A program made the position numbers and the translations under genes. 64,000 nucleotides of DNA from an uncultured Clostridia bacterium (GTDB taxonomy: Bacteria > Bacillota > Clostridia > Lachnospirales > Bianqueaceae), in NCBI GenBank assembly GCA_944383515.1, contig CALWPV010000087.1, positions 1 through 64,000 on the forward strand, in the 5' to 3' direction. Positions 1 through 64,000 of the stretch are shown here, in pieces. The notes below the pieces were generated by a model. That model was not told the origin of the DNA, made no database searches, and was given only the letters and a program-made list of their open reading frames with translations. Within the stretch, counting starts at the first letter, position 1; the number at the start of each line of letters is the position of its first letter.

Positions 1-546
1 GTAGACAGCGTGGACGAGGAGACCGTTTCGGACGTAACGGGAGATCCATATGGGCGCATCCGCCGGTACGAAGCGTGGTACGATTATATTATGGAAGAAC
101 TGATCCCCTGGATTCGTACAGAAAATACCAGCGGCAAGGCCATATTGTCAACGGGCGTGAGCATGGGCGCATACCACGCCGCCAATTTCTTTTTTAGACG
201 TCCGGATGTATTTGACAGCGTCATTGCGCTGAGCGGCGTTTATGATACGGTAGACATGTATGCGGGATATAGCGATGAACTGGTTTATTTAAACTCACCC
301 ATTCAGAGCCTGCGGGGGCTGCCGCAGGGACACCCCTATTTTCAGCTGTATGCGCAGTGTAAAATTATAATCTGCGTAGGGCAGGGGGCCTGGGAGGAGC
401 CTTTGCTGGCCAGCACACGGATATTAGACCAGGTTTTGCGGGAAAAACAGATTGCGGCCTGGGTCGACTACTGGGGTTACGACGTAAATCATGATTGGCC
501 GTGGTGGCAAAAGCAGCTGCCATACTTTTTGCCATATGTACTATAA
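1..546 (+). CDS. esterase family protein, 5' end outside window
   Basis: This is the C-terminal part of a putative alpha/beta-hydrolase esterase. The frame is open to the left edge, so the beginning is missing; a GTG at position 10 lies in frame but has no ribosome site. The nucleophile elbow reads GVSMGA, which fits the G-x-S-x-G rule, and a His in NHDWPWW near the C-terminus is a plausible catalytic base. The family (PF00756-like) cleaves ester or acyl bonds; the substrate cannot be told. No signal peptide can be judged because the N-terminus is absent. The stop codon is followed at once by a two-hairpin repeat. Confidence 0.75.
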   Translation, partial: VDSVDEETVSDVTGDPYGRIRRYEAWYDYIMEELIPWIRTENTSGKAILSTGVSMGAYHAANFFFRRPDVFDSVIALSGVYDTVDMYAGYSDELVYLNSPIQSLRGLPQGHPYFQLYAQCKIIICVGQGAWEEPLLASTRILDQVLREKQIAAWVDYWGYDVNHDWPWWQKQLPYFLPYVL

Positions 547-557
547 GTTTGGCGCAT

Positions 558-613
558 AAGTATGGCGCTTCGCGCCAAACTTAGCAAGAATCCTGAGAGG
601 ATTCTTGCGGTCG
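558..613 (-). repeat. two-hairpin dispersed repeat, copy 1
   Basis: Two adjacent stem-loops lie between the esterase and pepT. One has 11-base arms with one mismatch (558-568 and 572-582). The other has 9-bp arms (586-594 and 598-606). They are flanked by GCGGTCG at 607-613. Read on the minus strand, the order of hairpins, the spacer and the flanking CGAYCGC match the copy at 21370-21426. The first hairpin could also help terminate the esterase transcript. Confidence 0.7.
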
Positions 614-640
614 TTCTATATAACTGTTATACAAAAAAAT

Positions 641-687
641 CCGGGCAAGGAAGAATTCGTAAGAATTCAGTCCCTGCCCGGTTTTTT
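641..687. terminator. bidirectional rho-independent terminator
   Basis: The arms CCGGGCA (641-647) and TGCCCGG (675-681) enclose two GAATTC palindromes that can also pair. A run of six T follows on the plus side and an A-rich run precedes on the other side, so it can end pepT (minus) and stop readthrough from the left. Confidence 0.75.
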
Positions 688-699
688 AGGGTGGGCCGA

Positions 700-1926
700 T
701 TAGCGTGCGAACTGCTCGGCCAGCTTAATGATTACTTGTACCATGCTTTCCATACTTTGTACGCATACAAATTCAAAACGGCCGTGTGCATTATGGTCGC
801 CGGTGCCCAGGTTGGGGCAGGGCAGTCCCATAAATGAAAGGCGCGCGCCGTCGGTGCCGCCGCGAATGGCAACGATTTTGGGCTCGATATTCAGTTCTTC
901 GTATACTTTGAGAACGTGATCGATTAAAAACATATGGGGCTCAATTTGCTCGCGCATATTAAAGTAAGAATCTTCTACCGTCAGGGTAACGGTGCCTTCG
1001 CCGTATTTATGGTTTAAATATTCGGCAATGGTATGCATAAACGCTTTTTTCTTTTCATATAATGCTCTATCATGATCGCGGATAATGTATTTTAGTTTCG
1101 CGTGTTCTACAGAGCCGTCCATGCCGATTAAATGGGTGAAGCCCTCGCGGCCCTCGGTATTTTCGGGTTTTTCATAAACGGGCAGCATGCTCTGAAACTC
1201 CATGGCAACCAGCATGGCGCTTAGCATCTTGTTTTTAGCCGAACCAGGGTGAATGCTAATCCCCGTGAATTCGACCGTAGCGGAGGCGGCGTTGAAGTTT
1301 TCGTATTCCAGCTCGCCCAGCTCGCCACCGTCCAGTGTGTACGCAAAATCGGCGCCGAAGGCGGCAACGTCGAAGTGAGCAACGCCCTGTCCTACTTCTT
1401 CATCGGGAGTAAAGCCGATGCGAATGGGGCCGTGCGCGATCTCCGGATGGGCTAAGAAGTACTCGGCGGCCGTCAGTATTTCGGCTATGCCGGCTTTATC
1501 GTCGCCGCCCAGCAGAGTGGTGCCGTCGGTTACGATGAGGCTTTGCCCCTTGTACTGCGCCAGATTTTCAAAATCGGCTGTTTTCATGACGATATTTTTT
1601 TCGGCGTTGAGTACAATGTCTTCGCCGTTGTACTGCTCAATGACGCGGGGCTTGATATGGGCGCCAGGAGCGTCACAGGCGGTATCCATGTGAGCAATTA
1701 ACCCTAAAACCGGTCCTTGATACTCTTTTATGGTAGAAGGAATGGTGCCCATAACATATCCGTATGTGTCGCGGGCGGCATCGGTAATGCCCATTTCCTG
1801 CATTTCTTGCACCAGCATGTCGGCAAAGGCCAGCTGCTTTTCGGCGGTGCTGGGAAAGGTGGTGGAGTCGGGATCGGACGTGGTGTCAATCGCGACGTAC
1901 TTTAAAAAACGTTCAGAAACTTGCAT
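700..1926 (-). CDS. pepT: peptidase T (tripeptide aminopeptidase)
   Basis: This is a cytoplasmic zinc aminopeptidase of the M20 family that removes the N-terminal residue from tripeptides. The 408 residues match the usual PepT length. Metal and catalytic motifs are visible: AHMDTACDAPG around 78-88 (His79, Asp81), GGDDKAG near 140-146, TPDEEVGQG around 173-181 with the general-base Glu, and a late GDHNAHGRFEF segment with a further metal His. The start is preceded by a GGAGG ribosome site that sits inside a leader motif shared with feoA and the ferredoxin gene at 45983. A possible promoter (TAGACA-17-TAAGAT) lies at 2011-2039. It is monocistronic and ends at a strong terminator. Confidence 0.93.
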   Translation of the reverse strand: MQVSERFLKYVAIDTTSDPDSTTFPSTAEKQLAFADMLVQEMQEMGITDAARDTYGYVMGTIPSTIKEYQGPVLGLIAHMDTACDAPGAHIKPRVIEQYNGEDIVLNAEKNIVMKTADFENLAQYKGQSLIVTDGTTLLGGDDKAGIAEILTAAEYFLAHPEIAHGPIRIGFTPDEEVGQGVAHFDVAAFGADFAYTLDGGELGELEYENFNAASATVEFTGISIHPGSAKNKMLSAMLVAMEFQSMLPVYEKPENTEGREGFTHLIGMDGSVEHAKLKYIIRDHDRALYEKKKAFMHTIAEYLNHKYGEGTVTLTVEDSYFNMREQIEPHMFLIDHVLKVYEELNIEPKIVAIRGGTDGARLSFMGLPCPNLGTGDHNAHGRFEFVCVQSMESMVQVIIKLAEQFAR

Positions 1927-1932
1927 AAAAAT

Positions 1933-1958
1933 CCTCCATTCCGAAGCGCAGTAGCGCT
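1933..1958 (-). repeat. leader motif: small hairpin plus TTCGGAATGGAGG (pepT copy)
   Basis: On the minus strand this reads a 5-bp hairpin AGCGC-TACT-GCGCT running directly into TTCGGAATGGAGG, which supplies the ribosome site of pepT. The 17-mer GCGCTTCGGAATGGAGG recurs ahead of the ferredoxin gene at 45983, and TTCGGAATGGAGG recurs ahead of feoA, in each case just before the start codon. Confidence 0.65.
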
Positions 1959-2094
1959 GTGAACTCGTGTAAGGGCAGGACGATATACTGTCATGCCGCT
2001 TGCTATCGTTATCTTATCACATGCTCTGTGTTTTGTCTAGGGAGGAATCCGGGAGTGGCGGACAGTATGTTGTGAATTTTTTTGAAAAAAGGTA

Positions 2095-2123
2095 TTGACA
2101 TACCTGTACCGGTATGCTATACT
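2095..2123 (+). promoter_or_regulatory. promoter of tRNA-Glu/tRNA-Cys
   Basis: TTGACA (2095-2100), a 17-base spacer and TATACT (2118-2123): a near-consensus vegetative promoter about 30 bases ahead of the first tRNA. Confidence 0.85.
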
Positions 2124-2155
2124 AAAACCCGCTTCACATGAAAGAAGCTTGTTAC

Positions 2156-2227
2156 GGCCCGTTGGTCAAGCGGTTAAGACATCGCCCTTTCACGGCGGTA
2201 ACGGGAGTTCGATTCTCCCACGGGTCA
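2156..2227 (+). tRNA. tRNA-Glu (UUC)
   Basis: This 72-base cloverleaf has the acceptor arm GGCCCGT/ACGGGTC with one G-U pair. The anticodon loop CTTTCAC gives TTC, and the T-arm contains GTTCGATTC. The discriminator base is A. CCA is not encoded. It is followed three bases later by tRNA-Cys. Confidence 0.95.
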
Positions 2228-2230
2228 TCT

Positions 2231-2301
2231 GGTGCCATAGCCAAGTGGTAAGGCAAAGGTCTGCAACACCTCTATCCCCAGTTCAAATCTGGGTGGCACC
2301 T
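2231..2301 (+). tRNA. tRNA-Cys (GCA)
   Basis: This 71-base cloverleaf has the acceptor arm GGTGCCA/TGGCACC, the anticodon loop CTGCAAC (GCA) and the T-loop GTTCAAATC. The discriminator base is T, as usual for tRNA-Cys. CCA is not encoded. It is cotranscribed with tRNA-Glu. Confidence 0.95.
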
Positions 2302-2307
2302 TCGTAG

Positions 2308-2354
2308 AGCTGTCATACCGGTAGCATTTTGTTATAGCGGTAGGCAGCTTTTTT
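2308..2354 (+). terminator. terminator after the tRNA pair
   Basis: Imperfect arms at 2308-2320 and 2338-2349 (AGCTG...CCG / CGG...CAGCT) are followed by a T run. Confidence 0.65.
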
Positions 2355-2365
2355 GTTGCCCTATC

Positions 2366-2394
2366 TGGACAAAAAGCGGGAAAAGGAGTATAAT
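2366..2394 (+). promoter_or_regulatory. promoter of the Mrp gene
   Basis: TGGACA (2366-2371), a 17-base spacer and TATAAT (2389-2394), about 70 bases before the start codon. Confidence 0.8.
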
Positions 2395-2465
2395 GAGTAC
2401 GCTGTTCATGTATAAGGCAAGAAAAGATTTCACAAGATAAATTCAAAAAGATAGGAGTGTTGACA

Positions 2466-3311
2466 ATGAGCGAAGCAATCGAAAATTGCAGCCATGATTG
2501 TTCCAGTTGCGAAGCCAACTGTGACGCCAGAGATCCTAAAAGTTTTTTAGAGGCGCCCAATCCTAAAAGCAGTGTGAAAAAGGTGATTGGTGTCGTAAGC
2601 GGTAAAGGTGGTGTCGGCAAATCGCTGGTTGCCAGTTTAATCGCGAGCGGCCTGCAGAAAAAGGGCATTCATACCGGTATTTTAGACGCGGATATTACGG
2701 GACCTTCCATTCCCAAAGCGTTTGGTCTGCGCAGCCGTGCTACGGCTAACGACGACGGCCTGATTCCGGTGAAAAGTGCCGGCGGCGTTGATATTATGAG
2801 TATTAACCTGCTTTTGAATGGGGAAACCGACCCGGTTATTTGGCGCGGTCCCATTATTGCGGGCACGGTTAAACAGTTTTGGTCTGAGGTAGTATGGGAG
2901 GATATTGACTGCCTGGTAGTAGATATGCCGCCCGGTACCGGCGACGTGCCGTTAACCGTGTTCCAGTCTCTGCCCATTGACGGCATTGTGATTGTTACGT
3001 CTCCGCAGGATCTGGTTTCCATGATTGTTTCTAAAGCGGTAAAAATGGCCGCTATGATGAATGTACCGATTATCGGTATTGTTGAAAACATGAGCTATCT
3101 GGAATGTCCGGACTGCGGCAAAAAGATCTCGGTATTTGGCGAGAGCCATGTGGAAGATATCGCGCAGCGTAACGGTCTTAAGGTGCTGGGTAAACTTCCG
3201 ATTGATCCGCAAATTGCTACGGCGGTTGACCGCGGAGCGGTAGAAACCTTAAATGGCGACTGGCTAAATGATACGTTAGAAGCGATCGAGAAGCTGCCTC
3301 ATAAAGAATAA
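2466..3311 (+). CDS. mrp: Mrp/NBP35-type Fe-S cluster carrier ATPase
   Basis: A cytosolic P-loop ATPase of the Mrp/ApbC/NBP35 family, which binds a labile [4Fe-4S] cluster and passes it to target enzymes. The protein has 281 residues. A Cys-rich N-terminus (Cys8, 12, 15, 19) precedes the deviant Walker A GKGGVGKS at 46-53. VDMPPGTGD is the Walker B region and CPDC near residue 213 is the conserved cluster-binding pair. ATG 2466 is chosen because AGGAG lies 8 bases upstream; the earlier in-frame GTG and TTG have no spacing. It is a single-gene unit with its own promoter and terminator, upstream of feoAB. A role in supplying the many Fe-S proteins of this genome is inference. Confidence 0.9.
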   Translation: MSEAIENCSHDCSSCEANCDARDPKSFLEAPNPKSSVKKVIGVVSGKGGVGKSLVASLIASGLQKKGIHTGILDADITGPSIPKAFGLRSRATANDDGLIPVKSAGGVDIMSINLLLNGETDPVIWRGPIIAGTVKQFWSEVVWEDIDCLVVDMPPGTGDVPLTVFQSLPIDGIVIVTSPQDLVSMIVSKAVKMAAMMNVPIIGIVENMSYLECPDCGKKISVFGESHVEDIAQRNGLKVLGKLPIDPQIATAVDRGAVETLNGDWLNDTLEAIEKLPHKE

Positions 3312-3323
3312 GGATTAGCTGTT

Positions 3324-3392
3324 AAAAAGAGCTTTCTTTCAGAGATAAACTGTATTCCCCGAGGAATACGGCAGAAAGAGAGCTCTTTTTTT
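3324..3392 (+). terminator. terminator after the Mrp gene
   Basis: Long outer arms (AAGAGCT-TTCTTT / AAAGAGAGCTCTT, one G-U pair) enclose a second stem TGTATTCC/GGAATACG; T runs to about 3392. The structure is a branched hairpin. Confidence 0.75.
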
Positions 3393-3428
3393 GTTTGGTA
3401 GGGAAATTAGCATATTCTAACTTTTGTC

Positions 3429-3457
3429 TTGACAAAGCACAAAACTGGTCGTACAAT
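3429..3457 (+). promoter_or_regulatory. feoAB promoter
   Basis: TTGACA (3429-3434), a 17-base spacer and TACAAT (3452-3457). The start of transcription would fall in or next to the inverted repeat at 3463-3478. Confidence 0.8.
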
Positions 3458-3462
3458 CTTGA

Positions 3463-3478
3463 TAGTTAATACAAACTA
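3463..3478 (+). promoter_or_regulatory. inverted repeat at the feo transcription start, possible operator
   Basis: TAGTT-AATACA-AACTA lies just after the -10 box. Its place suits a repressor site. It does not match a DtxR/IdeR or Fur consensus closely, so an iron-repressor role is only a suggestion. Confidence 0.3.
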
Positions 3479-3516
3479 ACTTTTGAGAAGAATGGTGTGA
3501 ACAATTGGCGTATGGC

Positions 3517-3549
3517 GCTGCTTGTTTACGCAGCAATTCGGAATGGAGG
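3517..3549 (+). repeat. leader motif: small hairpin plus TTCGGAATGGAGG (feoA copy)
   Basis: A GCTGC/GCAGC hairpin (3517-3521 and 3530-3534) runs into AATTCGGAATGGAGG. This includes the feoA ribosome site, 5 bases before the ATG. It is the second of three copies in the window. Confidence 0.65.
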
Positions 3550-3554
3550 TTACA

Positions 3555-3785
3555 ATGACTTTAGATACAGTAAAGCCAGGGGAAGGCGGTGTGATTGAAG
3601 CCGTCTATAGCGAAGGAGCCCTGCGCCGGCGTTTGTTAGATATGGGGCTGACGCCGGGAACGCGTGTTATGGTAAAGAAAATGGCGCCCATGGGCGACCC
3701 GATTGAGCTTTCGCTGCGTGGGTATTTGCTCAGTATTCGGAAAGAGGACGCGGCTAAAATTAATTTGCGGGAGGCTGGGGCATGA
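3555..3785 (+). CDS. feoA: ferrous iron transport protein A
   Basis: This is a small cytoplasmic SH3-like protein of 76 residues that assists the Fe(II) transporter FeoB. Family features seen are the RRRLLDMGLTPGT segment, followed by a basic VMVKKMAPMGDP stretch and a final SIRKEDAAKI. The start at 3555 is fixed by GGAGG 5 bases upstream; a longer in-frame reading to 3522 runs through the hairpin leader and is not favoured. Its TGA overlaps the feoB ATG (ATGA), so the two are translationally coupled. Iron control through the inverted repeat at 3463-3478 is possible but unproven. Confidence 0.9.
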   Translation: MTLDTVKPGEGGVIEAVYSEGALRRRLLDMGLTPGTRVMVKKMAPMGDPIELSLRGYLLSIRKEDAAKINLREAGA

Positions 3786-5794
3786 GTTATTTATTTGCGC
3801 TGGCCGGCAATCAGAACAGTGGTAAAACAACGCTGTTTAACGCGCTAACGGGGAGCAATCAGCATGTTGGCAATTTTCCCGGTGTAACAGTAGAAAAAAA
3901 GGAGGGGCAGCTTAAGAACTATAAAGAAGCTTCGGTTGTGGATCTGCCGGGTATTTATTCGCTCTCTCCGTATACGGCGGAAGAGGTGGTAACGCGGGAT
4001 TTTATTATTCAGGAGCATCCTGATGCCATTATTAACATTATTGACGCAACGAATATTGAGCGTAATTTGTATTTAAGCTTGCAGCTTATGGAGTTAGATA
4101 CGCCCATGGTGATTGCCCTGAATATGATGGACGAAGTGATTGCCAGCGGCAATACAATTGAAGTGAAGGCGCTGGCAGAGCATTTAGGCGTGCCGGTAGT
4201 GCCCATTTCGGCGGCGAAAAATGAAGGAATTACGGAGCTGGTGCATCAGGTACTGGAAGTGGCCAAGGCCAAACAGAAACCGGCGAGAATGGACTTTTGT
4301 GAAGGCGAAGTGCATGTGGCAATTCATTCGGTTGCCCATATTGTCGAGCAAAAGGCGGCTAAACAGGGGTTGCCCCGCCGTTATGCGGCGACTAAAATGA
4401 TTGAAGGCGATGAGCCGACTATGGCGGCCTTGCAGCTAACCGATAATGAAAAACATATTATTGAGCATGTTGTTGAGAACATGGAGGAAAAGCTGGGCAC
4501 CGATAGGGAAGCGGCGCTGGCAGACATGCGGTATAGCTTTATTGAAGGCGTTTGCCGCGAGTGCGTGGTAAAACATGGCGATACCAAAGAACAGAAGCGT
4601 TCAGAAAAGATTGACCACGTTTTAACGCATAAGGTGCTGGGGATTCCGATTTTTCTTTGTGTTATGCTGCTGATTTTCTGGCTTACCTTTGATTTGATCG
4701 GGGCGCCGCTGCAAGACCTGCTGGGGGCGGGTATTGACGCGCTTACCGGTGTGATTCAAACGGGAATGGAAGCGGCCGGCGTGCAGCCTTGGCTACAGTC
4801 GCTGGTTGTGAATGGAATTTGTGCCGGCGTGGGCAGCGTTCTGTCCTTTTTGCCTATTATTGTGCTGCTGTTTTTCTTTCTTTCGTTGCTGGAAGACAGT
4901 GGGTATATGGCGCGCGTGGCGTTTGTCATGGACAAACTGCTGCGTAAAATTGGGCTTTCGGGGCGCTCTTTTGTTCCCATGCTGGTGGGCTTTGGGTGCA
5001 GCGTACCGGCCATTATGGCAACGCGTACGCTATCGAGTGAGCGTGACCGGAAGATGACGATTTTGCTAACGCCGTTTATGTCGTGCAGCGCGAAGCTGCC
5101 CATTTATGGCATGATTACCGCCGCCTTTTTTCCCCGCCACGCGGGGCTGGTTATGATTGGCATGTATGTGCTGGGCATTCTTGTCATGATTGGATCGGGC
5201 TTGCTTTTGAAGAGTACGGTGTATAAAGGAAAGCCGGTGCCGTTTGTTATGGAGCTGCCGGCCTATCGCTTGCCGAGCGCGCGGAGTGTGCTTTTGCATA
5301 TGTGGCAAAAAGCGAAGGATTTTCTGCGGAAGGCCTTTACCATTATTTTTGTGGCCTCGATTGTTATTTGGGTGCTGCAGAGCTTTAGCTGGTCGCTGCA
5401 ATATGTGGAAGATAGTGCGCAAAGCATTTTGGCGTCGATTGGCGGCGTTGTAGCGCCACTGTTTAAACCGCTGGGGTTTGGCGACTGGCGGGCGGCTACG
5501 GCAATTTTAACTGGCTTTTCGGCGAAAGAGTCGGTGGTGAGTACGCTGAGCGTTCTCACGGGCGCGGCGAGTGACGGGCAGCTTTCGGTGATTTTGCAGA
5601 GTATGCTGAGCCCGGCGGGAGCGCTTTCGTTTTTGACGTTTACGATTTTGTATATGCCCTGTGTAGCGGCCTTTGCTGCCTCGAAACGTGAAATGGGTTC
5701 GTGGAAAGGCGCGATTGGTAATGCGCTGTATCAAACGGGGGCTGCGTATGTGGTGGCGCTGGTGGTTTACTTTGTAGCGCGTATGGTTTTGTGA
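3782..5794 (+). CDS. feoB: ferrous iron transporter B
   Basis: This is the inner-membrane Fe(II) uptake permease with an N-terminal G-protein domain, 670 residues. The GTPase motifs are clear: G1 GNQNSGKT at 9-16, G3 DLPG at 54-57 and G4 NMMD at 114-117, with NFPGVTVE forming the G2 region. From about residue 285 the chain is a polytopic membrane domain with gate-type repeats; the GFGCSVPAI and FMSCSAKLPIY segments carry the conserved cysteines. It overlaps feoA by four bases. No feoC-like gene follows. A terminator lies six bases after the stop. Confidence 0.95.
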   Translation: MSYLFALAGNQNSGKTTLFNALTGSNQHVGNFPGVTVEKKEGQLKNYKEASVVDLPGIYSLSPYTAEEVVTRDFIIQEHPDAIINIIDATNIERNLYLSLQLMELDTPMVIALNMMDEVIASGNTIEVKALAEHLGVPVVPISAAKNEGITELVHQVLEVAKAKQKPARMDFCEGEVHVAIHSVAHIVEQKAAKQGLPRRYAATKMIEGDEPTMAALQLTDNEKHIIEHVVENMEEKLGTDREAALADMRYSFIEGVCRECVVKHGDTKEQKRSEKIDHVLTHKVLGIPIFLCVMLLIFWLTFDLIGAPLQDLLGAGIDALTGVIQTGMEAAGVQPWLQSLVVNGICAGVGSVLSFLPIIVLLFFFLSLLEDSGYMARVAFVMDKLLRKIGLSGRSFVPMLVGFGCSVPAIMATRTLSSERDRKMTILLTPFMSCSAKLPIYGMITAAFFPRHAGLVMIGMYVLGILVMIGSGLLLKSTVYKGKPVPFVMELPAYRLPSARSVLLHMWQKAKDFLRKAFTIIFVASIVIWVLQSFSWSLQYVEDSAQSILASIGGVVAPLFKPLGFGDWRAATAILTGFSAKESVVSTLSVLTGAASDGQLSVILQSMLSPAGALSFLTFTILYMPCVAAFAASKREMGSWKGAIGNALYQTGAAYVVALVVYFVARMVL

Positions 5795-5800
5795 GAAAGG

Positions 5801-5835
5801 GGCTGGGTATCCCAAAGGATGCACCAGCCTTTTTT
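5801..5835 (+). terminator. feoB terminator
   Basis: GGCTGG (5801-5806) pairs with CCAGCC (5824-5829), with ATCC/GGAT pairing inside, followed by six T. Confidence 0.8.
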
Positions 5836-5858
5836 CATAGGTTTTACACGGCTAACTA

Positions 5859-5887
5859 TTGCATCGCACGGGGAGTTGTGATACAAT
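5859..5887 (+). promoter_or_regulatory. hprK promoter
   Basis: TTGCAT (5859-5864), a 17-base spacer and TACAAT (5882-5887), about 40 bases before the chosen start. Confidence 0.75.
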
Positions 5888-5928
5888 CAATTTTGTGTGA
5901 ACTATACGAAAGAGAAGGGAGTGGCGGT

Positions 5929-6918
5929 ATGTTTGCGATCGAAATGACCAAGATGGTAGAACGGTTTTCATTAAAAAATTTAACGCCAGAGCTTGATCTG
6001 AAAGATCGCTGGATTCAGCACTCTGATATCAATAGACCGGCCCTGCAGCTGGCAGGGTATTACGAGTATTTTGACGCGGAACGGGTACAGCTGATCGGAA
6101 AAGTAGAGTATTCTTATTTGCTTTCGCTCAGCAGGGAGCAGCGGCGCGACATGTTTCAGCGGCTGTTCTTGACCGATATTCCGTGTTTAATTCTATGCCG
6201 AGACCTAGACGCCTTTAGGGAAGAAGGCATTTTGGAATTAGCGGTTCAAAACGATGTACCGATTTTTTCAACGGATCAACCGACTAATGGATTTTCGGCA
6301 GATCTCATTCAGTATTTGCGTACGGAAATGGCGCCGCGCACGTCGCTGCATGGCGTTATGGTCGATTGCTTTGGCGAGGGCGTTCTCATTATGGGCGAAA
6401 GCGGTATTGGCAAAAGCGAAACGGCGCTGGAGCTGGTACAGCGCGGGCATCGCTTGGTGGCGGACGATGTGGTAGAAGTACGGAAGGTTTCGGACGAGGA
6501 GCTGATGGCGCAAGGCGCAGAGCTGATTCAGAATTTGATCGAGCTGCGCGGCATTGGCGTATTAAACGTAAAAGAGCTATTTGGTGTGCAGTCGGTGCGG
6601 CTGACTAAGTCGATCGATATGGTAATTAAGCTGGAGCAGTGGGATCGGTATAAGCAGTACGACCGCGTAGGGCTCGAGGTAGAAACCATTGACATTTTGG
6701 GCACAGATGTGGTATGCTATTCAATACCGATAAGGCCCGGAAGAAATCTGGCAATTATAATTGAATCGGCGGCGCTGAATCACAGACAGAAAAAAATGGG
6801 TTATAGCGCGGCTGAGGAACTGCGGCAACGAGTGAACGAAAACATTCGGCGCCGCCGGCAAGAAAGAGAAATGCTGAGAAAAACGGATCAGATAAGAAGG
6901 CAAACTCCAGAAGAATAG
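5929..6918 (+). CDS. hprK: HPr kinase/phosphorylase
   Basis: This bifunctional enzyme phosphorylates HPr-type proteins on Ser46 in response to glycolytic metabolites and removes the phosphate when carbon is poor. It is the sensor of Gram-positive carbon catabolite repression. The 329 residues match the family. The Walker A motif GESGIGKS is at 156-163, HGVMVD is just before it, and the signature RGIGVLNVKELFGV follows. ATG 5929 is preceded by AAGGGAG at 7 bases; an upstream extension in the same frame would start inside feoB and its terminator, so it is rejected. It is followed 61 bases later by glucokinase with no terminator between. The HPr paralogue at 10080 keeps the Ser46 target. Confidence 0.95.
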   Translation: MFAIEMTKMVERFSLKNLTPELDLKDRWIQHSDINRPALQLAGYYEYFDAERVQLIGKVEYSYLLSLSREQRRDMFQRLFLTDIPCLILCRDLDAFREEGILELAVQNDVPIFSTDQPTNGFSADLIQYLRTEMAPRTSLHGVMVDCFGEGVLIMGESGIGKSETALELVQRGHRLVADDVVEVRKVSDEELMAQGAELIQNLIELRGIGVLNVKELFGVQSVRLTKSIDMVIKLEQWDRYKQYDRVGLEVETIDILGTDVVCYSIPIRPGRNLAIIIESAALNHRQKKMGYSAAEELRQRVNENIRRRRQEREMLRKTDQIRRQTPEE

Positions 6919-6979
6919 ATAGAAAAATGCATACCCTGTCATGGGGGTGCCCTTGAAAGGGGCGGAAAGGAAGAAAAGC

Positions 6980-7936
6980 ATGATTTACGCAGGAATTGAT
7001 TTAGGCGGTACCACGATTAAAGGAGCCCTGGTAACGGATGCGGGCGAGATTATCTGCGAAAAAAGCATTCCTACCAGAGGAGAGCGTCCGAACCGTGAGG
7101 TAGTGCAGGATATGGCCAATCTGGTATTGGAACTGGTGGCCAGCCAAAATATGGATATTCATGATATTGAGTCGGTTGGTATCGGTTCTCCCGGAGCGAT
7201 CCATCCCATAGAAGGTAAAGTTATGTTTGCGGCGAACTTTGCGGATTTTGTCAATGTTCCTATGGTCGATATTATGAAAGAGACGATTCCGGTGCCGGTT
7301 TACTTGGAGAATGACGCGAATGTGGCTGCGCTGGGCGAGGCTATGTTTGGAGCCGGCGGCGGCAGCCGCAACGCGATTACCATTACGCTGGGCACAGGCC
7401 TGGGCGGCGGTATTATTATTGACGGTAAAATCTTCTCGGGCGCGTTTTTTGGCGGCGGAGAAATGGGACACCAGGTGATTGTGGCCGATGGACTGCCCTG
7501 TACATGCGGGCGTAAAGGCTGCTGGGAGGTTTATAGCTCGGCAACCGCGCTCATTCGTATGGGCCGCGAGAAAGCGGTGCAGCATCCGGAGTCTAAGATC
7601 TACGACCAAGTGGACGGCGATCTGCGCCAGTTGAACGCGAAGCATGTATTTGACGCGGCGGATGCAGGCGACGAATATGCGAAAGAGGCGATTCAGGAGT
7701 ACGCGCATTATCTGGCGGTAGGTCTGGGCAATACCATTAACGTATTCCAGCCGGAGTATCTGATTATTGGCGGCGGCCCCAGCGCGCAGGGAGACAAGCT
7801 GCTGAATCCTGTTAAAAAGGAACTTAAAAAAGAAATTTTCGGCGGGGTTACGAAAACGCAGGTTGTAATTGCCAAATTAGGCAATCATGCGGGTGTGATT
7901 GGCGCTGCAATGCTCGGCAAAACGCGCGAAGTCTAA
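6980..7936 (+). CDS. glcK: ROK-family glucokinase
   Basis: A cytoplasmic kinase that makes glucose 6-phosphate from glucose and ATP; the ROK family also holds other sugar kinases and repressors. Its 318 residues start with the phosphate-binding GIDLGGTTIKG (5-15). LENDANVAALGE (109-120) carries the catalytic Asp. The zinc site CTCGRKGCWE begins at 174. No N-terminal helix-turn-helix is present, so this is a kinase and not a repressor. The start has GGAAAGGAAG upstream. It shares a transcript with hprK and ends at a 15-bp stem terminator. Glucose specificity rests on family resemblance. Confidence 0.88.
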   Translation: MIYAGIDLGGTTIKGALVTDAGEIICEKSIPTRGERPNREVVQDMANLVLELVASQNMDIHDIESVGIGSPGAIHPIEGKVMFAANFADFVNVPMVDIMKETIPVPVYLENDANVAALGEAMFGAGGGSRNAITITLGTGLGGGIIIDGKIFSGAFFGGGEMGHQVIVADGLPCTCGRKGCWEVYSSATALIRMGREKAVQHPESKIYDQVDGDLRQLNAKHVFDAADAGDEYAKEAIQEYAHYLAVGLGNTINVFQPEYLIIGGGPSAQGDKLLNPVKKELKKEIFGGVTKTQVVIAKLGNHAGVIGAAMLGKTREV

Positions 7937-7972
7937 TACAAATATATTTATACATTGTAAAACGAACATAGG

Positions 7973-8027
7973 CTGCCGCTTATGCAATCGTGGATTATGA
8001 CACGGGGTTGCATAAGCGGCAGTTTTT
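7973..8027 (+). terminator. terminator after glucokinase
   Basis: A perfect 15-bp stem (7973-7987 with 8008-8022) around a 20-base loop, then five T. Confidence 0.85.
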
Positions 8028-8084
8028 ATCACTATTGCATGAAAGACCGGCCGCCAGCCGGATTTTATCTTCAACGGGAAGCTA

Positions 8085-8113
8085 TTGTTTTTGAGTTTGA
8101 ATTAGTATATAAT
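8085..8113 (+). promoter_or_regulatory. murB-whiA-HPr promoter
   Basis: TTGTTT (8085-8090), a 17-base spacer and TATAAT (8108-8113), 37 bases before murB. Confidence 0.7.
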
Positions 8114-8149
8114 AAGCTATAGTCCATAATCTTGAAAGGAGAGCGAAGC

Positions 8150-9085
8150 ATGAATGGTGAAGAGCGTATCGCATCACTGTTTAGCAGAATTGTAGGCGAT
8201 TGGCGCGTACAGGTTAATTTTCCGTTGGCCAATTTAACTACCTTCCGAATTGGCGGTCCTGCCGCTTATGTTGTAACGCCCTCTCATATAGATGAACTGA
8301 AAGAAATCATGGCGGTTTGCCGAGAATACGATCTGAAGAGTTTGGTCCTGGGTAAAGGAAGCAATATTTTAGCCAGTGACGAGGGGTTTCAGGGTGTTAT
8401 TATTCGGTTAGACAGCGATTTTCGGAAAGTGCGCTTTCAAGACCTGATTGTAGAGGCAGAGTGCGGAGTCACGCTGTCGGCGCTGGCAAAAATGCTGGCC
8501 GAAAAGGGGCTTGGGGGTCTGGAGTTTGCCAGCGGTATTCCGGGAACTCTGGGCGGCGCTGTTTATATGAATGCAGGGGCCTATGGCGGTGAAATGAAGG
8601 ATATTATACAGGAAGTCACCGTGGTCGATATGCTAGGAAAAATAAAACATTTAGATCGCAGCGAGCTGCAGCTGGGGTACCGATCCAGTATTCTGCAGCG
8701 TAAATCCTGGATTGTCATTAAAGCTATTTTGCAAATGGAGAAAAAGGATCCCGCCCTTATTAAAGAGCGGATGCGGGAACTAGCAGAACAAAGAAACGCA
8801 AAGCAGCCGGTGGAAATGCCCAGTGCCGGTAGCGTATTTAAGAGACCGGAAGGACATTATGTGGGGCCTATGATAGAACAGGCTGGCCTGAAGGGGTATC
8901 AAGTGGGCGGCGCCATGGTGTCTCCCAAGCACGCCGGATTTATTGTGAATGCCGGCGGCGCTACCTGTCAAGACGTACTTCAGCTGATTCGCGTGATCCA
9001 AAAGAAAATAAAAGAGCAATTCCAGGTTGAATTGATTCCTGAGATCCGTTACCTTACGCCTCGCGGGCTGGATGTGATCCGGTGA
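8150..9085 (+). CDS. murB: UDP-N-acetylenolpyruvoylglucosamine reductase
   Basis: This FAD enzyme of peptidoglycan precursor synthesis reduces UDP-GlcNAc-enolpyruvate to UDP-MurNAc with NADPH, in the cytoplasm. The 311-residue chain shows the FAD-binding GKGSN (68-72), GIPGTLGGAVYMNAGAYGGE in the middle, and SAGSVFKRPEG with the catalytic serine, followed by AGLKGYQVGGAMVSPKHAGF. ATG 8150 has AAAGGAGAG just upstream; the in-frame TTG at 8132 lies before that site. It is first in an operon with whiA (13-base gap). The rapZ gene often found between murB and whiA in Clostridia is absent here. Confidence 0.95.
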   Translation: MNGEERIASLFSRIVGDWRVQVNFPLANLTTFRIGGPAAYVVTPSHIDELKEIMAVCREYDLKSLVLGKGSNILASDEGFQGVIIRLDSDFRKVRFQDLIVEAECGVTLSALAKMLAEKGLGGLEFASGIPGTLGGAVYMNAGAYGGEMKDIIQEVTVVDMLGKIKHLDRSELQLGYRSSILQRKSWIVIKAILQMEKKDPALIKERMRELAEQRNAKQPVEMPSAGSVFKRPEGHYVGPMIEQAGLKGYQVGGAMVSPKHAGFIVNAGGATCQDVLQLIRVIQKKIKEQFQVELIPEIRYLTPRGLDVIR

Positions 9086-9098
9086 AGGAGGGTAAGGC

Positions 9099-10067
9099 GT
9101 GTCGTTTTCTTCTCAGGTAAAAGCGGAGCTAGCGGAGCATGTCAGCAAGGCAAGGCATTGCCGGCTGGCGGAGCTTGCGGCAATTCTGGAAAGCTGCAGT
9201 GAAATACAGTTAGAATTACCCACGATAAAAATTGATAGCGAAAGTAGCGCGGTTATCAAAAAAGTCTTTACTTTACTGCAAAAAACGTTTAATATAGATA
9301 CGGACATTTTGTGCCAGTATGGCAAAGGAACCGGCAAGGTTAAACAGTATAGCATTTCTTTAAAGGAACCGGCGGTAATACATCGTATTTTGCACGATGT
9401 CGGATTCGTAAGCGAGCAGGCAGGGGTACGTACTCTTAGCCTGAAAATGCCCGACGAGATGCTGCAGAAAAACTGTTGCCGAAAAGCCTATATTCGAGGT
9501 GCGTTTCTGGCCAGTGGCTCGATCAATGACCCGCGGAAAAATTATCATATTGAGTTTCTTAGCGAAGATCACGAGAGAGCGGAGAGACTACAAGACTTTT
9601 TACGCGGTTTTGAGATTGAGTCGCGCATTTTGGAGCGCGTTAGGCCCCGAGGGCGAGCGGTTTACGTTTTGTATTTGAAAGATGGCGAGCAGATTGTGGA
9701 TGTACTTTCGGTTATGAAAGCGCACCAGTCGCTCATGGAGCTGGAGAATGTCCGCATTGTCAAGGATGTAAGAAACAAGATTAACCGACAGGTTAATTGC
9801 GAAACGGCGAATCTGAATAAAACGATCGGCGCGGCGGTGAAACAGGTTAATGACATTCAGTACCTGATGCAAAAGGGCGTTTTAAATCAATTACCGCGAG
9901 TACTGATTGAAATGGCGCATATTCGCCTGGATAATGAAGATCTGCCGTTAAAAGATTTAGGACAGCTGCTACACCCGCCGGTTAGCAAATCTGGGGTCAA
10001 CCACAGACTTCGTAAGCTGTCTAGGATCGCGGAAGAACTGCGAAATCAGAGTCATGAAACAAAATGA
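9099..10067 (+). CDS. whiA: WhiA-type DNA-binding regulator
   Basis: WhiA is a conserved Gram-positive protein tied to cell division and, in sporulating actinomycetes, to sporulation. It joins a LAGLIDADG-like fold to a C-terminal helix-turn-helix. Here it has 322 residues: AYIRGAFLASGSINDP lies in the first domain and HIRLDNEDLPLKDLGQLL leads into the helix-turn-helix SKSGVNHRLRKLSRIAEEL. It starts with GTG, fixed by GGAGGG 8 bases upstream. It lies in an operon between murB and the HPr paralogue, as in many Firmicutes (yvcL-crh in Bacillus). Confidence 0.92.
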   Translation: MSFSSQVKAELAEHVSKARHCRLAELAAILESCSEIQLELPTIKIDSESSAVIKKVFTLLQKTFNIDTDILCQYGKGTGKVKQYSISLKEPAVIHRILHDVGFVSEQAGVRTLSLKMPDEMLQKNCCRKAYIRGAFLASGSINDPRKNYHIEFLSEDHERAERLQDFLRGFEIESRILERVRPRGRAVYVLYLKDGEQIVDVLSVMKAHQSLMELENVRIVKDVRNKINRQVNCETANLNKTIGAAVKQVNDIQYLMQKGVLNQLPRVLIEMAHIRLDNEDLPLKDLGQLLHPPVSKSGVNHRLRKLSRIAEELRNQSHETK

Positions 10068-10079
10068 TGGAGGACTACC

Positions 10080-10331
10080 ATGGTAGAAAAGAAAGTGACA
10101 ATCACTCATTCCAAAGATCACGAGTTTGAGCTGGCAACAATGATCGTGCAAAGGGCGAGCCAGTTTGGCAGCCTGATTTCAATCGTAATGCAAGAGAAGA
10201 AGGTTAATGCCAAAAGTATTATGGGTACGACGTCCTTAGGCCTTATGGAAGACGATGAAGTAACCGTTATAGCCGAGGGAGAAGACGAAGAGGCGGCAGT
10301 AGAGTGTCTTGCCAATCTGCTGCATCGGTGA
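10080..10331 (+). CDS. HPr-like protein lacking the active-site His (Crh-like)
   Basis: This 83-residue protein has the HPr fold sequence from KKVTITH to the C-terminus. The regulatory serine segment VNAKSIMG (Ser46 equivalent) is intact. The phosphotransfer loop GLHARPAA of true HPr is replaced by DHEFELAT: the His15 and Arg17 positions are both Glu. It therefore cannot carry PTS phosphate on histidine but could still be phosphorylated by HprK, as Bacillus Crh is (Gln at position 15). Its place directly after whiA is the crh position in Bacillus. It probably serves as a CcpA co-effector or another Ser-P signal; that is inference. A terminator follows 21 bases after the stop. Confidence 0.85.
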   Translation: MVEKKVTITHSKDHEFELATMIVQRASQFGSLISIVMQEKKVNAKSIMGTTSLGLMEDDEVTVIAEGEDEEAAVECLANLLHR

Positions 10332-10352
10332 GAGATTAAAACAACGATAAAG

Positions 10353-10403
10353 AAGCGCTGTCAGGTGCCAGGATATATATCCCGTGATCTGACAGCGCTT
10401 TTT
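10353..10403. terminator. terminator between HPr-like gene and dipeptidase
   Basis: A 12-bp stem AAGCGCTGTCAG/CTGACAGCGCTT (10353-10364, 10389-10400) with a further small stem in the loop; a T run follows on the plus side and a weaker one on the minus side. Confidence 0.8.
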
Positions 10404-10430
10404 CATGTCAATGATTGGCGAGCCTTGCTA

Positions 10431-11408
10431 TTATAGCACATCCCGTAGAATGCGCTCTGCGTTTCCATGGGCAAATTTTTCTATGGCGTCGTCTGAAAAT
10501 CCGCGGCGGGAGAGCTCGTCAAAGATTTTGTATATATCCAGAGGAGAGGCAACTTCCAGGTCGCCACGAATGCCGTCCCAGTCAGAACCGAGAGCCACGG
10601 TTTCAATGCCGGCAATCGTTGCAATATGCTGCACATGATCGCCGATGCGCTTTACGGTACTGGCCGTATCGTGTATGGTTTCGCCAATGAATTCTGGCGC
10701 AAAGTTAATGCCCATGACACCGCCTTTTTCCGCTAAGAGCCGAATCATATCGTCGGTTAGGTTTCTTTGGTGCGGCGTGAGAGCGCGAGCATTGGAATGG
10801 CTGGCGACAAAGGGTTTTTGCGTAGTGCGGGCTACGTCGTAGAAGCCGCCGTCCGACAGATGGGAGACGTCAATAATCATGCCCAGCCGGTTCATTTGCT
10901 CTACGGCCTCCATTCCAAACGGTGTCAGTCCTTTTTGCATTTCCTGAGGATCCGAAGAGTTGGGATAGCCGAAGCAGTTCGGAAAATTCCATGTAAAGGA
11001 AATGAGGCGATAGCCCATGTCATAAAAAGCTGCCAGCTTTTCGTGACTGCCCTCCACCATGCGGCCGTCTTCAAAGGTTAAAAAAGCGCTGATACGGCCG
11101 GCGTTACGATTGGCTTTGTACTCTTCAAAGTTACGCGCGAAACCAATTAAATCGGCATGCTCGCGAATGGTATCCATGAGACCGTTATATAAGCGGCTGC
11201 GGAACACCTCGTCATCGATCCCTTGCGCCTGCATGTGAACTTTGGGCGGCATGAAGGTAGCAAAAAACTGTGCTGCGCAGCCGCCGGCCTTCATGCGCAC
11301 AAGATCTACGGATTTGTCGTTTTGATACAGGGAAGGGGCAGCCTCTGCGGCGCCGGATTCACGTCCAAACATCATTAGGGTGTCACAATGAAAATCAATG
11401 TAATGCAT
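10431..11408 (-). CDS. membrane-dipeptidase-type metallopeptidase (M19)
   Basis: A zinc dipeptidase of the renal dipeptidase family, cleaving dipeptides including forms with D-residues. The 325 residues begin with the metal motif DFHCDT (His7, Asp9). SHSNARALTPHQRNLTD in the middle and ALGSDWDGI towards the end supply the other ligands and the substrate pocket. There is no signal peptide, so it is probably cytoplasmic, unlike the mammalian enzyme. AAGGAGA precedes the ATG. Its long leader (about 160 bases) holds a 15-bp tandem repeat, and an extended -10 promoter lies at 11568-11576. Confidence 0.88.
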   Translation of the reverse strand: MHYIDFHCDTLMMFGRESGAAEAAPSLYQNDKSVDLVRMKAGGCAAQFFATFMPPKVHMQAQGIDDEVFRSRLYNGLMDTIREHADLIGFARNFEEYKANRNAGRISAFLTFEDGRMVEGSHEKLAAFYDMGYRLISFTWNFPNCFGYPNSSDPQEMQKGLTPFGMEAVEQMNRLGMIIDVSHLSDGGFYDVARTTQKPFVASHSNARALTPHQRNLTDDMIRLLAEKGGVMGINFAPEFIGETIHDTASTVKRIGDHVQHIATIAGIETVALGSDWDGIRGDLEVASPLDIYKIFDELSRRGFSDDAIEKFAHGNAERILRDVL

Positions 11409-11486
11409 AGTTTGTCTCCTTGTTGAGTTATGTGTTTATGTTAGAGCCATGTTCCACGCGGGCATGCCTGCATAGGAAATACCAAA

Positions 11487-11526
11487 TATGGGCATGCCAC
11501 GTATGGGCATGCCACGTATGGGCATG
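11487..11526. repeat. 15-bp tandem repeat, 2.7 copies
   Basis: The unit TATGGGCATGCCACG occurs twice in full and once in part. Each full unit contains the palindrome GGCATGCC. The array sits in the transcribed leader of the dipeptidase gene, about 80 bases before its start. Confidence 0.85.
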
Positions 11527-11567
11527 GAGGTTTTACTGGTAAAAAAGGGCGGCTCTCCTGTGTGGGC

Positions 11568-11576
11568 ATTATACCA
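11568..11576 (-). promoter_or_regulatory. dipeptidase promoter (extended -10)
   Basis: On the minus strand TGG-TATAAT is an extended -10 box. The -35 region (TCGCCA) is a poor match. Confidence 0.6.
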
Positions 11577-11654
11577 TATGTTCAGCGCGTTGGCGATCCC
11601 CGCTTTGGAAAAGTTGTTTATTATTATTTTCTCTATCCTGTAAACGCGAAAGTA

Positions 11655-11663
11655 TGTTATACT
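11655..11663 (+). promoter_or_regulatory. promoter of the leader ORF/ABC-F operon (extended -10)
   Basis: TGT-TATACT is an extended -10 box; no good -35 is seen. The start of transcription would be about 45 bases before the leader ORF. Confidence 0.6.
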
Positions 11664-11716
11664 AAAGTCTAGCGGCGCAGTGCGCCAGTTAAAAGAAACG
11701 AAAGGAGTTTATTTGT

Positions 11717-11809
11717 ATGTTACCGTACTATACAACCATTGTCAAAAGCCATGCAAAGCTCACGGTGTATCTTCCGCTTTGTATGGCTAAAGAAATGAAA
11801 TCTTTGTGA
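11717..11809 (+). CDS. 30-residue leader peptide ORF
   Basis: A short ORF with a good ribosome site (AAAGGAG, 9 bases before the ATG) encodes 30 residues from MLPYYTTIVKSH to KEMKSL. It resembles no known protein. Its coding sequence contains a 13-base stem (11747-11759 with 11776-11788, one G-U pair). The left arm can instead pair perfectly over 10 bases with 11873-11882, and the right arm (11783-11792) with 11848-11858. Such competing pairings are typical of leader peptides that control ABC-F genes through ribosome stalling. No T-rich terminator is seen, so the mechanism is unclear. Translation of this ORF is inferred only from the ribosome site. Confidence 0.6.
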   Translation: MLPYYTTIVKSHAKLTVYLPLCMAKEMKSL

Positions 11810-11882
11810 AATGTATTTCAGATTTCGTACAAGATAGTTCAGTCAGGCTTTAAGCCATTCTGCGGACATATTTGAGCTTTGC
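11747..11882 (+). promoter_or_regulatory. leader with mutually exclusive RNA pairings (candidate attenuator)
   Basis: Four segments can pair in alternative ways. Segment 1 (11747-11762) pairs with 2 (11776-11788). Segment 2 (11783-11792) pairs with 3 (11848-11858, one bulge). Segment 1 (11753-11762, GCAAAGCTCA) pairs with 4 (11873-11882, TGAGCTTTGC). Segments 1 and 2 lie inside the leader ORF; 3 and 4 lie just before the ribosome site of the next gene. Confidence 0.5.
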
Positions 11883-11918
11883 TTCTGATCGGAACGAATA
11901 AGAAAAGGAGCAAATCGT

Positions 11919-12203
11919 ATGAAATATATCAATGCAGAAGAATTACTACCTAAAGAACTCATTGAGCAGATTCAGGCTTTTATTACGGGGGGATATCTCT
12001 ATATTCCCACGAATGAGCAAAAGAAAGCGTGGGGCACCAATACCGGAATTCGCCGGGAACTGTCCGAGCGCAATCGGGAGATTTACCAAAAATACCAGCA
12101 AGGAGTCAGAGTCGAAGATCTCTCTGCAGGGTATTGCCTTTGTAAATCCAGCATTTATAAAATCATTCGTAAGCAAGCGGAGCAAAAGGAGAATCGATCA
12201 TGA
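11919..12203 (+). CDS. small HTH protein resembling the CD3324/Mor family
   Basis: A 94-residue basic protein. It begins with MKYINAEELLPKELIEQIQ, has a GGYLYIPTNEQKKAWG stretch, and ends in a predicted helix-turn-helix (GVRVEDLSAGYCLCKSSIYKIIRKQ). This layout resembles small Clostridial proteins annotated as CD3324 family with a Mor-activator-like helix-turn-helix. That assignment is from memory, and DNA binding is inferred. AAAAGGAG lies 8 bases before the ATG. Its stop overlaps the ABC-F start (ATGA), so the two are translated together, and it could regulate the operon. Confidence 0.65.
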   Translation: MKYINAEELLPKELIEQIQAFITGGYLYIPTNEQKKAWGTNTGIRRELSERNREIYQKYQQGVRVEDLSAGYCLCKSSIYKIIRKQAEQKENRS

Positions 12204-13732
12204 GTATCTTAGAAATGGAACATTTATCTCACGCGTTTGGCGATGTCATATTGTACCAAGATGCGAGTCTGCGCTTAAACGCGGGAGAACATATGGGACT
12301 GATTGGCGATAACGGGGCCGGTAAAAGTACGTTATTAAAAATCATAATGGGAACGTTTCTGCCCGATGCAGGCAGTTTGTGGATTGCCCCTCGTTACCGG
12401 CTGGGGTATCTGGATCAGCAGGCTAGGCTGAATCCGCTAGAAACCATTCACGAATATTTAAAGAGCGCCCATGAGCGGCTGTATCAAGTAGAGCGTCAAA
12501 TGGAGGAAAAATACCAGCAGGCCGCCGAAAATCAGGACCAGGGGGCGCTGCTTCAGCAAGCGGCCAGACTGCAAGAAACGCTGGAACGCGAAGGATTTTA
12601 CGAAATAGAATATCAAATGGAGCGCATAGCCCGGGGGTTAGGTGTGTATGCCATGGGGTACGATACTCCCATGGCGCAGCTTAGCGGTGGTCAGCGCGCA
12701 AAAGTGATTTTAACCAAATTATTATTGGAGTCACCCGATGTACTGCTGATGGACGAACCCACCAACTTTTTAGACGCCGAGCAAATACAGTGGCTGATTC
12801 AGTTTTTGCAAAACTACCCCGGCGCGTTTATTGTAGTGTCGCATAATCAAGAGTTTTTGGAACCGATCAGTCAGTGCATTAGCGATCTTGCATTCGGCAA
12901 AATCACTACCTATCGCGGCAGTTTTTTGGCCGCCATGCGGCAAAAAGAGTTTAATAGGCAGCAGAAGCTGCGGCTCTATGAGAGTCAGCAAAAACAAATT
13001 CAAAAGCTAGAGACTTACATTGCGCGCAACAAGGTGCGCGCCTCGACGGCGGCCATGGCGAAGAGCCGCGAAAAGGCGCTGGCGAAGATGGAGCGAATCG
13101 CGCCGCCGGCCAGTACGGGAGCGCCGCAGTTTCGGTTTCCGGCCATTCGTATGGCGCCGCAGGTTGTTTTGGAAGTAAAGAATTTGCAAATTGGCTATGA
13201 AACGCCGCTTTTGCCGCCGCTTACATTTAAAATGAAAAGCGAGGAGAGCGTGGCCATTTGCGGCTTTAACGGCGTGGGAAAGACGACGCTGTTAAATACG
13301 CTGATGGGGCGTTTGCCCAAACTGGACGGCTTTTTTTATTTATGCAGGGCAGGGAGTATTGCGTATTTTGAGCAGGAGACGAAGTGGGAGAGGCAGGTAA
13401 CGCCGCTCTCTTATTTGCGCCGCCTTTTTCCAGATCGGAGAGAAGGGGAGCTAAGGGGCGCGCTCGCACGCGCAGCGGTGAAACGTGAGCATATGCGGCA
13501 AGAAATGGTAACGCTATCCGGTGGGGAGCAGGCGAAGGTGAAGCTGGCGAGTATGAGCCTTGCGCCGCATTCTTTTTTGATTTTAGACGAACCTACGAAT
13601 CACCTCGATGAAAAGGCCAAAGAGGCGCTGATAGAAGCGCTGCGCTCTTATCACGGCGCGCTCATTGTTGTATCGCATGAAAAAGCGTTTTGCCAGGCCG
13701 TGGCGCAGCGGATAATTATGCTGGGTAGCTAA
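12200..13732 (+). CDS. ABC-F family ATPase
   Basis: A soluble protein with two ABC domains and no membrane segment, 510 residues. Walker A motifs are GDNGAGKS (36-43) and GFNGVGKT (near 354), each followed by an ABC signature (LSGGQ, LSGGEQ) and DEPTNFLD or DEPTNHLD. The linker between domains is a charged helical segment with RASTAAMAKSREKALAKMERI-like sequence, as in other ABC-F proteins. ABC-F members act on the ribosome: some ease stalled translation, others protect from antibiotics that bind near the peptidyl-transferase centre. Which applies here cannot be told from sequence. The leader ORF and RNA pairings upstream favour drug- or stall-induced expression. Confidence 0.88.
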   Translation: MSILEMEHLSHAFGDVILYQDASLRLNAGEHMGLIGDNGAGKSTLLKIIMGTFLPDAGSLWIAPRYRLGYLDQQARLNPLETIHEYLKSAHERLYQVERQMEEKYQQAAENQDQGALLQQAARLQETLEREGFYEIEYQMERIARGLGVYAMGYDTPMAQLSGGQRAKVILTKLLLESPDVLLMDEPTNFLDAEQIQWLIQFLQNYPGAFIVVSHNQEFLEPISQCISDLAFGKITTYRGSFLAAMRQKEFNRQQKLRLYESQQKQIQKLETYIARNKVRASTAAMAKSREKALAKMERIAPPASTGAPQFRFPAIRMAPQVVLEVKNLQIGYETPLLPPLTFKMKSEESVAICGFNGVGKTTLLNTLMGRLPKLDGFFYLCRAGSIAYFEQETKWERQVTPLSYLRRLFPDRREGELRGALARAAVKREHMRQEMVTLSGGEQAKVKLASMSLAPHSFLILDEPTNHLDEKAKEALIEALRSYHGALIVVSHEKAFCQAVAQRIIMLGS

Positions 13733-13736
13733 GGCA

Positions 13737-13765
13737 TTGATTTTTGGCGGTGAATCAGGTACAAT
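13737..13765 (+). promoter_or_regulatory. promoter of the rhamnulokinase gene
   Basis: TTGATT (13737-13742), a 17-base spacer and TACAAT (13760-13765), just after the ABC-F stop. Confidence 0.75.
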
Positions 13766-13797
13766 ACAGATAACTTATTCTTATCACGAGGTGAAAG

Positions 13798-15219
13798 ATG
13801 AAAAAGGTATATCTGGCGTTTGATCTGGGGGCTTCGTCGGGGCGGTTAATGATGGGATACCGGCAGGGCGAGGCGTTACAAATGGAAGAGATTCATCGTT
13901 TCGCGAACGGACCGGTATCGATGGGGCAGCGGCTATATTGGGACGTGCCGTATTTGCTGCAGCAAATGAAAGAAGGGCTTAAAAAAATAAGCCGCCTGCC
14001 GGTGGAGGCCGTGTGCATCGGCATCGACACCTGGGGTGTGGACTATGGGTATATAGGTGCTGACGGGTCGCTTCTGGGTCTTCCGTTTTGTTATCGCGAT
14101 CCCAAAAACCAAGAAGCTATGGAAGAGTGGAATGTGAACTTTGGGGATATCTATGCGATTGCCGGTTTACAAAAAATGGCTCTGAATACGGCGTTTCAGT
14201 TATATTACGATATAACCAGGCGGCCGCAACTGCTGCGGGCCGCGAAGCATTTGTTATGGATGCCGGATCTTTTGGCTTATTTTCTGACGGGAGAGGTTTC
14301 GTGCGAATATACGATAGCCTCCACTTCTATGCTGCTAGATGCTGGCAAGCGGGATTGGTCGCCGGATATTTTGGCCGAGTTGGAAAAACAGTTTTCCGAC
14401 GGACCGGCGCCTAGCCTGCGCGCGCTGCTTCCGGAGATTCGCAGGCCCGGGCAGGTGCTAGGGACGCTTACCCCGGCGGTGCAGGAAGAAACGGGGCTTT
14501 CGGCTATTCCGGTGGCCGTGGTAGCCAGTCATGATACGGCTTCGGCCGTGGCGGGAACTCCGTTTGAAAGCCAGACGCATGCGTTTTTAAGCAGCGGCAC
14601 ATGGTCATTGCTGGGTCTTGAAACAGAAAACCCGTGGACGGGTGAAAGCTCCTATCAGGCCGACTTCACCAATGAAGGCGGCGCAGACGGAAAAACATTG
14701 TATTTAAAGAACATTAGCGGTCTGTGGGTGGTACAGCAGCTGCGCAAAGAGTGGCACATGGAATATCCGGCAATGATTCAGCTGGCTCGGCAGGCCATAG
14801 GCGGTGAGTTTCGTATAGATCCGGAAGACGCATCCTTTGTCGCGCCAAGCAGTATGGAAGAGGCCATTCGGGCCTACTGCGCCGCGCATTATGGTAAAGA
14901 GCCGCAGACGCGGGGCCAGATATTGGCGGCGGTATATCAAGGCCTGACAGAAACATATCGGGGCTGCCTTGACGCGATGCGCGCCATTACCGGCTGCCAG
15001 CCAGATACGCTGCATATGGTGGGCGGCGGTATTCAGGATACGCTGCTCTGCCAGCTTACGGCACAGGTGACAGGGGTGCCGGTGGTAACTGGTCCTGTAG
15101 AAGCGGCAGCGCTGGGGAATATACTGCTGCAAATGGTGGCGCTGGGCGAGCTGGGTTCATTGCAGCAGGGCCGAGACATGGTCAGACGTTCAACGAAGCT
15201 GGAGCGGTATGAGCCGTAA
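13798..15219 (+). CDS. rhaB: rhamnulokinase (FGGY family)
   Basis: A cytoplasmic FGGY sugar kinase that phosphorylates L-rhamnulose at C1. Its 473 residues match the family. The ATP-binding FDLGASSGR opens the chain, IDTWGVDYG (near 80-88) is typical of rhamnulokinase, SSGTWSLLG sits in the second domain and MVGGGIQD in the adenosine-binding region. The ribosome site is GAGGTG, 7 bases before the ATG. No rhamnose isomerase, aldolase, regulator or transporter is nearby; the next gene, a homoserine dehydrogenase, follows after 21 bases and seems cotranscribed. The sugar specificity is inferred from motifs only. Confidence 0.85.
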   Translation: MKKVYLAFDLGASSGRLMMGYRQGEALQMEEIHRFANGPVSMGQRLYWDVPYLLQQMKEGLKKISRLPVEAVCIGIDTWGVDYGYIGADGSLLGLPFCYRDPKNQEAMEEWNVNFGDIYAIAGLQKMALNTAFQLYYDITRRPQLLRAAKHLLWMPDLLAYFLTGEVSCEYTIASTSMLLDAGKRDWSPDILAELEKQFSDGPAPSLRALLPEIRRPGQVLGTLTPAVQEETGLSAIPVAVVASHDTASAVAGTPFESQTHAFLSSGTWSLLGLETENPWTGESSYQADFTNEGGADGKTLYLKNISGLWVVQQLRKEWHMEYPAMIQLARQAIGGEFRIDPEDASFVAPSSMEEAIRAYCAAHYGKEPQTRGQILAAVYQGLTETYRGCLDAMRAITGCQPDTLHMVGGGIQDTLLCQLTAQVTGVPVVTGPVEAAALGNILLQMVALGELGSLQQGRDMVRRSTKLERYEP

Positions 15220-15240
15220 ACGGAAGAGGAGGTAGTGCAG

Positions 15241-16515
15241 ATGCAAGAAGTACAAATTGGAGTACTGGGACTGGGAACGATCGGCGCGGAGCTGGTATAT
15301 ATTATTCAATCTAACGCCAAACGAGTGGAGAACGAATACGGAATTCGGCTTAGCATTAAAAAAGTTTTTGTCAGAGATTTAACCAAGAAGCGAAATGTCG
15401 ACGTGAAGGGGCTTACGCTAACCAACCGCATTGAAGACATACTGGAAGACGAAGAGATTTCGGTGATTGCCGAGTGTATTGGCGGCAATGGATCGGGGCA
15501 AACGCTGGACTATGTCAAACAGGCGCTGCAAAAGGGGAAAACCGTGATTATGTCCAGTAAAAAAACCTTGGCGCTGTATGGTCCGGAGCTGCTCTGGATG
15601 GCGAAAGAAAATCAGGTTATGATTCAATACGACGCTACGGTGGGCGGCGGCATTCCAATTGCGAAAATTTTGGAAAACTGTTTTTACGGCGAAAGAGTAA
15701 AAAAGGTATCGGGAATTGTTAACGCCACGTCTAATTTTATCTGTTCTAAAATGCTAGAGGAAAAGCAGGACTACCACACGGCGCTGGCGCAGGCGCAGGC
15801 CTGCGGCTATGCCGAGAATGATCCCAGCGACGATGTAGACGGGTACGACGCGCTCTATAAAGCGGTGATTCTTTCTATGTTCTGTTTTGAGAAGTATTTT
15901 GATCCGCGCAAGGTTACGCCCAAATCAATTCGCGTGATTGGTTTGTTTGATATGCAGGTGGCCTCGGAGCTGGGCTACAGCATTAAACCGATTTTCAGCA
16001 TAGAAGATCAGGGCGAAAGCCTGCAGTATCATGTGGGCCCCTGCCTGGTTAAGGCGGATTCTATTTTGGGCAAGATCAACGACAATCACAATATTATTAT
16101 TGTGAATGGAGAATTAACGCGGCATCTGGCGTTTTTTGGCCAGGGCGCGGGAAAAGAACCGACAGCAAGCGCCATGTTTGACGATATTTTAAACGCTCTT
16201 ATCTGTCAGCGAAAGCCCATGAGCGGAGAAGGGCCTATTCCGGCTTTTGAACAGCTGGACGAGCGTTATACTCAGTATTATATGCATTTGGCGGTGCCGG
16301 ATACGCTGGGCGTTATGGCGGCGGTCACGAAAGTGCTTTCCGATACAGGACTGAATATTGACAAGCTTGTGACAAAAGATAAAGTCAATGATTTTTACGA
16401 CGTTGTTGTGTTTACCTCTAAAGCAGAGGGCAGCCGGGTAGAAGAGCAGCTGACGAAAGCGCTGGAAGAGGTTGGTGTGCGTCTGGTTACGCTGCTTCCC
16501 ATTTTGTCTTCATAA
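15241..16515 (+). CDS. homoserine dehydrogenase with C-terminal ACT domain
   Basis: This oxidoreductase should reduce aspartate semialdehyde to homoserine with NAD(P)H, the branch point to threonine and methionine. The 424 residues hold an N-terminal Rossmann motif GVLGLGTIG, a dimerisation/catalytic part with VGGGIPIAK and NATSNFI (NGTTNYI in most members), and SDDVDGYDALYK with the catalytic Lys. A typical ACT domain follows (YYMHLAVPDTLGVMAAVTKVL onward), suggesting amino-acid feedback. GAGGAGG lies 8 bases before ATG 15241, and an in-frame GTG six bases earlier is too close to it. A second homoserine dehydrogenase lies at 55645, beside lysC, so this copy may serve another role or respond to another effector. 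Confidence 0.85.
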   Translation: MQEVQIGVLGLGTIGAELVYIIQSNAKRVENEYGIRLSIKKVFVRDLTKKRNVDVKGLTLTNRIEDILEDEEISVIAECIGGNGSGQTLDYVKQALQKGKTVIMSSKKTLALYGPELLWMAKENQVMIQYDATVGGGIPIAKILENCFYGERVKKVSGIVNATSNFICSKMLEEKQDYHTALAQAQACGYAENDPSDDVDGYDALYKAVILSMFCFEKYFDPRKVTPKSIRVIGLFDMQVASELGYSIKPIFSIEDQGESLQYHVGPCLVKADSILGKINDNHNIIIVNGELTRHLAFFGQGAGKEPTASAMFDDILNALICQRKPMSGEGPIPAFEQLDERYTQYYMHLAVPDTLGVMAAVTKVLSDTGLNIDKLVTKDKVNDFYDVVVFTSKAEGSRVEEQLTKALEEVGVRLVTLLPILSS

Positions 16516-16542
16516 CATATATGAAAAAATTTCAGAAAGTAG

Positions 16543-16571
16543 TTGACAGGAAGGCGTACATGTGATATTAT
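16543..16571 (+). promoter_or_regulatory. tRNA-Leu promoter
   Basis: TTGACA (16543-16548), a 17-base spacer and TATTAT (16566-16571). Confidence 0.75.
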
Positions 16572-16575
16572 AATA

Positions 16576-16619
16576 AACGTCCTTGCGAGAAATTAGTTCT
16601 CGCGGTAAACAAGGACGTT
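16576..16619 (+). other. nested hairpin in the tRNA-Leu leader
   Basis: AACGTCCTTG (16576-16585) pairs with CAAGGACGTT (16610-16619); inside, CGAGAA pairs with TTCTCG (16597-16602). It occupies the whole space between the -10 box and the mature tRNA, so it would be removed by RNase P. Confidence 0.6.
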
Positions 16620-16621
16620 GA

Positions 16622-16705
16622 GCGGATGTGGCGGAACTGGCAGACGCGCTAGATTCAGGTTCTAGTGATAGCAATATCATGGGGGTTCGAGTCCCTTCAT
16701 CCGCA
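16622..16705 (+). tRNA. tRNA-Leu (CAG)
   Basis: An 84-base tRNA with a long variable arm (class II). The acceptor arm is GCGGATG/CATCCGC, the anticodon loop TTCAGGT gives CAG, and the T-loop contains GTTCGAGTC. The discriminator base is A. CCA is not encoded. Confidence 0.95.
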
Positions 16706-16716
16706 CTAGGGGCAAG

Positions 16717-16749
16717 GCAACCGATTGAATTCAGTCGGTTGCTTTTTTT
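16717..16749 (+). terminator. tRNA-Leu terminator
   Basis: The stem GCAACCGA.../...TCGGTTGC (16717-16742) is followed by seven T. Confidence 0.85.
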
Positions 16750-16792
16750 GTGTTAATCGAGAGGATTTTATTATAACAGAAGGGAGATTTGT

Positions 16793-18649
16793 ATGCTGAC
16801 GCAGGAAGATAAACAGAAAATTTATCAGTGTTTAAAAGACAATCTGGAGCAAGAGGTGGCCTATCCCATGGCGCGTGTGGCTGGCCTGCTGAATCGTGAA
16901 AAGCTGGGCAATCGGGAATTTGGCTACCCCAAAATTAAACCCTTTATGGCGGAGCTTTCAGAATTTGTTTCTGTGAAAGAAATTGTGCTGGGGCAAAACC
17001 CGCAGCAGGAAATTACGCTGCATGCGTGGGAACCGGCCGCGGAAGGCGGAAAAGCGAAGAAGCAAACAGAGCAGCCCGAGCCGCAGGAACCGCAGGAAAA
17101 AAAGGCTGCCGCACCGTTAGCCATTACCGAAGCCGATCAAAAAGCAATTTACCAGACCTTGGTAGCGGTTTTTCCGCTGGAACAGCCCATTCATATGGCA
17201 ACCATCAGTAAGCTGCTGAATGACGAGGGGTTTGCCAAAGAGCGGTTTGGATATGCCAAAATGAAGCCAATGCTGCAAGAGCTGAGTTATTTGTCCATGG
17301 AAGAAGTACCGATGAATGGCGTTTCGCAGGTACTCATTACCATTCATCCGGTCACTTCGTGGCAAGAAGGCGTGACGGAAGCAGAAGAAAAGAGCGAGGC
17401 GGCAGAGCAGCCTTTTGATCTGCCCCGCCAGTTAGATCATGAAGTATATTTTCCGCCCAGAACGCTGGCCATGTTTAACCAGGAAGTGAGCGGCACCATG
17501 GCGCAGCCGGGCCAGGCGCTGCGCGATACAATCTGTCAGGATTATGAGCAGGCGCTGCAAAGCGGCCAAATTCGTTCTCGCAGCGGCGCGTATGTTTTTA
17601 ATCTGAGCGTAAAAGATATGGCAGGCAACGCAATGATTGCCAGTATTAAGCGTTCGGACCGGCCGGAGGGGCTGCGGTGGTTTTTAAATTACGCCGGGTC
17701 AGACCGGACAAATCCGGGAAAAATGCTGGAGCATTTTGCTTTTTTGGGGTCGTGGACAACCTTTTTGGAAGAGCTGGCGAAAAAGGCGCTTCCTGAAAAA
17801 TGGGAGTTTGAAGGGAAAAACAGCCGTCCTAATGAAATTTTAAAACAGTATATTCAATACACATTTTACCGCTTGCAATTAGAAGATAAAATTTGTATAT
17901 CTGACGATCATAGCTTTGCGGCTTTTAATACAGGGCTGGTTTCGCGGCATTATGACGATATTTTTGCCTGCTTTGAAGCGACAACGGACGATCAATATAG
18001 TACGCAGTGGCGTTTTATTGAGTTTTGCACGGCCGGAGGCCGGGGTACGGGCAAACGCGTAGTGGACTGTTTTAATCCGCTACCACAGCCGGCCTCTTAC
18101 TTTGAACGAAAAGAAGATTTGCTTTTCGACTTAGAAAAGGAGCTTCATACCGATTACGATCATATTTTGTTAGACAACCTTTCGCGGCTGCCTCTGGACT
18201 TTGTGCGGGAGGAATGCCATGGTATGTATGAAGCGCTGGAAATTATTGAAGATATTGAAAAAGCAGAAGAGTATTGGCAGAAAAAGCGGCATTATCAGGA
18301 GCTGAGCGATCTCATTGCCGATACGCCGCGGCTGTTTAACCGACTGAGAAATCGAATTGAAGACGCCATTGAGCTGGCCAAAAAGCAGATTCGCTGGAAC
18401 TTTAAAACGGCGATTCCTTGCTTTTTCCCAACGCGCAATGTCATGAGCCTTATGCTGCCATTGTCACTGCGGGAAGATAATCAGGCAGACGCCGGCTTGG
18501 TTGTAGAGCTAACGAGATCGGGCAATTATCAGGGACAAACCATTTTAACATTGCAGCAGGCCTATTTAGACGCAAGGCTTTTGTGCCGGCCCAACAGCGA
18601 ATGGCTCGACGTACATTGTATTAAAGCCGAAGAAAATGAGTACGAATAA
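16793..18649 (+). CDS. LOTUS/OST-HTH-like and DUF3825 domain protein
   Basis: A 618-residue protein of unknown function. It opens with two related segments (about 1-70 and 110-185) sharing the pattern DQKAIYQTL, a middle AxxxxLLN and FGYxKxKPxxxELS, which look like OST-HTH/LOTUS winged-helix RNA-binding domains. They are joined by a charged Q/E/P-rich linker. The C-terminal part, with RLRNRIEDAIELAKK and FPTRNVMSLMLPLSLRED and a final SGNYQGQTILTLQQAYLDAR, resembles DUF3825. There is no membrane segment or signal peptide. AGGGAG precedes the ATG. It stands alone between tRNA-Leu and a pseudogene. An RNA-related role is suggested by the LOTUS-like repeats; domain names are from memory. Confidence 0.65.
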   Translation: MLTQEDKQKIYQCLKDNLEQEVAYPMARVAGLLNREKLGNREFGYPKIKPFMAELSEFVSVKEIVLGQNPQQEITLHAWEPAAEGGKAKKQTEQPEPQEPQEKKAAAPLAITEADQKAIYQTLVAVFPLEQPIHMATISKLLNDEGFAKERFGYAKMKPMLQELSYLSMEEVPMNGVSQVLITIHPVTSWQEGVTEAEEKSEAAEQPFDLPRQLDHEVYFPPRTLAMFNQEVSGTMAQPGQALRDTICQDYEQALQSGQIRSRSGAYVFNLSVKDMAGNAMIASIKRSDRPEGLRWFLNYAGSDRTNPGKMLEHFAFLGSWTTFLEELAKKALPEKWEFEGKNSRPNEILKQYIQYTFYRLQLEDKICISDDHSFAAFNTGLVSRHYDDIFACFEATTDDQYSTQWRFIEFCTAGGRGTGKRVVDCFNPLPQPASYFERKEDLLFDLEKELHTDYDHILLDNLSRLPLDFVREECHGMYEALEIIEDIEKAEEYWQKKRHYQELSDLIADTPRLFNRLRNRIEDAIELAKKQIRWNFKTAIPCFFPTRNVMSLMLPLSLREDNQADAGLVVELTRSGNYQGQTILTLQQAYLDARLLCRPNSEWLDVHCIKAEENEYE

Positions 18650-18749
18650 ACGAGCTAGTTTAAGTTCAGTTTATCTTTGGTTTAATTTTATATAAGAAAA
18701 CCAGTATATCATAGACAGTACTACAATACCAAATGGAGTGTGCTGTGCT

Positions 18750-20332
18750 ATGAGAACAAGAATCCATCCCGACCCCCGGCAAGGACTAAGCAGCCGGCAG
18801 GTTGAGCAAAAAAAGAGCCTGGGACTGCAAAATACAGAGCCAGAAAGTATAACCAAAACAACAAGGCAGATTCTGCGGGATCATATCTGTACCCTGTTTA
18901 ATTTGTTTAACGTATTGATCGCCTTGGCCTTGGCCGCTGTGGGCGCCTGGTCCAATCTGTTATTTATTTTGATTATCGCTTTCAATACGTTAATCGGTAT
19001 CGTGCAGGAGCTGCACGCCAAAAAGCTGGTTGATCGGCTTTCGCTTTTGTCTATGCCCAGAGCAACAGTAGTGCGAGACGGCAGGCTGTCGGAAGTAGCG
19101 CTGCAGGAGCTGGTAGAAGAAGATGTCATAGAGCTGGAGGCGGGGCGGCAGGTCTGTTCGGATTCCGTTATTCTTACGGGGGAAGTGGAAGTAAATGAAT
19201 CCCTTTTAACGGGAGAATCCGATGCCACTCCCAAAGCGCCGGGCGACTCTCTGCTCTCGGGCAGCTTCATTGTGAGCGGCCGCTGCCGCGCGGTCATAGA
19301 ACACGTTGGCCTTGATAATTACGCGTCGCAAACGCTGGCATTTTTCAGAAAAGAAGGAGTCGATCTGAAACTGATTTCTGGGGATCATCCGCAAACAGTA
19401 GCCGCTATCGCGCGGCAAGCGGGGCTTGCCGCGCGGACCGGGTGATTGACATGAGCCGTCTGACGCAGGAGCAGGAGATTGAACGGGCAGCTCAGGAGTA
19501 TGCGGTTTTTGGCCGCGTTACGCCGCCGCAAAAAAAGCAGCTGGTAAGTGCGCTGCAAAAAAACGGCCATACGGTTGCCATGACGGGAGACGGTGTGAAT
19601 GATTTGCTGGCTCTTAGGGAAGCGGATTGCAGCATTGCTGTGGCGGAGGGCAGTGACGCCGCTAGACAAATCGCGCAGGTAGTATTGCTGGATTCCGATT
19701 TTTCGGTTCTGCCCATGGTGCTGCGGCAAGGCCGGCGGGTGGTGAATAATATTACGCGGGTTGCAGGCGTCTTTTTTGTTAAGACACTATATTCCATTAT
19801 GTTATCGCTGGTCTGTTTGGTGCTGAATCTGCCGTTTCCGCTGATTCCTATTCAAATTACATTGATCGATTTAATAATTGAAGGGTATCCGGCGTTTTTC
19901 ATGTCTTTTGAACCAGACGATGCTAAAGTGACGAAGCGCTTTTTGCCCTCGGTGCTGCGAAGGGCTATGCCGAATGCGCTTTCTATTCTCGTGTGTTTTT
20001 TGGTATTACTGCTGGGGCGCGGGCCTCTGGCAATTTCTGCGGAGCAGGGGAATGTACTCTTTTACTTACTGGTAGCAACAGTAGGCATGCAGGCGGTGTT
20101 TAAGGCAAGCTGGCCCTTCAACCGTTTATGCATATTCCTTTGTATTACCATGACAGCAGGGTTTTATTTGGCTGTGTTTATTTTCCATACTCTTCTTCAG
20201 GTGGCGCTGCCGCAGCCTTTGACACTGGGAGTATGGGCCGGTCTTACACTGCTCAGTCTGGGAACCGAGCGGTGCTTGACGGCCCTCATACGAACCTGGC
20301 ATTCGGGAAAACAAAAGAAAGCCGGTTTATGA
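18750..20332 (+). pseudogene. P-type cation ATPase, central deletion plus frameshift
   Basis: Remnant of a P2-type metal/cation ATPase. The first part (to about 19338) has the N-terminal segment, a membrane pair and the actuator loop with LLTGESD (TGES motif). It then jumps from HVGLDNYASQTLA straight to FFRKEGVDLKLISGDHPQT. The expected middle, with further membrane helices, the DKTGT phosphorylation site and the nucleotide domain, is gone. Near 19425 the frame is lost: one reading ends LAARTG-stop at 19445, while the next frame continues ADRVIDMSRL and then VAMTGDGVNDLLAL and the C-terminal membrane domain to 20332. One missing base explains the shift. Without the aspartyl-phosphate site it cannot pump ions. 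Confidence 0.88.
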
Positions 20333-21331
20333 TAATACCTGAAGCGCTTCTTTTGCCCAGTGCGAGTTTTGCAGTATGGCACGACCAACACCGATTAAAT
20401 CGGCTTTTTGTTCTACTAAAAGCGTGTTGGCGGCGTCTGCGGTGGTAATGCCGCCCGTTAATAAAACGGGAATGGAAACCTGTTGTTTAATCTTTTCCGT
20501 GATTTCAGAAAAGTAGCCCTGTTGTTTACAGGTGGGGTGAGTATATCCATAAAGTCCGCCGGAAATGTCTAAAAGGTCAACGCCGGCGCGTTCAAACGCT
20601 TGGCAGGCTTGTACGCTGTCTTCAATGGTGCTGCCGCCTTCCATATAATCGCAGGCGCCAAGGCGTAAAGCCAGAGGGTAGTCGGAGCCTACTACGTCGC
20701 GAACAGCCCGAATGATATCTAAGTGGAGCTGAATACGGCCCTCTAGGGTACTTCCGGTATACCGGTCGGTTCGACGATTGGTTAGCGGCGAATAGAATTG
20801 ATTTAACAAATAGCCGTGGGCCGAGTGAATTTCTACACCGTCAAATCCTGCCTGTTTAACGCGGCCTGCGGCGGCGGCAAACGCCTGGATAATGGCCTCA
20901 ATATTTTCGCCGGTCATGGCAGTGGGGAGCGGCGCGTCTCCCTTTTTGCGGGGAAGAGCGATGGCGCTGGGGCCCATAGCCGGATAACCGGTGACGGCCG
21001 GATTGGCTGCCCCGCCGGCATGATTGATTTGAGCTATGACTTTGGTTTGGTTATGGTGAATGGTGGCAGCCAGGTGGCGTAAACCTTCTATGCAGCGGTC
21101 TTCGGCAACAGAAACCTGGCCCTTGCCTGCTTTGCCTTCAGGACTCACGTAGCTGTGTTCCGTAATGATCAGACCTAGCGATCCGTCTAAAGATTTTTCA
21201 TGGTAATAGTCGCAAAGCTGGGGCGTTACGGCGCCGTTTTCTTCTGAGCGGCCTGTAGCCATGGGCGGCATAACAAGCCGGTTGGCTACGGTCATGGAAC
21301 CAATAGAAATAGGGGTTGATACTACATTCAT
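20327..21331 (-). CDS. NADH:flavin oxidoreductase, old yellow enzyme family
   Basis: An FMN-dependent ene-reductase type TIM-barrel protein of 334 residues, cytoplasmic. Family marks are NRLVMPPMAT near the N-terminus, AQINHAGG, the long EIHSAHGYLLNQFYSPLTN motif, and LLTGGITTADAA followed by DLIGVGRA at the phosphate-binding end. The fused Fe-S and FAD domains of 2,4-dienoyl-CoA reductase are absent, so this is the short form. The start is set at the second Met, with GAGGAGG upstream. It is transcribed away from an HxlR regulator that probably controls it. Likely substrates are electrophilic enones or quinones; this is inference. Confidence 0.85.
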   Translation of the reverse strand: MNVVSTPISIGSMTVANRLVMPPMATGRSEENGAVTPQLCDYYHEKSLDGSLGLIITEHSYVSPEGKAGKGQVSVAEDRCIEGLRHLAATIHHNQTKVIAQINHAGGAANPAVTGYPAMGPSAIALPRKKGDAPLPTAMTGENIEAIIQAFAAAAGRVKQAGFDGVEIHSAHGYLLNQFYSPLTNRRTDRYTGSTLEGRIQLHLDIIRAVRDVVGSDYPLALRLGACDYMEGGSTIEDSVQACQAFERAGVDLLDISGGLYGYTHPTCKQQGYFSEITEKIKQQVSIPVLLTGGITTADAANTLLVEQKADLIGVGRAILQNSHWAKEALQVLS

Positions 21332-21369
21332 AATAGGGTGCCTCCTCACAATATAATACCCACACAGGA

Positions 21370-21426
21370 CGATCGCAAGAATTCCGAAGGAATTCTTACT
21401 AAGTTGGCGCGTTTGCGCGCCAACTT
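21370..21426 (+). repeat. two-hairpin dispersed repeat, copy 2
   Basis: CGATCGC, then a perfect 9-bp hairpin (AAGAATTCC/GGAATTCTT), then ACT, then a perfect 11-bp hairpin (AAGTTGGCGCG/CGCGCCAACTT). Same order and near-same sequence as 558-613 on the other strand. It lies between the divergent reductase and HxlR genes, touching the HxlR -10 box. Confidence 0.75.
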
Positions 21427-21427
21427 A

Positions 21428-21436
21428 TGGTATAAT
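21428..21436 (+). promoter_or_regulatory. HxlR gene promoter (extended -10)
   Basis: TGG-TATAAT follows the repeat directly. A second possible -10, TATACT, is at 21461-21466. Confidence 0.55.
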
Positions 21437-21522
21437 ACTTATAGGTTGATTGTAGCATAGTATACTTTCTTTGGAAAGAACGCACTTTTTAGATAGATAC
21501 TACCTGAAAGGAGAGAACTACA

Positions 21523-21873
21523 ATGGAAAAAGATAACTGTCAGGATCAAGAAGTGAAGGTAGAACCCTTTGCCTATGCGCTTTCTTTAATCGATGGAAAG
21601 TGGAAGATGCATATTTTATTTTGGCTTTGGAAGAAAAAAGTGCTGCGCTATAGTGAGCTTAAGCGCAATTTAGGAAAGGTTACGCATAAAATGCTCAGTA
21701 ATCAGCTTAAAGAGCTGGAAGCTGATCAGATTATTATTAGAACGGAGTACCCACAGGTACCGCCTAAGGTAGAGTATTCGTTATCAGCCATGGGCGAATC
21801 GCTAATGCCCATTTTAAGCGCGGTTTGTCGGTGGGGCAATGAGCATATGCCCCGGCAATCGGAATCAAAATAA
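21523..21873 (+). CDS. HxlR-family transcriptional regulator with Cys6
   Basis: A 116-residue winged-helix repressor or activator of the HxlR/DUF24 family. The conserved core is LIDGKWKMHILFWLWKKKVLRYSELKRNL, followed by the recognition helix VTHKMLSNQLKELE and a YSLSAMGESLMPIL wing. A cysteine is present at residue 6 (MEKDNC), the position used by Bacillus YodB and relatives to sense quinones and other electrophiles by thiol chemistry. The gene diverges from an old-yellow-enzyme reductase, the usual kind of target. A strong AAAGGAGAG site precedes the ATG. Electrophile sensing is inference from Cys6 and context. Confidence 0.85.
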   Translation: MEKDNCQDQEVKVEPFAYALSLIDGKWKMHILFWLWKKKVLRYSELKRNLGKVTHKMLSNQLKELEADQIIIRTEYPQVPPKVEYSLSAMGESLMPILSAVCRWGNEHMPRQSESK

Positions 21874-21896
21874 AAAATGATTTTACATAAATTTGC

Positions 21897-21926
21897 TTGA
21901 CGCAGGAAGAGGGGAAAGCGTAAAAT
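21897..21926 (+). promoter_or_regulatory. promoter of the unknown membrane protein gene
   Basis: TTGACG (21897-21902), an 18-base spacer and TAAAAT (21921-21926). Confidence 0.65.
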
Positions 21927-21975
21927 ATAAAATAATTAAAAGATCAGTGTTCTGAGAGGAAAGAGAGGAAGAGCC

Positions 21976-22905
21976 ATGAACGCACAGGAGTTTTTAAGTC
22001 AGGTGGCCGCAAGGGGCATGTTAGTGTCAGACAATCGAGCGTACGGTGAAATGGCAGGGTATCCGTTTGTACTGCGGCCGGCGTTTAGAAAAGCACATAC
22101 AGTTAGCGCTGTTTTTCTGCTTGCAAAGCCGGTGAAGAGGGCGCAGCGGTTGCAGCTGCAGCAAATGCTGAAGGAAAGCGGGCGGGTGCAAGTGCATGGC
22201 GCTAAAGTAACCCTAATCGTATGCAGCCGAAATGACAATATATATGAACGCCTGATGCGAGGCATTCAGCTATTAACAGAGGGCTTTCAGAAAGCGCATG
22301 TAACAGTTCCTGATCAGTGTCCGTTTTGTCATGAGTCAAACTGCGATACTCTGGCCGTTGCTGACGGATTCTATGTGCCTGCACACCAATACTGCGTAAA
22401 CAGAAGCATGCAGGTGGAAGGAAAAAATGGAAAGCCGGTTTCGGCGGCCGTGGGCGGTTATATGGGCGCCCTATGCATGGCGATTCTTCTTGCGGCTGCG
22501 GCGCTTCTTCCTAATTTGATTTCTCTGTGGTTATTAGGCCGAATTTATGTATGGTTTTATACGCTCATTCCTCTGGGCGCTTATTTTGGATTTCGCATGG
22601 GAAAAGGACGCATGGGGCATGGCGTGATGCCGCTGGTAATTCTGCTTTCTCTGGTTGGGGTGGCGGCCACACAGCTGATGCAGCAGACCGCGTTTTTGCA
22701 TGAAGCCAGTGGAGCCTGGCCTGGAATATGGGAAAGCTTTCAGAGTTTTTATTTAGCGCATCCTCTAAGCGAAACGCTGGAAAGTATGATACAGCCATTG
22801 GTCTTAACGGCGCTGGGCGTGTTTATAGCGTATGGTCAGCTTCGCGGTGATCGCGATGCCAAAGTGGCTTTAGTCAATGGGAAGATCGTATGTCATAAAA
22901 GCTAA
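21976..22905 (+). CDS. membrane protein of unknown function with a Cys/His cluster
   Basis: A 309-residue protein I do not recognise. The first 120 residues are soluble and look like a mixed alpha/beta domain. A possible zinc site CPFCHESNCD follows at about 116-125. Then come three or four hydrophobic segments: near 160-180, a double one near 180-210, one near 220-235 and a last one around 270-290. No signal peptide precedes the soluble part, which should therefore face the cytoplasm. AGAGGAAGAG precedes the ATG. It has its own promoter and converges on the phospholipase-like gene through a shared terminator. Confidence 0.6.
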   Translation: MNAQEFLSQVAARGMLVSDNRAYGEMAGYPFVLRPAFRKAHTVSAVFLLAKPVKRAQRLQLQQMLKESGRVQVHGAKVTLIVCSRNDNIYERLMRGIQLLTEGFQKAHVTVPDQCPFCHESNCDTLAVADGFYVPAHQYCVNRSMQVEGKNGKPVSAAVGGYMGALCMAILLAAAALLPNLISLWLLGRIYVWFYTLIPLGAYFGFRMGKGRMGHGVMPLVILLSLVGVAATQLMQQTAFLHEASGAWPGIWESFQSFYLAHPLSETLESMIQPLVLTALGVFIAYGQLRGDRDAKVALVNGKIVCHKS

Positions 22906-22918
22906 AAAATAGGAAAAT

Positions 22919-22969
22919 AAAACCGAGAGGGTTTGCCGAAATTAAACGGGCATTCCTTCTCGGTTTTTT
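22919..22969. terminator. shared bidirectional terminator
   Basis: The stem AAACCGAGAGGG/CCTTCTCGGTTT has T runs on both strands. The stop codon of the minus-strand gene lies inside its loop. Confidence 0.8.
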
Positions 22970-23577
22970 GGTAATAATACCAGATCTGTCTGATTCTCTG
23001 GGTAGGGGTGCAGCAGAGCGCTGAAAAAGATGCAGGCGCAAACATTTAGCATATAAGCGCAATCATTTTCAAGTGTAGATGCATTGGGACATTGACAGTA
23101 CGCGTCATGAGATTTTTTAAAATACGAGCCGAGGCTTTTCATAGGAAGTACCGGCAGGGGAGCGGGAGCCTGCGTTAACCAAGAACTCAAATGGTCGTGA
23201 AGCTGCTTTTCATAGGCCGCATGTTCTGCAAGAGTACCGGCAAATGCTTCATTGTGGCAAAAGGTAAAAGCGTCAACAATATAATGAAAGGCTTTTCCAA
23301 GCTGATAGTAATGCCAGCTATGCCACGTGCGGCTTGCCTGCAAGTGAAAGAAGATGTTCAAAATGGGTTTAAAAATATAGGGTACATGATGACCGCTTGG
23401 CGATTTACTGTGTTTCATGCTGCGAAAATAGGTGAGAAAGTTAATATCTGGCTCAACGCAGCCCCATATAAAAGCTTGGCGGCACAGGGCTTTTTGAATA
23501 GAGCTTCCAAAAGAAGCGTTATGGGCTAAGTGCTTCCATAAATACTGCCCGATGCGCCGGTGATCTCTGGTTTGCAT
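22942..23577 (-). CDS. zinc-dependent phospholipase C-like protein
   Basis: A 211-residue protein that resembles the zinc-dependent phospholipase C/S1-P1 nuclease fold (PF00882-like). Visible metal-type motifs are WGCVEPDINF near residue 38 and HYIVDAFTFCHN near 98-109, the H-x3-D-x5-H pattern of the family, plus several other His (HSWHYYQLGKAFHY). No signal peptide is seen, so it may act inside the cell or be non-catalytic. AAAGGAGG precedes the ATG, and TATACT on the minus strand (23605-23610) is a possible -10. Its substrate is unknown. Confidence 0.6.
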   Translation of the reverse strand: MQTRDHRRIGQYLWKHLAHNASFGSSIQKALCRQAFIWGCVEPDINFLTYFRSMKHSKSPSGHHVPYIFKPILNIFFHLQASRTWHSWHYYQLGKAFHYIVDAFTFCHNEAFAGTLAEHAAYEKQLHDHLSSWLTQAPAPLPVLPMKSLGSYFKKSHDAYCQCPNASTLENDCAYMLNVCACIFFSALLHPYPENQTDLVLLPKNREGMPV

Positions 23578-23721
23578 AGTTTACCATCCTCCTTTTACGG
23601 TACTAGTATACGGTTCAAATGTGAATAAGATATTTAGAAGATATAAATTTGAGGTTAAATTTAGCGTAGGAGGGGTAAAAAAGAAAGAGTTGGCTGCCGG
23701 GGATTGTTCTATTTTAGGCGT

Positions 23722-24942
23722 TTAGACGGTATTTTTCTCTGTGCGTTTGGCCACGGAAAGTAGGAAAAGGACAGGTAGCAGCAACAAGGCGGTGCAGATA
23801 AGCCCCCATGTGACAGAAACCTGTTGTGCCACAAGTCCGACAAGGGGGCCGCCAATGATTTGCCCCAAAGAGTTTAATTGACCATTAGCAGAAAATACGG
23901 TAGCCCTCATGGATTCCTCCACATGCTCGTTCATCCAGGCGTCTAAAACAGGTTCTTTTAGGCTGCGCATGAGACCGGTTATTAAAAATACGACAAGCAC
24001 AAACCAGAAACTCTTTCCTAATGCAAATAGGATTAAACCAAGAATGTATCCGGCACTTGTAAAAAACACTACACCGGTGCGGCTGGCCGCTTTTTGTTTT
24101 TGCAAATATGTTATGAGAACCTGTGAAGCCAAAACACCTAGTCCGCTGGCCAGTAAATTCATGACACCGAACCAGGTTACACTGTTTAAAAGGCCAAAGG
24201 TTGGCATGACTGTATCTTCCAGAAAGTGAGCGGTGGAAAGTCGGTCAAAGCCTTCGCTGGCCAGACCGCCGCAAAAAGTGATAGCTAGCAAGATTAGCAG
24301 GACGGGGGCCCCCTTCATAAAACGCAGGTTTATTTTAAACAGTCCCGCTATATCGGCAAGCAGCGTATTCTTTTTCTCTCGAATAGAGGAAAAATGTGTT
24401 TCCGGCATAATACCCGTCAGCACAAAACCGAAGACAAGAAGAAGCATTCCCGCAACAATAAGGGGGAGCCGCAGATCTAAATTTCCAAGCAAAGTGCCCA
24501 GTATTACGCCCAGAATACTTCCTGCCTGGCCCATTTGACTTCCCCGCAGAAATACAGTATCCATAGAACGCTTCCGCTCTTCTGAGGCGATCCATGCTTC
24601 TAAAGCGCCGCTAATAAAAGTATCGCCACACCCCCAGACCACCTGAGCCAGCAAAACGGTTCCAAACCATGGCAGTGAGCCTTCTAATATAAAGCCAATA
24701 CCATACAAAAAAACACCGATTAAAATAGAACGTCGGCGGCTATACAGATCGGCGACTACGCCGGTTGGAATTTCTAATACAAAACAAGCTGTTTCCAGAA
24801 CCGTTCCCACTAGCACCAGCTGGAGGGCATTTAAACCAACCACTTCTAAATGGTATACCAGTGAAAGCACGGTAGCCATAGAAAATAATATGGAAAAACA
24901 AAATTTAAACAGCAGATATACGGGGTAAGCCTTACGGCGCAT
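23722..24942 (-). CDS. major facilitator superfamily transporter
   Basis: A 406-residue integral membrane protein with about twelve hydrophobic segments. MFS features are seen: LEIPTGVVADLYSRRRSILIG is the loop 2-3 signature (D-x-x-x-R-R/K), and an amphipathic central loop around residues 190-205 separates the two halves. Members most like this pattern are drug or small-molecule exporters; the substrate here is not known. A promoter on the same strand (TTGACA-18-TACAAT) lies about 150 bases upstream. It stands alone. Confidence 0.82.
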   Translation of the reverse strand: MRRKAYPVYLLFKFCFSILFSMATVLSLVYHLEVVGLNALQLVLVGTVLETACFVLEIPTGVVADLYSRRRSILIGVFLYGIGFILEGSLPWFGTVLLAQVVWGCGDTFISGALEAWIASEERKRSMDTVFLRGSQMGQAGSILGVILGTLLGNLDLRLPLIVAGMLLLVFGFVLTGIMPETHFSSIREKKNTLLADIAGLFKINLRFMKGAPVLLILLAITFCGGLASEGFDRLSTAHFLEDTVMPTFGLLNSVTWFGVMNLLASGLGVLASQVLITYLQKQKAASRTGVVFFTSAGYILGLILFALGKSFWFVLVVFLITGLMRSLKEPVLDAWMNEHVEESMRATVFSANGQLNSLGQIIGGPLVGLVAQQVSVTWGLICTALLLLPVLFLLSVAKRTEKNTV

Positions 24943-25089
24943 AATTACGTTCTCCTTAATTAGTTCATTAGATATTTCGCTTTAACAAGAATCGGCTGTG
25001 TAATGAATAAGCTTTAAAACTAGGTTGGCAATCTCTTGGGGAGAGTTTTGAAAAAAGTCATTTTGTCAGTGCGCTTTGTGTTTAATACA

Positions 25090-25119
25090 ATTGTAGCATA
25101 ATCAAGTGAATCTTGTCAA
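25090..25119 (-). promoter_or_regulatory. MFS gene promoter
   Basis: Minus strand TTGACA (25119-25114), an 18-base spacer and TACAAT (25095-25090). Confidence 0.7.
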
Positions 25120-25238
25120 GAAAGTCGGCGCAATATAATGGTTTCAGGAACTAAAAATGAATAGGAGGGGGAGCGCGAAAATTCAGCTTGAATAGCTTGT
25201 TTTTCATACAGCATTTCTTTTTTAACCGGCATAGGTTA

Positions 25239-25267
25239 TTGAAATGGTAAAATGGGTATGATACAAT
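25239..25267 (+). promoter_or_regulatory. promoter of the c-di-GMP/phosphorelay cluster
   Basis: TTGAAA (25239-25244), a 17-base spacer and TACAAT (25262-25267). Confidence 0.7.
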
Positions 25268-25393
25268 AATGAAAATTGCCCTGGGGTGTACTGCCAAACA
25301 TAAAAGTGATTTTCTATGCGCGGTATTGGAGGAAAAGGCTTTGGTTTGGCAGATGGGGCTTGCGGTACGGAAAACATAAAAGGGGGAAGAAGG

Positions 25394-26713
25394 GTGAAAC
25401 CGGCAACAGCAAGCTATATGAGGGAACGCGCAGAACAAGAATTAGGAAAAGCTTTGTATCAGATGTTTTACTCTGTTTTACGGGTAGATCCAATAGAGAA
25501 TACGGTCATGATTTTGCAGAGTCATGACTTTAAAGAAGATGTCTATAAAGAAATGGACTGGACATTATATTTGAAACGCTACAAATCGGTATTAACCGAG
25601 CAAGGATATGCTCAGTTATTAGAACGCCTTTCCAGCGAAGCGCTTTTAGGTGAGAGCTATCAACCAGAGCATCGATTTTCAGTGGAAGTTTCTTATGTGC
25701 GCAATGAGAGAACCAACTGGCTGACCATTTCGGTTCTTCTTCAGCGGGATACAGAGGACAATCCCTACGCGTATGTGTTTGTACGGCAGGCCAATGAAGG
25801 GCACCTGCTTAAAAGCATTATTGATAAGTATGTCTATAATACTTGTGATTTCTTTGTGTATCTTGACGCGCGCCATAATCGGTATGAGGTTTTTGGCGGT
25901 ATAGGCCTTGACAAGAAGGGCTTTTTAGCCAAGGATTGCGATTATGAAACGGCGGTGAATGAATTTGCGCGCCGCTTTGTTGTGCCGGAAGATCGGGAAA
26001 TGGTGATTCGCGAAATGCGGCTACCTCGGGTTTTAGATATGCTGAATGAATTTGGGGTGCATTCTTTTTATTGCGGCGTTTTGGATGCTGAACGAGGGTA
26101 TACGCGAAAATTGCTAACCTACAAATTCTACGACAGAGGCTCCCAAATGATTTTATTATCCCGCACCGATGTGACGGCGGTTTATATAGAAGAGCAGACG
26201 CGGCTGCGTGAGCTGGCGCAGGCGCAGGAACAAGCGAAACGGGATTCGTTAACCGGTATTTTAAATCACCAAAGCTTGAAAGACCAAATTAGCCGGGCAC
26301 TGGAGGGTAAGTACGAGAGAATGGCCTTGTTATTTATTGATTTAGACGACTTTAAACAGATCAATGATTATTTTGGCCATTTGCAGGGCGATCGCATTCT
26401 CAAAAAGGTGGCCGGGGTGTTAGAGAAACAGAGTGCTCCCATGGGATTTCAGGGCCGCACGGGTGGCGATGAATTCATTATCTTTTTAACGCATATCGAA
26501 CATGAAGAAGAGGCTAAGAAATTGGCGCAGCAAATCTGCCATACAATCAGCAGTTTGTCTCTTCCGGAAGTGAAACCCCTGCGTATTACCTGTAGCATTG
26601 GCATTGCCACGGCTCCGGAAGACGGATGCGATTATACCACGTTAGTGCATGCGGCCGATAGAAGGGCGTATCAGGCCAAAAAAGAAGGAAAAAACAGGTA
26701 TTATTGGGGATAA
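25394..26713 (+). CDS. diguanylate cyclase (GGDEF) with PAS-like sensor region
   Basis: Makes cyclic di-GMP from two GTP. The 439-residue protein has no membrane segment. Residues 1-250 look like two PAS-type sensory modules, followed by a coiled segment (TRLRELAQAQEQAKRDSLTG) and the GGDEF domain. The active-site motif GGDEF is intact at 357-361, with IDLDDFKQINDYFGH as the metal-binding part. No RxxD inhibitory site is found before GGDEF, so product inhibition may be weak. GTG 25394 is chosen because GGGGGAAGAAGG lies directly upstream; a longer frame exists but has no ribosome site. It heads a cluster with a broken EAL gene and an HD-GYP regulator. Confidence 0.88.
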   Translation: MKPATASYMRERAEQELGKALYQMFYSVLRVDPIENTVMILQSHDFKEDVYKEMDWTLYLKRYKSVLTEQGYAQLLERLSSEALLGESYQPEHRFSVEVSYVRNERTNWLTISVLLQRDTEDNPYAYVFVRQANEGHLLKSIIDKYVYNTCDFFVYLDARHNRYEVFGGIGLDKKGFLAKDCDYETAVNEFARRFVVPEDREMVIREMRLPRVLDMLNEFGVHSFYCGVLDAERGYTRKLLTYKFYDRGSQMILLSRTDVTAVYIEEQTRLRELAQAQEQAKRDSLTGILNHQSLKDQISRALEGKYERMALLFIDLDDFKQINDYFGHLQGDRILKKVAGVLEKQSAPMGFQGRTGGDEFIIFLTHIEHEEEAKKLAQQICHTISSLSLPEVKPLRITCSIGIATAPEDGCDYTTLVHAADRRAYQAKKEGKNRYYWG

Positions 26714-26852
26714 ATCCTCTGTCGCAGCCTCGTGGGCGTTTTCTTTCCTTAGTGTTCAAAACCATAAAGGGAAGTTTTCTGACGATAGTTTATTGTGACA
26801 TGAATCCGCCGGGTATAAAAAAAGTCCCCTGGGGACAAAGGAAGGAAAGAGT

Positions 26853-27924
26853 ATGAAAGAAGAAGCGGTGCTTATTCTGGTGGTTGGTTTGCTAATCGCT
26901 CTGATCATAGGAATATGTCTGTATTACCGAACGAAATTGGCGGAAGAGAAAAGAAAGCAGATGCTGGATCCGGTTAGTGGATTACTCACGCAGGAATATC
27001 TGCGTACGCATGTGCTGCGCACAATGGACGATCGCAACCGATTATTATATTATGTAGTGTATTTTCACTTTAGCATGAATCATATTGAGCGGTTGGGCGG
27101 AGAAGAAAAGACGCGCGCATTTATACAATTTACAGTTGCTTTATTGCGACAACAGATTACAGAAGCCGACACGCTGCTGAGGGCCGGATATGGCGATCTA
27201 ATAGTCGTAAAGCAGGCAGAGACAATACAGGATATAAAACAGTGGACTCAAACAATGATAGAGACAATCCGTACATTTTCCTATGCGGGCGGCAGTCTGC
27301 AGGCAAGGGATGCGGCGGCCGGCATTTATGCGTTAGCGTCTCATGAGGTTACCTATAGTGCCATTATGTACCATGCCCGGCAGTGTGCCTATGTTGCCTG
27401 TCAGCAAGAAATTCCTTACCGAATTTGTGGTTCCAAGCATTGTTTGCGGTGCCAGGAAGATCGGTCGCTGCTATACGCGTTTGCACATGGTCTGGAGAAG
27501 GGTGAGTTTAAGATTTATATTCAGCCCTTCGTGCAGGCGCAAACCGCAGTAATGGTAGGCGGCGAGGTGCTGTCACGCTGGTTTCATCCGGAGCGCGGGC
27601 TAGGGAATTCGCGTTATCTTCGACGACTTTGGCATAGGTTTTTCTTCGTTTCGAGATTTGCAGGCCTATCCCATGGACGGCCTTAAACTGGACAAATTCT
27701 TGGCCGATAATATGTGGACAGAGCGCGGCGAGGTTGTTTTAAATTCTTTAATTCAAACCGGGCATCAATTAAGTCTTATTATTCAGGCAGAGGGGATTGA
27801 AACCGAAGAGCAGGTAAAAAAACTGCGACAGTATCACTGTGACATATTGCAGGGCTTTTATTTTTCGCTGCCGGTCCCGCTGGAGGAAGCGAGAAGAAAA
27901 ATTGAAGAGCACTGCACAACATAA
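26853..27924 (+). pseudogene. membrane GGDEF-like/EAL gene, internal deletion and frame loss
   Basis: This is the remnant of a c-di-GMP phosphodiesterase gene. The first reading frame has an N-terminal membrane helix (VLILVVGLLIALIIGICLYY), a degenerate GGDEF-like part and the start of an EAL domain (EFKIYIQPFVQAQ, then GGEVLSRWFHPERGL). At about 27600 the sequence passes straight to the far part of EAL in another frame: GIRVIFDDFGIGFSS and then MDGLKLDKFL, IQAEGIET and LQGFYFSLP to 27924. About 90-100 residues, holding several metal and substrate ligands, are missing. The first frame ends in an unrelated tail at 27686. An active phosphodiesterase is not possible. GGAAGG precedes the ATG. Confidence 0.85.
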
Positions 27925-27940
27925 GAAGAGAGGGGCCAAC

Positions 27941-29038
27941 ATGGAAAAGAATCTGTACCGCGCGCAGCGCGGCAATACGCTGCTGGTAGTCGATGATGAC
28001 GAAATCAATCGTGACATATTGTGCCATATTTTTGCTTCCCAGTATGAAATGGCGCAGGCCGAAGATGGTGAAGCGGGTCTGGCGTATATTCTAGAGCATG
28101 GCGAGCAGCTATGTGCTATTTTGCTAGATGTGAATATGCCGCGTAAAAATGGAATTGAAGTTATGCAGGCGTTAGCCGCGCAAAAAATACCCAGCCGCAT
28201 TCCCGTGTTTTTAATTACGGCCGAGGCAACGGACGCGGTAATGCGCCAGGCCTATGAGCTAGGCGTTATGGATGTCATTAGTAAACCGATTCGGCCGTAT
28301 ATTGTTTTGCGGCGCGTGCAATCCGTGATTGAGCTTTTTCAGGCCAGGCGTAGCTTAAGTAGCCAGGTAAGAAGGCAGCAGGAAGATCTGCTGCGTCAAA
28401 GCGAGACCATTATACAGCTTAATCAGGGCATGATTGAAGCCTTGGCAACGGCAATTGAATTTCGAAGCGAAGAATCGGGCGGGCATGTTCGGCGCATTCA
28501 TGATATCACGCATTATCTTTTGAGCGAAACTTCCATGGGAGAAGGACTGGCTGAGGAAGAGATTACGCAGATTGCGCTGGCTTCTATATTGCACGATATT
28601 GGAAAAATTGCGGTTGCAGATACAATTTTAAATAAGCCGGGGCGCTTAACGCCGGAAGAATTTGAAATTATGAAGACGCATACGGTGCAGGGCGATAAAA
28701 TGCTTAGCCGCATTCCGCAGCTGCGGGAGCATAGCGCGTATCGATACGCGCGCGATATAGCTAGGCACCACCATGAGCGCTGGGACGGCAGGGGGTATCC
28801 AGACGGGTTAAAAGGAGACGAAATTTCGGTCTGGGCGCAGGTTGTTTCCTTAGCCGATGTATATGACGCATTAAGCTGTAAACGGGTTTATAAAGACGCC
28901 TTTCCCAGAGAGCAGGTGATTGCCATGATCCGAGGAGGAGAATGCGGCGCGTTTAATCCCAAGCTGCTTGCTTGTTTTTTAGAAGTTGAGGATCAGCTGG
29001 CGAAGATGTATAAAAAACTGGAAGGAGAAAAAGAATGA
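27941..29038 (+). CDS. response regulator with HD-GYP phosphodiesterase domain
   Basis: A 365-residue two-domain regulator. The receiver domain (about 12-130) has the acidic pair DDD near 18-20, the phospho-acceptor Asp63 in LLDVNMP and Lys115. A coiled linker leads to an HD-GYP domain: HDIGK at 218-222 and HHERWDGRGYP at 277-287 are complete, so it should hydrolyse c-di-GMP. It opposes the GGDEF enzyme of the same cluster, and its phosphorylation by the neighbouring hybrid kinase through the Hpt protein is likely. GAGGGG precedes ATG 27941. Its stop overlaps the Hpt start. Confidence 0.9.
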   Translation: MEKNLYRAQRGNTLLVVDDDEINRDILCHIFASQYEMAQAEDGEAGLAYILEHGEQLCAILLDVNMPRKNGIEVMQALAAQKIPSRIPVFLITAEATDAVMRQAYELGVMDVISKPIRPYIVLRRVQSVIELFQARRSLSSQVRRQQEDLLRQSETIIQLNQGMIEALATAIEFRSEESGGHVRRIHDITHYLLSETSMGEGLAEEEITQIALASILHDIGKIAVADTILNKPGRLTPEEFEIMKTHTVQGDKMLSRIPQLREHSAYRYARDIARHHHERWDGRGYPDGLKGDEISVWAQVVSLADVYDALSCKRVYKDAFPREQVIAMIRGGECGAFNPKLLACFLEVEDQLAKMYKKLEGEKE

Positions 29039-29391
29039 GCGCAGAAAAAAAACTGCAAGACGCAGGAGTAGACATGCAGGAAGTGCTGGAGCGCCTTATG
29101 GGAAGCGAAGCGCTGTTAAAACGGTTATTCGGTAAATTTTTAGCCGATGACAATATGGTCAAATTAAAAGGCGCGTTAGCACGAAACGCGATAGAGGAGG
29201 CGACTTTGGCGTCTCATACCCTTAAAGGTGTGTGTGCAAATTTATCTATGCACCGGTTGCAGCAGTTATTCAGCGATCAGGTAGAGGCTTTGCGGCGGGG
29301 CGATGAGGCAAGCGCCCAAAAGCAGATGTCCGCTATTGAAACAGAGTATAAAGCAGTGAGTGAGGCTATACAAGAGTATCTTCATGAGTAA
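29035..29391 (+). CDS. histidine phosphotransfer (Hpt) protein
   Basis: A 118-residue helical protein with the Hpt signature SHTLKGVCANL; His61 is the phosphate carrier, followed by the usual KG. It would shuttle phosphate from the receiver domain of the hybrid kinase to a response regulator. It overlaps the HD-GYP gene upstream by 4 bases and the kinase gene downstream by 8 bases, so all three are translationally coupled. This arrangement makes a full His-Asp-His-Asp relay. Confidence 0.88.
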   Translation: MSAEKKLQDAGVDMQEVLERLMGSEALLKRLFGKFLADDNMVKLKGALARNAIEEATLASHTLKGVCANLSMHRLQQLFSDQVEALRRGDEASAQKQMSAIETEYKAVSEAIQEYLHE

Positions 29392-31918
29392 ACAAGAAAA
29401 ACGATGGCGTCTCGTATTGAAAAACATGCGCCTAACATTAGTAGCCTTTGCCGCCCTCATTTTATTGGCACTGGCCGGCTGCATACTGATTTACCATACT
29501 CTGCTTCGCAACGCCTATGATACGGGCAGCGCCCTATCGCGCAGCTACGCTGCGGAAGAAAGCGACAATTTAGCCGTATTTGAAACGCTGCTGAGTTTTG
29601 GCGCGGCTTCGCTGGACCGGCTGGCAGCCGTCGGTGACGAAGTCGAACTGGCTGAATGGATGGATTTATATTTTGCTCGTTTAGATACAGTGCTGGGCAG
29701 CGATATGGTAGATCCATATGCTGTGATTGACGGCAAAATCATAGCGGCCAACCCTTGGGAAGGCGACACGGATTACAACATAGAGGAAACCAGCTGGTAT
29801 CAAAGGGCTATAGCGGCGCACGGTGACGTTGTCTTTACCGATGTATATATTGACGCAATTTATAACCGGCCGGTTATTACGTTAGCCCAGCAATGTCCGG
29901 AAAGCGGCGCGGTTATTGCTTTTGACGTATTTCCTGAGCGGCTCGAACCAACGGAAAACCATTTAGAAACAGGCGCTTCTGTGTTTCTCTGCGACACGCA
30001 GGGGGTAGTCATTTACCAGCAAACGGATTTAACCATGAGCACTGCGGAGATCAAGTCTTATTTGGGGCAGTTGATTAGTCGAATTGAAGCGGGTCAGTTA
30101 GAAAATTATATGGACTCTGTAGTAGATTTAGACGGCCATCAGCGAGCGGTATACTATACGAGCATGAATAATGGCTGGTATTGTATTGTGACTATGCCGT
30201 ACGCTAATATTTTAGGGAGACTGCGCTGGTTTATTATTGCGTTTGTATTGGTGATTATCATTGCGCTGGGGATTTTACTGGCGGTAACCTGGCGCGATGA
30301 ACGCCTGCGGGGCAGGGTTAAACGTGTTAGCGAAACAGTGCAGGTTTTAGGAAACACGTATTATGCGCTTTATCGCATCAATTACGAAAAAGAAACCTAT
30401 GAAATGATTAAGGGCTCTGCCTATGTAAAGGAACGGATTCCAATTTCCGGCGCCTATACAGAGCTGCTTCGCGTTGCCAGCGAAGTGATTGAGCCAGAAG
30501 CATTTAAAGACTTTATGCAGAGCTTTTCCTGTGAGAATATTCGTCAGCTTGTTCACCAGCGGGTGCGTGATTTCGGCGGCGATTTTTTGCGCCGCTTTGG
30601 CGAAGAATACCGTTGGGTGAGCGTGCGGATACTCTTCGACGAGTCGCTGGATCCCGCAGAGATTGTACTGTCGTTTAAAGAGGTTGAGCAGGAAAAGCAA
30701 AAACAGCTTAAAGAGCGGCGTCTGCTGGAAGAGGCGGTGCAGCTGGCGCAGCAAAACGAAGAGGCTAAGCAGGCCTTTTTCAGCAACATGTCGCATGACA
30801 TGCGTACGCCGTTAAACGCGATTATCGGGTTTACGGGCATGGCCCAGCAAACGCTAAGCGATCCGGAAAAATTACGTGGGTATTTGAAGAAAATTGAATC
30901 TTCCGGCCATTATTTGCTGCAGCTCATTAACGATGTGCTAGACATGTCCCGCATGGAGCAAGGCAAAATGGTGCTGGATCAGCGGCAGTTTGATCTGCGT
31001 CAGTGCGTACAGGAATGCCTGGATAATTTCCGCGTGCAGGCTAGCGAAGGAAAAAAGCAGCTTAACGTCAAGTTCGCAATTGACAATCAGGGAGTTATAG
31101 GGGATGCGTTTCGCATTCAGCAAATCCTGAATAACTTAATTTCTAATGCCATTAAATTTACCGGAGAAGGCGGCAGCGTTACGGTATCCGTTACGCAGCA
31201 GAATCAAAACGGCGACTACGCGCAGTACCAGTTTATCGTAGCCGATACGGGCATTGGCATGTCTAAGGAGTTTCTGACACGTCTTTACGAGCCTTATTCC
31301 CGTGAAATGCGCTTTAGCGCAAAACAGGCGGCGGGTACCGGTTTAGGCATGTCAATCACAAAGAGCCTTGTGCTGCAAATGAATGGCGAAATTGAAGTGG
31401 AAAGCGAGCCGGGGCAGGGAAGCGTCTTTACCGTTGTACTGCCACTCATGATTGCTCAGACCGGAGAAGAGCCTGCGCCAGAGGGGCAGGAAGAAGCCGG
31501 AGCAGGTATCGAAGGCATGCACGTGCTAGTGGCGGAAGACAATGAATTAAACATGGAGATTGTCAGTGAAATTTTGACGGCAAAAGGCGTGCAGATTACG
31601 CAGGCTTACGACGGACAGCAGGCACTGCAGCAGTTTGAGAGCAGCCGGCCGTTTACCTACGACGCTGTGCTTATGGATATGCAGATGCCGGTTATGGACG
31701 GCTGCGAAGCGGCGCGCCGCATTCGGGCGCTGGACAGGCCGGACGCGGCGCTGGTACCGATTATTGCCGTTACGGCCAATGCGTTTTCGGAAGATATTGC
31801 CGCGACAGCGGCCGCGGGTATGAATGCGCATATTGCGAAACCGATTGATTTTGAAACGCTAGAGCGCATGCTGATTGAGCAGGCCGGATTGGCGCGAAAA
31901 GGAGGATTTCAGCGTTGA
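29384..31918 (+). CDS. hybrid sensor histidine kinase with dCache-like sensor
   Basis: An 844-residue membrane kinase. Two membrane helices (about 17-40 and 285-307) bracket an extracytoplasmic domain with YAVIDGKIIAANPW and ETSWYQRAI, typical of Cache sensors. A PAS-like module and a coiled coil follow. The HisKA box FFSNMSHDMRTPLNA has the phospho-His at 471. The ATPase domain has NNLISNAIKF, VADTGIGM and GTGLGMSI. A C-terminal receiver carries VLMDMQMP (Asp765). The ATG at 29384 lies inside the Hpt gene (ATGAGTAA). The ligand is unknown. The T-box promoter overlaps its stop codon. Confidence 0.9.
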   Translation: MSKQEKRWRLVLKNMRLTLVAFAALILLALAGCILIYHTLLRNAYDTGSALSRSYAAEESDNLAVFETLLSFGAASLDRLAAVGDEVELAEWMDLYFARLDTVLGSDMVDPYAVIDGKIIAANPWEGDTDYNIEETSWYQRAIAAHGDVVFTDVYIDAIYNRPVITLAQQCPESGAVIAFDVFPERLEPTENHLETGASVFLCDTQGVVIYQQTDLTMSTAEIKSYLGQLISRIEAGQLENYMDSVVDLDGHQRAVYYTSMNNGWYCIVTMPYANILGRLRWFIIAFVLVIIIALGILLAVTWRDERLRGRVKRVSETVQVLGNTYYALYRINYEKETYEMIKGSAYVKERIPISGAYTELLRVASEVIEPEAFKDFMQSFSCENIRQLVHQRVRDFGGDFLRRFGEEYRWVSVRILFDESLDPAEIVLSFKEVEQEKQKQLKERRLLEEAVQLAQQNEEAKQAFFSNMSHDMRTPLNAIIGFTGMAQQTLSDPEKLRGYLKKIESSGHYLLQLINDVLDMSRMEQGKMVLDQRQFDLRQCVQECLDNFRVQASEGKKQLNVKFAIDNQGVIGDAFRIQQILNNLISNAIKFTGEGGSVTVSVTQQNQNGDYAQYQFIVADTGIGMSKEFLTRLYEPYSREMRFSAKQAAGTGLGMSITKSLVLQMNGEIEVESEPGQGSVFTVVLPLMIAQTGEEPAPEGQEEAGAGIEGMHVLVAEDNELNMEIVSEILTAKGVQITQAYDGQQALQQFESSRPFTYDAVLMDMQMPVMDGCEAARRIRALDRPDAALVPIIAVTANAFSEDIAATAAAGMNAHIAKPIDFETLERMLIEQAGLARKGGFQR

Positions 31919-31943
31919 CAATCGGCGGCGTTAGTGTTATACT
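31915..31943 (+). promoter_or_regulatory. promoter of the T-box-pheST unit
   Basis: TTGACA (31915-31920), a 17-base spacer and TATACT (31938-31943). The -35 box overlaps the stop codon of the hybrid kinase. Confidence 0.85.
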
Positions 31944-31949
31944 GAGGGC

Positions 31950-32172
31950 TAGCGATGAGCATAGCACAGTAAGCGCTAAGAAACGCACAAGAGAGTAGGG
32001 GTCTCCGGCTGTAAGCCCCTTTGGACTGCCTTAGTAGCTGAATTTCACTATGGGAGCTGCCCGAAAGGCTGTAGGCTACCGCATTAAGGGGCATAGAGGG
32101 AATCGTTAGATTCTGAATGTTGGTGGTACCACGGTGATAACCCGTCCAATCGTTGATTGGACGGGATTTTTT
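31950..32172 (+). promoter_or_regulatory. T-box riboswitch, tRNA-Phe specific
   Basis: A leader RNA that reads uncharged tRNA and lets transcription pass into pheST. Features: the AGAGAGTAGGGG segment at the base of stem I, a specifier loop GAATTTCAC with the Phe codon UUC (32044-32046), the T-box core TGGTGGTACCACGG (32121-32134) that pairs with the tRNA acceptor end, and the terminator CCCGTCCAAT/ATTGGACGGG (32141-32150, 32156-32165) with a T run. The UUC specifier agrees with the downstream phenylalanyl-tRNA synthetase genes. Confidence 0.92.
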
Positions 32173-32190
32173 ATTAAAGGAGTTAAAAGC

Positions 32191-33219
32191 GTGAAAGAAC
32201 AGATTGAGAAGGTAAAGCAACAGTTTCAGAGCGAGATTGCGCAGGTAAGCAGCATGGACGCTCTGGAAGCGATGCGTGTGGCGTATCTGGGCAAAAAAGG
32301 AAGCGTAACCGAGCTTCTGAAGGGGCTAAAATCCCTAAGCGTAGACGAGAAAAAGGAAATGGGCCGGTATATCAATGAGCTCAAAGCACATGTAAGCGAG
32401 CACATTGCCGAGCGGGGCGCGCAGCTGAAAACCGAGCTGGAAGAAGCCAGACTCAAAGCCGATAAACGGTATGATATTTCGCTGCCCTGTCAGGAGACTA
32501 TGGGAACGCTGCACCCCATTACCATTGTTCAGCGTGAATTAGAAGCGATTTTTAGCAGTATGGGATTTGCGGTGGAAGATTTTAGCGAGGTAGTAACGGA
32601 ATATAACAATTTTGAGGCTGTTAATATTCCGAAGCATCACCCGGCGCGGGATATGCAGGATACGTATTATCTGGATAACGGACAGGTGCTAAAAACCCAT
32701 ACTTCAGCGGCGCAAAACGCGATTTTGCGTAAATACGGAGCGCCCTGCCGGGCCATTTTCCCTGGACGCTGCTTTCGGAATGAGGCGCTGGACGCCAGTC
32801 ATGAGACAACCTTTTTCCAGATGGAAGGCATGATGGTGGATGAAAATATTTCCATTTCTAACCTGATTTATTTCATGGAAACCATGCTGTCCGAAGTGTT
32901 TAAAAAAGAGATTACCGTGCGGCTCAGACCGGGCTTTTTCCCCTTCGTGGAACCGGGGTTTGAGCTGGATATTCAGTGCCCGTTTTGCGGCGGTAAGGGC
33001 TGTGCAACGTGTAAGCATGGCGGCTGGATAGAGCTTTGTCCCTGCGGTATGATTCATCCCCGCGTGTTAGAAATGGGCGGCGTAGATCCCGAACGGTATA
33101 CCGGTTTCGCCTTTGGCCTTGGACTTACGCGGCTGGCCATGATGCAGTTTGGTATTCATGATATTCGGATGCTGAACAGCGGCAATTTGAAAGCGCTAGA
33201 TCAATTTGTAATGATGTAA
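32191..33219 (+). CDS. pheS: phenylalanyl-tRNA synthetase alpha subunit
   Basis: Catalytic subunit of the class II synthetase that charges tRNA-Phe, acting as a heterotetramer with PheT. It has 342 residues: an N-terminal coiled coil that grips the tRNA, then the catalytic core with HPITIVQRELEAIF, motif 2 (FPGRCFRNEALDASHETTFFQ) and motif 3 (GFAFGLGLTRLAMMQF). The start is GTG, set by AAAGGAG 8 bases upstream; the frame runs open back into the T-box terminator. Expression is controlled by that riboswitch. Confidence 0.96.
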   Translation: MKEQIEKVKQQFQSEIAQVSSMDALEAMRVAYLGKKGSVTELLKGLKSLSVDEKKEMGRYINELKAHVSEHIAERGAQLKTELEEARLKADKRYDISLPCQETMGTLHPITIVQRELEAIFSSMGFAVEDFSEVVTEYNNFEAVNIPKHHPARDMQDTYYLDNGQVLKTHTSAAQNAILRKYGAPCRAIFPGRCFRNEALDASHETTFFQMEGMMVDENISISNLIYFMETMLSEVFKKEITVRLRPGFFPFVEPGFELDIQCPFCGGKGCATCKHGGWIELCPCGMIHPRVLEMGGVDPERYTGFAFGLGLTRLAMMQFGIHDIRMLNSGNLKALDQFVMM

Positions 33220-33240
33220 GGAAAAGGAAGGAGACAGGTT

Positions 33241-35619
33241 ATGTTTTTATCGATGAACTGGATTCGCGATTTCGTCAATCTGGACGGCGTCGATCTGGAG
33301 GATTTGATTCATAAATTTACGCTGGGCACAGCCGAGGTAGAAGGATTTGAGTATGTCGGCCATCAGGTGCAGCATGTTGTGGTGGGGCAGATTCTTTCGG
33401 TACAGGAGCACCCGAATTCTAAAAAGCTGCACGTGCTTTCGGTGGATGGCGGCGACCGTACGTACCAGGTGGTCTGCGGAGCCCCCAATGTGGCCGAGGG
33501 CCTGAAGGTGCCTTTTGCGAAACCGGGCGGTATGGCCGGCGGCATGTCTATTGAAGCGCGCACACTGGCCGGAGTGTTAAGTGAAGGTATGTGCTGCAGT
33601 GAAAAAGAGCTGGGAATTAGCGACCACCACGAAGGCCTTATGGAGCTTCCGCAAGAAACGCCTGTTGGCACAGATATGAAGGAGCTGTATGAGATTGACG
33701 ATCTGATTTTTGAGGTCGATAATAAATCGCTCACCAATCGTCCGGATTTATGGGGACATTACGGCATTGCCAGGGAAATCGCCGCGCTGGCGCATCGTCC
33801 GTTAAAACCGTATCCTCAGGTAGATCTAAGCGTATACGACGCGCTGCCCGAGGTGCCGATTACGGTGCAAGATACGCAGCTGGTTTATCGCTATTCGGCC
33901 ATGGCTGTAGAAAATATTAATGTTACCCAGTCGCCTAAAAATATGCAGATTCGGCTGTATCGCTGCGGGATGCGCGGCATCAATCTGCTGGCAGACCTGA
34001 CCAATTATTTAATGCTGGAGCTGGGACAGCCGATGCATGCCTTTGATTATCAGCGGGTGAGTCAAATTGAAGTGGGGCATTACGAGCAGCCGTTTACGTT
34101 TGAAACCCTAGATGGCAAGGAGCGCACGATTCAGCCGGAAACGCTAATGATTAAAAGCAAGGACAAACCGGTAGCGGTGGCTGGCATTATGGGCGGCCTG
34201 GAGAGCGAGATTACCGACGATACGCATAGCTTCCTGCTGGAGAGCGCTAATTTTGACGCAGTGAGCGTGCGCAAATCTTCGGCGGCGCTGGGGCTGCGTA
34301 CAGACGCTTCCATGCGCTATGAAAAAACGCTGGATCCGGAAATGACGGTGCCGGCCATTGCGCGGTATTTGCAGCTTTTGCAGGAGATCGATCCGGGAGT
34401 AACGGTTATTAGCCGGCTGAGCGATTGTTATGTGAAGCAGTATCCGGTGCGCAGCATTACGTTTGATAAGGCGTATGTCGATCGCATTACCGGCATTGAT
34501 ATTAGCGAGCAGCGAATCGAACGTACGCTGCTGGATCTGGGCTTTACGGTTAGCCATGAAGGAAAGGATTTTGTGGTTACTGTACCCAGCTGGCGGGCGA
34601 CCAAAGATGTTTCCATGAAAGCCGATTTAATTGAAGAAATCACTCGCATTTATGGCTATGACAATTTTGAGCTGAAAACGGCCAATTTAGCGGTGCGGCC
34701 GCAGGCGTATTCGCCGGAGCACCAGTTGCAAAGCCAGATTAAAACGCTCTTGGCGTATCGCTTTGGCGCGCATGAGGTGCATACCTATATATGGAATGAC
34801 GGCAAAAAGCTGGCCGAGCTGGGACTGAAAAACGAAGGATGCCTTCATTTGGTGAATTCGGTGTCGCCGGACATTGAAACGATTCGTATGGAAATGATGC
34901 CTTCTCTGCTGTGTACGGCAGCTAAAAATAAGGGCTATGCCGCGCAGTATACAATTTTTGAAATCGGCAGCGTTGTACCGGGTCTGAAGGAAGACGGTTT
35001 GGCGGACGAACAAAGACATTTGGGCGTTTTGCTCTGGGGCCCGAGGCAGGAAGAGGAGCAGCTGCTTATGAAGGCCAAGAGCATGGCGGAGGCCCTGGGC
35101 GTTTTGCTGCGTGGCAGCCATTTTACGTATCAAAACGCCGCAAAGGCGCAGCCCTGGCAGCATCCTTATAATGCGTTTGAGATTAGCGCGGAGGGAAGAA
35201 AGCTAGGAAGCCTTGCCGTAGTGCATCCTTCTGTGTGCGCGAAGGTGGATAAAAAGGCAACGGCGATTGCGCTGGAACTGAATTTGGAGGCGATGTGCGC
35301 GCTGCAAAGAAAGCTGCCGAATTTTGAGGAGCCTAGCCGTTTCCCGAGCGTTGTAAACGACGTAAGCTTTATGGTAGACGAAGCGACTTCTTATGCCTTG
35401 TTTGAGCGGGTGATCCAGGCGCATCCCTGCGACGTGCTCGCGTCTTATGAACTGGTAAGTGTTTATCGGGATCCGCAGTGGCAGGGGAAAAAGAGCGTGA
35501 CAATCCGCTTTGTCTTCTGCTCGGCAGAGCGTACTCTGGAGAGTGAAGAAGTGGCCGCGGCGGTTAACTTGTATATGGATGCCATGAAAGAAATTGGCGC
35601 CGAAGTAACGGGGGCGTAG
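33241..35619 (+). CDS. pheT: phenylalanyl-tRNA synthetase beta subunit
   Basis: Large subunit of PheRS, 792 residues. The order of domains is standard: an N-terminal OB fold (tRNA-binding type, HVVVGQILSVQEHPNSKKLH), the B3/B4 editing region near 210-395 (MHAFDY, GIMGGLESEI), B5, a catalytic-like core, and a C-terminal ferredoxin-fold anticodon-binding domain (FPSVVNDVSFMV and later SVTIRFVF). It edits Tyr mischarged on tRNA-Phe. It follows pheS by 21 bases with a good GGAAGGAGA site. Its stop codon lies inside the terminator stem. Confidence 0.96.
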   Translation: MFLSMNWIRDFVNLDGVDLEDLIHKFTLGTAEVEGFEYVGHQVQHVVVGQILSVQEHPNSKKLHVLSVDGGDRTYQVVCGAPNVAEGLKVPFAKPGGMAGGMSIEARTLAGVLSEGMCCSEKELGISDHHEGLMELPQETPVGTDMKELYEIDDLIFEVDNKSLTNRPDLWGHYGIAREIAALAHRPLKPYPQVDLSVYDALPEVPITVQDTQLVYRYSAMAVENINVTQSPKNMQIRLYRCGMRGINLLADLTNYLMLELGQPMHAFDYQRVSQIEVGHYEQPFTFETLDGKERTIQPETLMIKSKDKPVAVAGIMGGLESEITDDTHSFLLESANFDAVSVRKSSAALGLRTDASMRYEKTLDPEMTVPAIARYLQLLQEIDPGVTVISRLSDCYVKQYPVRSITFDKAYVDRITGIDISEQRIERTLLDLGFTVSHEGKDFVVTVPSWRATKDVSMKADLIEEITRIYGYDNFELKTANLAVRPQAYSPEHQLQSQIKTLLAYRFGAHEVHTYIWNDGKKLAELGLKNEGCLHLVNSVSPDIETIRMEMMPSLLCTAAKNKGYAAQYTIFEIGSVVPGLKEDGLADEQRHLGVLLWGPRQEEEQLLMKAKSMAEALGVLLRGSHFTYQNAAKAQPWQHPYNAFEISAEGRKLGSLAVVHPSVCAKVDKKATAIALELNLEAMCALQRKLPNFEEPSRFPSVVNDVSFMVDEATSYALFERVIQAHPCDVLASYELVSVYRDPQWQGKKSVTIRFVFCSAERTLESEEVAAAVNLYMDAMKEIGAEVTGA

Positions 35620-35641
35620 CGCACAAGCTGCGTCCCTTTAT
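35611..35641 (+). terminator. pheST terminator
   Basis: A 10-bp stem with two G-U pairs (GGGGCGTAGC/GCTGCGTCCC) includes the pheT stop codon, then TTTATTT. Confidence 0.6.
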
Positions 35642-35657
35642 TTCCAGATATTACTTC

Positions 35658-35686
35658 TGTACAGACGCGCGGGATCGTAGTATAAT
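35658..35686 (+). promoter_or_regulatory. promoter of the CxxC protein-rnz-tsaD operon
   Basis: TGTACA (35658-35663), a 17-base spacer and TATAAT (35681-35686). Confidence 0.65.
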
Positions 35687-35818
35687 GTGTCATAGTTACG
35701 GATCCATACACATAGAATTGAGTATAACAAAATAACATAAACCGATATACCACAGCAGAAGAACAATACATAGAAGCGGCATTTTGAAATTCGGCTGCTT
35801 CAGAAAAGGGGTATGTAG

Positions 35819-36073
35819 ATGAAGCAATATAAAACGATTCAGATTGAAAAAAAAGTACCGGAGAGCATTATCTGCAACTGCTGTGGGCAGAAAATCAATA
35901 GTACGAAACAGCATCCCTATCCGGACTATATTACAATTCATAAAATATGGGGGTATGATTCCCCGTACGATGGGGAAGAGCACGATATCGATCTCTGCAC
36001 GGATTGCTATGCGAAATGGATTCAAACGTTTAAAATTGATCCAAGAGACAGAAAGGAAGCAGAGGATGTTTGA
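35819..36073 (+). CDS. small CxxC zinc-ribbon-like protein
   Basis: An 84-residue protein with two pairs of cysteines, CNCCGQKI near residue 19 and LCTDCYAKW near 59, likely binding one zinc. The region between is acidic and aromatic (DYITIHKIWGYDSPYDGEEHD). It has no membrane segment. The last codons overlap the start of the RNase Z gene by 8 bases, so the two are coupled. The family is unknown to me; small proteins of this form are common in Clostridia. Confidence 0.65.
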   Translation: MKQYKTIQIEKKVPESIICNCCGQKINSTKQHPYPDYITIHKIWGYDSPYDGEEHDIDLCTDCYAKWIQTFKIDPRDRKEAEDV

Positions 36074-36998
36074 TATTTGTTTGCTGGGTACGGGCGGCAT
36101 GATGCCGCTGCCTGGGCGTTTTCTGACTTCTTGCATTATGCGGTATCACGGGACTTGCCTGCTTATTGATTGCGGGGAAGGCACACAGATTACGCTGCGT
36201 GAGCTGGGGTGGAGCTTTAAGGCCATTGATTATGTGCTTTTTACGCATTTTCATGGCGACCATATCAGCGGCTTACCGGGACTGCTTCTTACGATTGGTA
36301 ACTGTGAACGAACCGAGCCGGTAACTCTTATAGGCCCTCGCGGTCTTAAAATGATCGCTCAGTGCCTTCTTTTGATTGCGCCGGGGCTACCGTTTCCGAT
36401 TCGCTATATAGAGCTTACCAATGAGCAGATTGCTGCAATGCAAGAAATGGCGCTGGGCGATCTTTGTGTAAGGCCGTTTCAGGCGGATCATGGGGTGCCC
36501 TGCGTGGGCTATAGCGTAGAAGTAAAGCGCAGACCGCAGTTTGATCCGGTGCGCGCCAAAGAAGCGGGCATTCCGCTGCCGTATTGGCGCCGCTTGCAAA
36601 ATGGAGAAACCATAACGGAGCCGGATGGGACATGCTACGATCCCTCTATGGTGCTAGGGCCGCCGCGTAAAGGCTTAAAGGTTACATATTGTACGGATTC
36701 GCGGCCGACCGCCAGTATTGTAAAGGCGGCGGAGCACTCTGACTTACTGATTTGCGAAGGCATGTACGGTGAGCCGGACAAGCAGGAAAAGGCCAGCCAG
36801 CATAAGCACATGTCTTATCGCGAGGCGGCGACAATCGCGGATAAGGCGCAGGTGGGCGAGCTATGGCTGACGCATTTTAGCCCGGCTATGCCCAATCCCC
36901 GGCATTATTTGAATGTAGCAACAGCTATTTTTAAAAATACTAAAGTGGGAAAAGACCGTATGACAAAAGAATTTAAATTTAGAGAAGAGGAATCCTAA
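36066..36998 (+). CDS. rnz: ribonuclease Z (tRNase Z)
   Basis: A zinc metallo-beta-lactamase-fold endonuclease that trims the 3' trailer of tRNA precursors lacking CCA. All three tRNAs of this window lack an encoded CCA, which fits. The 310 residues show the HxHxDH motif as [11 protein letters not shown] (about 62-72), [20 protein letters not shown] and LTHFSPA near the end. ATG 36066 overlaps the preceding CxxC gene; a longer frame reading is rejected because it would run through that gene. Its TAA shares a base with the tsaD ATG. Confidence 0.9.
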
Positions 36999-38014
36999 TG
37001 GAGAAACGATATCCGGTTATTTTAGGAATTGAGAGTTCGTGCGACGAAACGGCGGCGGCTGTGGTGCAAGACGGCCGCAAGGTTTTGTCCAATGTGATTT
37101 CTTCTCAGATCCAGGTTCATAAACTCTATGGCGGCGTGGTGCCCGAGATTGCCTCCCGCAAACATATTGAAAATATTGACGGCGTTATTTTGCAGGCGCT
37201 TTCAGAGGCCCAGATGACATGGGACGATATTGACGCGATTGCCGTCACGTATGGTCCGGGGTTAGTCGGGGCGCTTTTAGTGGGCGTTGCGGAAGCAAAA
37301 GCATTGGCATATGCGCTGCATAAGCCGCTGCTGGGTGTGCACCACATGAAAGGACATATTGCGGCTAATTATATTAGCAATGCGCAGTGGCAGCCGCCCT
37401 TTCTGTGCCTGGTCGTGTCGGGCGGTCACACGCATCTCGCTATGGTTGAGGACTATCAGCACTACCGCATTTTAGGCAAAACGCGCGACGACGCGGCGGG
37501 AGAGGCATTCGACAAAGTTTCTAGAGCGTTGGGGCTAGGGTATCCCGGCGGTCCTAAAATTCAGGCGGCGGCGGAAAACGGCAAAGCAGATGCTATTCAT
37601 TTTCCCAGGCCTTGCCTGGAGGAAGAAGGTTATGATTTTAGCTTTAGCGGCTTGAAATCAGCCGTGCTGAATTATTTGAATCAGCAGGAAATGAAGGGCG
37701 AAGCGGTACAGGCAGCCGACGTGGCGGCTTCCTTTCAGGCTGCCGTTATCGATGTATTAGTTCATAAAACGATGCAGGCAGCGCAGGCCATGGGCGTGCG
37801 TCGCGTGGCCATTGCCGGCGGCGTTTCGGCCAACAAACCGCTGCGTAAGGCGCTGGAAGAAGCGTGTGCAAAAGAGAAAATGGAGTTTTGCTGCCCGGAG
37901 TTTATTTTATGCACGGACAATGCGGCCATGATTGCCTGCGCTGCCTATTATGAGTATACACAGGGCGAGCATGCCGATTTGCGATTAAACGCGAATCCCA
38001 ATTTAACATTATAA
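36998..38014 (+). CDS. tsaD: tRNA N6-threonylcarbamoyladenosine transferase
   Basis: The catalytic subunit (Kae1/YgjD family) that moves the threonylcarbamoyl group to A37 of ANN-decoding tRNAs. It has 338 residues, the usual length. The ASKHA-fold motifs are [10 protein letters not shown] near the N-terminus, HHMKGHI (metal His pair near 111-115), [10 protein letters not shown], and GVSANKPLR in the second half. Start and stop codons overlap with rnz (TAATG), so the two tRNA-maturation genes are coupled. The TsaB and TsaE partners are not in the window. Confidence 0.95.
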
Positions 38015-38177
38015 ATTGAGATTGCAAATTTTTGCCACCGGCAGGTGAACGACTCGATGCATAAAATGGGCCCTCTCGTGTCAACATATGATCAAAACCA
38101 AGTCTGTCAGTCTGTGCTGACAGATTCTCACAAAAATGAGAATAGTGTGATCAGATGAAAGAGAGAGGAGATTGGGT

Positions 38178-38996
38178 ATGAGCGAACCAGAAAAAATTCT
38201 GCCGGAAAAGCAGATTAAAATTTATTTGGTGGTGCTGGGAATATTGCTGATTTTGGCAGTCACTATTACCATATTTACGGCCTATCAGGATCAGCAGCTG
38301 GCGCAGCAGGAAGAAAGCGAACAGACCAGCGAGCAAACGGCGCAGGAGTCACAGCAGACGCAGCCAGTACAAAATAATTTTATGGACGCCAATAGCGCCA
38401 TTGAAGAAGAATCGGAGCAGGAGACGGAGGCGGAGCAATCGTCTTACCCCGCTGCGGAAGAGTCTTCTCAGCGGCAAGATTCAGAAGTTGCCGAGACGAT
38501 AGAGCCAGAAGAGGCGGTAGAGGAAACCGGGGCACTGCCGGAAGAAGAAGTAGTAGCGTCTTTTGATCCGGAATCCGATTTAATGCTTTGGCCGGTCAGC
38601 GGCAATGTGCTTATGGACTATAGCCCTGACGCGCTCATTTATGACGAGACCCTAGACTTGTATAGAACCAATTCTTCCATTAGCATTGGGGCACAGCCGG
38701 CTGAAGAGGTCTTAGCTGCGGCCGGAGGCGTGGTGCAGGAAATTGGCGATTCTGAACAGCTGGGGCATTATGTTGTGCTGGATAATGGTAACGGGTATTT
38801 GACAACATATGGCCAGTTAACTCAGGAAGAGCTGGTGGAAGTTGGAGAAACCGTTGCACAGGGCGAAGTGATTGGCCATGTCGGCGAGCCGACATGGTAT
38901 AGTTCGGCGCTGGGAACGCATATTTCATTTACGGTTACCGTGAATGGAGAGACGATCAGTCCGCTGGATGTGCTGGAAAACACGCTGGATGAATAA
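38178..38996 (+). CDS. SpoIIQ-like M23 protein with degenerate zinc site
   Basis: A 272-residue single-pass protein: a short cytoplasmic start, a membrane helix (YLVVLGILLILAVTITIFTA, about 16-35), a long Gln/Glu/Ser-rich linker, and a LytM/M23 fold from about 140. Its overall form resembles SpoIIQ, the forespore half of the SpoIIQ-SpoIIIAH channel. Active M23 peptidases have an H-x-x-x-D pair and an HxH motif. Here the first is RTNSSISIG with no His or Asp, and the second is GTHISFTV with one His. It should not cleave peptidoglycan and may bind it instead. AGGAG precedes ATG 38178. A role in sporulation is inferred. Confidence 0.7.
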   Translation: MSEPEKILPEKQIKIYLVVLGILLILAVTITIFTAYQDQQLAQQEESEQTSEQTAQESQQTQPVQNNFMDANSAIEEESEQETEAEQSSYPAAEESSQRQDSEVAETIEPEEAVEETGALPEEEVVASFDPESDLMLWPVSGNVLMDYSPDALIYDETLDLYRTNSSISIGAQPAEEVLAAAGGVVQEIGDSEQLGHYVVLDNGNGYLTTYGQLTQEELVEVGETVAQGEVIGHVGEPTWYSSALGTHISFTVTVNGETISPLDVLENTLDE

Positions 38997-39019
38997 AGAG
39001 TGATAGGAAAGCTTCCTGT

Positions 39020-39055
39020 AAGACAGTTTTTTGAAAAGAAAACTGTCTTTTTTTT
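39020..39055 (+). terminator. terminator after the SpoIIQ-like gene
   Basis: An 11-bp stem AAGACAGTTTT/AAAACTGTCTT followed by a T run. Confidence 0.85.
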
Positions 39056-39079
39056 GCTCAAAATATGAAAAAATATACA

Positions 39080-39108
39080 TTGTAAAGAATAAAAGGAGGT
39101 GATATACT
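39080..39108 (+). promoter_or_regulatory. promoter of the NhaC-type antiporter
   Basis: TTGTAA (39080-39085), a 17-base spacer and TATACT (39103-39108). Confidence 0.7.
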
Positions 39109-39156
39109 GCCCCTATAAAATAGATCTGCATACTGAAGAATCAGGAGGAAACACAC

Positions 39157-40656
39157 ATGGGACTAGACATGATAGATGTGGGCTGGCTATCGATTTTACC
39201 CCCAGTCATTGCCATTGTCTTAGCGTTAACTACGAAGGAAGTATATTCTTCCCTTTTTCTAGGGGTTATATCCGGTACATTGATCTATTGTTTGGCAACT
39301 GGGCAGTCGGTTATACGGGCCGTTTCGTACGCGTTTGACATGATGGCGCAGAAAATAGGCGATAACGGCTATATGATTATCTTTTTGGTTCTGCTTGGCG
39401 CGCTCATTGTTGTTGTCACGCGTTCGGGTGGTACGTATGCGTATGGGCAATGGGCAGCGAAACGGATTCGCGGGCCTATTAGTGCGAAGCTGGCCACCGC
39501 GCTTTTAGGCATTGTCATTTTTATTGACGACGGATTCAACTGTTTAACGGTGGGAACAGTTATGCGCCCGATCACAGATCGGTGCCAGGTATCGCGGGAA
39601 AAATTAGCCTATTTATTGGACGCAACGGCGGCGCCGGTATGCATTATTGCGCCGATATCCAGCTGGGCGGTGGCCGTTTCTTCTGAAATGACACAGGCAG
39701 GCGGTCTAACGGCGTTTATGCAGACAATTCCTTTTAACCTGTATGCGCTTTTAACGTTATGCATGGTGCTGATTGTGAGCGTTACTTCCTTTGACTTTGG
39801 ACCTATGAAAAAAGCGGAAATCCAAAAGCGTAAGGAGATACATACAAAGGAGGAGAAAGATCCGCTTATTTCGGAAAATGGAAAGGTATTCGATTTAGTG
39901 CTGCCGCTGGTTACCATGATTCTTTGCGCCATTGCCGGTATGGCTTATGTAGGCGGTTATTTCGAGGGCACTCCCTTCGCGGAAGCAATTGGCGCAAATC
40001 CGACGGCGGGCTTAACGCTGGGAACCTTTGCCGGTCTTTTGGTTGCTTTTGTTTTGTATATTCCGCGGAAACTCATGCGTTTTCAGGATTTTATGACGGG
40101 CATTGTCGATGGAATTAAAACAATGATCGCGCCGTTATTGATTCTGGTGTTTGCCTGGGCCTTAAGCGGCGTTTGCAGGGAAATGCTGGGTACGGGGCAG
40201 TTTGTTAGCCAGTTTGTCAGCGCCATTCAGCTTCCTATGGAGTTTTTGCCGGCTCTTGTTTTTGTTATTGCTGCCTTTTTATCTTTTGCCACGGGAACAG
40301 CCTGGGGAACCTTCGGCATTTTACTGCCGATTGTCATGATGATTGGTATGACGCCGGAGGGCGAGCTGATTCTGATTCCTGCGCTTGGGGCGACGCTGGC
40401 GGGGTCTGTGTATGGAGACCACTGCTCACCCATTTCCGATACCACCATTTTGTCGTCTACAGGCGCGCAGTGCGTGCATCTGCGCCATGTGGAAACGCAA
40501 ATGCCTTACGCGACTCTGGTGGCGGCTGTATGTGTAGTGGGCTATATTATTGCCGGATTTACACAAAATGCATGGATTACGCTGGCAGCTTCTATTCTTT
40601 TGCTCTTGGTGTGTCTGGTTGTCTTATGGTTAAAGCAGAAAAAAGTAAAGTCATAA
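39157..40656 (+). CDS. Na+/H+ antiporter, NhaC family
   Basis: A 499-residue membrane protein with about eleven to twelve hydrophobic segments. Family marks include IFIDDGFNCLTVGTVMRPITD, where the acidic pair in a membrane segment suits cation exchange, and TGTAWGTFGILLPI and YGDHCSPISDTTILSS late in the chain. Members exchange Na+ for H+; some relatives exchange amino acids or organic acids, so the substrate is not certain. The ribosome site is AGGAGG. A single gene with its own promoter, ending at a terminator shared with the lipoprotein gene. Confidence 0.85.
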   Translation: MGLDMIDVGWLSILPPVIAIVLALTTKEVYSSLFLGVISGTLIYCLATGQSVIRAVSYAFDMMAQKIGDNGYMIIFLVLLGALIVVVTRSGGTYAYGQWAAKRIRGPISAKLATALLGIVIFIDDGFNCLTVGTVMRPITDRCQVSREKLAYLLDATAAPVCIIAPISSWAVAVSSEMTQAGGLTAFMQTIPFNLYALLTLCMVLIVSVTSFDFGPMKKAEIQKRKEIHTKEEKDPLISENGKVFDLVLPLVTMILCAIAGMAYVGGYFEGTPFAEAIGANPTAGLTLGTFAGLLVAFVLYIPRKLMRFQDFMTGIVDGIKTMIAPLLILVFAWALSGVCREMLGTGQFVSQFVSAIQLPMEFLPALVFVIAAFLSFATGTAWGTFGILLPIVMMIGMTPEGELILIPALGATLAGSVYGDHCSPISDTTILSSTGAQCVHLRHVETQMPYATLVAAVCVVGYIIAGFTQNAWITLAASILLLLVCLVVLWLKQKKVKS

Positions 40657-40667
40657 CCCAATACACA

Positions 40668-40700
40668 AAACCCTTGTCAGCAGTTTTCTGACAAGGGTTT
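40668..40700. terminator. bidirectional terminator
   Basis: A perfect 13-bp stem AAACCCTTGTCAG/CTGACAAGGGTTT with a 7-base loop between convergent genes; a T-rich run follows on the minus strand. Confidence 0.75.
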
Positions 40701-40722
40701 GCTTGTATTGCTACGTCTTCGA

Positions 40723-41205
40723 TTACCCTTTTTCGTCAGTTTCAAACTGAGTAATGCTGCCGTCTCGGGCATCGATTTCAAACGAATACTGGGTCTGGCC
40801 TACATAGAATTCTACGTCATAATGGGGGATTGCTTTTTCGTCAGAAAAATCCAGAGAAACGGTCAGATCGGTAACTTCGTCTTCGGTGAGCGTCACTTCG
40901 GCAAGAGCGGCCTCTTTAGCCTCTTCCTCTGTTATTTGAACTTTAGAGGAAGGCGCTGTTGTTTCAGAGTCATTGGAAGCGGAATCGAAGCGGCTGCTTT
41001 CATTACGGGAGGTATTGCCGGACTCGTCTAAGGCAGAGTCGTCGGGTAGTAGATCGTCTACCAGGGAGTCGTCGCCAAGAAGGCTGGAGTCATCGATCAG
41101 CGGTAGAGAAGACATATCCATTTCTTCTTCGGCGCGGCGGCAGCCGGCCAGGCAGCTCATGCTCAGCAAAAGCAGCAGAGCGGATAATAACACTTTGTTT
41201 TTCAT
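40723..41205 (-). CDS. lipoprotein with PepSY-like domain
   Basis: A 160-residue secreted protein. The signal peptide (MKNKVLLSALLLLLSMSCLAGC) ends in a lipobox LAGC, so Cys22 should be lipidated and the protein anchored outside the membrane. A long acidic, serine-rich stretch follows (about 25-85), then a PepSY-type module (QITEEEAKEAALAEV to SFEIDARDGSI). PepSY domains often inhibit peptidases or regulate sensors. GGATCC-like AAAGGATC precedes the ATG. It is monocistronic. Confidence 0.85.
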   Translation of the reverse strand: MKNKVLLSALLLLLSMSCLAGCRRAEEEMDMSSLPLIDDSSLLGDDSLVDDLLPDDSALDESGNTSRNESSRFDSASNDSETTAPSSKVQITEEEAKEAALAEVTLTEDEVTDLTVSLDFSDEKAIPHYDVEFYVGQTQYSFEIDARDGSITQFETDEKG

Positions 41206-41278
41206 GGTAGGATCCTTTCTATTCTAAAGTGTACTTTCCTATAGAAAGCCATTCTTAGGTTCGCTCAGAAAAAGAATT

Positions 41279-41307
41279 TTTATACATACCATAACCGGCT
41301 GGGTCAA
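41279..41307 (-). promoter_or_regulatory. lipoprotein gene promoter
   Basis: Minus strand TTGACC (41307-41302), a 17-base spacer and TATAAA (41284-41279). Confidence 0.7.
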
Positions 41308-41364
41308 TTACCAAAAATATCTTGGATAAAAAGAATAAAAATGGATGCAAAAGCCTATGGAGTT

Positions 41365-41373
41365 TGGTATAAT
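41365..41373 (+). promoter_or_regulatory. promoter of the hydrogenase regulatory cassette (extended -10)
   Basis: TGG-TATAAT; the -35 region is weak. It lies about 40 bases before the first gene of the cassette. Confidence 0.6.
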
Positions 41374-41410
41374 TATTATATCTAAAAACGGAGTTTAAGG
41401 AGGAGCCAAT

Positions 41411-41767
41411 ATGAAGGTCAGCGAAATTCAAAAAGTGCTGAGCGCGAAACAGTTTAATGACGTAGAGGAAGAGCTTTCGGTGGATTATGGCTATAGCTGT
41501 GACCTGATGAGCGATGTGCTGGCTTTTGCGCAGAATAACGATGTGCTCCTGACCGGCACGGTTAACCCGCAGGTCATTCGTACATGCCAAATGGTAGACA
41601 TTCGAGTGATTGTTTTTGTGCGCTGTAAGGAGCCGACGCAGGAGCTGATTGATCAGGCGACAAAAGCGGGTATTTTACTGCTGGGAACGCATTATTCTAT
41701 GTATATGGCGAGTAGTCTACTCTATATGGCCGGCCTTCCAGGGGAGGAAATTGAAAATGACTTTTAA
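41411..41767 (+). CDS. DRTGG-domain protein (first copy)
   Basis: A 118-residue cytoplasmic protein of the DRTGG type, a small alpha/beta domain known from phosphotransacetylase and related proteins, thought to bind a ligand or partner. Visible parts are MKVSEIQKVL at the start, DLMSDVLAFAQNNDVLLTG in the centre and KAGILLLGTHYSMYMAS near the end. It begins the six-gene set ahead of the hydrogenase structural genes and has a homologue of similar size at 43531. AAGGAGGAG precedes the ATG. It overlaps the following ATPase gene by 11 bases. Function is not known. Confidence 0.75.
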   Translation: MKVSEIQKVLSAKQFNDVEEELSVDYGYSCDLMSDVLAFAQNNDVLLTGTVNPQVIRTCQMVDIRVIVFVRCKEPTQELIDQATKAGILLLGTHYSMYMASSLLYMAGLPGEEIENDF

Positions 41768-42173
41768 TTATGAAGTCGACGCGTCGGTTCCGGAAATGGC
41801 TGGTCGAGCTTCTACTGAGTTCAAGAGTGTGCTTAAACAGCTTGGGGTAAGCGCCAAGGTCATTCGCCGTATTTCTATTGCCATGTATGAGGGCGAGATC
41901 AATATGGTGATCCATGCCAATGGAGGAACCATTACTTGTCAGGTCGATGAAAATCAAATTGAAATTGTTATGGCCGATGTGGGACCGGGTATTCCCGATC
42001 TGGATCTGGCTATGAAAGCCGGCTGGTCTACGGCTTCGCCGCAGGCGCGTGAACTGGGTTTCGGAGCCGGCATGGGTATGCCCAATATGAAGAAATTTAG
42101 TGATGAAATGGAAGTTGAGACGCAGATAGGCGTGGGAACAACCCTAACCTTGCGATTTAATTTAGCGGCATAA
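41757..42173 (+). CDS. anti-sigma/histidine-kinase-type ATPase (first copy)
   Basis: A 138-residue single-domain GHKL ATPase like RsbW/SpoIIAB. The N-box is IAMYEGEINMVIHANGG, the G1 box is VADVGPGIPDL, and GFGAGMGMPNMKKFSDEM is the G2 lid, followed by GTTLTLRF. There is no transmembrane or phospho-acceptor His domain. RsbW-type proteins bind sigma or anti-anti-sigma partners and phosphorylate serine; the partner here is unknown. GGGAGG lies 9 bases before ATG 41757, within the preceding gene. A longer upstream frame has no ribosome site. Confidence 0.82.
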   Translation: MTFNYEVDASVPEMAGRASTEFKSVLKQLGVSAKVIRRISIAMYEGEINMVIHANGGTITCQVDENQIEIVMADVGPGIPDLDLAMKAGWSTASPQARELGFGAGMGMPNMKKFSDEMEVETQIGVGTTLTLRFNLAA

Positions 42174-42186
42174 GGGAGGGGAGTAT

Positions 42187-43527
42187 ATGAGCGTAACATC
42201 GGTTCGCTTAGTCGAAAAACGTTGCGTTGGTTGTACTACTTGTATTAAACGGTGTCCAACCGAGGCTATTCGGGTACGAGGCGGCAAGGCGCACATATTA
42301 ACGGATCTTTGCATTGATTGTGGTATGTGTATGCAGGTCTGCAAACATAAAGCAAAAATTGCCGAAACGAAGACGCTGGATGAAATTCTGGCTATGCCGT
42401 ACCGCATTAAAATTGCGCTGCCACCGCCGTCGTTATACGCGCAATTTGAGGGAAACCGCAATGTCAACCGTATTTTAACGGCCTTACGGCGGATTGGGTT
42501 TGACGCGGTGTTTGGTGTGGCGCGCGGCGCGGAAATTATTACGGAAGCTACGCGCAGGTTCATTGCAGAGCATCCGCGCAGCAACGAGGAAGGACCGTGG
42601 ATTTCTTCGGCGTGTCCCGTTATTGTTAGGTTGATTCAAAACCGGTTTCCTTCGCTCATTGAGAATATTTTGCCGCTCATATCGCCCATGGAAGCAGCGG
42701 CCAGAATAGCAAGAGAGCATTTTAAAGAAAAGGGATATCGGGATGAGGAGATTGGCGTTTTTTTCATTACCCCTTGTCCGGCTAAGGTGAGCGAGGTAGC
42801 ATTTCCGCGAATGGTGGAAAAGTCGGCGGTAACCGATACCGTTGCACTTAATGAGATCTATTATAAAATCAGACCTTTCATTAAATCCATTACTGACGAA
42901 GAAATTGAAACCTTACAGCTTAGCGGAGAAGAGGGAATTCGCTGGGCTCATATCGGCGGAGAAAGCGAAGGATTGGGTCTGAATGATATTTTAGCCGTCG
43001 ATGGCATAGACAATGTAATTGAAGTGCTGGATCATCTGGAAAACGGCCTGATTCAGCGCGTAGAGTTTGTGGAAGCCAACGCTTGTACCGGCGGCTGCTT
43101 GGGCGGTCCGCTTGCGGTGGAAAATCCGTTTAGTGCTGAAACTAGAATGAAAAAAGTGCTGCGCCATAATCAGCACCCACAATACAATGAAGAGCTTATG
43201 GAAGAGACAACGAACGTTGCTTCAGAGAAAATATTGGAAAATGAAGACAACCTACACCTGAGCTCGGACATGCAAGAAGCACTGCGGATGATGGCAGAGC
43301 GAGACGCGCTTCATAAGGTATTACCTAAAATCGATTGCGGCGCCTGTGGCGCTCCAACCTGTTTTGCCTTTGCGGCCGATGTGGTACGCGGCGAGGCGCA
43401 GCCGGAGGACTGTATTTTTTATTTACGAGATCGGGTTAAAGAAGTAGCCCAGGAAATGGTGAATCTTTCTGCTAAAATGCCGCCAAGCATTAAGCAAAAA
43501 GAGGACGTTCAAAATGAGGAGGAATGA
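42187..43527 (+). CDS. [FeFe]-hydrogenase-like Fe-S protein, probable sensor
   Basis: A 446-residue protein. N-terminal bacterial ferredoxin domain with two CxxCxxC motifs (CVGCTTCIKRCP, CIDCGMCMQVC). Then an H-cluster-type domain with L1 SSACP at 140-144, L2 TPCPAK at 195-200 and L3 ANACTGGCLGG with Cys300 and Cys304. All four H-cluster cysteines remain, but the proton-path Cys of catalytic enzymes (TSCCP) is Ala and the GGGQP tail of L3 is missing. A C-terminal 4Fe-4S module follows (DCGACGAPTCFAF ... DC). These changes and its place among regulators suggest H2 or redox sensing instead of catalysis. Confidence 0.82.
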   Translation: MSVTSVRLVEKRCVGCTTCIKRCPTEAIRVRGGKAHILTDLCIDCGMCMQVCKHKAKIAETKTLDEILAMPYRIKIALPPPSLYAQFEGNRNVNRILTALRRIGFDAVFGVARGAEIITEATRRFIAEHPRSNEEGPWISSACPVIVRLIQNRFPSLIENILPLISPMEAAARIAREHFKEKGYRDEEIGVFFITPCPAKVSEVAFPRMVEKSAVTDTVALNEIYYKIRPFIKSITDEEIETLQLSGEEGIRWAHIGGESEGLGLNDILAVDGIDNVIEVLDHLENGLIQRVEFVEANACTGGCLGGPLAVENPFSAETRMKKVLRHNQHPQYNEELMEETTNVASEKILENEDNLHLSSDMQEALRMMAERDALHKVLPKIDCGACGAPTCFAFAADVVRGEAQPEDCIFYLRDRVKEVAQEMVNLSAKMPPSIKQKEDVQNEEE

Positions 43528-43530
43528 TGT

Positions 43531-43863
43531 ATGGTAGTACGCGATTTATTAGACCTTAAGGAACTTAAATTGCTGCAGGAAGCGGATCTGGACGCCGCGA
43601 TCAGCGGCGGTTACATGGGCGATTTACTGAGCGTGGTTATGGGCGAGGCCGAAGAGGAACAGCTCTGGATCACGATTCAAAGCCATGTAAATGTAGTGGC
43701 GGTGGCAGCCTTAAAAGGAATTCCTGCGGTAATTATTGCGCACGGCTACGAGCCTGACGAAGAAACATTGGCTAAGGCAAAAGAGGAAGGGATTACGCTG
43801 CTGAGTACAGAGCTGGATCCGTTTTCTATTGCGAAAAAGCTGATTTTGGAGAAAGGGCTATGA
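43531..43863 (+). CDS. DRTGG-domain protein (second copy)
   Basis: A 110-residue relative of the protein at 41411. It shows LDAAISGGYMGDLLSVVMGEAEEEQLWIT, then VNVVAVAALKGIPAVIIAHG and KEEGITLLSTELDPFSIAKKL. The two copies flank the hydrogenase-like sensor in the same order, each followed by an ATPase, as if a two-gene module had been duplicated. GAGGAATG precedes the ATG three bases after the sensor's stop, and its own stop overlaps the next gene. Its ligand is unknown. Confidence 0.75.
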   Translation: MVVRDLLDLKELKLLQEADLDAAISGGYMGDLLSVVMGEAEEEQLWITIQSHVNVVAVAALKGIPAVIIAHGYEPDEETLAKAKEEGITLLSTELDPFSIAKKLILEKGL

Positions 43864-44423
43864 TGAAGGAGCTGGCCCTACACGTGCTGGATATTAGTGA
43901 AAATAGCGTGCGGGGCGACGGTAAGCATATTGAAATTTTGCTGCGAGAAGATCTTCGCGACGATACGCTGGTTATACGCATTACCGACGACGGGCGAGGC
44001 ATCGCTCCGGATATGCTTAAAACCATTAAAGACCCGTTTACAACGACGCGAACATTGCGAAAGGTTGGCTTAGGTATTCCGTTCCTGAATGACACCTGCC
44101 TTATGTGCGGCGGAAAGCTTGAGATTAGCAGCACGGTAGGCGTAGGAACCACGGTAACGGCCAGTATGCAATATAGTCACATTGACAGGCCGCCGGTAGG
44201 CGACATGCCTTCGACGCTCATGACACTGTTCTCTTCCTATCCGGACATTGTTTTTCGCTTTCAATATGAATATCGCGCAGCGCAGGAAGAGGAGATGCGG
44301 GTTTTCTCAATTTCTACCGAAGAGCTGGCGCAGATTTTAGAGGGCGTTCCGTTAACGAATCCAAGTGTTTATATGTGGGTAAAAGAGTACCTGCAGGAGA
44401 ATATGGAGGACTTAAAGAAATAG
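43860..44423 (+). CDS. GHKL ATPase (second copy)
   Basis: A 187-residue histidine-kinase-type ATPase without a HisKA dimerisation domain. The N-box is HVLDISENSVRGDGKHI, the G1 box ITDDGRGIAPDML, and PFTTTRTLRKVGLGIPFL is the F/G2 region; GVGTTVTASM closes the fold. About 70 further residues form a C-terminal extension not found in the first copy (41757). It overlaps the preceding DRTGG gene by four bases (ATGA). It may act with that DRTGG protein and the sensor; this is inference from order. Confidence 0.82.
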   Translation: MMKELALHVLDISENSVRGDGKHIEILLREDLRDDTLVIRITDDGRGIAPDMLKTIKDPFTTTRTLRKVGLGIPFLNDTCLMCGGKLEISSTVGVGTTVTASMQYSHIDRPPVGDMPSTLMTLFSSYPDIVFRFQYEYRAAQEEEMRVFSISTEELAQILEGVPLTNPSVYMWVKEYLQENMEDLKK

Positions 44424-44450
44424 ATTTAAAAAACTGTTTAAAAAAGGTGG

Positions 44451-44479
44451 TTTACATTTTGAGAAGAGTTTGATATACT
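44451..44479 (+). promoter_or_regulatory. promoter ahead of the PHP and hydrogenase structural genes
   Basis: TTTACA (44451-44456), a 17-base spacer and TATACT (44474-44479). It could drive PHP-hydC-fd-hydB-hydA apart from the regulatory genes upstream. Confidence 0.75.
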
Positions 44480-44528
44480 AGGAGTGTTATGGGGTCATGT
44501 TATAGAGTATATATTTGGAGGAGAGCCT

Positions 44529-45260
44529 ATGGAAATAGTTTGTGACTTACATATGCATTCAGCGCTCTCACCGTGCGCACTCAATGAAATGACACCGAAT
44601 AACATGGTCAATATGGCATTGCTAAGCGGGCTGACGGCGATTGCAGTCACGGATCATAACTCTTGCCGCAACGCAGAGAGTGTGATGCAGGTGGCGCAGG
44701 GAACGGGACTGGTGGTAGTGCCAGGGCTGGAAGTGCAGACGCGAGAAGAGGTGCATGTAGTGACCTTGTTTCAGAATCTGGACGATGCGCTTGCTATGCA
44801 GGAGGCAATTTATAAAACCCTACCCTCTATGCGGGCTCCGGAAAAAATACGGGCTAAACAGTTAGTCCTGAATGCCGACGACGAGGTTGTTGCCGAAGAA
44901 GAGGTAATGTTGTCGATGTCCAGTACGCTTACTCTGGAACAGGTAGTCTGTCAAGCACTTTCGCTGGGAGGGTTGGCCATTCCGGCGCATGTCGATAGGA
45001 AAAGCTGCAGCGTACTGTCGAACCTTGGGTTTATTCCGGAGGATTTGCAGTTTCCTACTTTAGAACTTTCGATGTATGCAGAGAAAGAAGCCTATGAGAA
45101 GCGGTTTCCGCAGTACCGTTTAATTTCGGCGTCGGATGCGCATGAACTCGGCTTCATTGGTATGGCGCCAGCTACGTTAGAGGTAGAGACGGTTTCTGCT
45201 CACGGAATTTTAGAGGCGCTGCGCAGGCCGGCCAATGACCAGGGCTTACCCGGATGCTGA
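44529..45260 (+). CDS. PHP-domain phosphoesterase
   Basis: A 243-residue metal-dependent hydrolase. The PHP motifs are visible in order: DLHMHSALSPCA at the start, AVTDHNSCRN near 38-47, then AIPAHVDRKS and ISASDAHELG in the second half. These supply the metal-binding His and Asp residues. The family hydrolyses phosphoesters such as 3',5'-bisphosphates or histidinol phosphate; the substrate here is unknown. GGAGGAGA lies just ahead of ATG 44529. A PHP gene at this place is often seen beside hydrogenase genes of Clostridia and may belong to their regulation or assembly. Confidence 0.85.
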   Translation: MEIVCDLHMHSALSPCALNEMTPNNMVNMALLSGLTAIAVTDHNSCRNAESVMQVAQGTGLVVVPGLEVQTREEVHVVTLFQNLDDALAMQEAIYKTLPSMRAPEKIRAKQLVLNADDEVVAEEEVMLSMSSTLTLEQVVCQALSLGGLAIPAHVDRKSCSVLSNLGFIPEDLQFPTLELSMYAEKEAYEKRFPQYRLISASDAHELGFIGMAPATLEVETVSAHGILEALRRPANDQGLPGC

Positions 45261-45348
45261 TTAGCCGGGGGCCAAGCAGTTGAATCATCAGGTTTTCGGC
45301 GTAAGCCGGTAGAAACATAATTGAAACATAATTTAGGAGGTATTGAAA

Positions 45349-45834
45349 ATGGCATGTAATTGTGCTAAAGGCGCTGACAAAGAAAAGTATGAACAGCTGG
45401 ATGCGTTTATTGCTTCTTTGCCAAGTACCCAAGGAGAACTGATTCGTGTGCTGCATACGGCACAGGGAATTTTCGGCTATTTGCCGAAAGAGGTTCAAAT
45501 TTATGTAGCTAAGAAGCTGGACGTACCGGTATCGAAGGTATATGGCGTGGTTAGCTTCTATTCGTTCTTTACCATGAAACCGAAGGGTGAGTACGATATT
45601 TCCGTATGTATGGGAACGGCCTGCTATGTGCGCGGCGCTGAGAATGTGCTGAATGAGATTAAAAATCAGCTGGGCATCGATATTGGAGACACAACGGCAG
45701 ACGGCAAGTTTTCGTTACGGACGCTTCGCTGTGTGGGCGCGTGCGGGCTGGCTCCGGTTGTCATGATTGGCGATAAGGTTTATGGCCGGGTAACGCCGGA
45801 TATGGTATCGGGCATCTTGGCTGAGTGCAAATAA
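45349..45834 (+). CDS. hydC: hydrogenase subunit, NuoE-like [2Fe-2S] protein
   Basis: A 161-residue thioredoxin-fold subunit that holds one [2Fe-2S] cluster and docks to the NADH-oxidising subunit. Ligands are seen in CMGTACYVRG and CVGACGLAP (C-x4-C and C-x3-C pattern). LHTAQGIFGYLPKEV and VYGVVSFYSFF are conserved NuoE parts. AGGAGG precedes ATG 45349. It forms the electron path between the NuoF-like subunit (46397) and the H-cluster subunit (48211). Naming follows Thermotoga HydC. Confidence 0.92.
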   Translation: MACNCAKGADKEKYEQLDAFIASLPSTQGELIRVLHTAQGIFGYLPKEVQIYVAKKLDVPVSKVYGVVSFYSFFTMKPKGEYDISVCMGTACYVRGAENVLNEIKNQLGIDIGDTTADGKFSLRTLRCVGACGLAPVVMIGDKVYGRVTPDMVSGILAECK

Positions 45835-45982
45835 GAGGAGCGCGTAGTGTGAAAAGCAGCTCGAAGGGCTGTTGTTACGCGGCTATTTGTGCCGAAGCGC
45901 CACAAATAGCTCCTATTCGCAGGCGTAATTTGAGATTTGCGCCGCGACCTTCGCGCTAAGGCGCTTCGGAATGGAGGTTAAA
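45835..45982 (+). other. hairpin-rich spacer within the hydrogenase operon
   Basis: This 148-base gap holds an outer stem CGCGTA/TACGCG (45841-45846, 45876-45881) with an inner stem, a perfect 10-bp stem GCTATTTGTG/CACAAATAGC (45882-45891, 45901-45910), and a GCGC hairpin that merges into the TTCGGAATGGAGG leader (45964-45977). No T run follows any of them, so they are not typical terminators. They may set mRNA processing or relative expression. Confidence 0.6.
45953..45977 (+). repeat. leader motif: small hairpin plus TTCGGAATGGAGG (ferredoxin copy)
   Basis: A GCGC-TAAG-GCGC hairpin runs into TTCGGAATGGAGG, 5 bases before the ATG of the ferredoxin-like gene. Identical over 17 bases to the pepT leader. 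Confidence 0.65.
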
Positions 45983-46378
45983 ATGGCTAAAATCAAATCT
46001 TTGGAAGAGCTGAAAAAAATTAAGGAGCAGGCACAGCAGTCGGTGTCGCTGCGTGTGAAAGGCGATAATATTGAAAATTTAGTTCAGGTGCGTGTAGCGA
46101 TGGCTACCTGCGGTATTGCCGCCGGCGCCCGCGAGACAATGAACGAGTTTATTAAAGTGTTAAACGAAGAGCACATGGACAACGTTGTGGTAACACAGAC
46201 CGGCTGCATGGGATATTGCTATGCCGAGCCCACCATTGAGCTGACCATGCCGGGCAAAGAGCCGGTGGTATATGGCAATGTAGATAAGAATAAAGTGCAT
46301 GAAATTGTTGAAAAAGCCATTAAGGGCGGCGAGATGCTGGACGGAATTATTCCGGTAACGCATAACACCGTGGAATAA
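45983..46378 (+). CDS. [2Fe-2S] ferredoxin-like (thioredoxin-fold) protein
   Basis: A 131-residue thioredoxin-like ferredoxin. The [2Fe-2S] ligands are CGIAAGA in VRVAMATCGIAAGARE and CMGYC in TQTGCMGYCYAEP. It resembles the N-terminal domain of the next gene (NuoF-like) and stand-alone subunits found between NuoE- and NuoF-like genes in clostridial hydrogenases. It may be a fourth subunit or an electron shuttle. The start at 45983 is set by GGAGG 5 bases upstream. The long spacer before it suggests separate translation or mRNA control. Confidence 0.85.
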   Translation: MAKIKSLEELKKIKEQAQQSVSLRVKGDNIENLVQVRVAMATCGIAAGARETMNEFIKVLNEEHMDNVVVTQTGCMGYCYAEPTIELTMPGKEPVVYGNVDKNKVHEIVEKAIKGGEMLDGIIPVTHNTVE

Positions 46379-46396
46379 TTGTTTTAGGAGGAAATT

Positions 46397-48190
46397 ATGG
46401 CAGAGTATAAATTTCATATTCTGGTCTGCGGCGGTACAGGATGTCTGTCTTCTAATTCCCATGAGATTGCCGATGGCCTGAAAGACGCAATTAAAGCGGC
46501 AGGAATGGAAGAGGAAGTGAAAGTACTGCAGACCGGTTGCTTCGGTTTCTGCGAAAAAGGACCGATTGTGAAGGTTCTTCCCGATAACACCTTCTATACG
46601 CAGGTTAAGCCGGAAGACGTCAATGAGATCGTTTCGGAGCATATTGTGAAAGGCCGTAAAGTGAATCGCCTGCTGTATGTGGACCCGGAAAACGAAAAAC
46701 ATATTTCCGATGCGAAGCATATGGACTTCTATAAAAAGCAGATGCGAATCGCGCTGAGAAACTGCGGTTTTATTGATCCGGAAAATATTGACGAGTACAT
46801 TGGACGCGATGGATATCAGGCACTGGCTAAATGCCTTACCGAAATGACGCCAGAGCAGGTAATTGAAGAGGTGAAAAAATCGGGACTGCGCGGCCGTGGC
46901 GGCGCCGGATTTCCCACAGGTCTTAAGTGGCAGTTTGCGCACGGCTATCAAGCAGATCAGAAGTATGTAGTCTGCAATGCCGATGAAGGAGATCCTGGTG
47001 CGTTTATGGATCGTTCCATTTTGGAAGGCGACCCGAACAGTATTATTGAAGCGATGGCAATTTGTGGTTACGCCATTGGCGCATCGCAGGGACGCGTTTA
47101 TATTCGTGCTGAGTACCCTCTGGCCATTCAGCGTCTGGAAATTGCTATTGCGCAGGCGCGTGAATATGGACTTTTGGGTGACAATATTTTAGGTACTGAT
47201 TTTAGCTTCGATATTCAGCTCTGCTTCGGCGCAGGCGCTTTCGTATGCGGCGAGGAAACGGCTCTGATCCATTCTATGGAAGGGCAGCGAGGCGAGCCTA
47301 CGATTAAGCCTCCGTTCCCGGCTGAAAATGGTTTCTGGAATAAACCGACTAACGTAAATAACGTTGAAACGTTTGCTAACATTCCTGTGATTTTCTTGAA
47401 AGGCGCCGATTGGTTCAGCAGCATTGGTACCGAGAAGAGCAAAGGAACCAAGGTATTTGCGCTGGCTGGTAAAATTAACAACGTAGGTCTGATCGAAGTT
47501 CCTATGGGCACGACACTGCGCGAGGTTATTTATGACATCGGCGGCGGTATTAAAAACGGCAAAAAATTTAAAGCGGTTCAGACGGGTGGTCCGTCCGGCG
47601 GTTGCTTAACGGAAAAGGATCTGGATACGCCGATTGACTTTGACAATCTGGTGGCTAAGGGGTCAATGATGGGTTCCGGCGGTATGATTGTTATGGATGA
47701 AGACGATTGTATGCCTTCGGTAGCGCGCTTCTATATGGAATTTATTGAAGAAGAATCGTGCGGTAAGTGTACGCCATGCCGTATTGGTACCAAACGCCTG
47801 TCGGAGCTTTTGAAGGATATTACCGGCGGTAAAGGCACCATGGAGCATATTGCCGAATTGAAACGAGTTTCTCAGGTTATTCGTGATACAGCACTCTGCG
47901 GCTTGGGACAGACTGCGCCGAATCCGGTTCTTTCTACGCTGGCTCACTTTGAAGACGAATATATTGCCCATGTTAAGGATCATACCTGTCCCGCGGGTAA
48001 ATGTACGGCTCTGCTTAAATTTAAGATTAACCCCGAAGCGTGTAAAGGTTGTACGCTTTGCGCGAGAAAATGCCCGGTTGGCGCTATCTCCGGCGAAGTA
48101 CGTAAACCGCATACGATCGATCAGGCTAAGTGTATTAAATGCGGCGCTTGCATGGATAATTGTAAGTTTGGCGCTATCACGAAGAATTAA
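46397..48190 (+). CDS. hydB: hydrogenase subunit, NuoF-like NADH-oxidising flavoprotein
   Basis: A 597-residue subunit that exchanges electrons with NAD(H) through FMN. Domains in order: thioredoxin-like [2Fe-2S] (GGTGCLSSNS ... QTGCFGFCEKGP), the NADH/FMN core with GRGGAGFPTGLKW and CNADEGDPGAFMDR, the [4Fe-4S] motif ESCGKCTPCRIG, and at the C-terminus a 2x[4Fe-4S] ferredoxin domain (CKGCTLCARKCP, CIKCGACMDNC). The extra domain fits HydB of electron-bifurcating hydrogenases, which couple NADH and ferredoxin to H2. AGGAGG precedes the ATG. HydA follows after 20 bases. Confidence 0.94.
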   Translation: MAEYKFHILVCGGTGCLSSNSHEIADGLKDAIKAAGMEEEVKVLQTGCFGFCEKGPIVKVLPDNTFYTQVKPEDVNEIVSEHIVKGRKVNRLLYVDPENEKHISDAKHMDFYKKQMRIALRNCGFIDPENIDEYIGRDGYQALAKCLTEMTPEQVIEEVKKSGLRGRGGAGFPTGLKWQFAHGYQADQKYVVCNADEGDPGAFMDRSILEGDPNSIIEAMAICGYAIGASQGRVYIRAEYPLAIQRLEIAIAQAREYGLLGDNILGTDFSFDIQLCFGAGAFVCGEETALIHSMEGQRGEPTIKPPFPAENGFWNKPTNVNNVETFANIPVIFLKGADWFSSIGTEKSKGTKVFALAGKINNVGLIEVPMGTTLREVIYDIGGGIKNGKKFKAVQTGGPSGGCLTEKDLDTPIDFDNLVAKGSMMGSGGMIVMDEDDCMPSVARFYMEFIEEESCGKCTPCRIGTKRLSELLKDITGGKGTMEHIAELKRVSQVIRDTALCGLGQTAPNPVLSTLAHFEDEYIAHVKDHTCPAGKCTALLKFKINPEACKGCTLCARKCPVGAISGEVRKPHTIDQAKCIKCGACMDNCKFGAITKN

Positions 48191-48210
48191 GGAAGGAGTG
48201 AAGAGATACA

Positions 48211-49989
48211 ATGTCTAATATGATCAATTTGACCATTGACGGAATCGAGACACAAGTACCGGCAGGCAGCACCATTTTGCAGGCTGCTGAGCAGGTGGGC
48301 GTACATATTCCCACCCTGTGCTACTTAGATCTTCACGAGATTGGCATTGAAAATAAACCGGCTTCGTGCCGTGTGTGTGTAGTTGAGGTGGTAGGTCGCC
48401 GGAATCTGGCGCCAGCCTGCGCAACGCCGGTTGCGGAAGGAATGGTGGTTAGAACCAATACGCCTAAAGTTATTGATTCCCGTAAGATGGTAGTGGAGCT
48501 TATGCTCTCGGATCATCCGAAAGACTGTCTTACCTGCCCCAAATCGGGTCAGTGCGAACTGCAGACGCTGGCAGAGAGCCTTGGCGTGCGGAAAATTCGC
48601 GTGACCGGCGATTCGATGTCTACGTATGCATTAGACGAAAGCTCCCCCTCCATTATTCGCGACCGCGACAAATGTATTATGTGCCGCCGCTGCGAGACCA
48701 TGTGTAATCAGGTGCAGACCGTAGGCGCGTTAACGGCTGTTGACCGTGGTTTTGGCGCTGTGGTTTCTACGGCCTTTGATCTGCCTATTAACGAGACGGT
48801 ATGTACCATGTGCGGACAGTGCATTCAGGTTTGTCCGGTAGGCGCTCTGACAGAGAAGAGTAACCTGGATGAAGTGATTGAGGCTCTGGGCGATCCGGAT
48901 AAAACGGTTATTGTCAACACGGCTCCCGCCGTGCGGGCTGCGCTGGGCGAAGAATTTGGCATTGAGCCTGGCTATAGTGTAACCGGAGAAATGGCAGCTG
49001 CTCTGCGTCGTGTTGGTTTTGATTACGTATTCGATACCGATTTTGCGGCCGACCTTACGATTATGGAGGAAGCGCAGGAGCTGGTTGATCGTTTGAACAA
49101 GTTCCTGAAGGGCGAGCCGGTGGCAATGCCCATGATTACCTCTTGCTGCCCGGCCTGGATTAACTTCCTGGAGACGCAGTTCCCGGATATGCAGGAGCTT
49201 CCCTCTTCGGCTAAGTCGCCCATGGAAATGTTTGGCGCCATGGCCAAATCGTACTTCGCTCAGAAGAAAGGCATTGATCCCGAGGATCTGGTGGTTGTTT
49301 CTGTTATGCCCTGTACGGCGAAGAAATTTGAGGCGAAACGGGACGAGATGAATTCCAACGGAACTAGCCGCAACGATATCGATATTTCGATTACAACCAG
49401 AGAGTTGGCACAGCTGATTAAGCAGATGAATATTGACCTGCTTGAACTCGAGGAAGAGGATTTTGACGATCCGCTTGGCGAGTCAACGGGTGCCGGCGTT
49501 ATTTTCGGTAAAACCGGCGGCGTTATGGAAGCGGCCCTGAGAACGGGTTACGAGTGGATTACCGGACAGGAGCTGGGAGATGTTGAATTTGAAGATGTTC
49601 GCAGCACTGAGTATGGTATGAAGGTAGCGCATGTGCAGATTGGCGATGTAACGCTGAATGTTGCGGTAGCCAGTGGCCTGGGCAATGCGCGTGCCATTAT
49701 GGAAGAGATTAAAGCAGGCAATCCGAATCAGCTGCATTTCATTGAGATTATGGCTTGTCCTGGTGGCTGCGTTAATGGCGGCGGTCAGCCGTATCATTTT
49801 GGCGATCTGAGCATTATTCAGGATCGGCAGGCAGCGCTGCTGGAAGAAGACGAGAATAAGACCATTCGTAAGTCTCACGAGAATCCTTCCATTAAAAAGA
49901 TTTATGAGGAGTTCCTGGGCAAACCCGGTTCTCATGTAGCTCATGAGTATTTGCATACTCCGGCTCACGTATATCGTGAAAAAATCTGA
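48211..49989 (+). CDS. hydA: [FeFe]-hydrogenase catalytic subunit
   Basis: The 592-residue H2-evolving subunit. N-terminal [2Fe-2S] domain (CYLDLHEIG ... SCRVCVVEV), a His-ligated [4Fe-4S] motif (HPKDCLTCPKSGQC), two further [4Fe-4S] clusters (CIMCRRCETMCN, CTMCGQCIQVCP), then the H-cluster: L1 TSCCPAW (310-316), L2 MPCTAKKFE (from 366), L3 MACPGGCVNGGGQP (from 514). All H-cluster Cys and the proton-path Cys are present, so it should be active. A small-subunit-like C-terminal tail follows. With HydB and HydC it makes the NADH-linked trimeric enzyme; bifurcation with ferredoxin is inferred from subunit make-up. The maturases HydE, HydF and HydG are not in the window. Confidence 0.95.
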   Translation: MSNMINLTIDGIETQVPAGSTILQAAEQVGVHIPTLCYLDLHEIGIENKPASCRVCVVEVVGRRNLAPACATPVAEGMVVRTNTPKVIDSRKMVVELMLSDHPKDCLTCPKSGQCELQTLAESLGVRKIRVTGDSMSTYALDESSPSIIRDRDKCIMCRRCETMCNQVQTVGALTAVDRGFGAVVSTAFDLPINETVCTMCGQCIQVCPVGALTEKSNLDEVIEALGDPDKTVIVNTAPAVRAALGEEFGIEPGYSVTGEMAAALRRVGFDYVFDTDFAADLTIMEEAQELVDRLNKFLKGEPVAMPMITSCCPAWINFLETQFPDMQELPSSAKSPMEMFGAMAKSYFAQKKGIDPEDLVVVSVMPCTAKKFEAKRDEMNSNGTSRNDIDISITTRELAQLIKQMNIDLLELEEEDFDDPLGESTGAGVIFGKTGGVMEAALRTGYEWITGQELGDVEFEDVRSTEYGMKVAHVQIGDVTLNVAVASGLGNARAIMEEIKAGNPNQLHFIEIMACPGGCVNGGGQPYHFGDLSIIQDRQAALLEEDENKTIRKSHENPSIKKIYEEFLGKPGSHVAHEYLHTPAHVYREKI

Positions 49990-50014
49990 GGCTGCTATCT
50001 GACTGTGATTTGTG

Positions 50015-50046
50015 ATGAGGGCGCTTAGGCGCCCTCATTTATTTTT
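50015..50046 (+). terminator. hydrogenase operon terminator
   Basis: A 10-bp stem ATGAGGGCGC/GCGCCCTCAT with a TTAG loop, then TTATTTTT. Confidence 0.85.
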
Positions 50047-50116
50047 GCTTTGTTCATACTTTATTCATTTTTTTGTTTTATAATTGAAAAAAATGTATTG
50101 CTAGGAGGTTTACACC

Positions 50117-51064
50117 TTGATAGAAGTAAAAAACTTGACGAAACGGTACGGGGATCATCTGGCCCTCGACGATATTTCTTTTACGGTGGAAGACGGAGAG
50201 ATCGTCGGCTTTTTGGGACCGAACGGCGCCGGTAAGTCAACGACAATGAACATCATCACGGGATACCTTTCTTCTACAGAGGGGCAGGTTTTGGTAGATG
50301 GTGTCGATGTGCTGGAAGAGCCGTTAAAGGCGAAAGCCAAGATCGGATATTTGCCTGAAATTCCGCCTCTGTATGTGGACATGACGGTAGAAGAATATTT
50401 GGCATTCGATTGTGATCTGAAGCATGTTCCGGCCGCTAAAAAGCAGGAAACCATCGACCAGGTCAGCAAGCTGGCCCGGGTACAGGACGTAAAAGGGCGG
50501 CTGATTCGCAATCTGTCCAAAGGATACCGGCAGCGTGTCGGATTAGCACAGGCGCTGGTAGGGAATCCCGAAGTCCTTATTTTGGACGAGCCTACGGTAG
50601 GGCTGGATCCCAAGCAGATTATTGAAGTACGGGATCTGATTAAGAGTTTGAGCCGAAAACATACGATTTTATTGAGTTCTCATATTCTTCAAGAGGTGCA
50701 AGCCGTTTGCGATAAACTGGTAATTATCAATCATGGCCGTATTGTAGCGATTGATACGCCGGATGCGCTTTCGCGGAATATTCTCCAGATCAATAAGCTG
50801 GAGCTGCGTGTGAAGGGACCGAAAAATGACGTGCTCAGTGGCATTAAACAAATTGAAGGCGTTAAACTGGCAGAAATTCTGCGGATACGAGAAGAAGGTA
50901 CGGTCGATATCAACGTAGAAACCGAAGAGGACGTAGACGTACGGGAAGCAATCTTTGCATTTTGCAGTGATAACAATTATCCGCTCCTGATGATGAAAAC
51001 AGAAGAAATCAATCTGGAAGATATCTTCTTGCAGGTGACGGGTGAAAGAGAGGTTAGAAGGTAA
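50117..51064 (+). CDS. ABC transporter ATPase, Gld-type exporter
   Basis: A 315-residue ATP-binding subunit. Walker A GPNGAGKS (near 35), signature LSKGYRQR, Walker B LILDEPTVGLD, and a C-terminal extension of about 90 residues typical of exporters such as GldA/CcmA-type. It powers the membrane subunit of the next gene. Translation begins at TTG 50117, supported by AGGAGG 9 bases upstream. A TATAAT at 50079-50084 with a poor -35 may be its promoter. The stop codon is immediately followed by the permease ATG. The cargo is unknown. Confidence 0.88.
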   Translation: MIEVKNLTKRYGDHLALDDISFTVEDGEIVGFLGPNGAGKSTTMNIITGYLSSTEGQVLVDGVDVLEEPLKAKAKIGYLPEIPPLYVDMTVEEYLAFDCDLKHVPAAKKQETIDQVSKLARVQDVKGRLIRNLSKGYRQRVGLAQALVGNPEVLILDEPTVGLDPKQIIEVRDLIKSLSRKHTILLSSHILQEVQAVCDKLVIINHGRIVAIDTPDALSRNILQINKLELRVKGPKNDVLSGIKQIEGVKLAEILRIREEGTVDINVETEEDVDVREAIFAFCSDNNYPLLMMKTEEINLEDIFLQVTGEREVRR

Positions 51065-51934
51065 ATGAGAGCTGTTTTTTTGAAAGAGCTGCGCACGTAT
51101 TTCAAAAATCCTCTGGGATACGTATTTATCGGCATGATGCTGATTGTACTGGGCATTTATTATGCGCTGTACGCCATGTATTATCAGGCAGCGGATTATT
51201 ATCATGTACTAAATGCCGGTTCTTCGCTGATTATCTTTGTTATTCCGGTTCTGACCATGAGAATCATGTCGGAAGAAAGTAAGAATAAGACGGATCAAAT
51301 GCTGCTGACAGCGCCTATTAAAACATCGGGCATTGTTTTAGGTAAGTTTTTTGCGGCGGTGGTGCTGTTTTTAATGGTGGTACTGATCAGCGTAATTCAG
51401 CCGCTTACCACAGTCTTTGTGTTTGACGGCGATATGTCCATGCAGATGACGCTGGGAGCGTATATTGCTTTTATTATGCTGGGCATTACCTTTATTTCAA
51501 TTGGTATGTTCATTTCGTCTCTGACGGAAAATCAGCTGGTCGCGGCGGTAGTGACCATTGGCGTTTTCATTCTGCTTAACCTATTAGACGGTATTTATAC
51601 CATTTTGCCCAGTTCGCGGTATTTTTCGCTGGCAGTGATTGTTGTAGCGCTGGGAATTGTTTTGTTTTTAATTTACCGTTCTATTCACGAACTGGTAGTT
51701 ACAGGAATTATTGGCGCGGTCAGTTTAATTGCGCTGGTTGTGACGTTTTTCATTACGCCAGAGTCGTTCGATGGTCTGCTGGGAACAATTATGAGTTCTT
51801 TAGCTGTATTTCAACGGTATGCAGATATGTTTAGCGGCGTCTTTGAATTCGGACATATTGTGTTCTTCCTTTCAGTCACCGCGTTTTTCCTTTTCCTAAC
51901 GTATCAAGTTGTGGAAAAGAAGAGATGGAACTAA
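51065..51934 (+). CDS. ABC-2 type permease, GldF-like
   Basis: The 289-residue membrane subunit. An N-terminal KELRTYFKNPLGYVFIG segment is characteristic of ABC-2/GldF proteins; six hydrophobic segments follow, near 18-40, 55-72, 97-125, 138-165, 178-200 and 210-230, with a last one near 262-280. It follows the ATPase with no gap. In gliding Bacteroidetes GldAFG are needed for movement; in Clostridia the same set is found without gliding and its cargo is unknown. Confidence 0.85.
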   Translation: MRAVFLKELRTYFKNPLGYVFIGMMLIVLGIYYALYAMYYQAADYYHVLNAGSSLIIFVIPVLTMRIMSEESKNKTDQMLLTAPIKTSGIVLGKFFAAVVLFLMVVLISVIQPLTTVFVFDGDMSMQMTLGAYIAFIMLGITFISIGMFISSLTENQLVAAVVTIGVFILLNLLDGIYTILPSSRYFSLAVIVVALGIVLFLIYRSIHELVVTGIIGAVSLIALVVTFFITPESFDGLLGTIMSSLAVFQRYADMFSGVFEFGHIVFFLSVTAFFLFLTYQVVEKKRWN

Positions 51935-51949
51935 GAGGAGGGAGCCCCT

Positions 51950-53434
51950 ATGAAAAAGTTCAATTATAAAAGCTCCATGCAGCGGAAAAGAAACCTGAAA
52001 TATGGCGGATATGCTACGGTAACGACCATTATTTTGCTCGTTGCTTTAGTGCTTGGCAACGTGTTATTCAGTTTAACGGGCTGGCGCGTCGATTTAACGG
52101 AAAACGAGCTTTATACCCCGAGTGACGAGACCATGCAGGTGCTTAACAGTTTGGAAGACGACGTAACCATTTATGGTCTGTATAATCAGGGAACGGAAGA
52201 ATCGGAGTTTAACGCGCCGGTTATTAAGTTAATTGAAGCTTATGCAGATCTTTCGGACCGTGTAACATTTGAAACGGTAGATCCTTTAACGGATCCTACT
52301 TTTGTGAATCAGTTTCTAATGGATGATTCGGCTTCTCTGGAAAACGGAAGCTTAATCGTTGTCAATAACACAACGGGAAAATATAGAACCGTTGCGCTTT
52401 CTGATTTGTATGAAGTAACAAGCGATTACTCAACGCTAACACGAAACGTAACCGGATTTAGCGCGGAGCAGGCGCTTTCGGCTGCGATTCAGTATGTGTG
52501 TATCACGGATACGCCGGTGCTGTATCAGCTGCAAGGCCATAGTGAAGCGGTTCTGACCGACGATTTTATTGACTATTTGTCATATACTAACTTCTCGGTA
52601 GATACCATGAATTTAGTTACCGACGGAATTGAGACACTGGAAGCCGATACGGCAACGGTGATTCTGATTAACAATCCGCGGCGCGACCTGAGCGATTCTG
52701 AATACGAAATTCTATTAAATTATATGGAAAACGGTGGGCGTATGCTTTATTTGGCCGCGAGCGATATGCCGGAGCTGCCGAATTTTGAACGCTTGCTGGC
52801 AAGATTCGGACTCAGTATAGAGGGCGGTCTGATGATCGAAACCTCACAGGATCATTTTTATAGTCACCCTGCGTACATTTTGCCGGAACTGTCCGACGAA
52901 AGCGATATTTCGCTTTATATGCAAGACGAGCAGAATGCGTACTGCTTGTTTACAATGCCGGCTGCCATTACGCTGAATGAAGACCGGAGTAATCGTATTA
53001 CAATTCAAACAGTGGTTTCCACCTCAGACGGCGCAGTGATTAAAGCCGATGGCAACGAAGCGTACGTGCAAGAAGAGGGCGACCTTACGGGACCGTTCAA
53101 TTTGTGTGTGACGGCGGAAGAACAGGTCTATAAAGAGAGTGGCAATGTGGCAACGGCCAAGCTAGCTGTGGTTGGTTCTTCTGATTTTATCGATATTGAT
53201 AACGCTAATAGTTCTCCGGTGGTAACGGGTAACTATCGTCTTACTGCACTTTTGTGCGATTATTTGCAGGACTCTGTTAGCCAGTTGTTTATTTCCTCGA
53301 AGAGTTTGGAAGAGGGCTCGATTCAGACCACACAAGCTGACTTCATTTTCTACGGGCTGATCTTTACGGTTGTTGTTCCGCTGATTATTATTTTGGCTGG
53401 CGTAGTGATTTGGGTAAGGAGGAAACATCTGTAA
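51950..53434 (+). CDS. GldG-like auxiliary protein of the ABC exporter
   Basis: A 494-residue protein with a membrane helix near the N-terminus (about 23-45, VTTIILLVALVLGNVLFSLTG), a large outside domain and a second helix at the C-terminus (about 467-488). The outer part has the GldG-type stretch RVDLTENELYTPSDETMQVL and a CITDTPVLYQLQGHSE motif in a Rossmann-like region. It likely forms the outside part of the exporter. GAGGAGGGAG precedes the ATG 16 bases after the permease. Its stop overlaps the next start. Confidence 0.82.
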   Translation: MKKFNYKSSMQRKRNLKYGGYATVTTIILLVALVLGNVLFSLTGWRVDLTENELYTPSDETMQVLNSLEDDVTIYGLYNQGTEESEFNAPVIKLIEAYADLSDRVTFETVDPLTDPTFVNQFLMDDSASLENGSLIVVNNTTGKYRTVALSDLYEVTSDYSTLTRNVTGFSAEQALSAAIQYVCITDTPVLYQLQGHSEAVLTDDFIDYLSYTNFSVDTMNLVTDGIETLEADTATVILINNPRRDLSDSEYEILLNYMENGGRMLYLAASDMPELPNFERLLARFGLSIEGGLMIETSQDHFYSHPAYILPELSDESDISLYMQDEQNAYCLFTMPAAITLNEDRSNRITIQTVVSTSDGAVIKADGNEAYVQEEGDLTGPFNLCVTAEEQVYKESGNVATAKLAVVGSSDFIDIDNANSSPVVTGNYRLTALLCDYLQDSVSQLFISSKSLEEGSIQTTQADFIFYGLIFTVVVPLIIILAGVVIWVRRKHL

Positions 53435-54954
53435 TGTCGAAGAAGAAAAAACTGATCCTCATGGTGATCGCGGTGATTGTTTTAATCGCCGCGGTCATCG
53501 CGGTTGTACGCTATAATGAATATGTTGCTTCTCAGCAACCTGAAGAGTCTTCGAGTTCCATTGTATTAAAGAATCTATTCGAGAATGAGCGGGAAAATAT
53601 TGAATCGATCAATCTGAATAACCAGGAAGGTTCCATTACGATTATTCCCAATGGAACCGATTCGAATGGAGCGGTTCAGTGGGCGATTCAAGGGCATGAA
53701 GATTGGACATTGACATCGACTCACAATAACTTAATATCTATGGCGTGCTTATTCCAGGTTTATAAAGAAATAGAAACTGATGTAACAGATGAAAGCCGAC
53801 TAGAGGAATTTGGCTTGCTGAATCCCACTTCAACGGTGACCATTACCCTAAAAGACGGTACACAGCAGATTGTTCGGATTGGTAATTTGTCCAGCGACCA
53901 GGAATATACGTTCTGCATGATGGAAGGCGATAATACGGTGTATGCCTGCAATGCAACGTATAATTCATATGCTACGCTTACCGAAGAAGGGCTAAGACAG
54001 GCTACGATTACCAGCCTAGATACGGAGGCGCAGCTTTATAGTTTATTCGCGCAGAAAAAGGGAGACCGTGCTGTTATGCTCGAGTATGACGAGACGCAGC
54101 AAAATGTGTCGGAAGAAAATGTAATTTTGAGTAATGAATATGTGTTTGTACAGCCGTATAGCGGCGAGCATATTCAGGTGTTATCCGACGTAGCGTCCAC
54201 ATATTACCAGAACCTTACTACGCCGACCATTGTGGAAACAATTGAGGCCAACTGCAGCGACTTTGATCAATATGGTTTAGGGGATGAACCTGAATATCGT
54301 GAGACCATTGTATCCAGAACAACGAATAGCGACGGAGAATATGAATATACTACGACAGACTATTTGTTTGGCTACACCTATGGCGAAAATGACGAATATA
54401 TTTATTTCCGCGAAGGAGATAGCACGTTAGTTATGGGAGTAGAGGTTTCGTGTCTGGATACACGCCAGTTTGAACCGTTTTCTTTTGTCAACAAATTGGT
54501 TTATCTGGGAAGCGTGAATGATATTCAATCGGGTAGTATTACCGTAGGAGGCGAAACGCATACCTTCTCGATTCGGCGCGCGGAAACAACGGCGCAAACC
54601 AGTGAAGCGACTGAAAGCAGTAGTACGGAAGAAGATCTGGCGACCTATCGGGTCGATGATACCCTGGTGAATACGGATGCGTTTTTGAGCATGTACCAGA
54701 ACTTCCTGTCAATTCCTCCCGAATACGAGATTTGGGTCGAAGACGAAGGCGTGCCGTCCTATGACGAATCCGACGCAATAGAATTTCGCATTGTTTATAA
54801 CGATGGAACGGAAGAGACCATTCGTTATTACCGGTTATCGGAGTTTTATTATGTAACGCAGGTGCAGGACGACCTGTGGTTCGCCTGCGGCAGCTCGTAT
54901 GTCGAGAACTTCCTTGAGGCGTTTAACGAGTGTCTGAATGCTAAGGTAGGTTAA
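53434..54954 (+). CDS. DUF4340-type membrane-anchored protein
   Basis: A 506-residue protein with one N-terminal helix (about 5-24, LILMVIAVIVLIAAVIAVV) and a large outside region rich in Asp, Glu, Ser and Thr. Repeated beta-type units (TVTITLKDGTQQIVRIGNL) match the DUF4340 family that goes with GldG genes. It is the last of four genes in the exporter operon; its ATG shares one base with the preceding stop and has AAGGAGG 10 bases upstream. A serine/glutamate-rich linker lies at about 388-405. Function is unknown; it may be a surface partner of the exporter. Confidence 0.75.
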   Translation: MSKKKKLILMVIAVIVLIAAVIAVVRYNEYVASQQPEESSSSIVLKNLFENERENIESINLNNQEGSITIIPNGTDSNGAVQWAIQGHEDWTLTSTHNNLISMACLFQVYKEIETDVTDESRLEEFGLLNPTSTVTITLKDGTQQIVRIGNLSSDQEYTFCMMEGDNTVYACNATYNSYATLTEEGLRQATITSLDTEAQLYSLFAQKKGDRAVMLEYDETQQNVSEENVILSNEYVFVQPYSGEHIQVLSDVASTYYQNLTTPTIVETIEANCSDFDQYGLGDEPEYRETIVSRTTNSDGEYEYTTTDYLFGYTYGENDEYIYFREGDSTLVMGVEVSCLDTRQFEPFSFVNKLVYLGSVNDIQSGSITVGGETHTFSIRRAETTAQTSEATESSSTEEDLATYRVDDTLVNTDAFLSMYQNFLSIPPEYEIWVEDEGVPSYDESDAIEFRIVYNDGTEETIRYYRLSEFYYVTQVQDDLWFACGSSYVENFLEAFNECLNAKVG

Positions 54955-54966
54955 AGATTTTTTAAG

Positions 54967-54997
54967 AGTTCAGCAGCTAAGCTGCTGAACTTTTTTT
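54967..54997 (+). terminator. exporter operon terminator
   Basis: A perfect 11-bp stem AGTTCAGCAGC/GCTGCTGAACT followed by seven T. Confidence 0.88.
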
Positions 54998-54998
54998 A

Positions 54999-55027
54999 TT
55001 GCGGCAAACTATGATTTATGGTATACT
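54999..55027 (+). promoter_or_regulatory. promoter of the ACT regulator (extended -10)
   Basis: TTGCGG (54999-55004), a 17-base spacer with TGG, and TATACT (55022-55027). Confidence 0.6.
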
Positions 55028-55133
55028 TCTGATATCAATACGCTGAATTGCACAGTGCTGCACAAATGTAGCGCCGTACATACACAGCGGTGGCGTTTCT
55101 AGGAGTTTTTTAAGTAGTAAAGGAGAGTTTGAA

Positions 55134-55574
55134 ATGTACAAAAACGAATATTTCATCGTGGATAAGGAAGCCTTGCCAGAGGTTTATGCACAGGTGGTAG
55201 AAGCTAAGCGGCTGCTTGCCAGCGGCAAAGCGGCCACGGTGCAGGAGGCTGTAGAAATCGCAGGCGTAAGCCGGAGTTCTTTTTATAAATATAAAGACGC
55301 GATTGAGCCGTTTACTGATATGGTTCGTAAGAAAACCGTCACCATTGCAGCGAAACTGGAAGATATTCAAGGAGTTTTACCTAAATTCTTGTCTGTTTTA
55401 GAGGAAGCGGGCGTTAATATTTTGACGATTCATCAAGCGATTCCGATTAATGGGATTGCCGATGTTTCGTTAAGCATGGAAGTGCTGGAGGAAGCATGGC
55501 GTTTTGATGAGATCATGGCGGCGTTAAACGCAGTAAATGGTGTTCAAAAAATTCAAATTTTAGCAAGAGAATAA
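55134..55574 (+). CDS. ACT-domain regulatory protein (UPF0735/PheB-like)
   Basis: A 146-residue cytoplasmic protein. The first half is a helix-turn-helix-like part (ATVQEAVEIAGVSRSSFYKYKDAI), the second an ACT domain (KTVTIAAKLEDIQGVLPKFLSVLEEAGVNILTIHQ to NGVQKIQIL). ACT domains bind amino acids. This form matches the UPF0735/PheB family, often next to hom and thrB genes in Firmicutes. AAAGGAGAG precedes the ATG. Control of the following hom-lysC genes in response to threonine or a related amino acid is inferred. Confidence 0.85.
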   Translation: MYKNEYFIVDKEALPEVYAQVVEAKRLLASGKAATVQEAVEIAGVSRSSFYKYKDAIEPFTDMVRKKTVTIAAKLEDIQGVLPKFLSVLEEAGVNILTIHQAIPINGIADVSLSMEVLEEAWRFDEIMAALNAVNGVQKIQILARE

Positions 55575-55580
55575 AGAAAC

Positions 55581-55617
55581 GCGATCATCAGGGCTACCTA
55601 GTAGCCCTGATGATCGC
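55581..55617. repeat. 17-bp perfect inverted repeat between ACT regulator and hom
   Basis: GCGATCATCAGGGCTAC (55581-55597) and its exact complement (55601-55617) flank a CTA loop. No T run follows on the plus strand, so it is not a standard terminator for the ACT gene. Confidence 0.85.
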
Positions 55618-55644
55618 CAATAAGGGTAAAAAAAGGGGATAAGA

Positions 55645-56871
55645 ATGGATATAGCGATTTTAGGATATGGTACCGTAGGTTCTGGTACGGTTAACGTGCT
55701 CACGCGCAACCGGGAATTGATTGCGGAAGACAGCGGCGAAGTGCTGCGGATTAAAGCGATTTTGGACTTAAAAGATTTTCCCGGCGATCCCTACGAAGAA
55801 AGAATCGTTCATCAATTCGAAGACATTGTTAACGATCCCACCATTGAAGTTGTGGCCGAAACAATGGGGGGCCTGCATCCGGCGTTTGAATATGTTTCAA
55901 AGCTGCTGGAGGCGGGGAAAAGCGTGGTAACTTCAAATAAGGATCTGGTGGCTGCCTACGGAGAACAGCTGCTGGAAATCGCGGCGGCGCATGCCGTAGA
56001 CTTTTTTTATGAGGCCAGTGTTGGCGGCGGCATTCCTATTATGCGCATGATTAATGAATGTATGATTCAGGAAAGAATATACGAAATTATGGCCATTTTA
56101 AATGGCACAACCAATTATATTCTGACTGAAATGGAAGAAGAAGGCGCTTCCTTTGAAGAAGCGCTGGAAGACGCGCAAGAACTGGGTTACGCAGAGCAAA
56201 ACCCGGAAAGCGACGTAGAAGGTATGGATCCCGCGCGTAAACTCGCCATTTTATCTACCCATGCTTTTTGTGTTGACGTGGACTGGACGCAGATTGAGCG
56301 CAGGGGGATTACGCATATCACGCCTGACGATATTGCCATTGCCAAGGCGATTGATCACCACATTAAATTGGTGGCACGCAGCCGCATGGTAGGGTCTCGT
56401 CTTTTTGCCAGCGTTGAACCCATGTTATTGCCGGAAGATCATAAGCTGGCTCAAATCGAAGACGTATACAATAGCATTATGATTAAAGGCAATATGCTGG
56501 ACGATATCACGGTGCAGGGAAAAGGGGCAGGGAGCCTGCCCACGGGAAGCGCTGTGGCCGCCGATCTGATTATGGCGGCTATCAATAAAAAAGATCATGT
56601 AACCTCAACTACGTATCATGAATATGCCAAAGTAAAACCGGAGAGCTTTAGCAGTTTGGGACAAACCTATATGCTGCGGACGGATAAGAGCGTATCGATG
56701 CCGCAGGAGGGAATTATTTCCGGTATTCAGGTGGATCATATCCATGCCTATTTTACTAAACAGCTTAAGTCACAGGAACTGCGCGATTTAATCCAGCAGC
56801 TGGAAATTCGCGGCGTACAGGTACTCAGCTGCTTGGTTATGGAACAGGAGGATCTTAGTGTTAATCGTTAA
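55645..56871 (+). CDS. hom: homoserine dehydrogenase (hom-lysC operon)
   Basis: Reduces aspartate semialdehyde to homoserine. It has 408 residues with Rossmann ILGYGTVGSG (5-14), the SNKDLVAAYG part, ASVGGGIPIMR, ILNGTTNYILTEM and ESDVEGMDPARKLAIL with the catalytic Lys. The C-terminal 80 residues are divergent and do not read as a clear ACT domain, unlike the paralogue at 15241. It overlaps lysC by 14 bases, tying the first and third steps of the aspartate pathway. The ATG is preceded by AAAAGGGGATAAG. Confidence 0.92.
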   Translation: MDIAILGYGTVGSGTVNVLTRNRELIAEDSGEVLRIKAILDLKDFPGDPYEERIVHQFEDIVNDPTIEVVAETMGGLHPAFEYVSKLLEAGKSVVTSNKDLVAAYGEQLLEIAAAHAVDFFYEASVGGGIPIMRMINECMIQERIYEIMAILNGTTNYILTEMEEEGASFEEALEDAQELGYAEQNPESDVEGMDPARKLAILSTHAFCVDVDWTQIERRGITHITPDDIAIAKAIDHHIKLVARSRMVGSRLFASVEPMLLPEDHKLAQIEDVYNSIMIKGNMLDDITVQGKGAGSLPTGSAVAADLIMAAINKKDHVTSTTYHEYAKVKPESFSSLGQTYMLRTDKSVSMPQEGIISGIQVDHIHAYFTKQLKSQELRDLIQQLEIRGVQVLSCLVMEQEDLSVNR

Positions 56872-58081
56872 AAAATATGGAGGAAGCTCAGTAGCTACTC
56901 CGGAGCGGGTTCGAAACGTAGCTTCCCAAATTATAGAAGACGTTGAAAAAGGGTATCAAATTGTTGTTGTTTTATCGGCGCAAGGCAAAACAACAGATGA
57001 GCTGGTGGCGCGCGCATATGAAATGAATCCAAAGCCGTCCAGACGTGAGCTGGATATGCTGCTCAGCACAGGAGAGCAGCAATCGGTGGCGCTTATGGCC
57101 ATGACGCTGCAGGCTATGGGGTATCAGGCCGTTTCTTTAAATGCGTTTCAGGTGCCCATGCATACGAATAAAACGTACGGCAGTGCCCGGCTGGAAGCCA
57201 TCGGTACCGATCGACTCCAGGCAGAACTGGATTGCGGCAATATAGTATTGGTAACAGGATTTCAGGGCGTGAACCGTTATGAAGATATTACAACGCTGGG
57301 ACGCGGTGGTTCAGACACAACAGCCGTAGCGCTGGCGGCGGCGCTGCAGGCAGACCGATGCCAAATTTATACCGACGTAGAAGGGGTATATACGGCAGAT
57401 CCGCGCTATGTTAAAGACGCCAGAAAGCTGGAAGAGATTGGTTACGACGAAATGCTGGAGCTGGCTTCTACCGGCGCCAAAGTTTTACATAACCGCTGCG
57501 TTGAAATGGCAAAAAAATATAACGTACAAATTGAAGTGCTTTCCAGTATGGTGAAAGCGCCCGGCACGTTAGTGAAGGAGGATTCTCTGGTGGAAAGAAT
57601 GATGGTAAGCGGCGTAGCTGCCGATAAAAATGTGGCTCGTATTTCGGTGATTGGTATTCCCGATTTACCCGGGAAAGCGTTTGCTTTATTTAATTTGCTC
57701 TCGCAGCAGGGTATTAATGTAGACATTATTTTACAATCGATTGGGCGAGAAGACAGAAAGGACATTTCCTTTACGGTAGCAGAGGAAAATGCCGAAGAAG
57801 CGTATGAAATTGTTAAAAAGCACCAGCAGGCACTCGGCGCCGAGGAAGTGACGTGTACGAAAGACGTGGCGAAAGTATCGCTGGTGGGCGCCGGCATGAT
57901 TTCGAATCCCGGCGTAGCGACGCAGATGTTTGAGGCGTTGTATAGCGCTCAGGTCAATATTCGCATGATTTCAACCTCAGAAATAAAAATTTCAGTCTTA
58001 GTCGATAAGGATCAGGTGGAAGACGCGGTAAGGGCCGTTCACCATCAATTTAGATTGTATAAAAAAGAAAGCGGGAGGTAA
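56858..58081 (+). CDS. lysC: aspartate kinase
   Basis: Phosphorylates aspartate, the committed step to lysine, threonine and methionine. The 407 residues show VKKYGGSSVATPERVRNVA at the start, the TTLGRGGSDTTAVALA substrate-binding motif, and two ACT domains (about 265-335 and 345-405) for feedback binding. It begins with GTG 56858, inside hom, with AGGAGG upstream. It is the middle of an overlapping hom-lysC pair; the pssA gene follows after 11 bases. An internal start for a separate beta subunit, as in Bacillus LysC, is not evident. Confidence 0.94.
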   Translation: MLIVKKYGGSSVATPERVRNVASQIIEDVEKGYQIVVVLSAQGKTTDELVARAYEMNPKPSRRELDMLLSTGEQQSVALMAMTLQAMGYQAVSLNAFQVPMHTNKTYGSARLEAIGTDRLQAELDCGNIVLVTGFQGVNRYEDITTLGRGGSDTTAVALAAALQADRCQIYTDVEGVYTADPRYVKDARKLEEIGYDEMLELASTGAKVLHNRCVEMAKKYNVQIEVLSSMVKAPGTLVKEDSLVERMMVSGVAADKNVARISVIGIPDLPGKAFALFNLLSQQGINVDIILQSIGREDRKDISFTVAEENAEEAYEIVKKHQQALGAEEVTCTKDVAKVSLVGAGMISNPGVATQMFEALYSAQVNIRMISTSEIKISVLVDKDQVEDAVRAVHHQFRLYKKESGR

Positions 58082-58092
58082 TCAGTTTTAGC

Positions 58093-58719
58093 ATGATAGG
58101 ATATTATAACTGGTCGGTGGTGTTAACTTATGTAGGGCTGGCAGCAGCGATCATAGGTATCACTTTTGCCCTACAGGGAGATATTCGCGTTGCTGGCATG
58201 CTGATTATGGTTTCGAGTGTATGCGATATGTTTGACGGACAAGTAGCACGGGTCATTAAACGAAGTGAGCCGGCAAAGCGGTTTGGTATTCAGATTGATT
58301 CGCTTTGCGACTTAGTTTGCTTTGGTGTTTTTCCTGCCCTGATCGGATATGGTTTGGGCATTCGCGGCGTTATCGGTACACTGGCCATGATCTTTTTTGT
58401 ACTTTGCGGCGTTATTCGTTTGGCCTATTTTAATGTGCATGAAGAAGAGCGCCAGGAACAAACAACGGAAAGAAGAAAGTATTATCAAGGACTTCCCATT
58501 ACAACGTCAGGCGCGCTGGCTCCGATATGCCTTATGCTGACATTGGCGCTGGGCGGCAATTTTAAAATTGTGTATACCGTATTTCTATTCGTTGTTGGGC
58601 TGGCTTTTGTGATTGATTTTCCGGTGAAAAAACCGCATGGCGTTTTTAAATGGATTTTACTGGTTGTTGATATCACAATTTTTGTCTGCATTTGTTGTTT
58701 CGGAGGCCGGATAGCGTGA
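58093..58719 (+). CDS. pssA: CDP-diacylglycerol--serine O-phosphatidyltransferase
   Basis: Membrane enzyme joining serine to CDP-diacylglycerol to form phosphatidylserine. The 208 residues have the CDP-alcohol phosphotransferase motif D-x2-D-G-x2-A-R-x8-G-x3-D-x3-D, read here from CDMFDGQVARVI to IQIDSLCD, with six hydrophobic segments. GGGAGG lies a long 14 bases before the ATG. Its TGA overlaps the psd GTG, so substrate supply for the decarboxylase is coupled. Confidence 0.92.
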   Translation: MIGYYNWSVVLTYVGLAAAIIGITFALQGDIRVAGMLIMVSSVCDMFDGQVARVIKRSEPAKRFGIQIDSLCDLVCFGVFPALIGYGLGIRGVIGTLAMIFFVLCGVIRLAYFNVHEEERQEQTTERRKYYQGLPITTSGALAPICLMLTLALGGNFKIVYTVFLFVVGLAFVIDFPVKKPHGVFKWILLVVDITIFVCICCFGGRIA

Positions 58720-59543
58720 AAAAGCAAGGGAGCAAGGTTTTGCGGTTTTTGTATACGAATCGCCTAGGAAGAGTAGCGCTGCGGCGCCTGGTTAAACGCG
58801 AGGTATCGCAGCAGGCAAGAGGCTTGTTTACGTCTTCGGTTTCTCGGTTGGCGATTCCCTTGTTTATTCGTAAGGCAAAAATTGATATGACTCAGTTTAT
58901 GCCAGGACCATATCGCAGTTTCAATGAATTTTTTATTCGTCAGATCCGGCCGAAGGCAAGGCCTATCGATAAAACCCCGGAGCATGTAATTAGCCCTTGC
59001 GACGCTAAAGCAGCGGCGTATCCGGTTACACGCGGCAGTGTATGGCATGTTAAAGGAACAGATTATTCGCTGGCCGCCCTACTGGGGAGCGCGGAGCTGG
59101 CTGCGCGCTATGAGGGCGGCGTTGGCGTCGTTTTGCGTTTGACTCCCGATGACTACCATCGGTATTGTTATTTGGACGACGGATACTTAGAGACGTACCG
59201 CTTTATTCCCGGTGTTTTGCACACGGTGCAGCCCATTGCCGAAAAAGAACAGGTTTTGGCAGTAAATTGCCGGGAGTATACGGTGCTGCAGACAGAGCAT
59301 TTCGGGCCGGTTCTTCAAATGGAGGTAGGGGCTGTGCTCATTGGCCATATTGTTAACTACCATTCCCATCACCGTTTTAAGCGTGGTGAAGAAAAAGGGC
59401 GTTTTGAGTATGGAGGTTCTACCATTCTTCTATTTTTTGAAAAAGGAAGAGTTCGTTTACACCCTCAGCTTTTTAAATCAGGAAGCTGCGGACGAGAAGT
59501 GCGCCTGCGCATGGGACAAACTATTGGAAGCAAGGAGAAATAA
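58716..59543 (+). CDS. psd: phosphatidylserine decarboxylase
   Basis: Converts phosphatidylserine to phosphatidylethanolamine at the membrane. The 275-residue proenzyme is cleaved at a conserved serine that becomes the pyruvoyl group; EYGGSTILLFF near 238-248 is that site (Gly-Ser-Thr). Other family parts are PYRSFNEFFIRQIRP, SPCDAKA and LTPDDYHRYCY. GTG 58716 overlaps the pssA stop (GTGA), with CGGAGG 10 bases upstream. Together pssA and psd supply the cell's PE. Confidence 0.93.
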   Translation: MKKQGSKVLRFLYTNRLGRVALRRLVKREVSQQARGLFTSSVSRLAIPLFIRKAKIDMTQFMPGPYRSFNEFFIRQIRPKARPIDKTPEHVISPCDAKAAAYPVTRGSVWHVKGTDYSLAALLGSAELAARYEGGVGVVLRLTPDDYHRYCYLDDGYLETYRFIPGVLHTVQPIAEKEQVLAVNCREYTVLQTEHFGPVLQMEVGAVLIGHIVNYHSHHRFKRGEEKGRFEYGGSTILLFFEKGRVRLHPQLFKSGSCGREVRLRMGQTIGSKEK

Positions 59544-59549
59544 AAGAGC

Positions 59550-60908
59550 ATGGCAACTGTAAAAGATATGACGACCGGAAACCCTACAAAGCTTATTGTT
59601 GGCTTTGCCATTCCTATGATTTTTGGCAATCTATTTCAGCAGCTGTATAGCATGGTCGATAGTATCGTTGTGGGGCGCGGCGTTGGCGTAGAAGCACTGG
59701 CCTCCGTAGGCGCAGCCAGTTATTTAGACTGGCTTGTGCTCGGTATTCTCATGGGCATTACGCAAGGCTTTTCCATTCTGATTTCGCAGCGTTTTGGCGC
59801 GGGCGATGCCATGGGTCTGCGCAAAGCGCTAACCATGGCGGTGCTGTCTGCCTTAGGGCTTATGGTTGTTATGTCGGTTATCGCACAGCTCTTAACGCGG
59901 CCGCTGCTAGAGCTGCTGCGTACCCCAGAGAATACAATTGACGGCGCCTGTTTATATATTCGGATTATTTTTGCCGGTATACCGATTATTGTGGCCTATA
60001 ATTTGCTTTCTGCTATTCTCAGAGCGCTGGGCAATAGCCGTACGCCGCTTATTGCCATGATTATTGCCGCGTTGATCAACGTGGCGCTGGATCTTTTGTT
60101 TGTCATGCAGCTGGGGTGGGGCATTGCCGGCGTAGCGATTGCCACCGTGATTGCGCAGGTTTGTTCTTGCTTGGTTTGTCTTAAAGCCCTGCTCGGCATT
60201 GATCTTATTCGGCCGGAAAAACAAGACTGGAAGCCAGATTTTAAGGTGATTGGCGATCTTTTTCGGCTTGGCATACCCGTGGCGTTTCAAAATGGAATTA
60301 TCGCGGCGGGCGGTCTGATTATGCAGTATGTGATTAACGGTTTTGGCTTCATTTTTGTAGCCGGCATTACGGCTGGCAATAAGCTGTATGGTTTGCTGGA
60401 GCAAGCCGGCGTTTCGGTAGGCAATGCCGTGGCAACCTACGCGGGCCAAAATCTGGGGGCCGGGAAGCTGAAGCGCATTCGTTTGGGAGTACGCCGGGCC
60501 AGTATGGTGTCGATCGGCATTTCCCTGGTGATTATGGCGCTCATGTTTTTGCTTGGGAGAGCGATTATGATGCTATATGTGAGCGGCGATGCGGCGACAA
60601 CCGGGCAGGTGGTGGATGTTGGAGTGCAGTATCTGCGCGTTATGAGCATTATGCTGCCGATACTATACATGCTGTTTATCTACCGCTCGGCGCTGCAGGG
60701 CATGGGAAACACCGTGATTCCCATGTATTCCGGTATTGTAGAGTTAATTATGCGTGTTTGTATGGCGCTGCTTCTTTCTTACTGGCTGGGGCAAAACGGC
60801 ATATATTTTGCCGAGGTCTCCGCATGGCTAGGAGCAGAAGTGCTACTAATGATTTCGTATTACCGTTCTATGCGAAAACTGGAGGATAAGGCATGTTTGG
60901 ATACGTAA
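59550..60908 (+). CDS. MATE family efflux transporter
   Basis: A 452-residue transporter with twelve hydrophobic segments that exports drugs or metabolites in exchange for Na+ or H+. The N-terminal MATVKDMTTGNPTKLIVGFAIP and LFQQLYSMVDSIVVGR segments are typical of the DinF/NorM-type MATE proteins of Clostridia; a similar segment is repeated in the second half (VAFQNGIIAAGGLIMQYVING). AAGGAG precedes ATG by 12 bases. It overlaps the next gene by 16 bases. Substrate unknown. Confidence 0.9.
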   Translation: MATVKDMTTGNPTKLIVGFAIPMIFGNLFQQLYSMVDSIVVGRGVGVEALASVGAASYLDWLVLGILMGITQGFSILISQRFGAGDAMGLRKALTMAVLSALGLMVVMSVIAQLLTRPLLELLRTPENTIDGACLYIRIIFAGIPIIVAYNLLSAILRALGNSRTPLIAMIIAALINVALDLLFVMQLGWGIAGVAIATVIAQVCSCLVCLKALLGIDLIRPEKQDWKPDFKVIGDLFRLGIPVAFQNGIIAAGGLIMQYVINGFGFIFVAGITAGNKLYGLLEQAGVSVGNAVATYAGQNLGAGKLKRIRLGVRRASMVSIGISLVIMALMFLLGRAIMMLYVSGDAATTGQVVDVGVQYLRVMSIMLPILYMLFIYRSALQGMGNTVIPMYSGIVELIMRVCMALLLSYWLGQNGIYFAEVSAWLGAEVLLMISYYRSMRKLEDKACLDT

Positions 60909-61735
60909 CTGCGAATATTAAATCATTGAGCGAGGGCGATGCCGCCCGGTATAAGGCTTGTTATTGCGGACTTTGCCATGAGCTGGGGCACCGATATGGA
61001 AAATTAAGCCGTGTGATTTTAAGCTATGATTTGGTTTTTTTAATTTTAGTTCGTACGGCGTATTTGCATGCCGGCACCGCGCCCAAGCTGCTTTTGGAAC
61101 GCTGCGCCGTTCACCCGAAGAAACCGCATTATTTCTGGGTTAACGAAGAAACGGCCTATGCCGCGGATATGAGCATTATACTAGCCTATTATCAGGCGCT
61201 GGATGATTGGAAAGACGAAAAGCATGTTATGGCTTTGGGGCAATTTAAGCTGCTAAAGAAAACTTTTACTCAGGTGGTACAGCATTATCCGGTGGTCAGC
61301 AGCGAGATTGAAAAAGGACTGGCGGATTTGACGGCGATTGAACGGAGTGGTATACTCAATGCCGATGAGGCTGCGCGCTGTTTTGGCCGTGTAATGGCGG
61401 CTGTATTTGGCGGCGAAAAGGGAAATGAAAAGCTGAAGCAGCTGGGTATGACATTAGGGCAATGGATTTATATTATGGATGCGTGTGTCGATCGGCGGGA
61501 AGATCTGAAGAAGAAGCGCTATAACCCGCTTCCGGCTTTGCCGGCTTCGAGCTTTGAGACAGTGCTGCGCTGCCTCATGGCGAATTGTGTGCAGGCCTAT
61601 GAGGCGCTGCAGTTAGAGCAGGATCGGCCGATTTTTGAAAATATTTTGTATTCCGGCGTTTGGACCCGATTCGAGGCATGGAAAAAATCAAGCGGCCTGA
61701 CGGCGGAGAGGAGAGAGCATGAAGGATCCGTATGA
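60893..61735 (+). CDS. DUF5685 family protein
   Basis: A 280-residue protein of unknown function. It begins [16 protein letters not shown] and has [24 protein letters not shown], a form I recall from the DUF5685 family of Clostridia. Further His, Cys and Asp residues ([39 protein letters not shown]) recall helical, metal- or isoprenoid-binding folds such as prenyl synthases, with two acidic helices. That is only a guess. It overlaps the MATE gene upstream and the DnaJ gene downstream (17 bases). Confidence 0.65.
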
Positions 61736-62366
61736 AGTATTAGGCGTGCCAAGGGGGGCAAGCGAAGAAGAGGTAACCAAAGCGTATCGAAAACTGGCCA
61801 AAAAGTATCACCCGGATTTGAATCCGGACGACCCGAAGGCGGCCGAGAAAATGGCGGAGATTAACGCGGCGTACGAAATGATTAAAAGCGGGAAGGCCGA
61901 TGAACCACAGCAAGGGCAGAGTACGCAGCAGACCGATCCGTTTGGTGGTTTTGATCCGTTTGGCGGGTTTGGCGGCTTTGGGCCCTTTGGCGGCTTCGAG
62001 CAGCAGAGACGGCCCTCTTCGGAATTTGATCCAGTGCTTCGCTATATGCAGGCCGGGTATTATCAGCAGGCGCTCAATGTGCTGGCGGGTATGTCCAATC
62101 GGACGGCGGAGTGGTATTACTATAGCGCGCAGGTGCATATGCACCTGGGAAACCAGGTGATGGCACTGCAGCATGCGGAAACGGCGGTTCGGATGGATCC
62201 GGGCAATATGGAATACCGGCAGTTTTATGCCCGGCTGCAAAATGCGGGAGAGGCGTATGGTCAGCAAAGCGCGCAGTACGACAGACCGTTTGGGCGTCTG
62301 AGTCAGCTATGTTTATGCCTGTGCTTGTCACAGGGGTGTGGTCCTTGTTTCTTTTTTCCGTGCTAA
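61719..62366 (+). CDS. DnaJ-domain protein with Gly/Phe-rich linker
   Basis: A 215-residue protein. The J domain (1-60) has the HPD motif in [11 protein letters not shown], so it can stimulate a DnaK ATPase. A Gly/Phe-rich linker ([19 protein letters not shown], about 69-87) follows, as in type I and II DnaJ. Then a helical, TPR-like part ([12 protein letters not shown] ... [18 protein letters not shown]). The tail ends [19 protein letters not shown], a Cys-rich hydrophobic segment. There is no zinc-finger domain. It is coupled to DUF5685 and followed by a zinc-ribbon membrane protein; the three may act together. Confidence 0.82.
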
Positions 62367-62378
62367 GGAGGTAATGCT

Positions 62379-62789
62379 GTGTCAAAATTTACAGATAAGT
62401 TAATTCGGTTTATGTATGGTCGTTATGGCGCGGATGCGCTGTACCGGTTTTGTATGGTTTTGTTCCTAATTCTGCTTATTATCAGCCTCTGGGTGGAGAC
62501 TCCCATTATTAGTATACTTAATTTGGCGCTTGTTCTCTGGATGCTATTTAGAATGTTTTCAAAAAATATTGAGCGACGGCGTAAAGAAAATGAAATGTTT
62601 TTAAAAGCAACGGCGCCACTGCGTTCTTTTTGGTCACTTCAGAGAATGCGAATTGAAGAGAGAAAAACAAAGCGATTCCGCAGGTGTCCGCATTGCCGTA
62701 CCATTTTGCGGCTTCCTATTAAAAAAGGAAAACATGTGGTAAACTGTCCGGTATGTCATCAGGAAGTTCACGTAACAATTCGTTTTTAA
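62379..62789 (+). CDS. small membrane protein with C-terminal zinc ribbon
   Basis: A 136-residue protein with two hydrophobic segments (about 22-41 and 43-60) followed by a basic helix and a zinc ribbon CPHCRTILRLP ... CPVCHQEV. Start GTG 62379 is set by AAGGAGG upstream; the ATG at 62374 is in another frame. It is the third gene of a cassette with the DUF5685 and DnaJ genes. Function unknown. Confidence 0.72.
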   Translation: MSKFTDKLIRFMYGRYGADALYRFCMVLFLILLIISLWVETPIISILNLALVLWMLFRMFSKNIERRRKENEMFLKATAPLRSFWSLQRMRIEERKTKRFRRCPHCRTILRLPIKKGKHVVNCPVCHQEVHVTIRF

Positions 62790-62809
62790 CATTTTTGACG
62801 AGAAAAAAG

Positions 62810-62851
62810 AAACGGACTGGCAAAGCATTCCATGTGCGGAGTCCGTTTTTT
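62810..62851 (+). terminator. terminator after the zinc-ribbon gene
   Basis: A 9-bp stem AAACGGACT/AGTCCGTTT followed by T. Confidence 0.8.
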
Positions 62852-62912
62852 ATAGGGTTTTTAAACCCTTGAAAAAAAGTGCATAAAATCAGGTTTTTAT
62901 GTAATTTGTCTA

Positions 62913-62941
62913 TTGCATTTCCAGTGACGGTATGGTACACT
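62913..62941 (+). promoter_or_regulatory. promoter of the Gfo/Idh/MocA gene
   Basis: TTGCAT (62913-62918), a 17-base spacer and TACACT (62936-62941). Confidence 0.7.
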
Positions 62942-62958
62942 TAATGCAACCCTAGCAA

Positions 62959-62974
62959 ATGTAATCCATTACAT
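62959..62974 (+). promoter_or_regulatory. palindrome after the promoter, possible operator
   Basis: ATGTAAT-CC-ATTACAT is a perfect 7-bp inverted repeat, starting about 18 bases after the -10 box and before the ribosome site. Its place suits a repressor site; the regulator is not known. Confidence 0.45.
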
Positions 62975-62989
62975 AAAGGAGTAGTACAG

Positions 62990-64000
62990 ATGAGTAAAAC
63001 GTATGGCGTTGTGCTAATCGGTTGCGGTCATATCGGTGAGGCGCACATTTCAGATATATACTTTAGAGAAGAGATTCGTATAGTAGGCGTGGTAGATTTA
63101 AATCTGGACGCTGCTAAGCTGTTTGCGCGCAAATATGGCGCTGCCTATTATGATACCGATTATCATGAGCTGATACAGCGGAGTGATGTCGATATTGTTA
63201 TTATAGCTACCTATGCGCATACGCATTTGCCCATTTTAAAAGACTGCCTGGCGGCAGGTAAGCATGTACTCTGTGAAAAACCCATGACGCAGGCCGACAT
63301 GCAGGCGGCTAAGGAGTTTCACGATCTTGTCAAACAGGCGAAAACCAAGGTGCTCATTGCCCATGTGTTGCGGCATAACGATACGTATACCAAGGTAAGA
63401 AACATGATTCGTGAAGGAGCGATCGGCGAGGTTCGGTTTATCCGCATGGTGCAGAATCACCATATTATGAATCCCAAGCGGTATGGCGCTCTTTTAGAAG
63501 ATTGTCCGCCAATTGTAGACTGCGGCGTTCATTATATCGATGTCATTCGTTGGTTTACCGGGTTAGAGATTACCTCGGTAGGCGGCCTGGGAACGGATAT
63601 CGACGGCCATGGCACGAATGAGTTCGATCATGGAATTTTAACCATGAAGCTTTCCAATGGCGGCAGCGCGTACTACGAAGCAGGCTGGGCCAACAATCTC
63701 GCAGCAGAAAACTTAAAAGAGTTTATTGGCAATAAAGGCCGTCTGCGTATTACCCTCCAGGAAAACCGAAAACAAGACGCGGAAGAGGGCGATTTGATCG
63801 AGTATTATACGCATGAAGACGGTAAGTATACAACTATTAATAACCCCAGCAAGTATAAGAATATGTGGGGACAGCTGCAAACGCTGATCCAAATGATTGA
63901 AACGGGCGAAGAGGGGAACCCCTCTTTCGACGAAGCTTTTGAAGCCTTTATGATTGCGCTAATAGGCAATGAGGCGGCCAAGCAAAACAAGGTGATCGAT
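62990..64000 (+). CDS. Gfo/Idh/MocA family oxidoreductase, 3' end outside window
   Basis: An NAD(P)-dependent sugar or inositol dehydrogenase-type protein. The 337 codons seen begin with the Rossmann VVLIGCGHIGEAHIS (7-21), have VCEKPMTQ-like LCEKPMTQA near 94-102 with the conserved Lys, and CGVHYIDVIRWFTG in the second domain, where D and H are catalytic in many members. The frame is open at the right edge. AAAGGAG lies 9 bases before ATG 62990. The substrate cannot be judged. Confidence 0.88.
   Translation, partial: MSKTYGVVLIGCGHIGEAHISDIYFREEIRIVGVVDLNLDAAKLFARKYGAAYYDTDYHELIQRSDVDIVIIATYAHTHLPILKDCLAAGKHVLCEKPMTQADMQAAKEFHDLVKQAKTKVLIAHVLRHNDTYTKVRNMIREGAIGEVRFIRMVQNHHIMNPKRYGALLEDCPPIVDCGVHYIDVIRWFTGLEITSVGGLGTDIDGHGTNEFDHGILTMKLSNGGSAYYEAGWANNLAAENLKEFIGNKGRLRITLQENRKQDAEEGDLIEYYTHEDGKYTTINNPSKYKNMWGQLQTLIQMIETGEEGNPSFDEAFEAFMIALIGNEAAKQNKVID

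Follow-up and report, generated by a model that had tools for sequence, protein, structure and literature searches.

The window, as we call the whole stretch of 64,000 nucleotides analysed here, carries a short leader open reading frame (ORF), a gene for a small regulator and a gene for an ABC-F ATPase:

11655-11663, + strand: candidate extended -10 promoter of the leader transcript, TGTTATACT, read by eye
11701-11707, + strand: Shine-Dalgarno of the leader ORF, AAAGGAG, from the sequence
11717-11809, + strand: leader ORF of 30 codons, MLPYYTTIVKSHAKLTVYLPLCMAKEMKSL, from the ORF list and a homologue in genome G001
11735-11746, + strand: codons T7-I8-V9-K10, predicted stall place, from the peptide kept in G001 and from ribosome-placement folding
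11919-12203, + strand: gene for a CD3324-family protein of 94 aa with a Mor-like helix-turn-helix (NF040785, 107.5 bits versus a cut-off of 65; PF08765 Mor, 35.9 bits versus 24.9)
12200-13732, + strand: gene for an ABC-F ATPase of 510 aa, its start overlapping the CD3324 stop (ATGA, 12200-12203)

The first-pass annotation had described a 30-codon ORF with a good ribosome site, which proved exact, and genes for a helix-turn-helix protein and an ABC-F ATPase downstream; the former belongs to the CD3324 family and the latter is joined to it by the ATGA overlap. The ABC-F protein scored 368.7 bits against the ribosomal protection-like ABC-F model (NF000355), under the curated cut-off of 380, and its closest solved structures were YheS, YbiT and EttA. 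A search of genome contigs with this protein returned only five distant relatives. CD3324 was not found among phage records. The candidate -10 element has a counterpart at a similar place in G001, TGCTATACT (read by eye), and a consensus promoter scan of the leader region did not report a + strand promoter around 11655-11663. Short direct repeats of GGGCATGCCACGTAT were seen by eye at 11461-11527, between a dipeptidase-like gene and the leader.

Within the leader, five segments are predicted to take part in alternative pairings:

11747-11762, + strand: segment 1; 11747-11759 pairs with segment 2 and 11753-11762 with segment 4
11776-11788, + strand: segment 2, right arm of the 13-bp hairpin, from pairing and alignment
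11848-11858, + strand: segment 3; AGCCAT (11853-11858) pairs with ATGGCT (11783-11788) of segment 2
11873-11886, + strand: segment 4; 11873-11882 pairs with segment 1 and TTTGCTTCT (11878-11886) with segment 5
11906-11914, + strand: segment 5, AGGAGCAAA, the Shine-Dalgarno region of the CD3324 gene, predicted to be sequestered by 4:5

Hairpin 1:2 lies inside the ORF and has 13 contiguous pairs, including one G-U (11747-11759 with 11776-11788). The helix between segments 1 and 4 is a perfect 10 bp (11753-11762 with 11873-11882), and segment 3 offers the right arm of the hairpin its AGCCAT/ATGGCT partner. These three pairings had been proposed before, and all were recovered; helix 4:5, of 9 bp (11878-11886 with 11906-11914), was absent from that proposal. 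Since 1:4 and 4:5 have 11878-11882 in common, they would compete with each other. Folding and covariation thus put the CD3324 Shine-Dalgarno inside a hairpin, from which a rival pairing would release it. The earlier idea that the leader ORF and its competing pairings control an ABC-F operon stands in part: conserved pairings do precede the ABC-F gene, but they end on the Shine-Dalgarno of the CD3324 gene. A scan of the + strand of 11401-12300 found no terminator-like site, in agreement with the earlier remark that no classical terminator was visible, and translational control is therefore the best reading. The window and 25 loci gave no leader match at the Rfam gathering score.

Helix 1:4 was matched in 2% of 100 dinucleotide shuffles of the window sequence and 4:5 in 3%, so that each helix alone is suggestive at most. 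As judged from sequence, the case for real pairings is one of conservation, not of single-sequence statistics. A search with the leader DNA matched 2 of 196 genomes, the window's own and G001, the sole same-genus genome among those compared. G001 retains the ORF, with the homologue MTFDQTIVKGHAKFKVLYRLCMAQQ, together with 1:2, 1:4, 2:3 and 4:5. Its 1:4 helix (GCAAAGTTTAA with TTAAGCTTTGC) differs from that of the window by one pair changed on both sides and one changed on one side. The residues TIVK ahead of segment 1 are identical in the two genomes, and three of their four codons differ synonymously (ACC/ACT, GTC/GTT, AAA/AAG).

Whole-genome searches collected 145 oriented CD3324 loci; in five of them the leader offered no candidate for 4:5, and the remaining 140 were scored. 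In 75 of the 140, the best long-range helix with an end close to the start site beat 95% of dinucleotide shuffles, and 61 of these reached the 0.01 level; single-leader tests of 4:5 were weak (24/140 at 0.05). Thirty-six leaders, including that of the window, were chosen by eye as type C. They share a layout of core CTCCATGCAAAG, arm TTTGCATGGAG, CTTTGC and then an anti-Shine-Dalgarno stretch. Each leader's own pairings were compared with swapped ones in 5000 permutations per helix, none of which matched the result, whether for 1:4 and 1:2 (tested on 31 non-redundant leaders) or for 4:5 and 2:3 (on all 36). In a MAFFT alignment of 30 type C leaders (A2), 1:4 was paired in 95.0% of 300 cells and 1:2 plus 4:5 in 81.3% of 659 cells, percentages inflated because the selection of type C used the pairings themselves; the swap, shuffle and slide controls were made within the set. 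For 1:4, 43 double-changed cells were counted versus 13.7 after shuffling, the covariation score was matched in 0 of 500 shuffles, and sliding the partners lowered pairing to 32-52%. For 1:2 plus 4:5, there were 29 double changes versus 11.7 shuffled, again with 0 of 500. RNAalifold on A2 predicted 1:2 only. In sequence comparison, all four helices (1:2, 1:4, 2:3 and 4:5) covary relative to swapped or shuffled controls. The first-pass annotation had proposed looking in relatives for compensatory changes and for conservation of the pairings; the two-sided change in the 1:4 of G001 and the double changes across the class provide the former, and the pairings are kept in both.

A leader ORF with a ribosome site running into segment 1 was found by a fixed rule in 29 of the 36 type C leaders, where 6.8 would be expected from shuffled upstream sequence, and was absent by that rule in the other 7. 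The ORF crosses the RNA core in all three frames (14, 4 and 11 leaders) and stops 12 to 75 nt past it. This variation of the reading frame indicates that the core is kept as RNA; the leader ORF needs only to bring a ribosome to it.

The window leader was folded with a ribosome placed on each codon, three footprints being assumed. The CD3324 start site was open at 0.01 when the leader was free and at no more than 0.09 at other codons, while a ribosome at T7 or I8 opened it to 0.40, 0.48 and 0.31, depending on footprint. These codons fall in the conserved TIVK. The start site in G001 opened at T6/I7 (0.25, 0.31 and 0.31 for the three footprints). Across the 36 leaders, mean opening went from 0.15 in the free leader to a peak of 0.35, and 1:4 from 0.33 to 0.72, when the leading edge stood 3 nt short of the core; in the fold model only 9 of the 36 start sites gained at least 0.3. 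Five of 60 shuffles of the window leader mimicked it, with a closed site that some codon opened to at least 0.25. With the P-site at I8 and a -12/+15 footprint, 1:4 formed (0.67) and the site remained closed (0.03). In Vat-type leaders, the predicted P-site codon encodes asparagine in L085, L095, L115, L154 and L158 under the fixed ORF rule. The same was seen in L124, L130 and L136 through an alternative ORF chosen by eye, a Vat-like neighbour not being established for L124 and L136.

We consider it likely that the leader is a translational attenuator controlled by its ORF, in which a stall near T7/I8 frees the CD3324 start site. When no ribosome is stalled, 1:2 would form and segment 4 would mask the CD3324 Shine-Dalgarno through 4:5. 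Segment 1 appears to be split in function, its 5' half serving 1:2 only and its 3' end 1:4 only. If a ribosome stalls with its P-site near T7/I8, so that its leading edge comes to lie right before GCAAAG, it would cover the 5' half and break 1:2. The 3' half, left free, could then pair with segment 4, with 2:3 nested inside. The start site would thereby be released, and CD3324 and the overlapping ABC-F would be translated; the overlap of the two genes in the window means that both would switch on together. We infer both the stalling on the leader and the direction of switching. The trigger would probably be antibiotics acting on the ribosome.

A stall near the end of the ORF (around codons 20-25, LCMA) would work the same switch in another way, by covering segment 2 and letting segment 1 emerge behind the ribosome to pair with segment 4. 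LCMA is present in the peptides of both the window and G001, the G001 site also opens to 0.12-0.26 with the P-site at codons 22-25, and across the family 1:4 climbs to a probability of 0.58-0.68 once the leading edge has moved 39-54 nt beyond the core. However, the window opens only up to 0.09 at codons 20-23, less than at T7/I8, and the LCMA codons sit in arm 2 of the hairpin, so that RNA pairing explains their conservation. Ten of the 29 ORFs, moreover, stop 12-19 nt past the core and so could not bring a ribosome over segment 2. We therefore regard a late stall as unlikely.

The strong conservation of the core CATGCAAAG as RNA, irrespective of reading frame, would also suit a ligand riboswitch, a protein-binding leader or a small-RNA target that merely overlaps a small ORF. 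Such an element is quite improbable given the excess of leader ORFs over expectation, downstream genes that are mostly of translation-drug resistance types and do not belong to one pathway, and the lack of an Rfam match among the loci searched. Transcription attenuation in the style of vmlR, cplR or hflXr, with a leader terminator that forms unless a ribosome stalls, has precedent in the ABC-F leaders of vmlR and cplR, which combine terminators with Shine-Dalgarno sequestration according to the passages on these leaders in PMC9226507 and PMC10201436. It is very unlikely here, as the + strand of 11401-12300 yielded no terminator-like site and what comes after segment 4 is an anti-Shine-Dalgarno stretch and no T run. 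Chance pairings without function in the window's genome would fit the single-sequence shuffle values of 0.02 and 0.03, but are scarcely credible beside the compensatory change in G001 and the covariation counts of the class.

In translational attenuators of the ermC type, a leader ORF is combined with mutually exclusive hairpins, and the Shine-Dalgarno of the next gene is hidden until a ribosome stalls. The attenuator proposed here is like them in all three respects. It differs in that the 5' arm of the first hairpin would itself be the release strand, acting through segment 4, in that the first controlled gene encodes a small regulator, and in that the core is kept as RNA while its reading frame changes. 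The product of whiB7/wblC is a WhiB-type iron-sulphur protein. Attenuators of the ermC type are mentioned in the relevant part of PMC6310831. The vmlR and cplR upstream ORFs encode MIN and MR[I/M] tripeptides, according to the same passages of PMC9226507 and PMC10201436. As far as these passages go, the window shares with them an upstream ORF ahead of an ABC-F gene and Shine-Dalgarno sequestration, and departs from them in its 30 codons, its lack of a terminator and the intervening CD3324 gene. The whiB7/wblC leader, in the parts of PMC7157823 and PMC12121999 that deal with it, controls a small regulator tied to ribosome-drug resistance by transcription attenuation sensed through an upstream ORF. 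On that description, a small transcription regulator sensed by an upstream ORF and linked to ribosome-drug resistance is common to both systems, whereas here the regulator, CD3324, is Mor-like and control appears to be translational. Staphylococcal fusB has a leader peptide before the gene, as stated in a section of PMC12561750, which to that extent resembles the leaders found ahead of FusB-type genes below.

Shine-Dalgarno release controlled by an upstream ORF (ermC, cplR, vmlR) and control of a small resistance regulator by an upstream ORF (whiB7) are thus already known. The suggestion that the mode of control might be new was not borne out, translational attenuation of a known kind being the simplest reading; a small regulator is, however, an unusual target for leader-peptide translational attenuation. 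Full-text searches of one open-licence library brought up no paper recognised as describing CD3324 leaders.

An ABC-F gene follows the CD3324 gene in only 5 of the 145 CD3324 loci; the type C loci with this arrangement are the window, G001, G031, G601 and G644. Nineteen distinct proteins encoded downstream of type C CD3324 genes were searched by model. FusB/C/D/F-like proteins were found in L022, L129 and L105 by model and in L101 and L108 by likeness, with FusB-type scores all far under the curated cut-offs. Vat-like acetyltransferases were assigned by model in L085, L095, L115, L130 and L154, none of them reaching the Vat cut-off of 300 bits, and by likeness in L158. Other neighbours were GNAT acetyltransferases, a methyltransferase and a protein with a nucleotidyltransferase domain, but there were also a metallo-hydrolase, an L-PSP protein and a transposase; two proteins matched no family. 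L003, which has the G031 locus, carries a palindrome, GGTAGTAACTACC, just before a -10-like TATGAT, downstream of CD3324 and upstream of the ABC-F gene, which may be a CD3324 operator; a c-di-AMP riboswitch match lies nearby at 2302-2427.

A terminator-like hairpin was found within 130 nt of the CD3324 stop in 15 of the 36 type C loci, where 0.5 would be expected, by a rule that allows loops of up to 8 nt and misses long-loop hairpins seen by eye after CD3324 in G001 and G031. With a terminator after CD3324, the leader would reach the neighbouring gene through the CD3324 protein only, which suggests that CD3324 is an activator of that gene.

A covariance model built from A2 (R1) matched the window at full length (55.5 bits, E = 4.8e-12), the window being one of its 30 training rows and so not independent. 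Tested in 144 of the 145 CD3324 loci (L168 was left out), R1 gave 34 leader matches at E ≤ 0.001, of which 30 were training rows. A search of 398 genomes of the phylum gave 29 matches at E ≤ 0.01, spread over 24 of them. Fifteen of them lay at a CD3324 gene or remnant, most being training loci, with the exception of L202, L208, L211 and L212. In loci without CD3324, R1 lay directly before FusB/C-like genes (L214, L223 and L224 by model; L225 and L226 by likeness) and Mef-like transporters (L213 and L215, below the Mef cut-offs). The match in L210 precedes an apparent CD3324 remnant, read by eye, and that in L216 a kinase-like ORF; matches L217-L221 (E > 0.001) are probably due to chance. None of 26 ABC-F loci gave an R1 match below E = 0.06, and the switch is consequently not general to this ABC-F family. 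By its distribution, the predicted switch goes with regulators of the CD3324 type and with several genes of resistance type.

Four of seven named plasmid loci matched R1 (Paenibacillus sp. IHB B 3084, P. cellulosilyticus, Pseudalkalibacillus hwajinpoensis and Paraclostridium bifermentans); it was not found in those of Priestia megaterium, Enterococcus raffinosus and S. aureus pUB101, whose fusB stretch in this respect differs from the leaders described here. On the Priestia megaterium plasmid (L231, 1-1833), where the R1 leader is absent, a macrolide glycosyltransferase gene adjoins a gene for an EF-G-binding protein.

A wider reading is possible, and we offer it tentatively. Many Bacillota may share a so far undescribed antibiotic alarm, in which a mobile leader-ORF RNA switch responds to stalled ribosomes by turning on either a FusB/C-like or Mef-like gene directly, or CD3324, which would activate a neighbouring ABC-F, Vat-like, FusB/C-like or acetyltransferase gene in trans, as a counterpart of the WhiB7 circuit of actinobacteria. 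The proposed switch would provide a sequence signature from which inducible control of resistance-type genes by ribosome sensing could be predicted. It would also give the uncharacterised CD3324 family a role, and supply leader peptides with predicted stall codons that are testable against named drugs.

Other kinds of leader were also seen before CD3324 genes. Type A (L007, L071, L091 and others), in the last 110 nt before the CD3324 start, has a short ORF, roughly 8 codons long and closing with GCA TAG, a pairing of CAAAGGCTATTGC with AATAGCCTTTGCTATTCCTAA and an anti-Shine-Dalgarno stretch; its neighbours include DUF1062 and RNHCP. Type B (GCTCAGTAGTCTGAGC; L005, L006, L008-L010, L149 and L155) has an ORF such as MTRRYVIAQ, whose stop codon lies in the loop of GCTCAG-TAGT-CTGAGC, and the right arm of this hairpin pairs with TAAGCTCAGA near the start site. 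Type D (L017, L025, L026, L153 and L161-L168) precedes CD3324 genes that mostly start with TTG and has an upstream motif around GGGTGGTTTT..CTAACCTAAAAAG, with a possible peptide like MTNKGWFLS; some of its neighbours look like conjugative-element genes.

Follow-up and report, generated by a model that had tools for sequence, protein, structure and literature searches.

The group D (M2e) [FeFe]-hydrogenases have already been proposed to act as H2 sensors, and their genes are known to neighbor those of a kinase-like protein and of a bifurcating hydrogenase (PMC8163306). TamHydS, the family member from Thermoanaerobacter mathranii, is active, has no PAS domain and undergoes a structural change induced by H2 (PMC8163306, PMC10407848, PMC13104023). 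The signal route out of the group D hydrogenases was described as an open question by Land 2020 (PMC8163306). The group C sensors (TmHydS, R. albus HydS and T. saccharolyticum HfsB/HfsC) share the ferredoxin, H-domain and C-terminal FeS architecture and a tie to group A hydrogenases. They carry a PAS domain and often a PP2C phosphatase, whereas group D members lack both and have kinase-type ATPases and DRTGG proteins as partners.

SpoIIAB/RsbW modules combine a GHKL kinase with a STAS antagonist and a sigma factor. DRTGG regulatory domains are known as parts fused to an enzyme, including those of the C. perfringens Mn-pyrophosphatase (3l2b), A. fulgidus AF1212 (2ioj) and the N-domain of HPr kinase. 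Rnf (rnfCDGEAB) is a ferredoxin:NAD oxidoreductase, and its RnfC subunit carries the PF01512 (Nuo51 FMN) and SLBB domains that are also found in HydB. The literature searched yielded no described GHKL or HydS companion of rnf, and nothing relevant on GHKL or anti-sigma genes beside rnf.

The published work on TamHydS deals with the enzyme alone; here, an orthologous gene is found as part of a set, DRTGG1–ATP1–HydS–DRTGG2(–PHP) with ATP2, that has Rnf as a second companion. The window analyzed is a stretch of 64,000 nucleotides from an uncultured Clostridia bacterium (GCA_944383515.1 CALWPV010000087.1:1-64000), and the predicted features of the region are as follows.

41411..41767, plus strand: DRTGG1, a 118-aa DRTGG-domain protein with near-invariant D31-x-M-S34-D35 and T48-G49...R57-T58
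41757..42173, plus strand: ATP1, a 138-aa SpoIIAB/RsbW-type GHKL ATPase with kinase-type residues E45, N49, D74-x-GPGI, GFGAGMG lid and GT
42187..43527, plus strand: HydS, a 446-aa group D (M2e) [FeFe]-hydrogenase with two [4Fe-4S] ferredoxin motifs, an H-domain and a C-terminal Cx2Cx4Cx16C [4Fe-4S] motif, without PAS
43531..43863, plus strand: DRTGG2, a 110-aa DRTGG-domain protein and DRTGG1 paralogue, with D31-L-L-S34, W46, T48 and N54
43860..44423, plus strand: ATP2, a 187-aa histidine-kinase-type GHKL ATPase with a conserved C-terminal extension (HIDRPPLGD...), without a DHp domain
44451..44479, plus strand: promoter-like site TTTACA-17-TATACT (10/12, a consensus match only), inside the 105-bp gap before PHP
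44529..45260, plus strand: PHP, a 243-aa PHP-family metallo-phosphoesterase with conserved metal-binding residues H10, D42, H43, E68, H76, H154, D203 and H205
45343..45834, plus strand: HydC, NuoE-type [2Fe-2S] subunit (ATG at 45349 probable)
45971..46378, plus strand: thioredoxin-like [2Fe-2S] ferredoxin of the hyd operon
46397..48190, plus strand: HydB, NuoF-type FMN/NADH subunit and RnfC homologue (TIGR01945 rnfC, E 2.6e-11)
48211..49989, plus strand: HydA, group A6 NADH-dependent bifurcating-type [FeFe]-hydrogenase (NF040763, 878 bits, above cut-off)
50014..50039, plus strand: strong terminator-like hairpin (11 pairs, 7 G-C, T-rich tail) at the end of the ten-gene unit

The gene order, domains and coordinates that an earlier note had given for the cassette at 41411-45260, upstream of the hydrogenase, proved correct, as did its remark that the six-gene set holds no sigma factor, STAS or DNA-binding gene. 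Of the four junctions it had described as overlapping, only two do so (DRTGG1/ATP1 by 11 nt and DRTGG2/ATP2 by 4 nt); at two further junctions the genes are 13 and 3 nt apart. A stretch of 105 nt, which includes the promoter-like site, separates PHP from ATP2, and such sites are not enriched in the region (11 found, 12.1 expected in shuffles). No Rex operator lies near the start of the operon, and the four weak matches in the window equal the number in shuffles. By subunit composition, with a NuoG-like N-domain in HydA, a NuoF-like HydB and a NuoE-like HydC, the adjacent HydABC is assigned to the electron-bifurcating type, group A6/A3.

None of the four H-cluster cysteines is missing from HydS, and the Lys that binds CN is likewise present; the diagnostic TamHydS positions, proton-path residues included, are A142, C143, C197, K200, E259, D272, E296, C300 and C304 in the window's protein. 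The C-terminal [4Fe-4S] motif is C384-x2-C387-x4-C392-x16-C409, and there is no match to the C-terminal PAS domain expected of group C. The ferredoxin and PF04060 FeS domains of the protein are also matched by the rnfB model, and this domain pair occurs in RnfB-type proteins too. HydS and TamHydS have in common their domain order, the H-cluster cysteines, Ala in place of C299, the C-terminal motif, the Glu252/Glu289 proton path, D265 and a position upstream of a bifurcating hydrogenase. Of 17 published TamHydS residues, all 17 are present in the orthologue from T. wiegelii. Judged by these residues, HydS belongs to the TamHydS family of group D (M2e) [FeFe]-hydrogenases and is orthologous to TamHydS, which goes further than the "H-cluster-like sensor" of the earlier note. 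The idea that the protein could report H2 or redox state, and its tie to the bifurcating hydrogenase, are supported and in part published (Land 2020, PMC8163306; Rydzak 2012, PMC3561251; Verbeke 2013, PMC3608648); for this HydS, its residues suggest the sensory role. None of 19 genomes of the window's family yielded HydG, the maturase making the CO/CN ligands, which makes a full H-cluster in this HydS less certain and was counted against the explanation favored below. The window's genome also encodes a group C paralogue with PAS (contig C100), with a SpoIIE-type phosphatase gene adjacent. A 769-aa HydS frame in another locus (L126) was rejected as a gene fusion, being an upstream frame extension across the neighboring gene.

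The order of the cassette persists at about 40-50% protein identity in more than 100 other loci, which places the set far beyond chance. Across the Clostridia the ATP1–HydS pair is nearly invariant, while DRTGG1, DRTGG2, PHP and ATP2 are variable. Where there is enough flank, HydS is adjoined by ATP1 in 98 of 98 loci and by DRTGG1 in 95 of 98, and minimal ATP1–HydS loci of two or three genes occur in Clostridia and Spirochaetes. Among laboratory strains, the set occurs for example in Clostridium thermocellum, with the group D gene at Cthe_0335, hyd at Cthe_0340-0342 and rnf at Cthe_2430-2435 (PMC3561251), and in Thermoanaerobacterium. Among 60 orthologue places in the taxonomic order, 31 are with HydABC only, 19 directly before rnfC only and 1 with both in tandem; 7 are at contig ends and 2 have neither.

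The rnf-linked cassettes precede rnfCDGEAB in place of HydABC. In the order they form one clade that spans three families and retains every H-cluster residue; A6 HydA is encoded elsewhere in the same genome. A second lineage, in two other families, has DRTGG1–ATP1–DRTGG2–PHP–ATP2 ahead of rnfCDGEAB. Free-standing copies are common; as these need no neighboring target, adjacency is weak evidence for direct action. The proposal that the set tunes hydrogenase amount or activity captured the tie to the bifurcating enzyme but is too narrow, because cassettes precede rnf in one clade and two other families and because free-standing copies are so common. The genes are indeed often found without a hydrogenase, which the earlier note had held would count against it, but this is true of adjacency only: 56 of 59 cassette genomes encode an A6 hydrogenase, and 59 of 59 encode RnfC. 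Since the same set also adjoins Rnf, it suggests that the cassette balances electron carriers and does not serve H2 production alone.

ATP2 is a single-copy companion of hyd or rnf operons, found immediately before rnfC in 48 of 68 genomes and in hyd operons in 14 of 68. Across the order it tracks HydS even when the two genes are far apart (58/1/10/127 genomes with both, HydS alone, ATP2 alone and neither), also among genomes with both HydA and RnfC (55/1/9/61). The association stratified by family gives p = 1.8e-15, in a sample of related genomes where stratification reduces the effect of kinship without removing it. In one family (f2) the counts are 10/0/0/11, with the cassette at hydABC and ATP2 at rnfC. 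A class-wide sample of 291 genomes has HydS in 138, ATP2 in 146 and both in 133; in about 40 of the last group the genes are distant from each other or on different contigs. HydS is tracked much better by ATP2 than by HydA or RnfC.

The best PDB matches of ATP1 are structures of the anti-sigma F factor SpoIIAB (1til, 1l0o and 1th8), along with RsbW (6m36), and the catalytic Glu and Asn of its N-box (E45 and N49) are present at at least 97% in 119 sequences. ATP1 thus resembles the SpoIIAB/RsbW kinases in type and in its intact kinase-type residues, but the STAS antagonist and sigma factor of those modules are missing from the cassette, and DRTGG proteins flank ATP1 instead. The sole STAS protein found elsewhere in the genome is SpoIIAA-like and belongs to a spoIIAA–spoIIAB–sigF-like operon. 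RsbW-type partner switching, which had been invoked for these ATPases, is therefore unsupported as far as a STAS partner is concerned. Pfam finds the ATPase domain alone in ATP1 and ATP2, with no dimerization/phosphoacceptor His domain such as two-component histidine kinases have. Long ATP1 frames in two loci (L133 and L149) are upstream frame extensions across neighboring genes and not fusions.

DRTGG1 and DRTGG2 belong to the DRTGG domain family, judging from PF07085 matches and predicted fold. DRTGG2 is above the Pfam cut-off; DRTGG1 in the window is below it (13.8 vs 25.2 bits), with its T. wiegelii orthologue and the copies in two other loci (L113 and L177) above. In AF2 predictions, made as single chains, DRTGG1 (pLDDT 90) has the DRTGG structure 2ioj as its best PDB match by Foldseek, and DRTGG2 (pLDDT 98) matches 3l2b, 2ioj and the HPr kinase N-domain 1ko7. 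The predicted fold is thus that of the known regulatory domains, but these are stand-alone proteins of 110-118 aa. The two align with each other (hhalign 99.2%, E 5.5e-20) and are paralogues, the only duplicated genes of the set. This part of the earlier idea of two duplicated DRTGG–ATPase pairs stands; the ATPases are not duplicates, because the alignment of ATP1 with ATP2 is confined to the generic GHKL half (71 columns) and the two fall into separate subfamilies. An invariant Ser34 sits in both models at the start of the helix after strand 26-29. It need not be a phosphosite, because AF1212 has a Ser at the aligned position as well.

The explanation we favor, at about even confidence, is that the cassette is a signalling module that reports the H2/reduced-ferredoxin state and tunes the enzymes by which ferredoxin and NAD(H) exchange electrons. 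HydS would be the sensor, its H-cluster and ferredoxin clusters equilibrating with H2 and low-potential electrons, a role backed for TamHydS by published biochemistry. It would act on its nearly invariant neighbor ATP1; the gene pairing is observed, and contact between the proteins is presumed from it. ATP1 would then phosphorylate DRTGG1 and/or DRTGG2, or bind them in a nucleotide-dependent way, so that they fill the role of the STAS proteins in RsbW/SpoIIAB systems. ATP2, borne by the target operon beside the gene for the NADH-flavin subunit (HydB or RnfC, homologues shared by the two complexes), would read the DRTGG state and regulate HydABC or Rnf up or down at the level of activity, assembly or synthesis. 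Its coupling to hyd and rnf is seen in the genomes and their phylogeny, and its action on these enzymes is conjectural. PHP might remove the phosphate or degrade a nucleotide ligand, which is the weakest step of the scheme. The literature searched yielded no experiment on ATP1, ATP2, DRTGG1/2 or PHP, which was also counted against this explanation. That the whole series, from an H-cluster sensor through a SpoIIAB-type kinase and DRTGG proteins in the STAS role to an ATP2 docked at HydB/RnfC and setting HydABC and Rnf flux, is a new bacterial signalling chain is a tentative and rather doubtful proposition.

An unlikely alternative is a transcriptional pathway. Here a DRTGG protein, switched by HydS and ATP1, would bind a transcription or sigma factor from another part of the genome and thereby shift the expression of hyd, rnf and genes for fermentation. 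Hydrogenase activity and the expression of adhE both change when the group C relative HfsB is deleted (PMC5707799, PMC11837493), an R. albus operon that includes a group C sensor responds to H2 (PMC6776011), and free-standing cassettes act in trans. However, the neighborhoods examined lack a conserved DNA-binding or sigma gene, and ATP2 carriage in the target operons is left unexplained. The "AraC regulator" placed beside TamHydS (Land 2020) appears to be DRTGG2. An AraC-type neighbor of Thermoanaerobacter HydS was rejected, since the T. wiegelii neighbor is a DRTGG protein without a helix-turn-helix and no AraC-type gene is among the frames flanking the cassette.

It is quite improbable that ATP2 and PHP serve the NuoF-type flavoprotein or Fe-S insertion as chaperone-like or repair factors, with HydS as a scaffold. 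The nearly exclusive placement of ATP2 in hyd operons or next to rnfC would fit, as would the PHP genes that remain with hydABC where the rest of the cassette sits at rnf. Most genomes that encode HydABC or Rnf nevertheless lack ATP2 (68 of 196 genomes in the order, against 150 with HydA and 160 with RnfC), so it is dispensable for assembly in general, and its presence follows the sensor and not the enzymes.

Even less probable is a catalytic role in which HydS feeds electrons from H2 into Rnf/HydABC, or draws them from there, with the other proteins gating it. HydS keeps all its cluster-binding residues, has the ferredoxin and PF04060 pair, and lies near an Nqr-like cluster in two families; TamHydS is catalytically active (PMC8163306). 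TamHydS nevertheless turns over very slowly (PMC10407848), Ala replaces the proton-path Cys in 99 of 106 aligned HydS copies of known context, and the HydS gene is often distant from the hyd and rnf operons. That the genes form no functional unit, with an order due to common descent and linked inheritance, can hardly be right: the genomes do share ancestry, and within the order the Rnf-linked cassettes all belong to one clade, but HydS and ATP2 co-occur at long distance within families, the order survives at 40-50% identity, and minimal ATP1–HydS units exist in another phylum.

The type of HydS and its proposed role as an H2 sensor were already known; the conserved neighbor set, the Rnf context and the tracking of HydS by ATP2 are new. 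The conserved partners are concrete candidates for the signal output of the group D hydrogenases. Given the ties to Rnf and ATP2, these proteins may monitor the whole ferredoxin/NADH balance, which decides the H2, acetate and ethanol output of rumen, gut and biofuel Clostridia. The cassette is common among these bacteria, with the sensor in nearly half of the genomes sampled across the class.

The cassette opens a plus-strand unit that continues into the genes of a hydrogenase. The features in the window are as follows.
41411-49989, plus strand: ten-gene unit; genes 1-6 are DRTGG1, ATP1, HydS, DRTGG2, ATP2 and PHP, and genes 7-10 are HydC (NuoE), a [2Fe-2S] ferredoxin, HydB (NuoF) and HydA
50014-50039: terminator-like hairpin that ends the unit
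40723-41205, minus strand: gene for a small lipoprotein-like product, running away from the operon start and, as far as seen, not conserved alongside the cassette
HydA scores above the threshold of the model for group A6 hydrogenases. The earlier note saw tight coupling through four overlapping starts. This holds for the first five genes, with two overlaps and two junctions within 13 nt, but not for PHP, which lies 105 nt away and is more loosely coupled.

By its sequence, HydS is an already known kind of sensor, a group D (M2e) [FeFe]-hydrogenase. It has two ferredoxin motifs, an H-domain and a C-terminal Cx2Cx4Cx16C cluster motif, and a domain search of the window protein found no PAS domain. 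All 106 aligned copies with known genomic context retain the H-cluster cysteines, the CN-binding lysine and Glu289 unchanged. The Thermoanaerobacter mathranii orthologue, TamHydS, is an active though slow hydrogenase with a proposed role as H2 sensor, its signal transfer being left as an open question (PMC8163306, PMC10407848, PMC13104023). Earlier papers had noted that group D genes, accompanied by a kinase-like gene, lie 5' of bifurcating hydrogenases (PMC3561251, PMC3608648). The T. wiegelii orthologue matches 17/17 published TamHydS residues in the same numbering and sits inside the same kind of cassette. Because it is flanked there by ATP1 and DRTGG2, the latter with no helix-turn-helix domain in a domain search, the AraC label on the TamHydS neighbor is probably a misannotation, as judged from this close relative rather than from T. 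mathranii itself.

None of the 19 genomes of the window's family (its own and 18 relatives) gave a HydG match over the curated cut-off, although 16 of them encode an A6 HydA. The best match in the window's genome is ThiH within a thi operon (G000:C62:6498-7505, L206). This could reflect a different maturation route, a highly divergent HydG or a gap in the method, and a HydG-independent H-cluster route in the family is possible. The result weakens the claim of a complete H-cluster in the window's HydS.

The order and class samples each contain one genome per species. Across the order, group D HydS occurs in 59/196 genomes at 60 places, one genome having two on separate short contigs. Read by eye from gene coordinates and from inspected loci, 31 places adjoin HydABC alone and 19 lie directly 5' of rnfC alone; at one (L158) the cassette is followed by HydABC and Rnf in tandem, seven are at contig ends and two have neither. 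The Rnf-linked HydS sequences form one clade across three families, whose only other member is a copy at a contig end. Genomes with an Rnf-linked cassette have their A6 hydrogenases elsewhere, and both such loci checked (L167, L168) have PHP but none of the other cassette genes. Two more families, found at class level, carry DRTGG1-ATP1-DRTGG2-PHP-ATP2-rnfCDGEAB without HydS. In these (L198, L202), HydS lies near an Nqr-like cluster (nqrBCDEF-like) and the rest of the cassette 5' of rnfC; an opposite-strand HD-domain-like gene separates HydS from the cluster in L202. Free-standing DRTGG1-ATP1-HydS-DRTGG2-PHP operons are common. Minimal units, two of them from Spirochaetes, are ATP1-HydS pairs (L101, L112, L134) and DRTGG1-ATP1-HydS triplets (L092, L105, L126). 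Directly 3' of the pair in L112, at 11392-13305, a single gene joins an [FeFe]-hydrogenase to a methyl-accepting chemotaxis signaling domain, and a CheW-like gene lies directly 5' of the pair in L101; together these hint at a chemotaxis branch.

A profile search found ATP2 in 68/196 genomes of the order, one copy each: by eye against HydA and RnfC positions, 48 are immediately 5' of rnfC, 14 within hyd operons and six unresolved or elsewhere. It is present in 58/59 HydS genomes versus 10/137 others (Fisher 5e-38; stratified by family, p = 1.8e-15; both assume that members of one family are independent, which is not fully true). Neither HydA nor RnfC accounts for the tie, since among the 126 order genomes with both enzymes 55 have HydS and ATP2, one HydS only, nine ATP2 only and 61 neither. 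The tie is also more than adjacency, because in family f2 (10 genomes with both, none with HydS only or ATP2 only, 11 with neither) the cassette sits at hydABC and ATP2 at rnfC. In the class (291 genomes), 133 have both, five HydS only and 13 ATP2 only. Twenty inspected ATP2 loci that are far from HydS or come from HydS-less genomes comprise 18 with HydC-ATP2-Fdx-HydB(-HydA) and two 5' of rnfC. ATP2 thus links the system to both complexes, HydABC and Rnf. At L158 6820-7365 and L170 7987-8535, this GHKL gene immediately precedes rnfC, with the sensor cassette of these genomes at hydABC; no description of such a gene ahead of rnfC was found in the literature searched.

ATP1 is a SpoIIAB/RsbW-type GHKL ATPase with near-invariant N-box Glu and Asn, G1 and lid motifs (119 sequences). 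ATP2 is a GHKL protein of the histidine-kinase type; it lacks a DHp domain and has a conserved C-terminal part of its own. The proposed duplication of DRTGG-ATPase pairs survives for DRTGG1 and DRTGG2, which are paralogues, but not for the ATPases, alike only over the generic nucleotide-binding half. AlphaFold2 models of DRTGG1 and DRTGG2 (pLDDT 90 and 98) match DRTGG structures 2ioj and 3l2b and the HPr kinase N-domain, and Asp31-x-x-Ser34 is near-invariant in both. PHP retains the metal-binding residues of its family. The RsbW-type partner switching first suggested is unlikely in its classical form on STAS, because the only STAS protein detected in the genome belongs to a spoIIA-like operon.

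HydS would sense and pass its signal through a kinase to DRTGG, then to ATP2 and on to ferredoxin-NAD oxidoreductases. The homology of HydB and RnfC offers a common target. From gene content and conservation, we favor this sensor-kinase-DRTGG-ATP2 chain acting on these enzymes and give that overall function even chances; the specific version, in which the kinase has DRTGG as its substrate and ATP2 docks at HydB/RnfC, is considerably more doubtful. The window's genome also encodes a group C HydS with a PP2C phosphatase. This PAS-containing sensory [FeFe]-hydrogenase is seen at L033 8827-10512 and at contig ends C100/C3, the SpoIIE-type phosphatase gene 3' of it being split over those two contigs. 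In some relatives the pair lies right behind hydA (L038). An attractive further idea is that it may be a candidate opposing arm to the group D chain.
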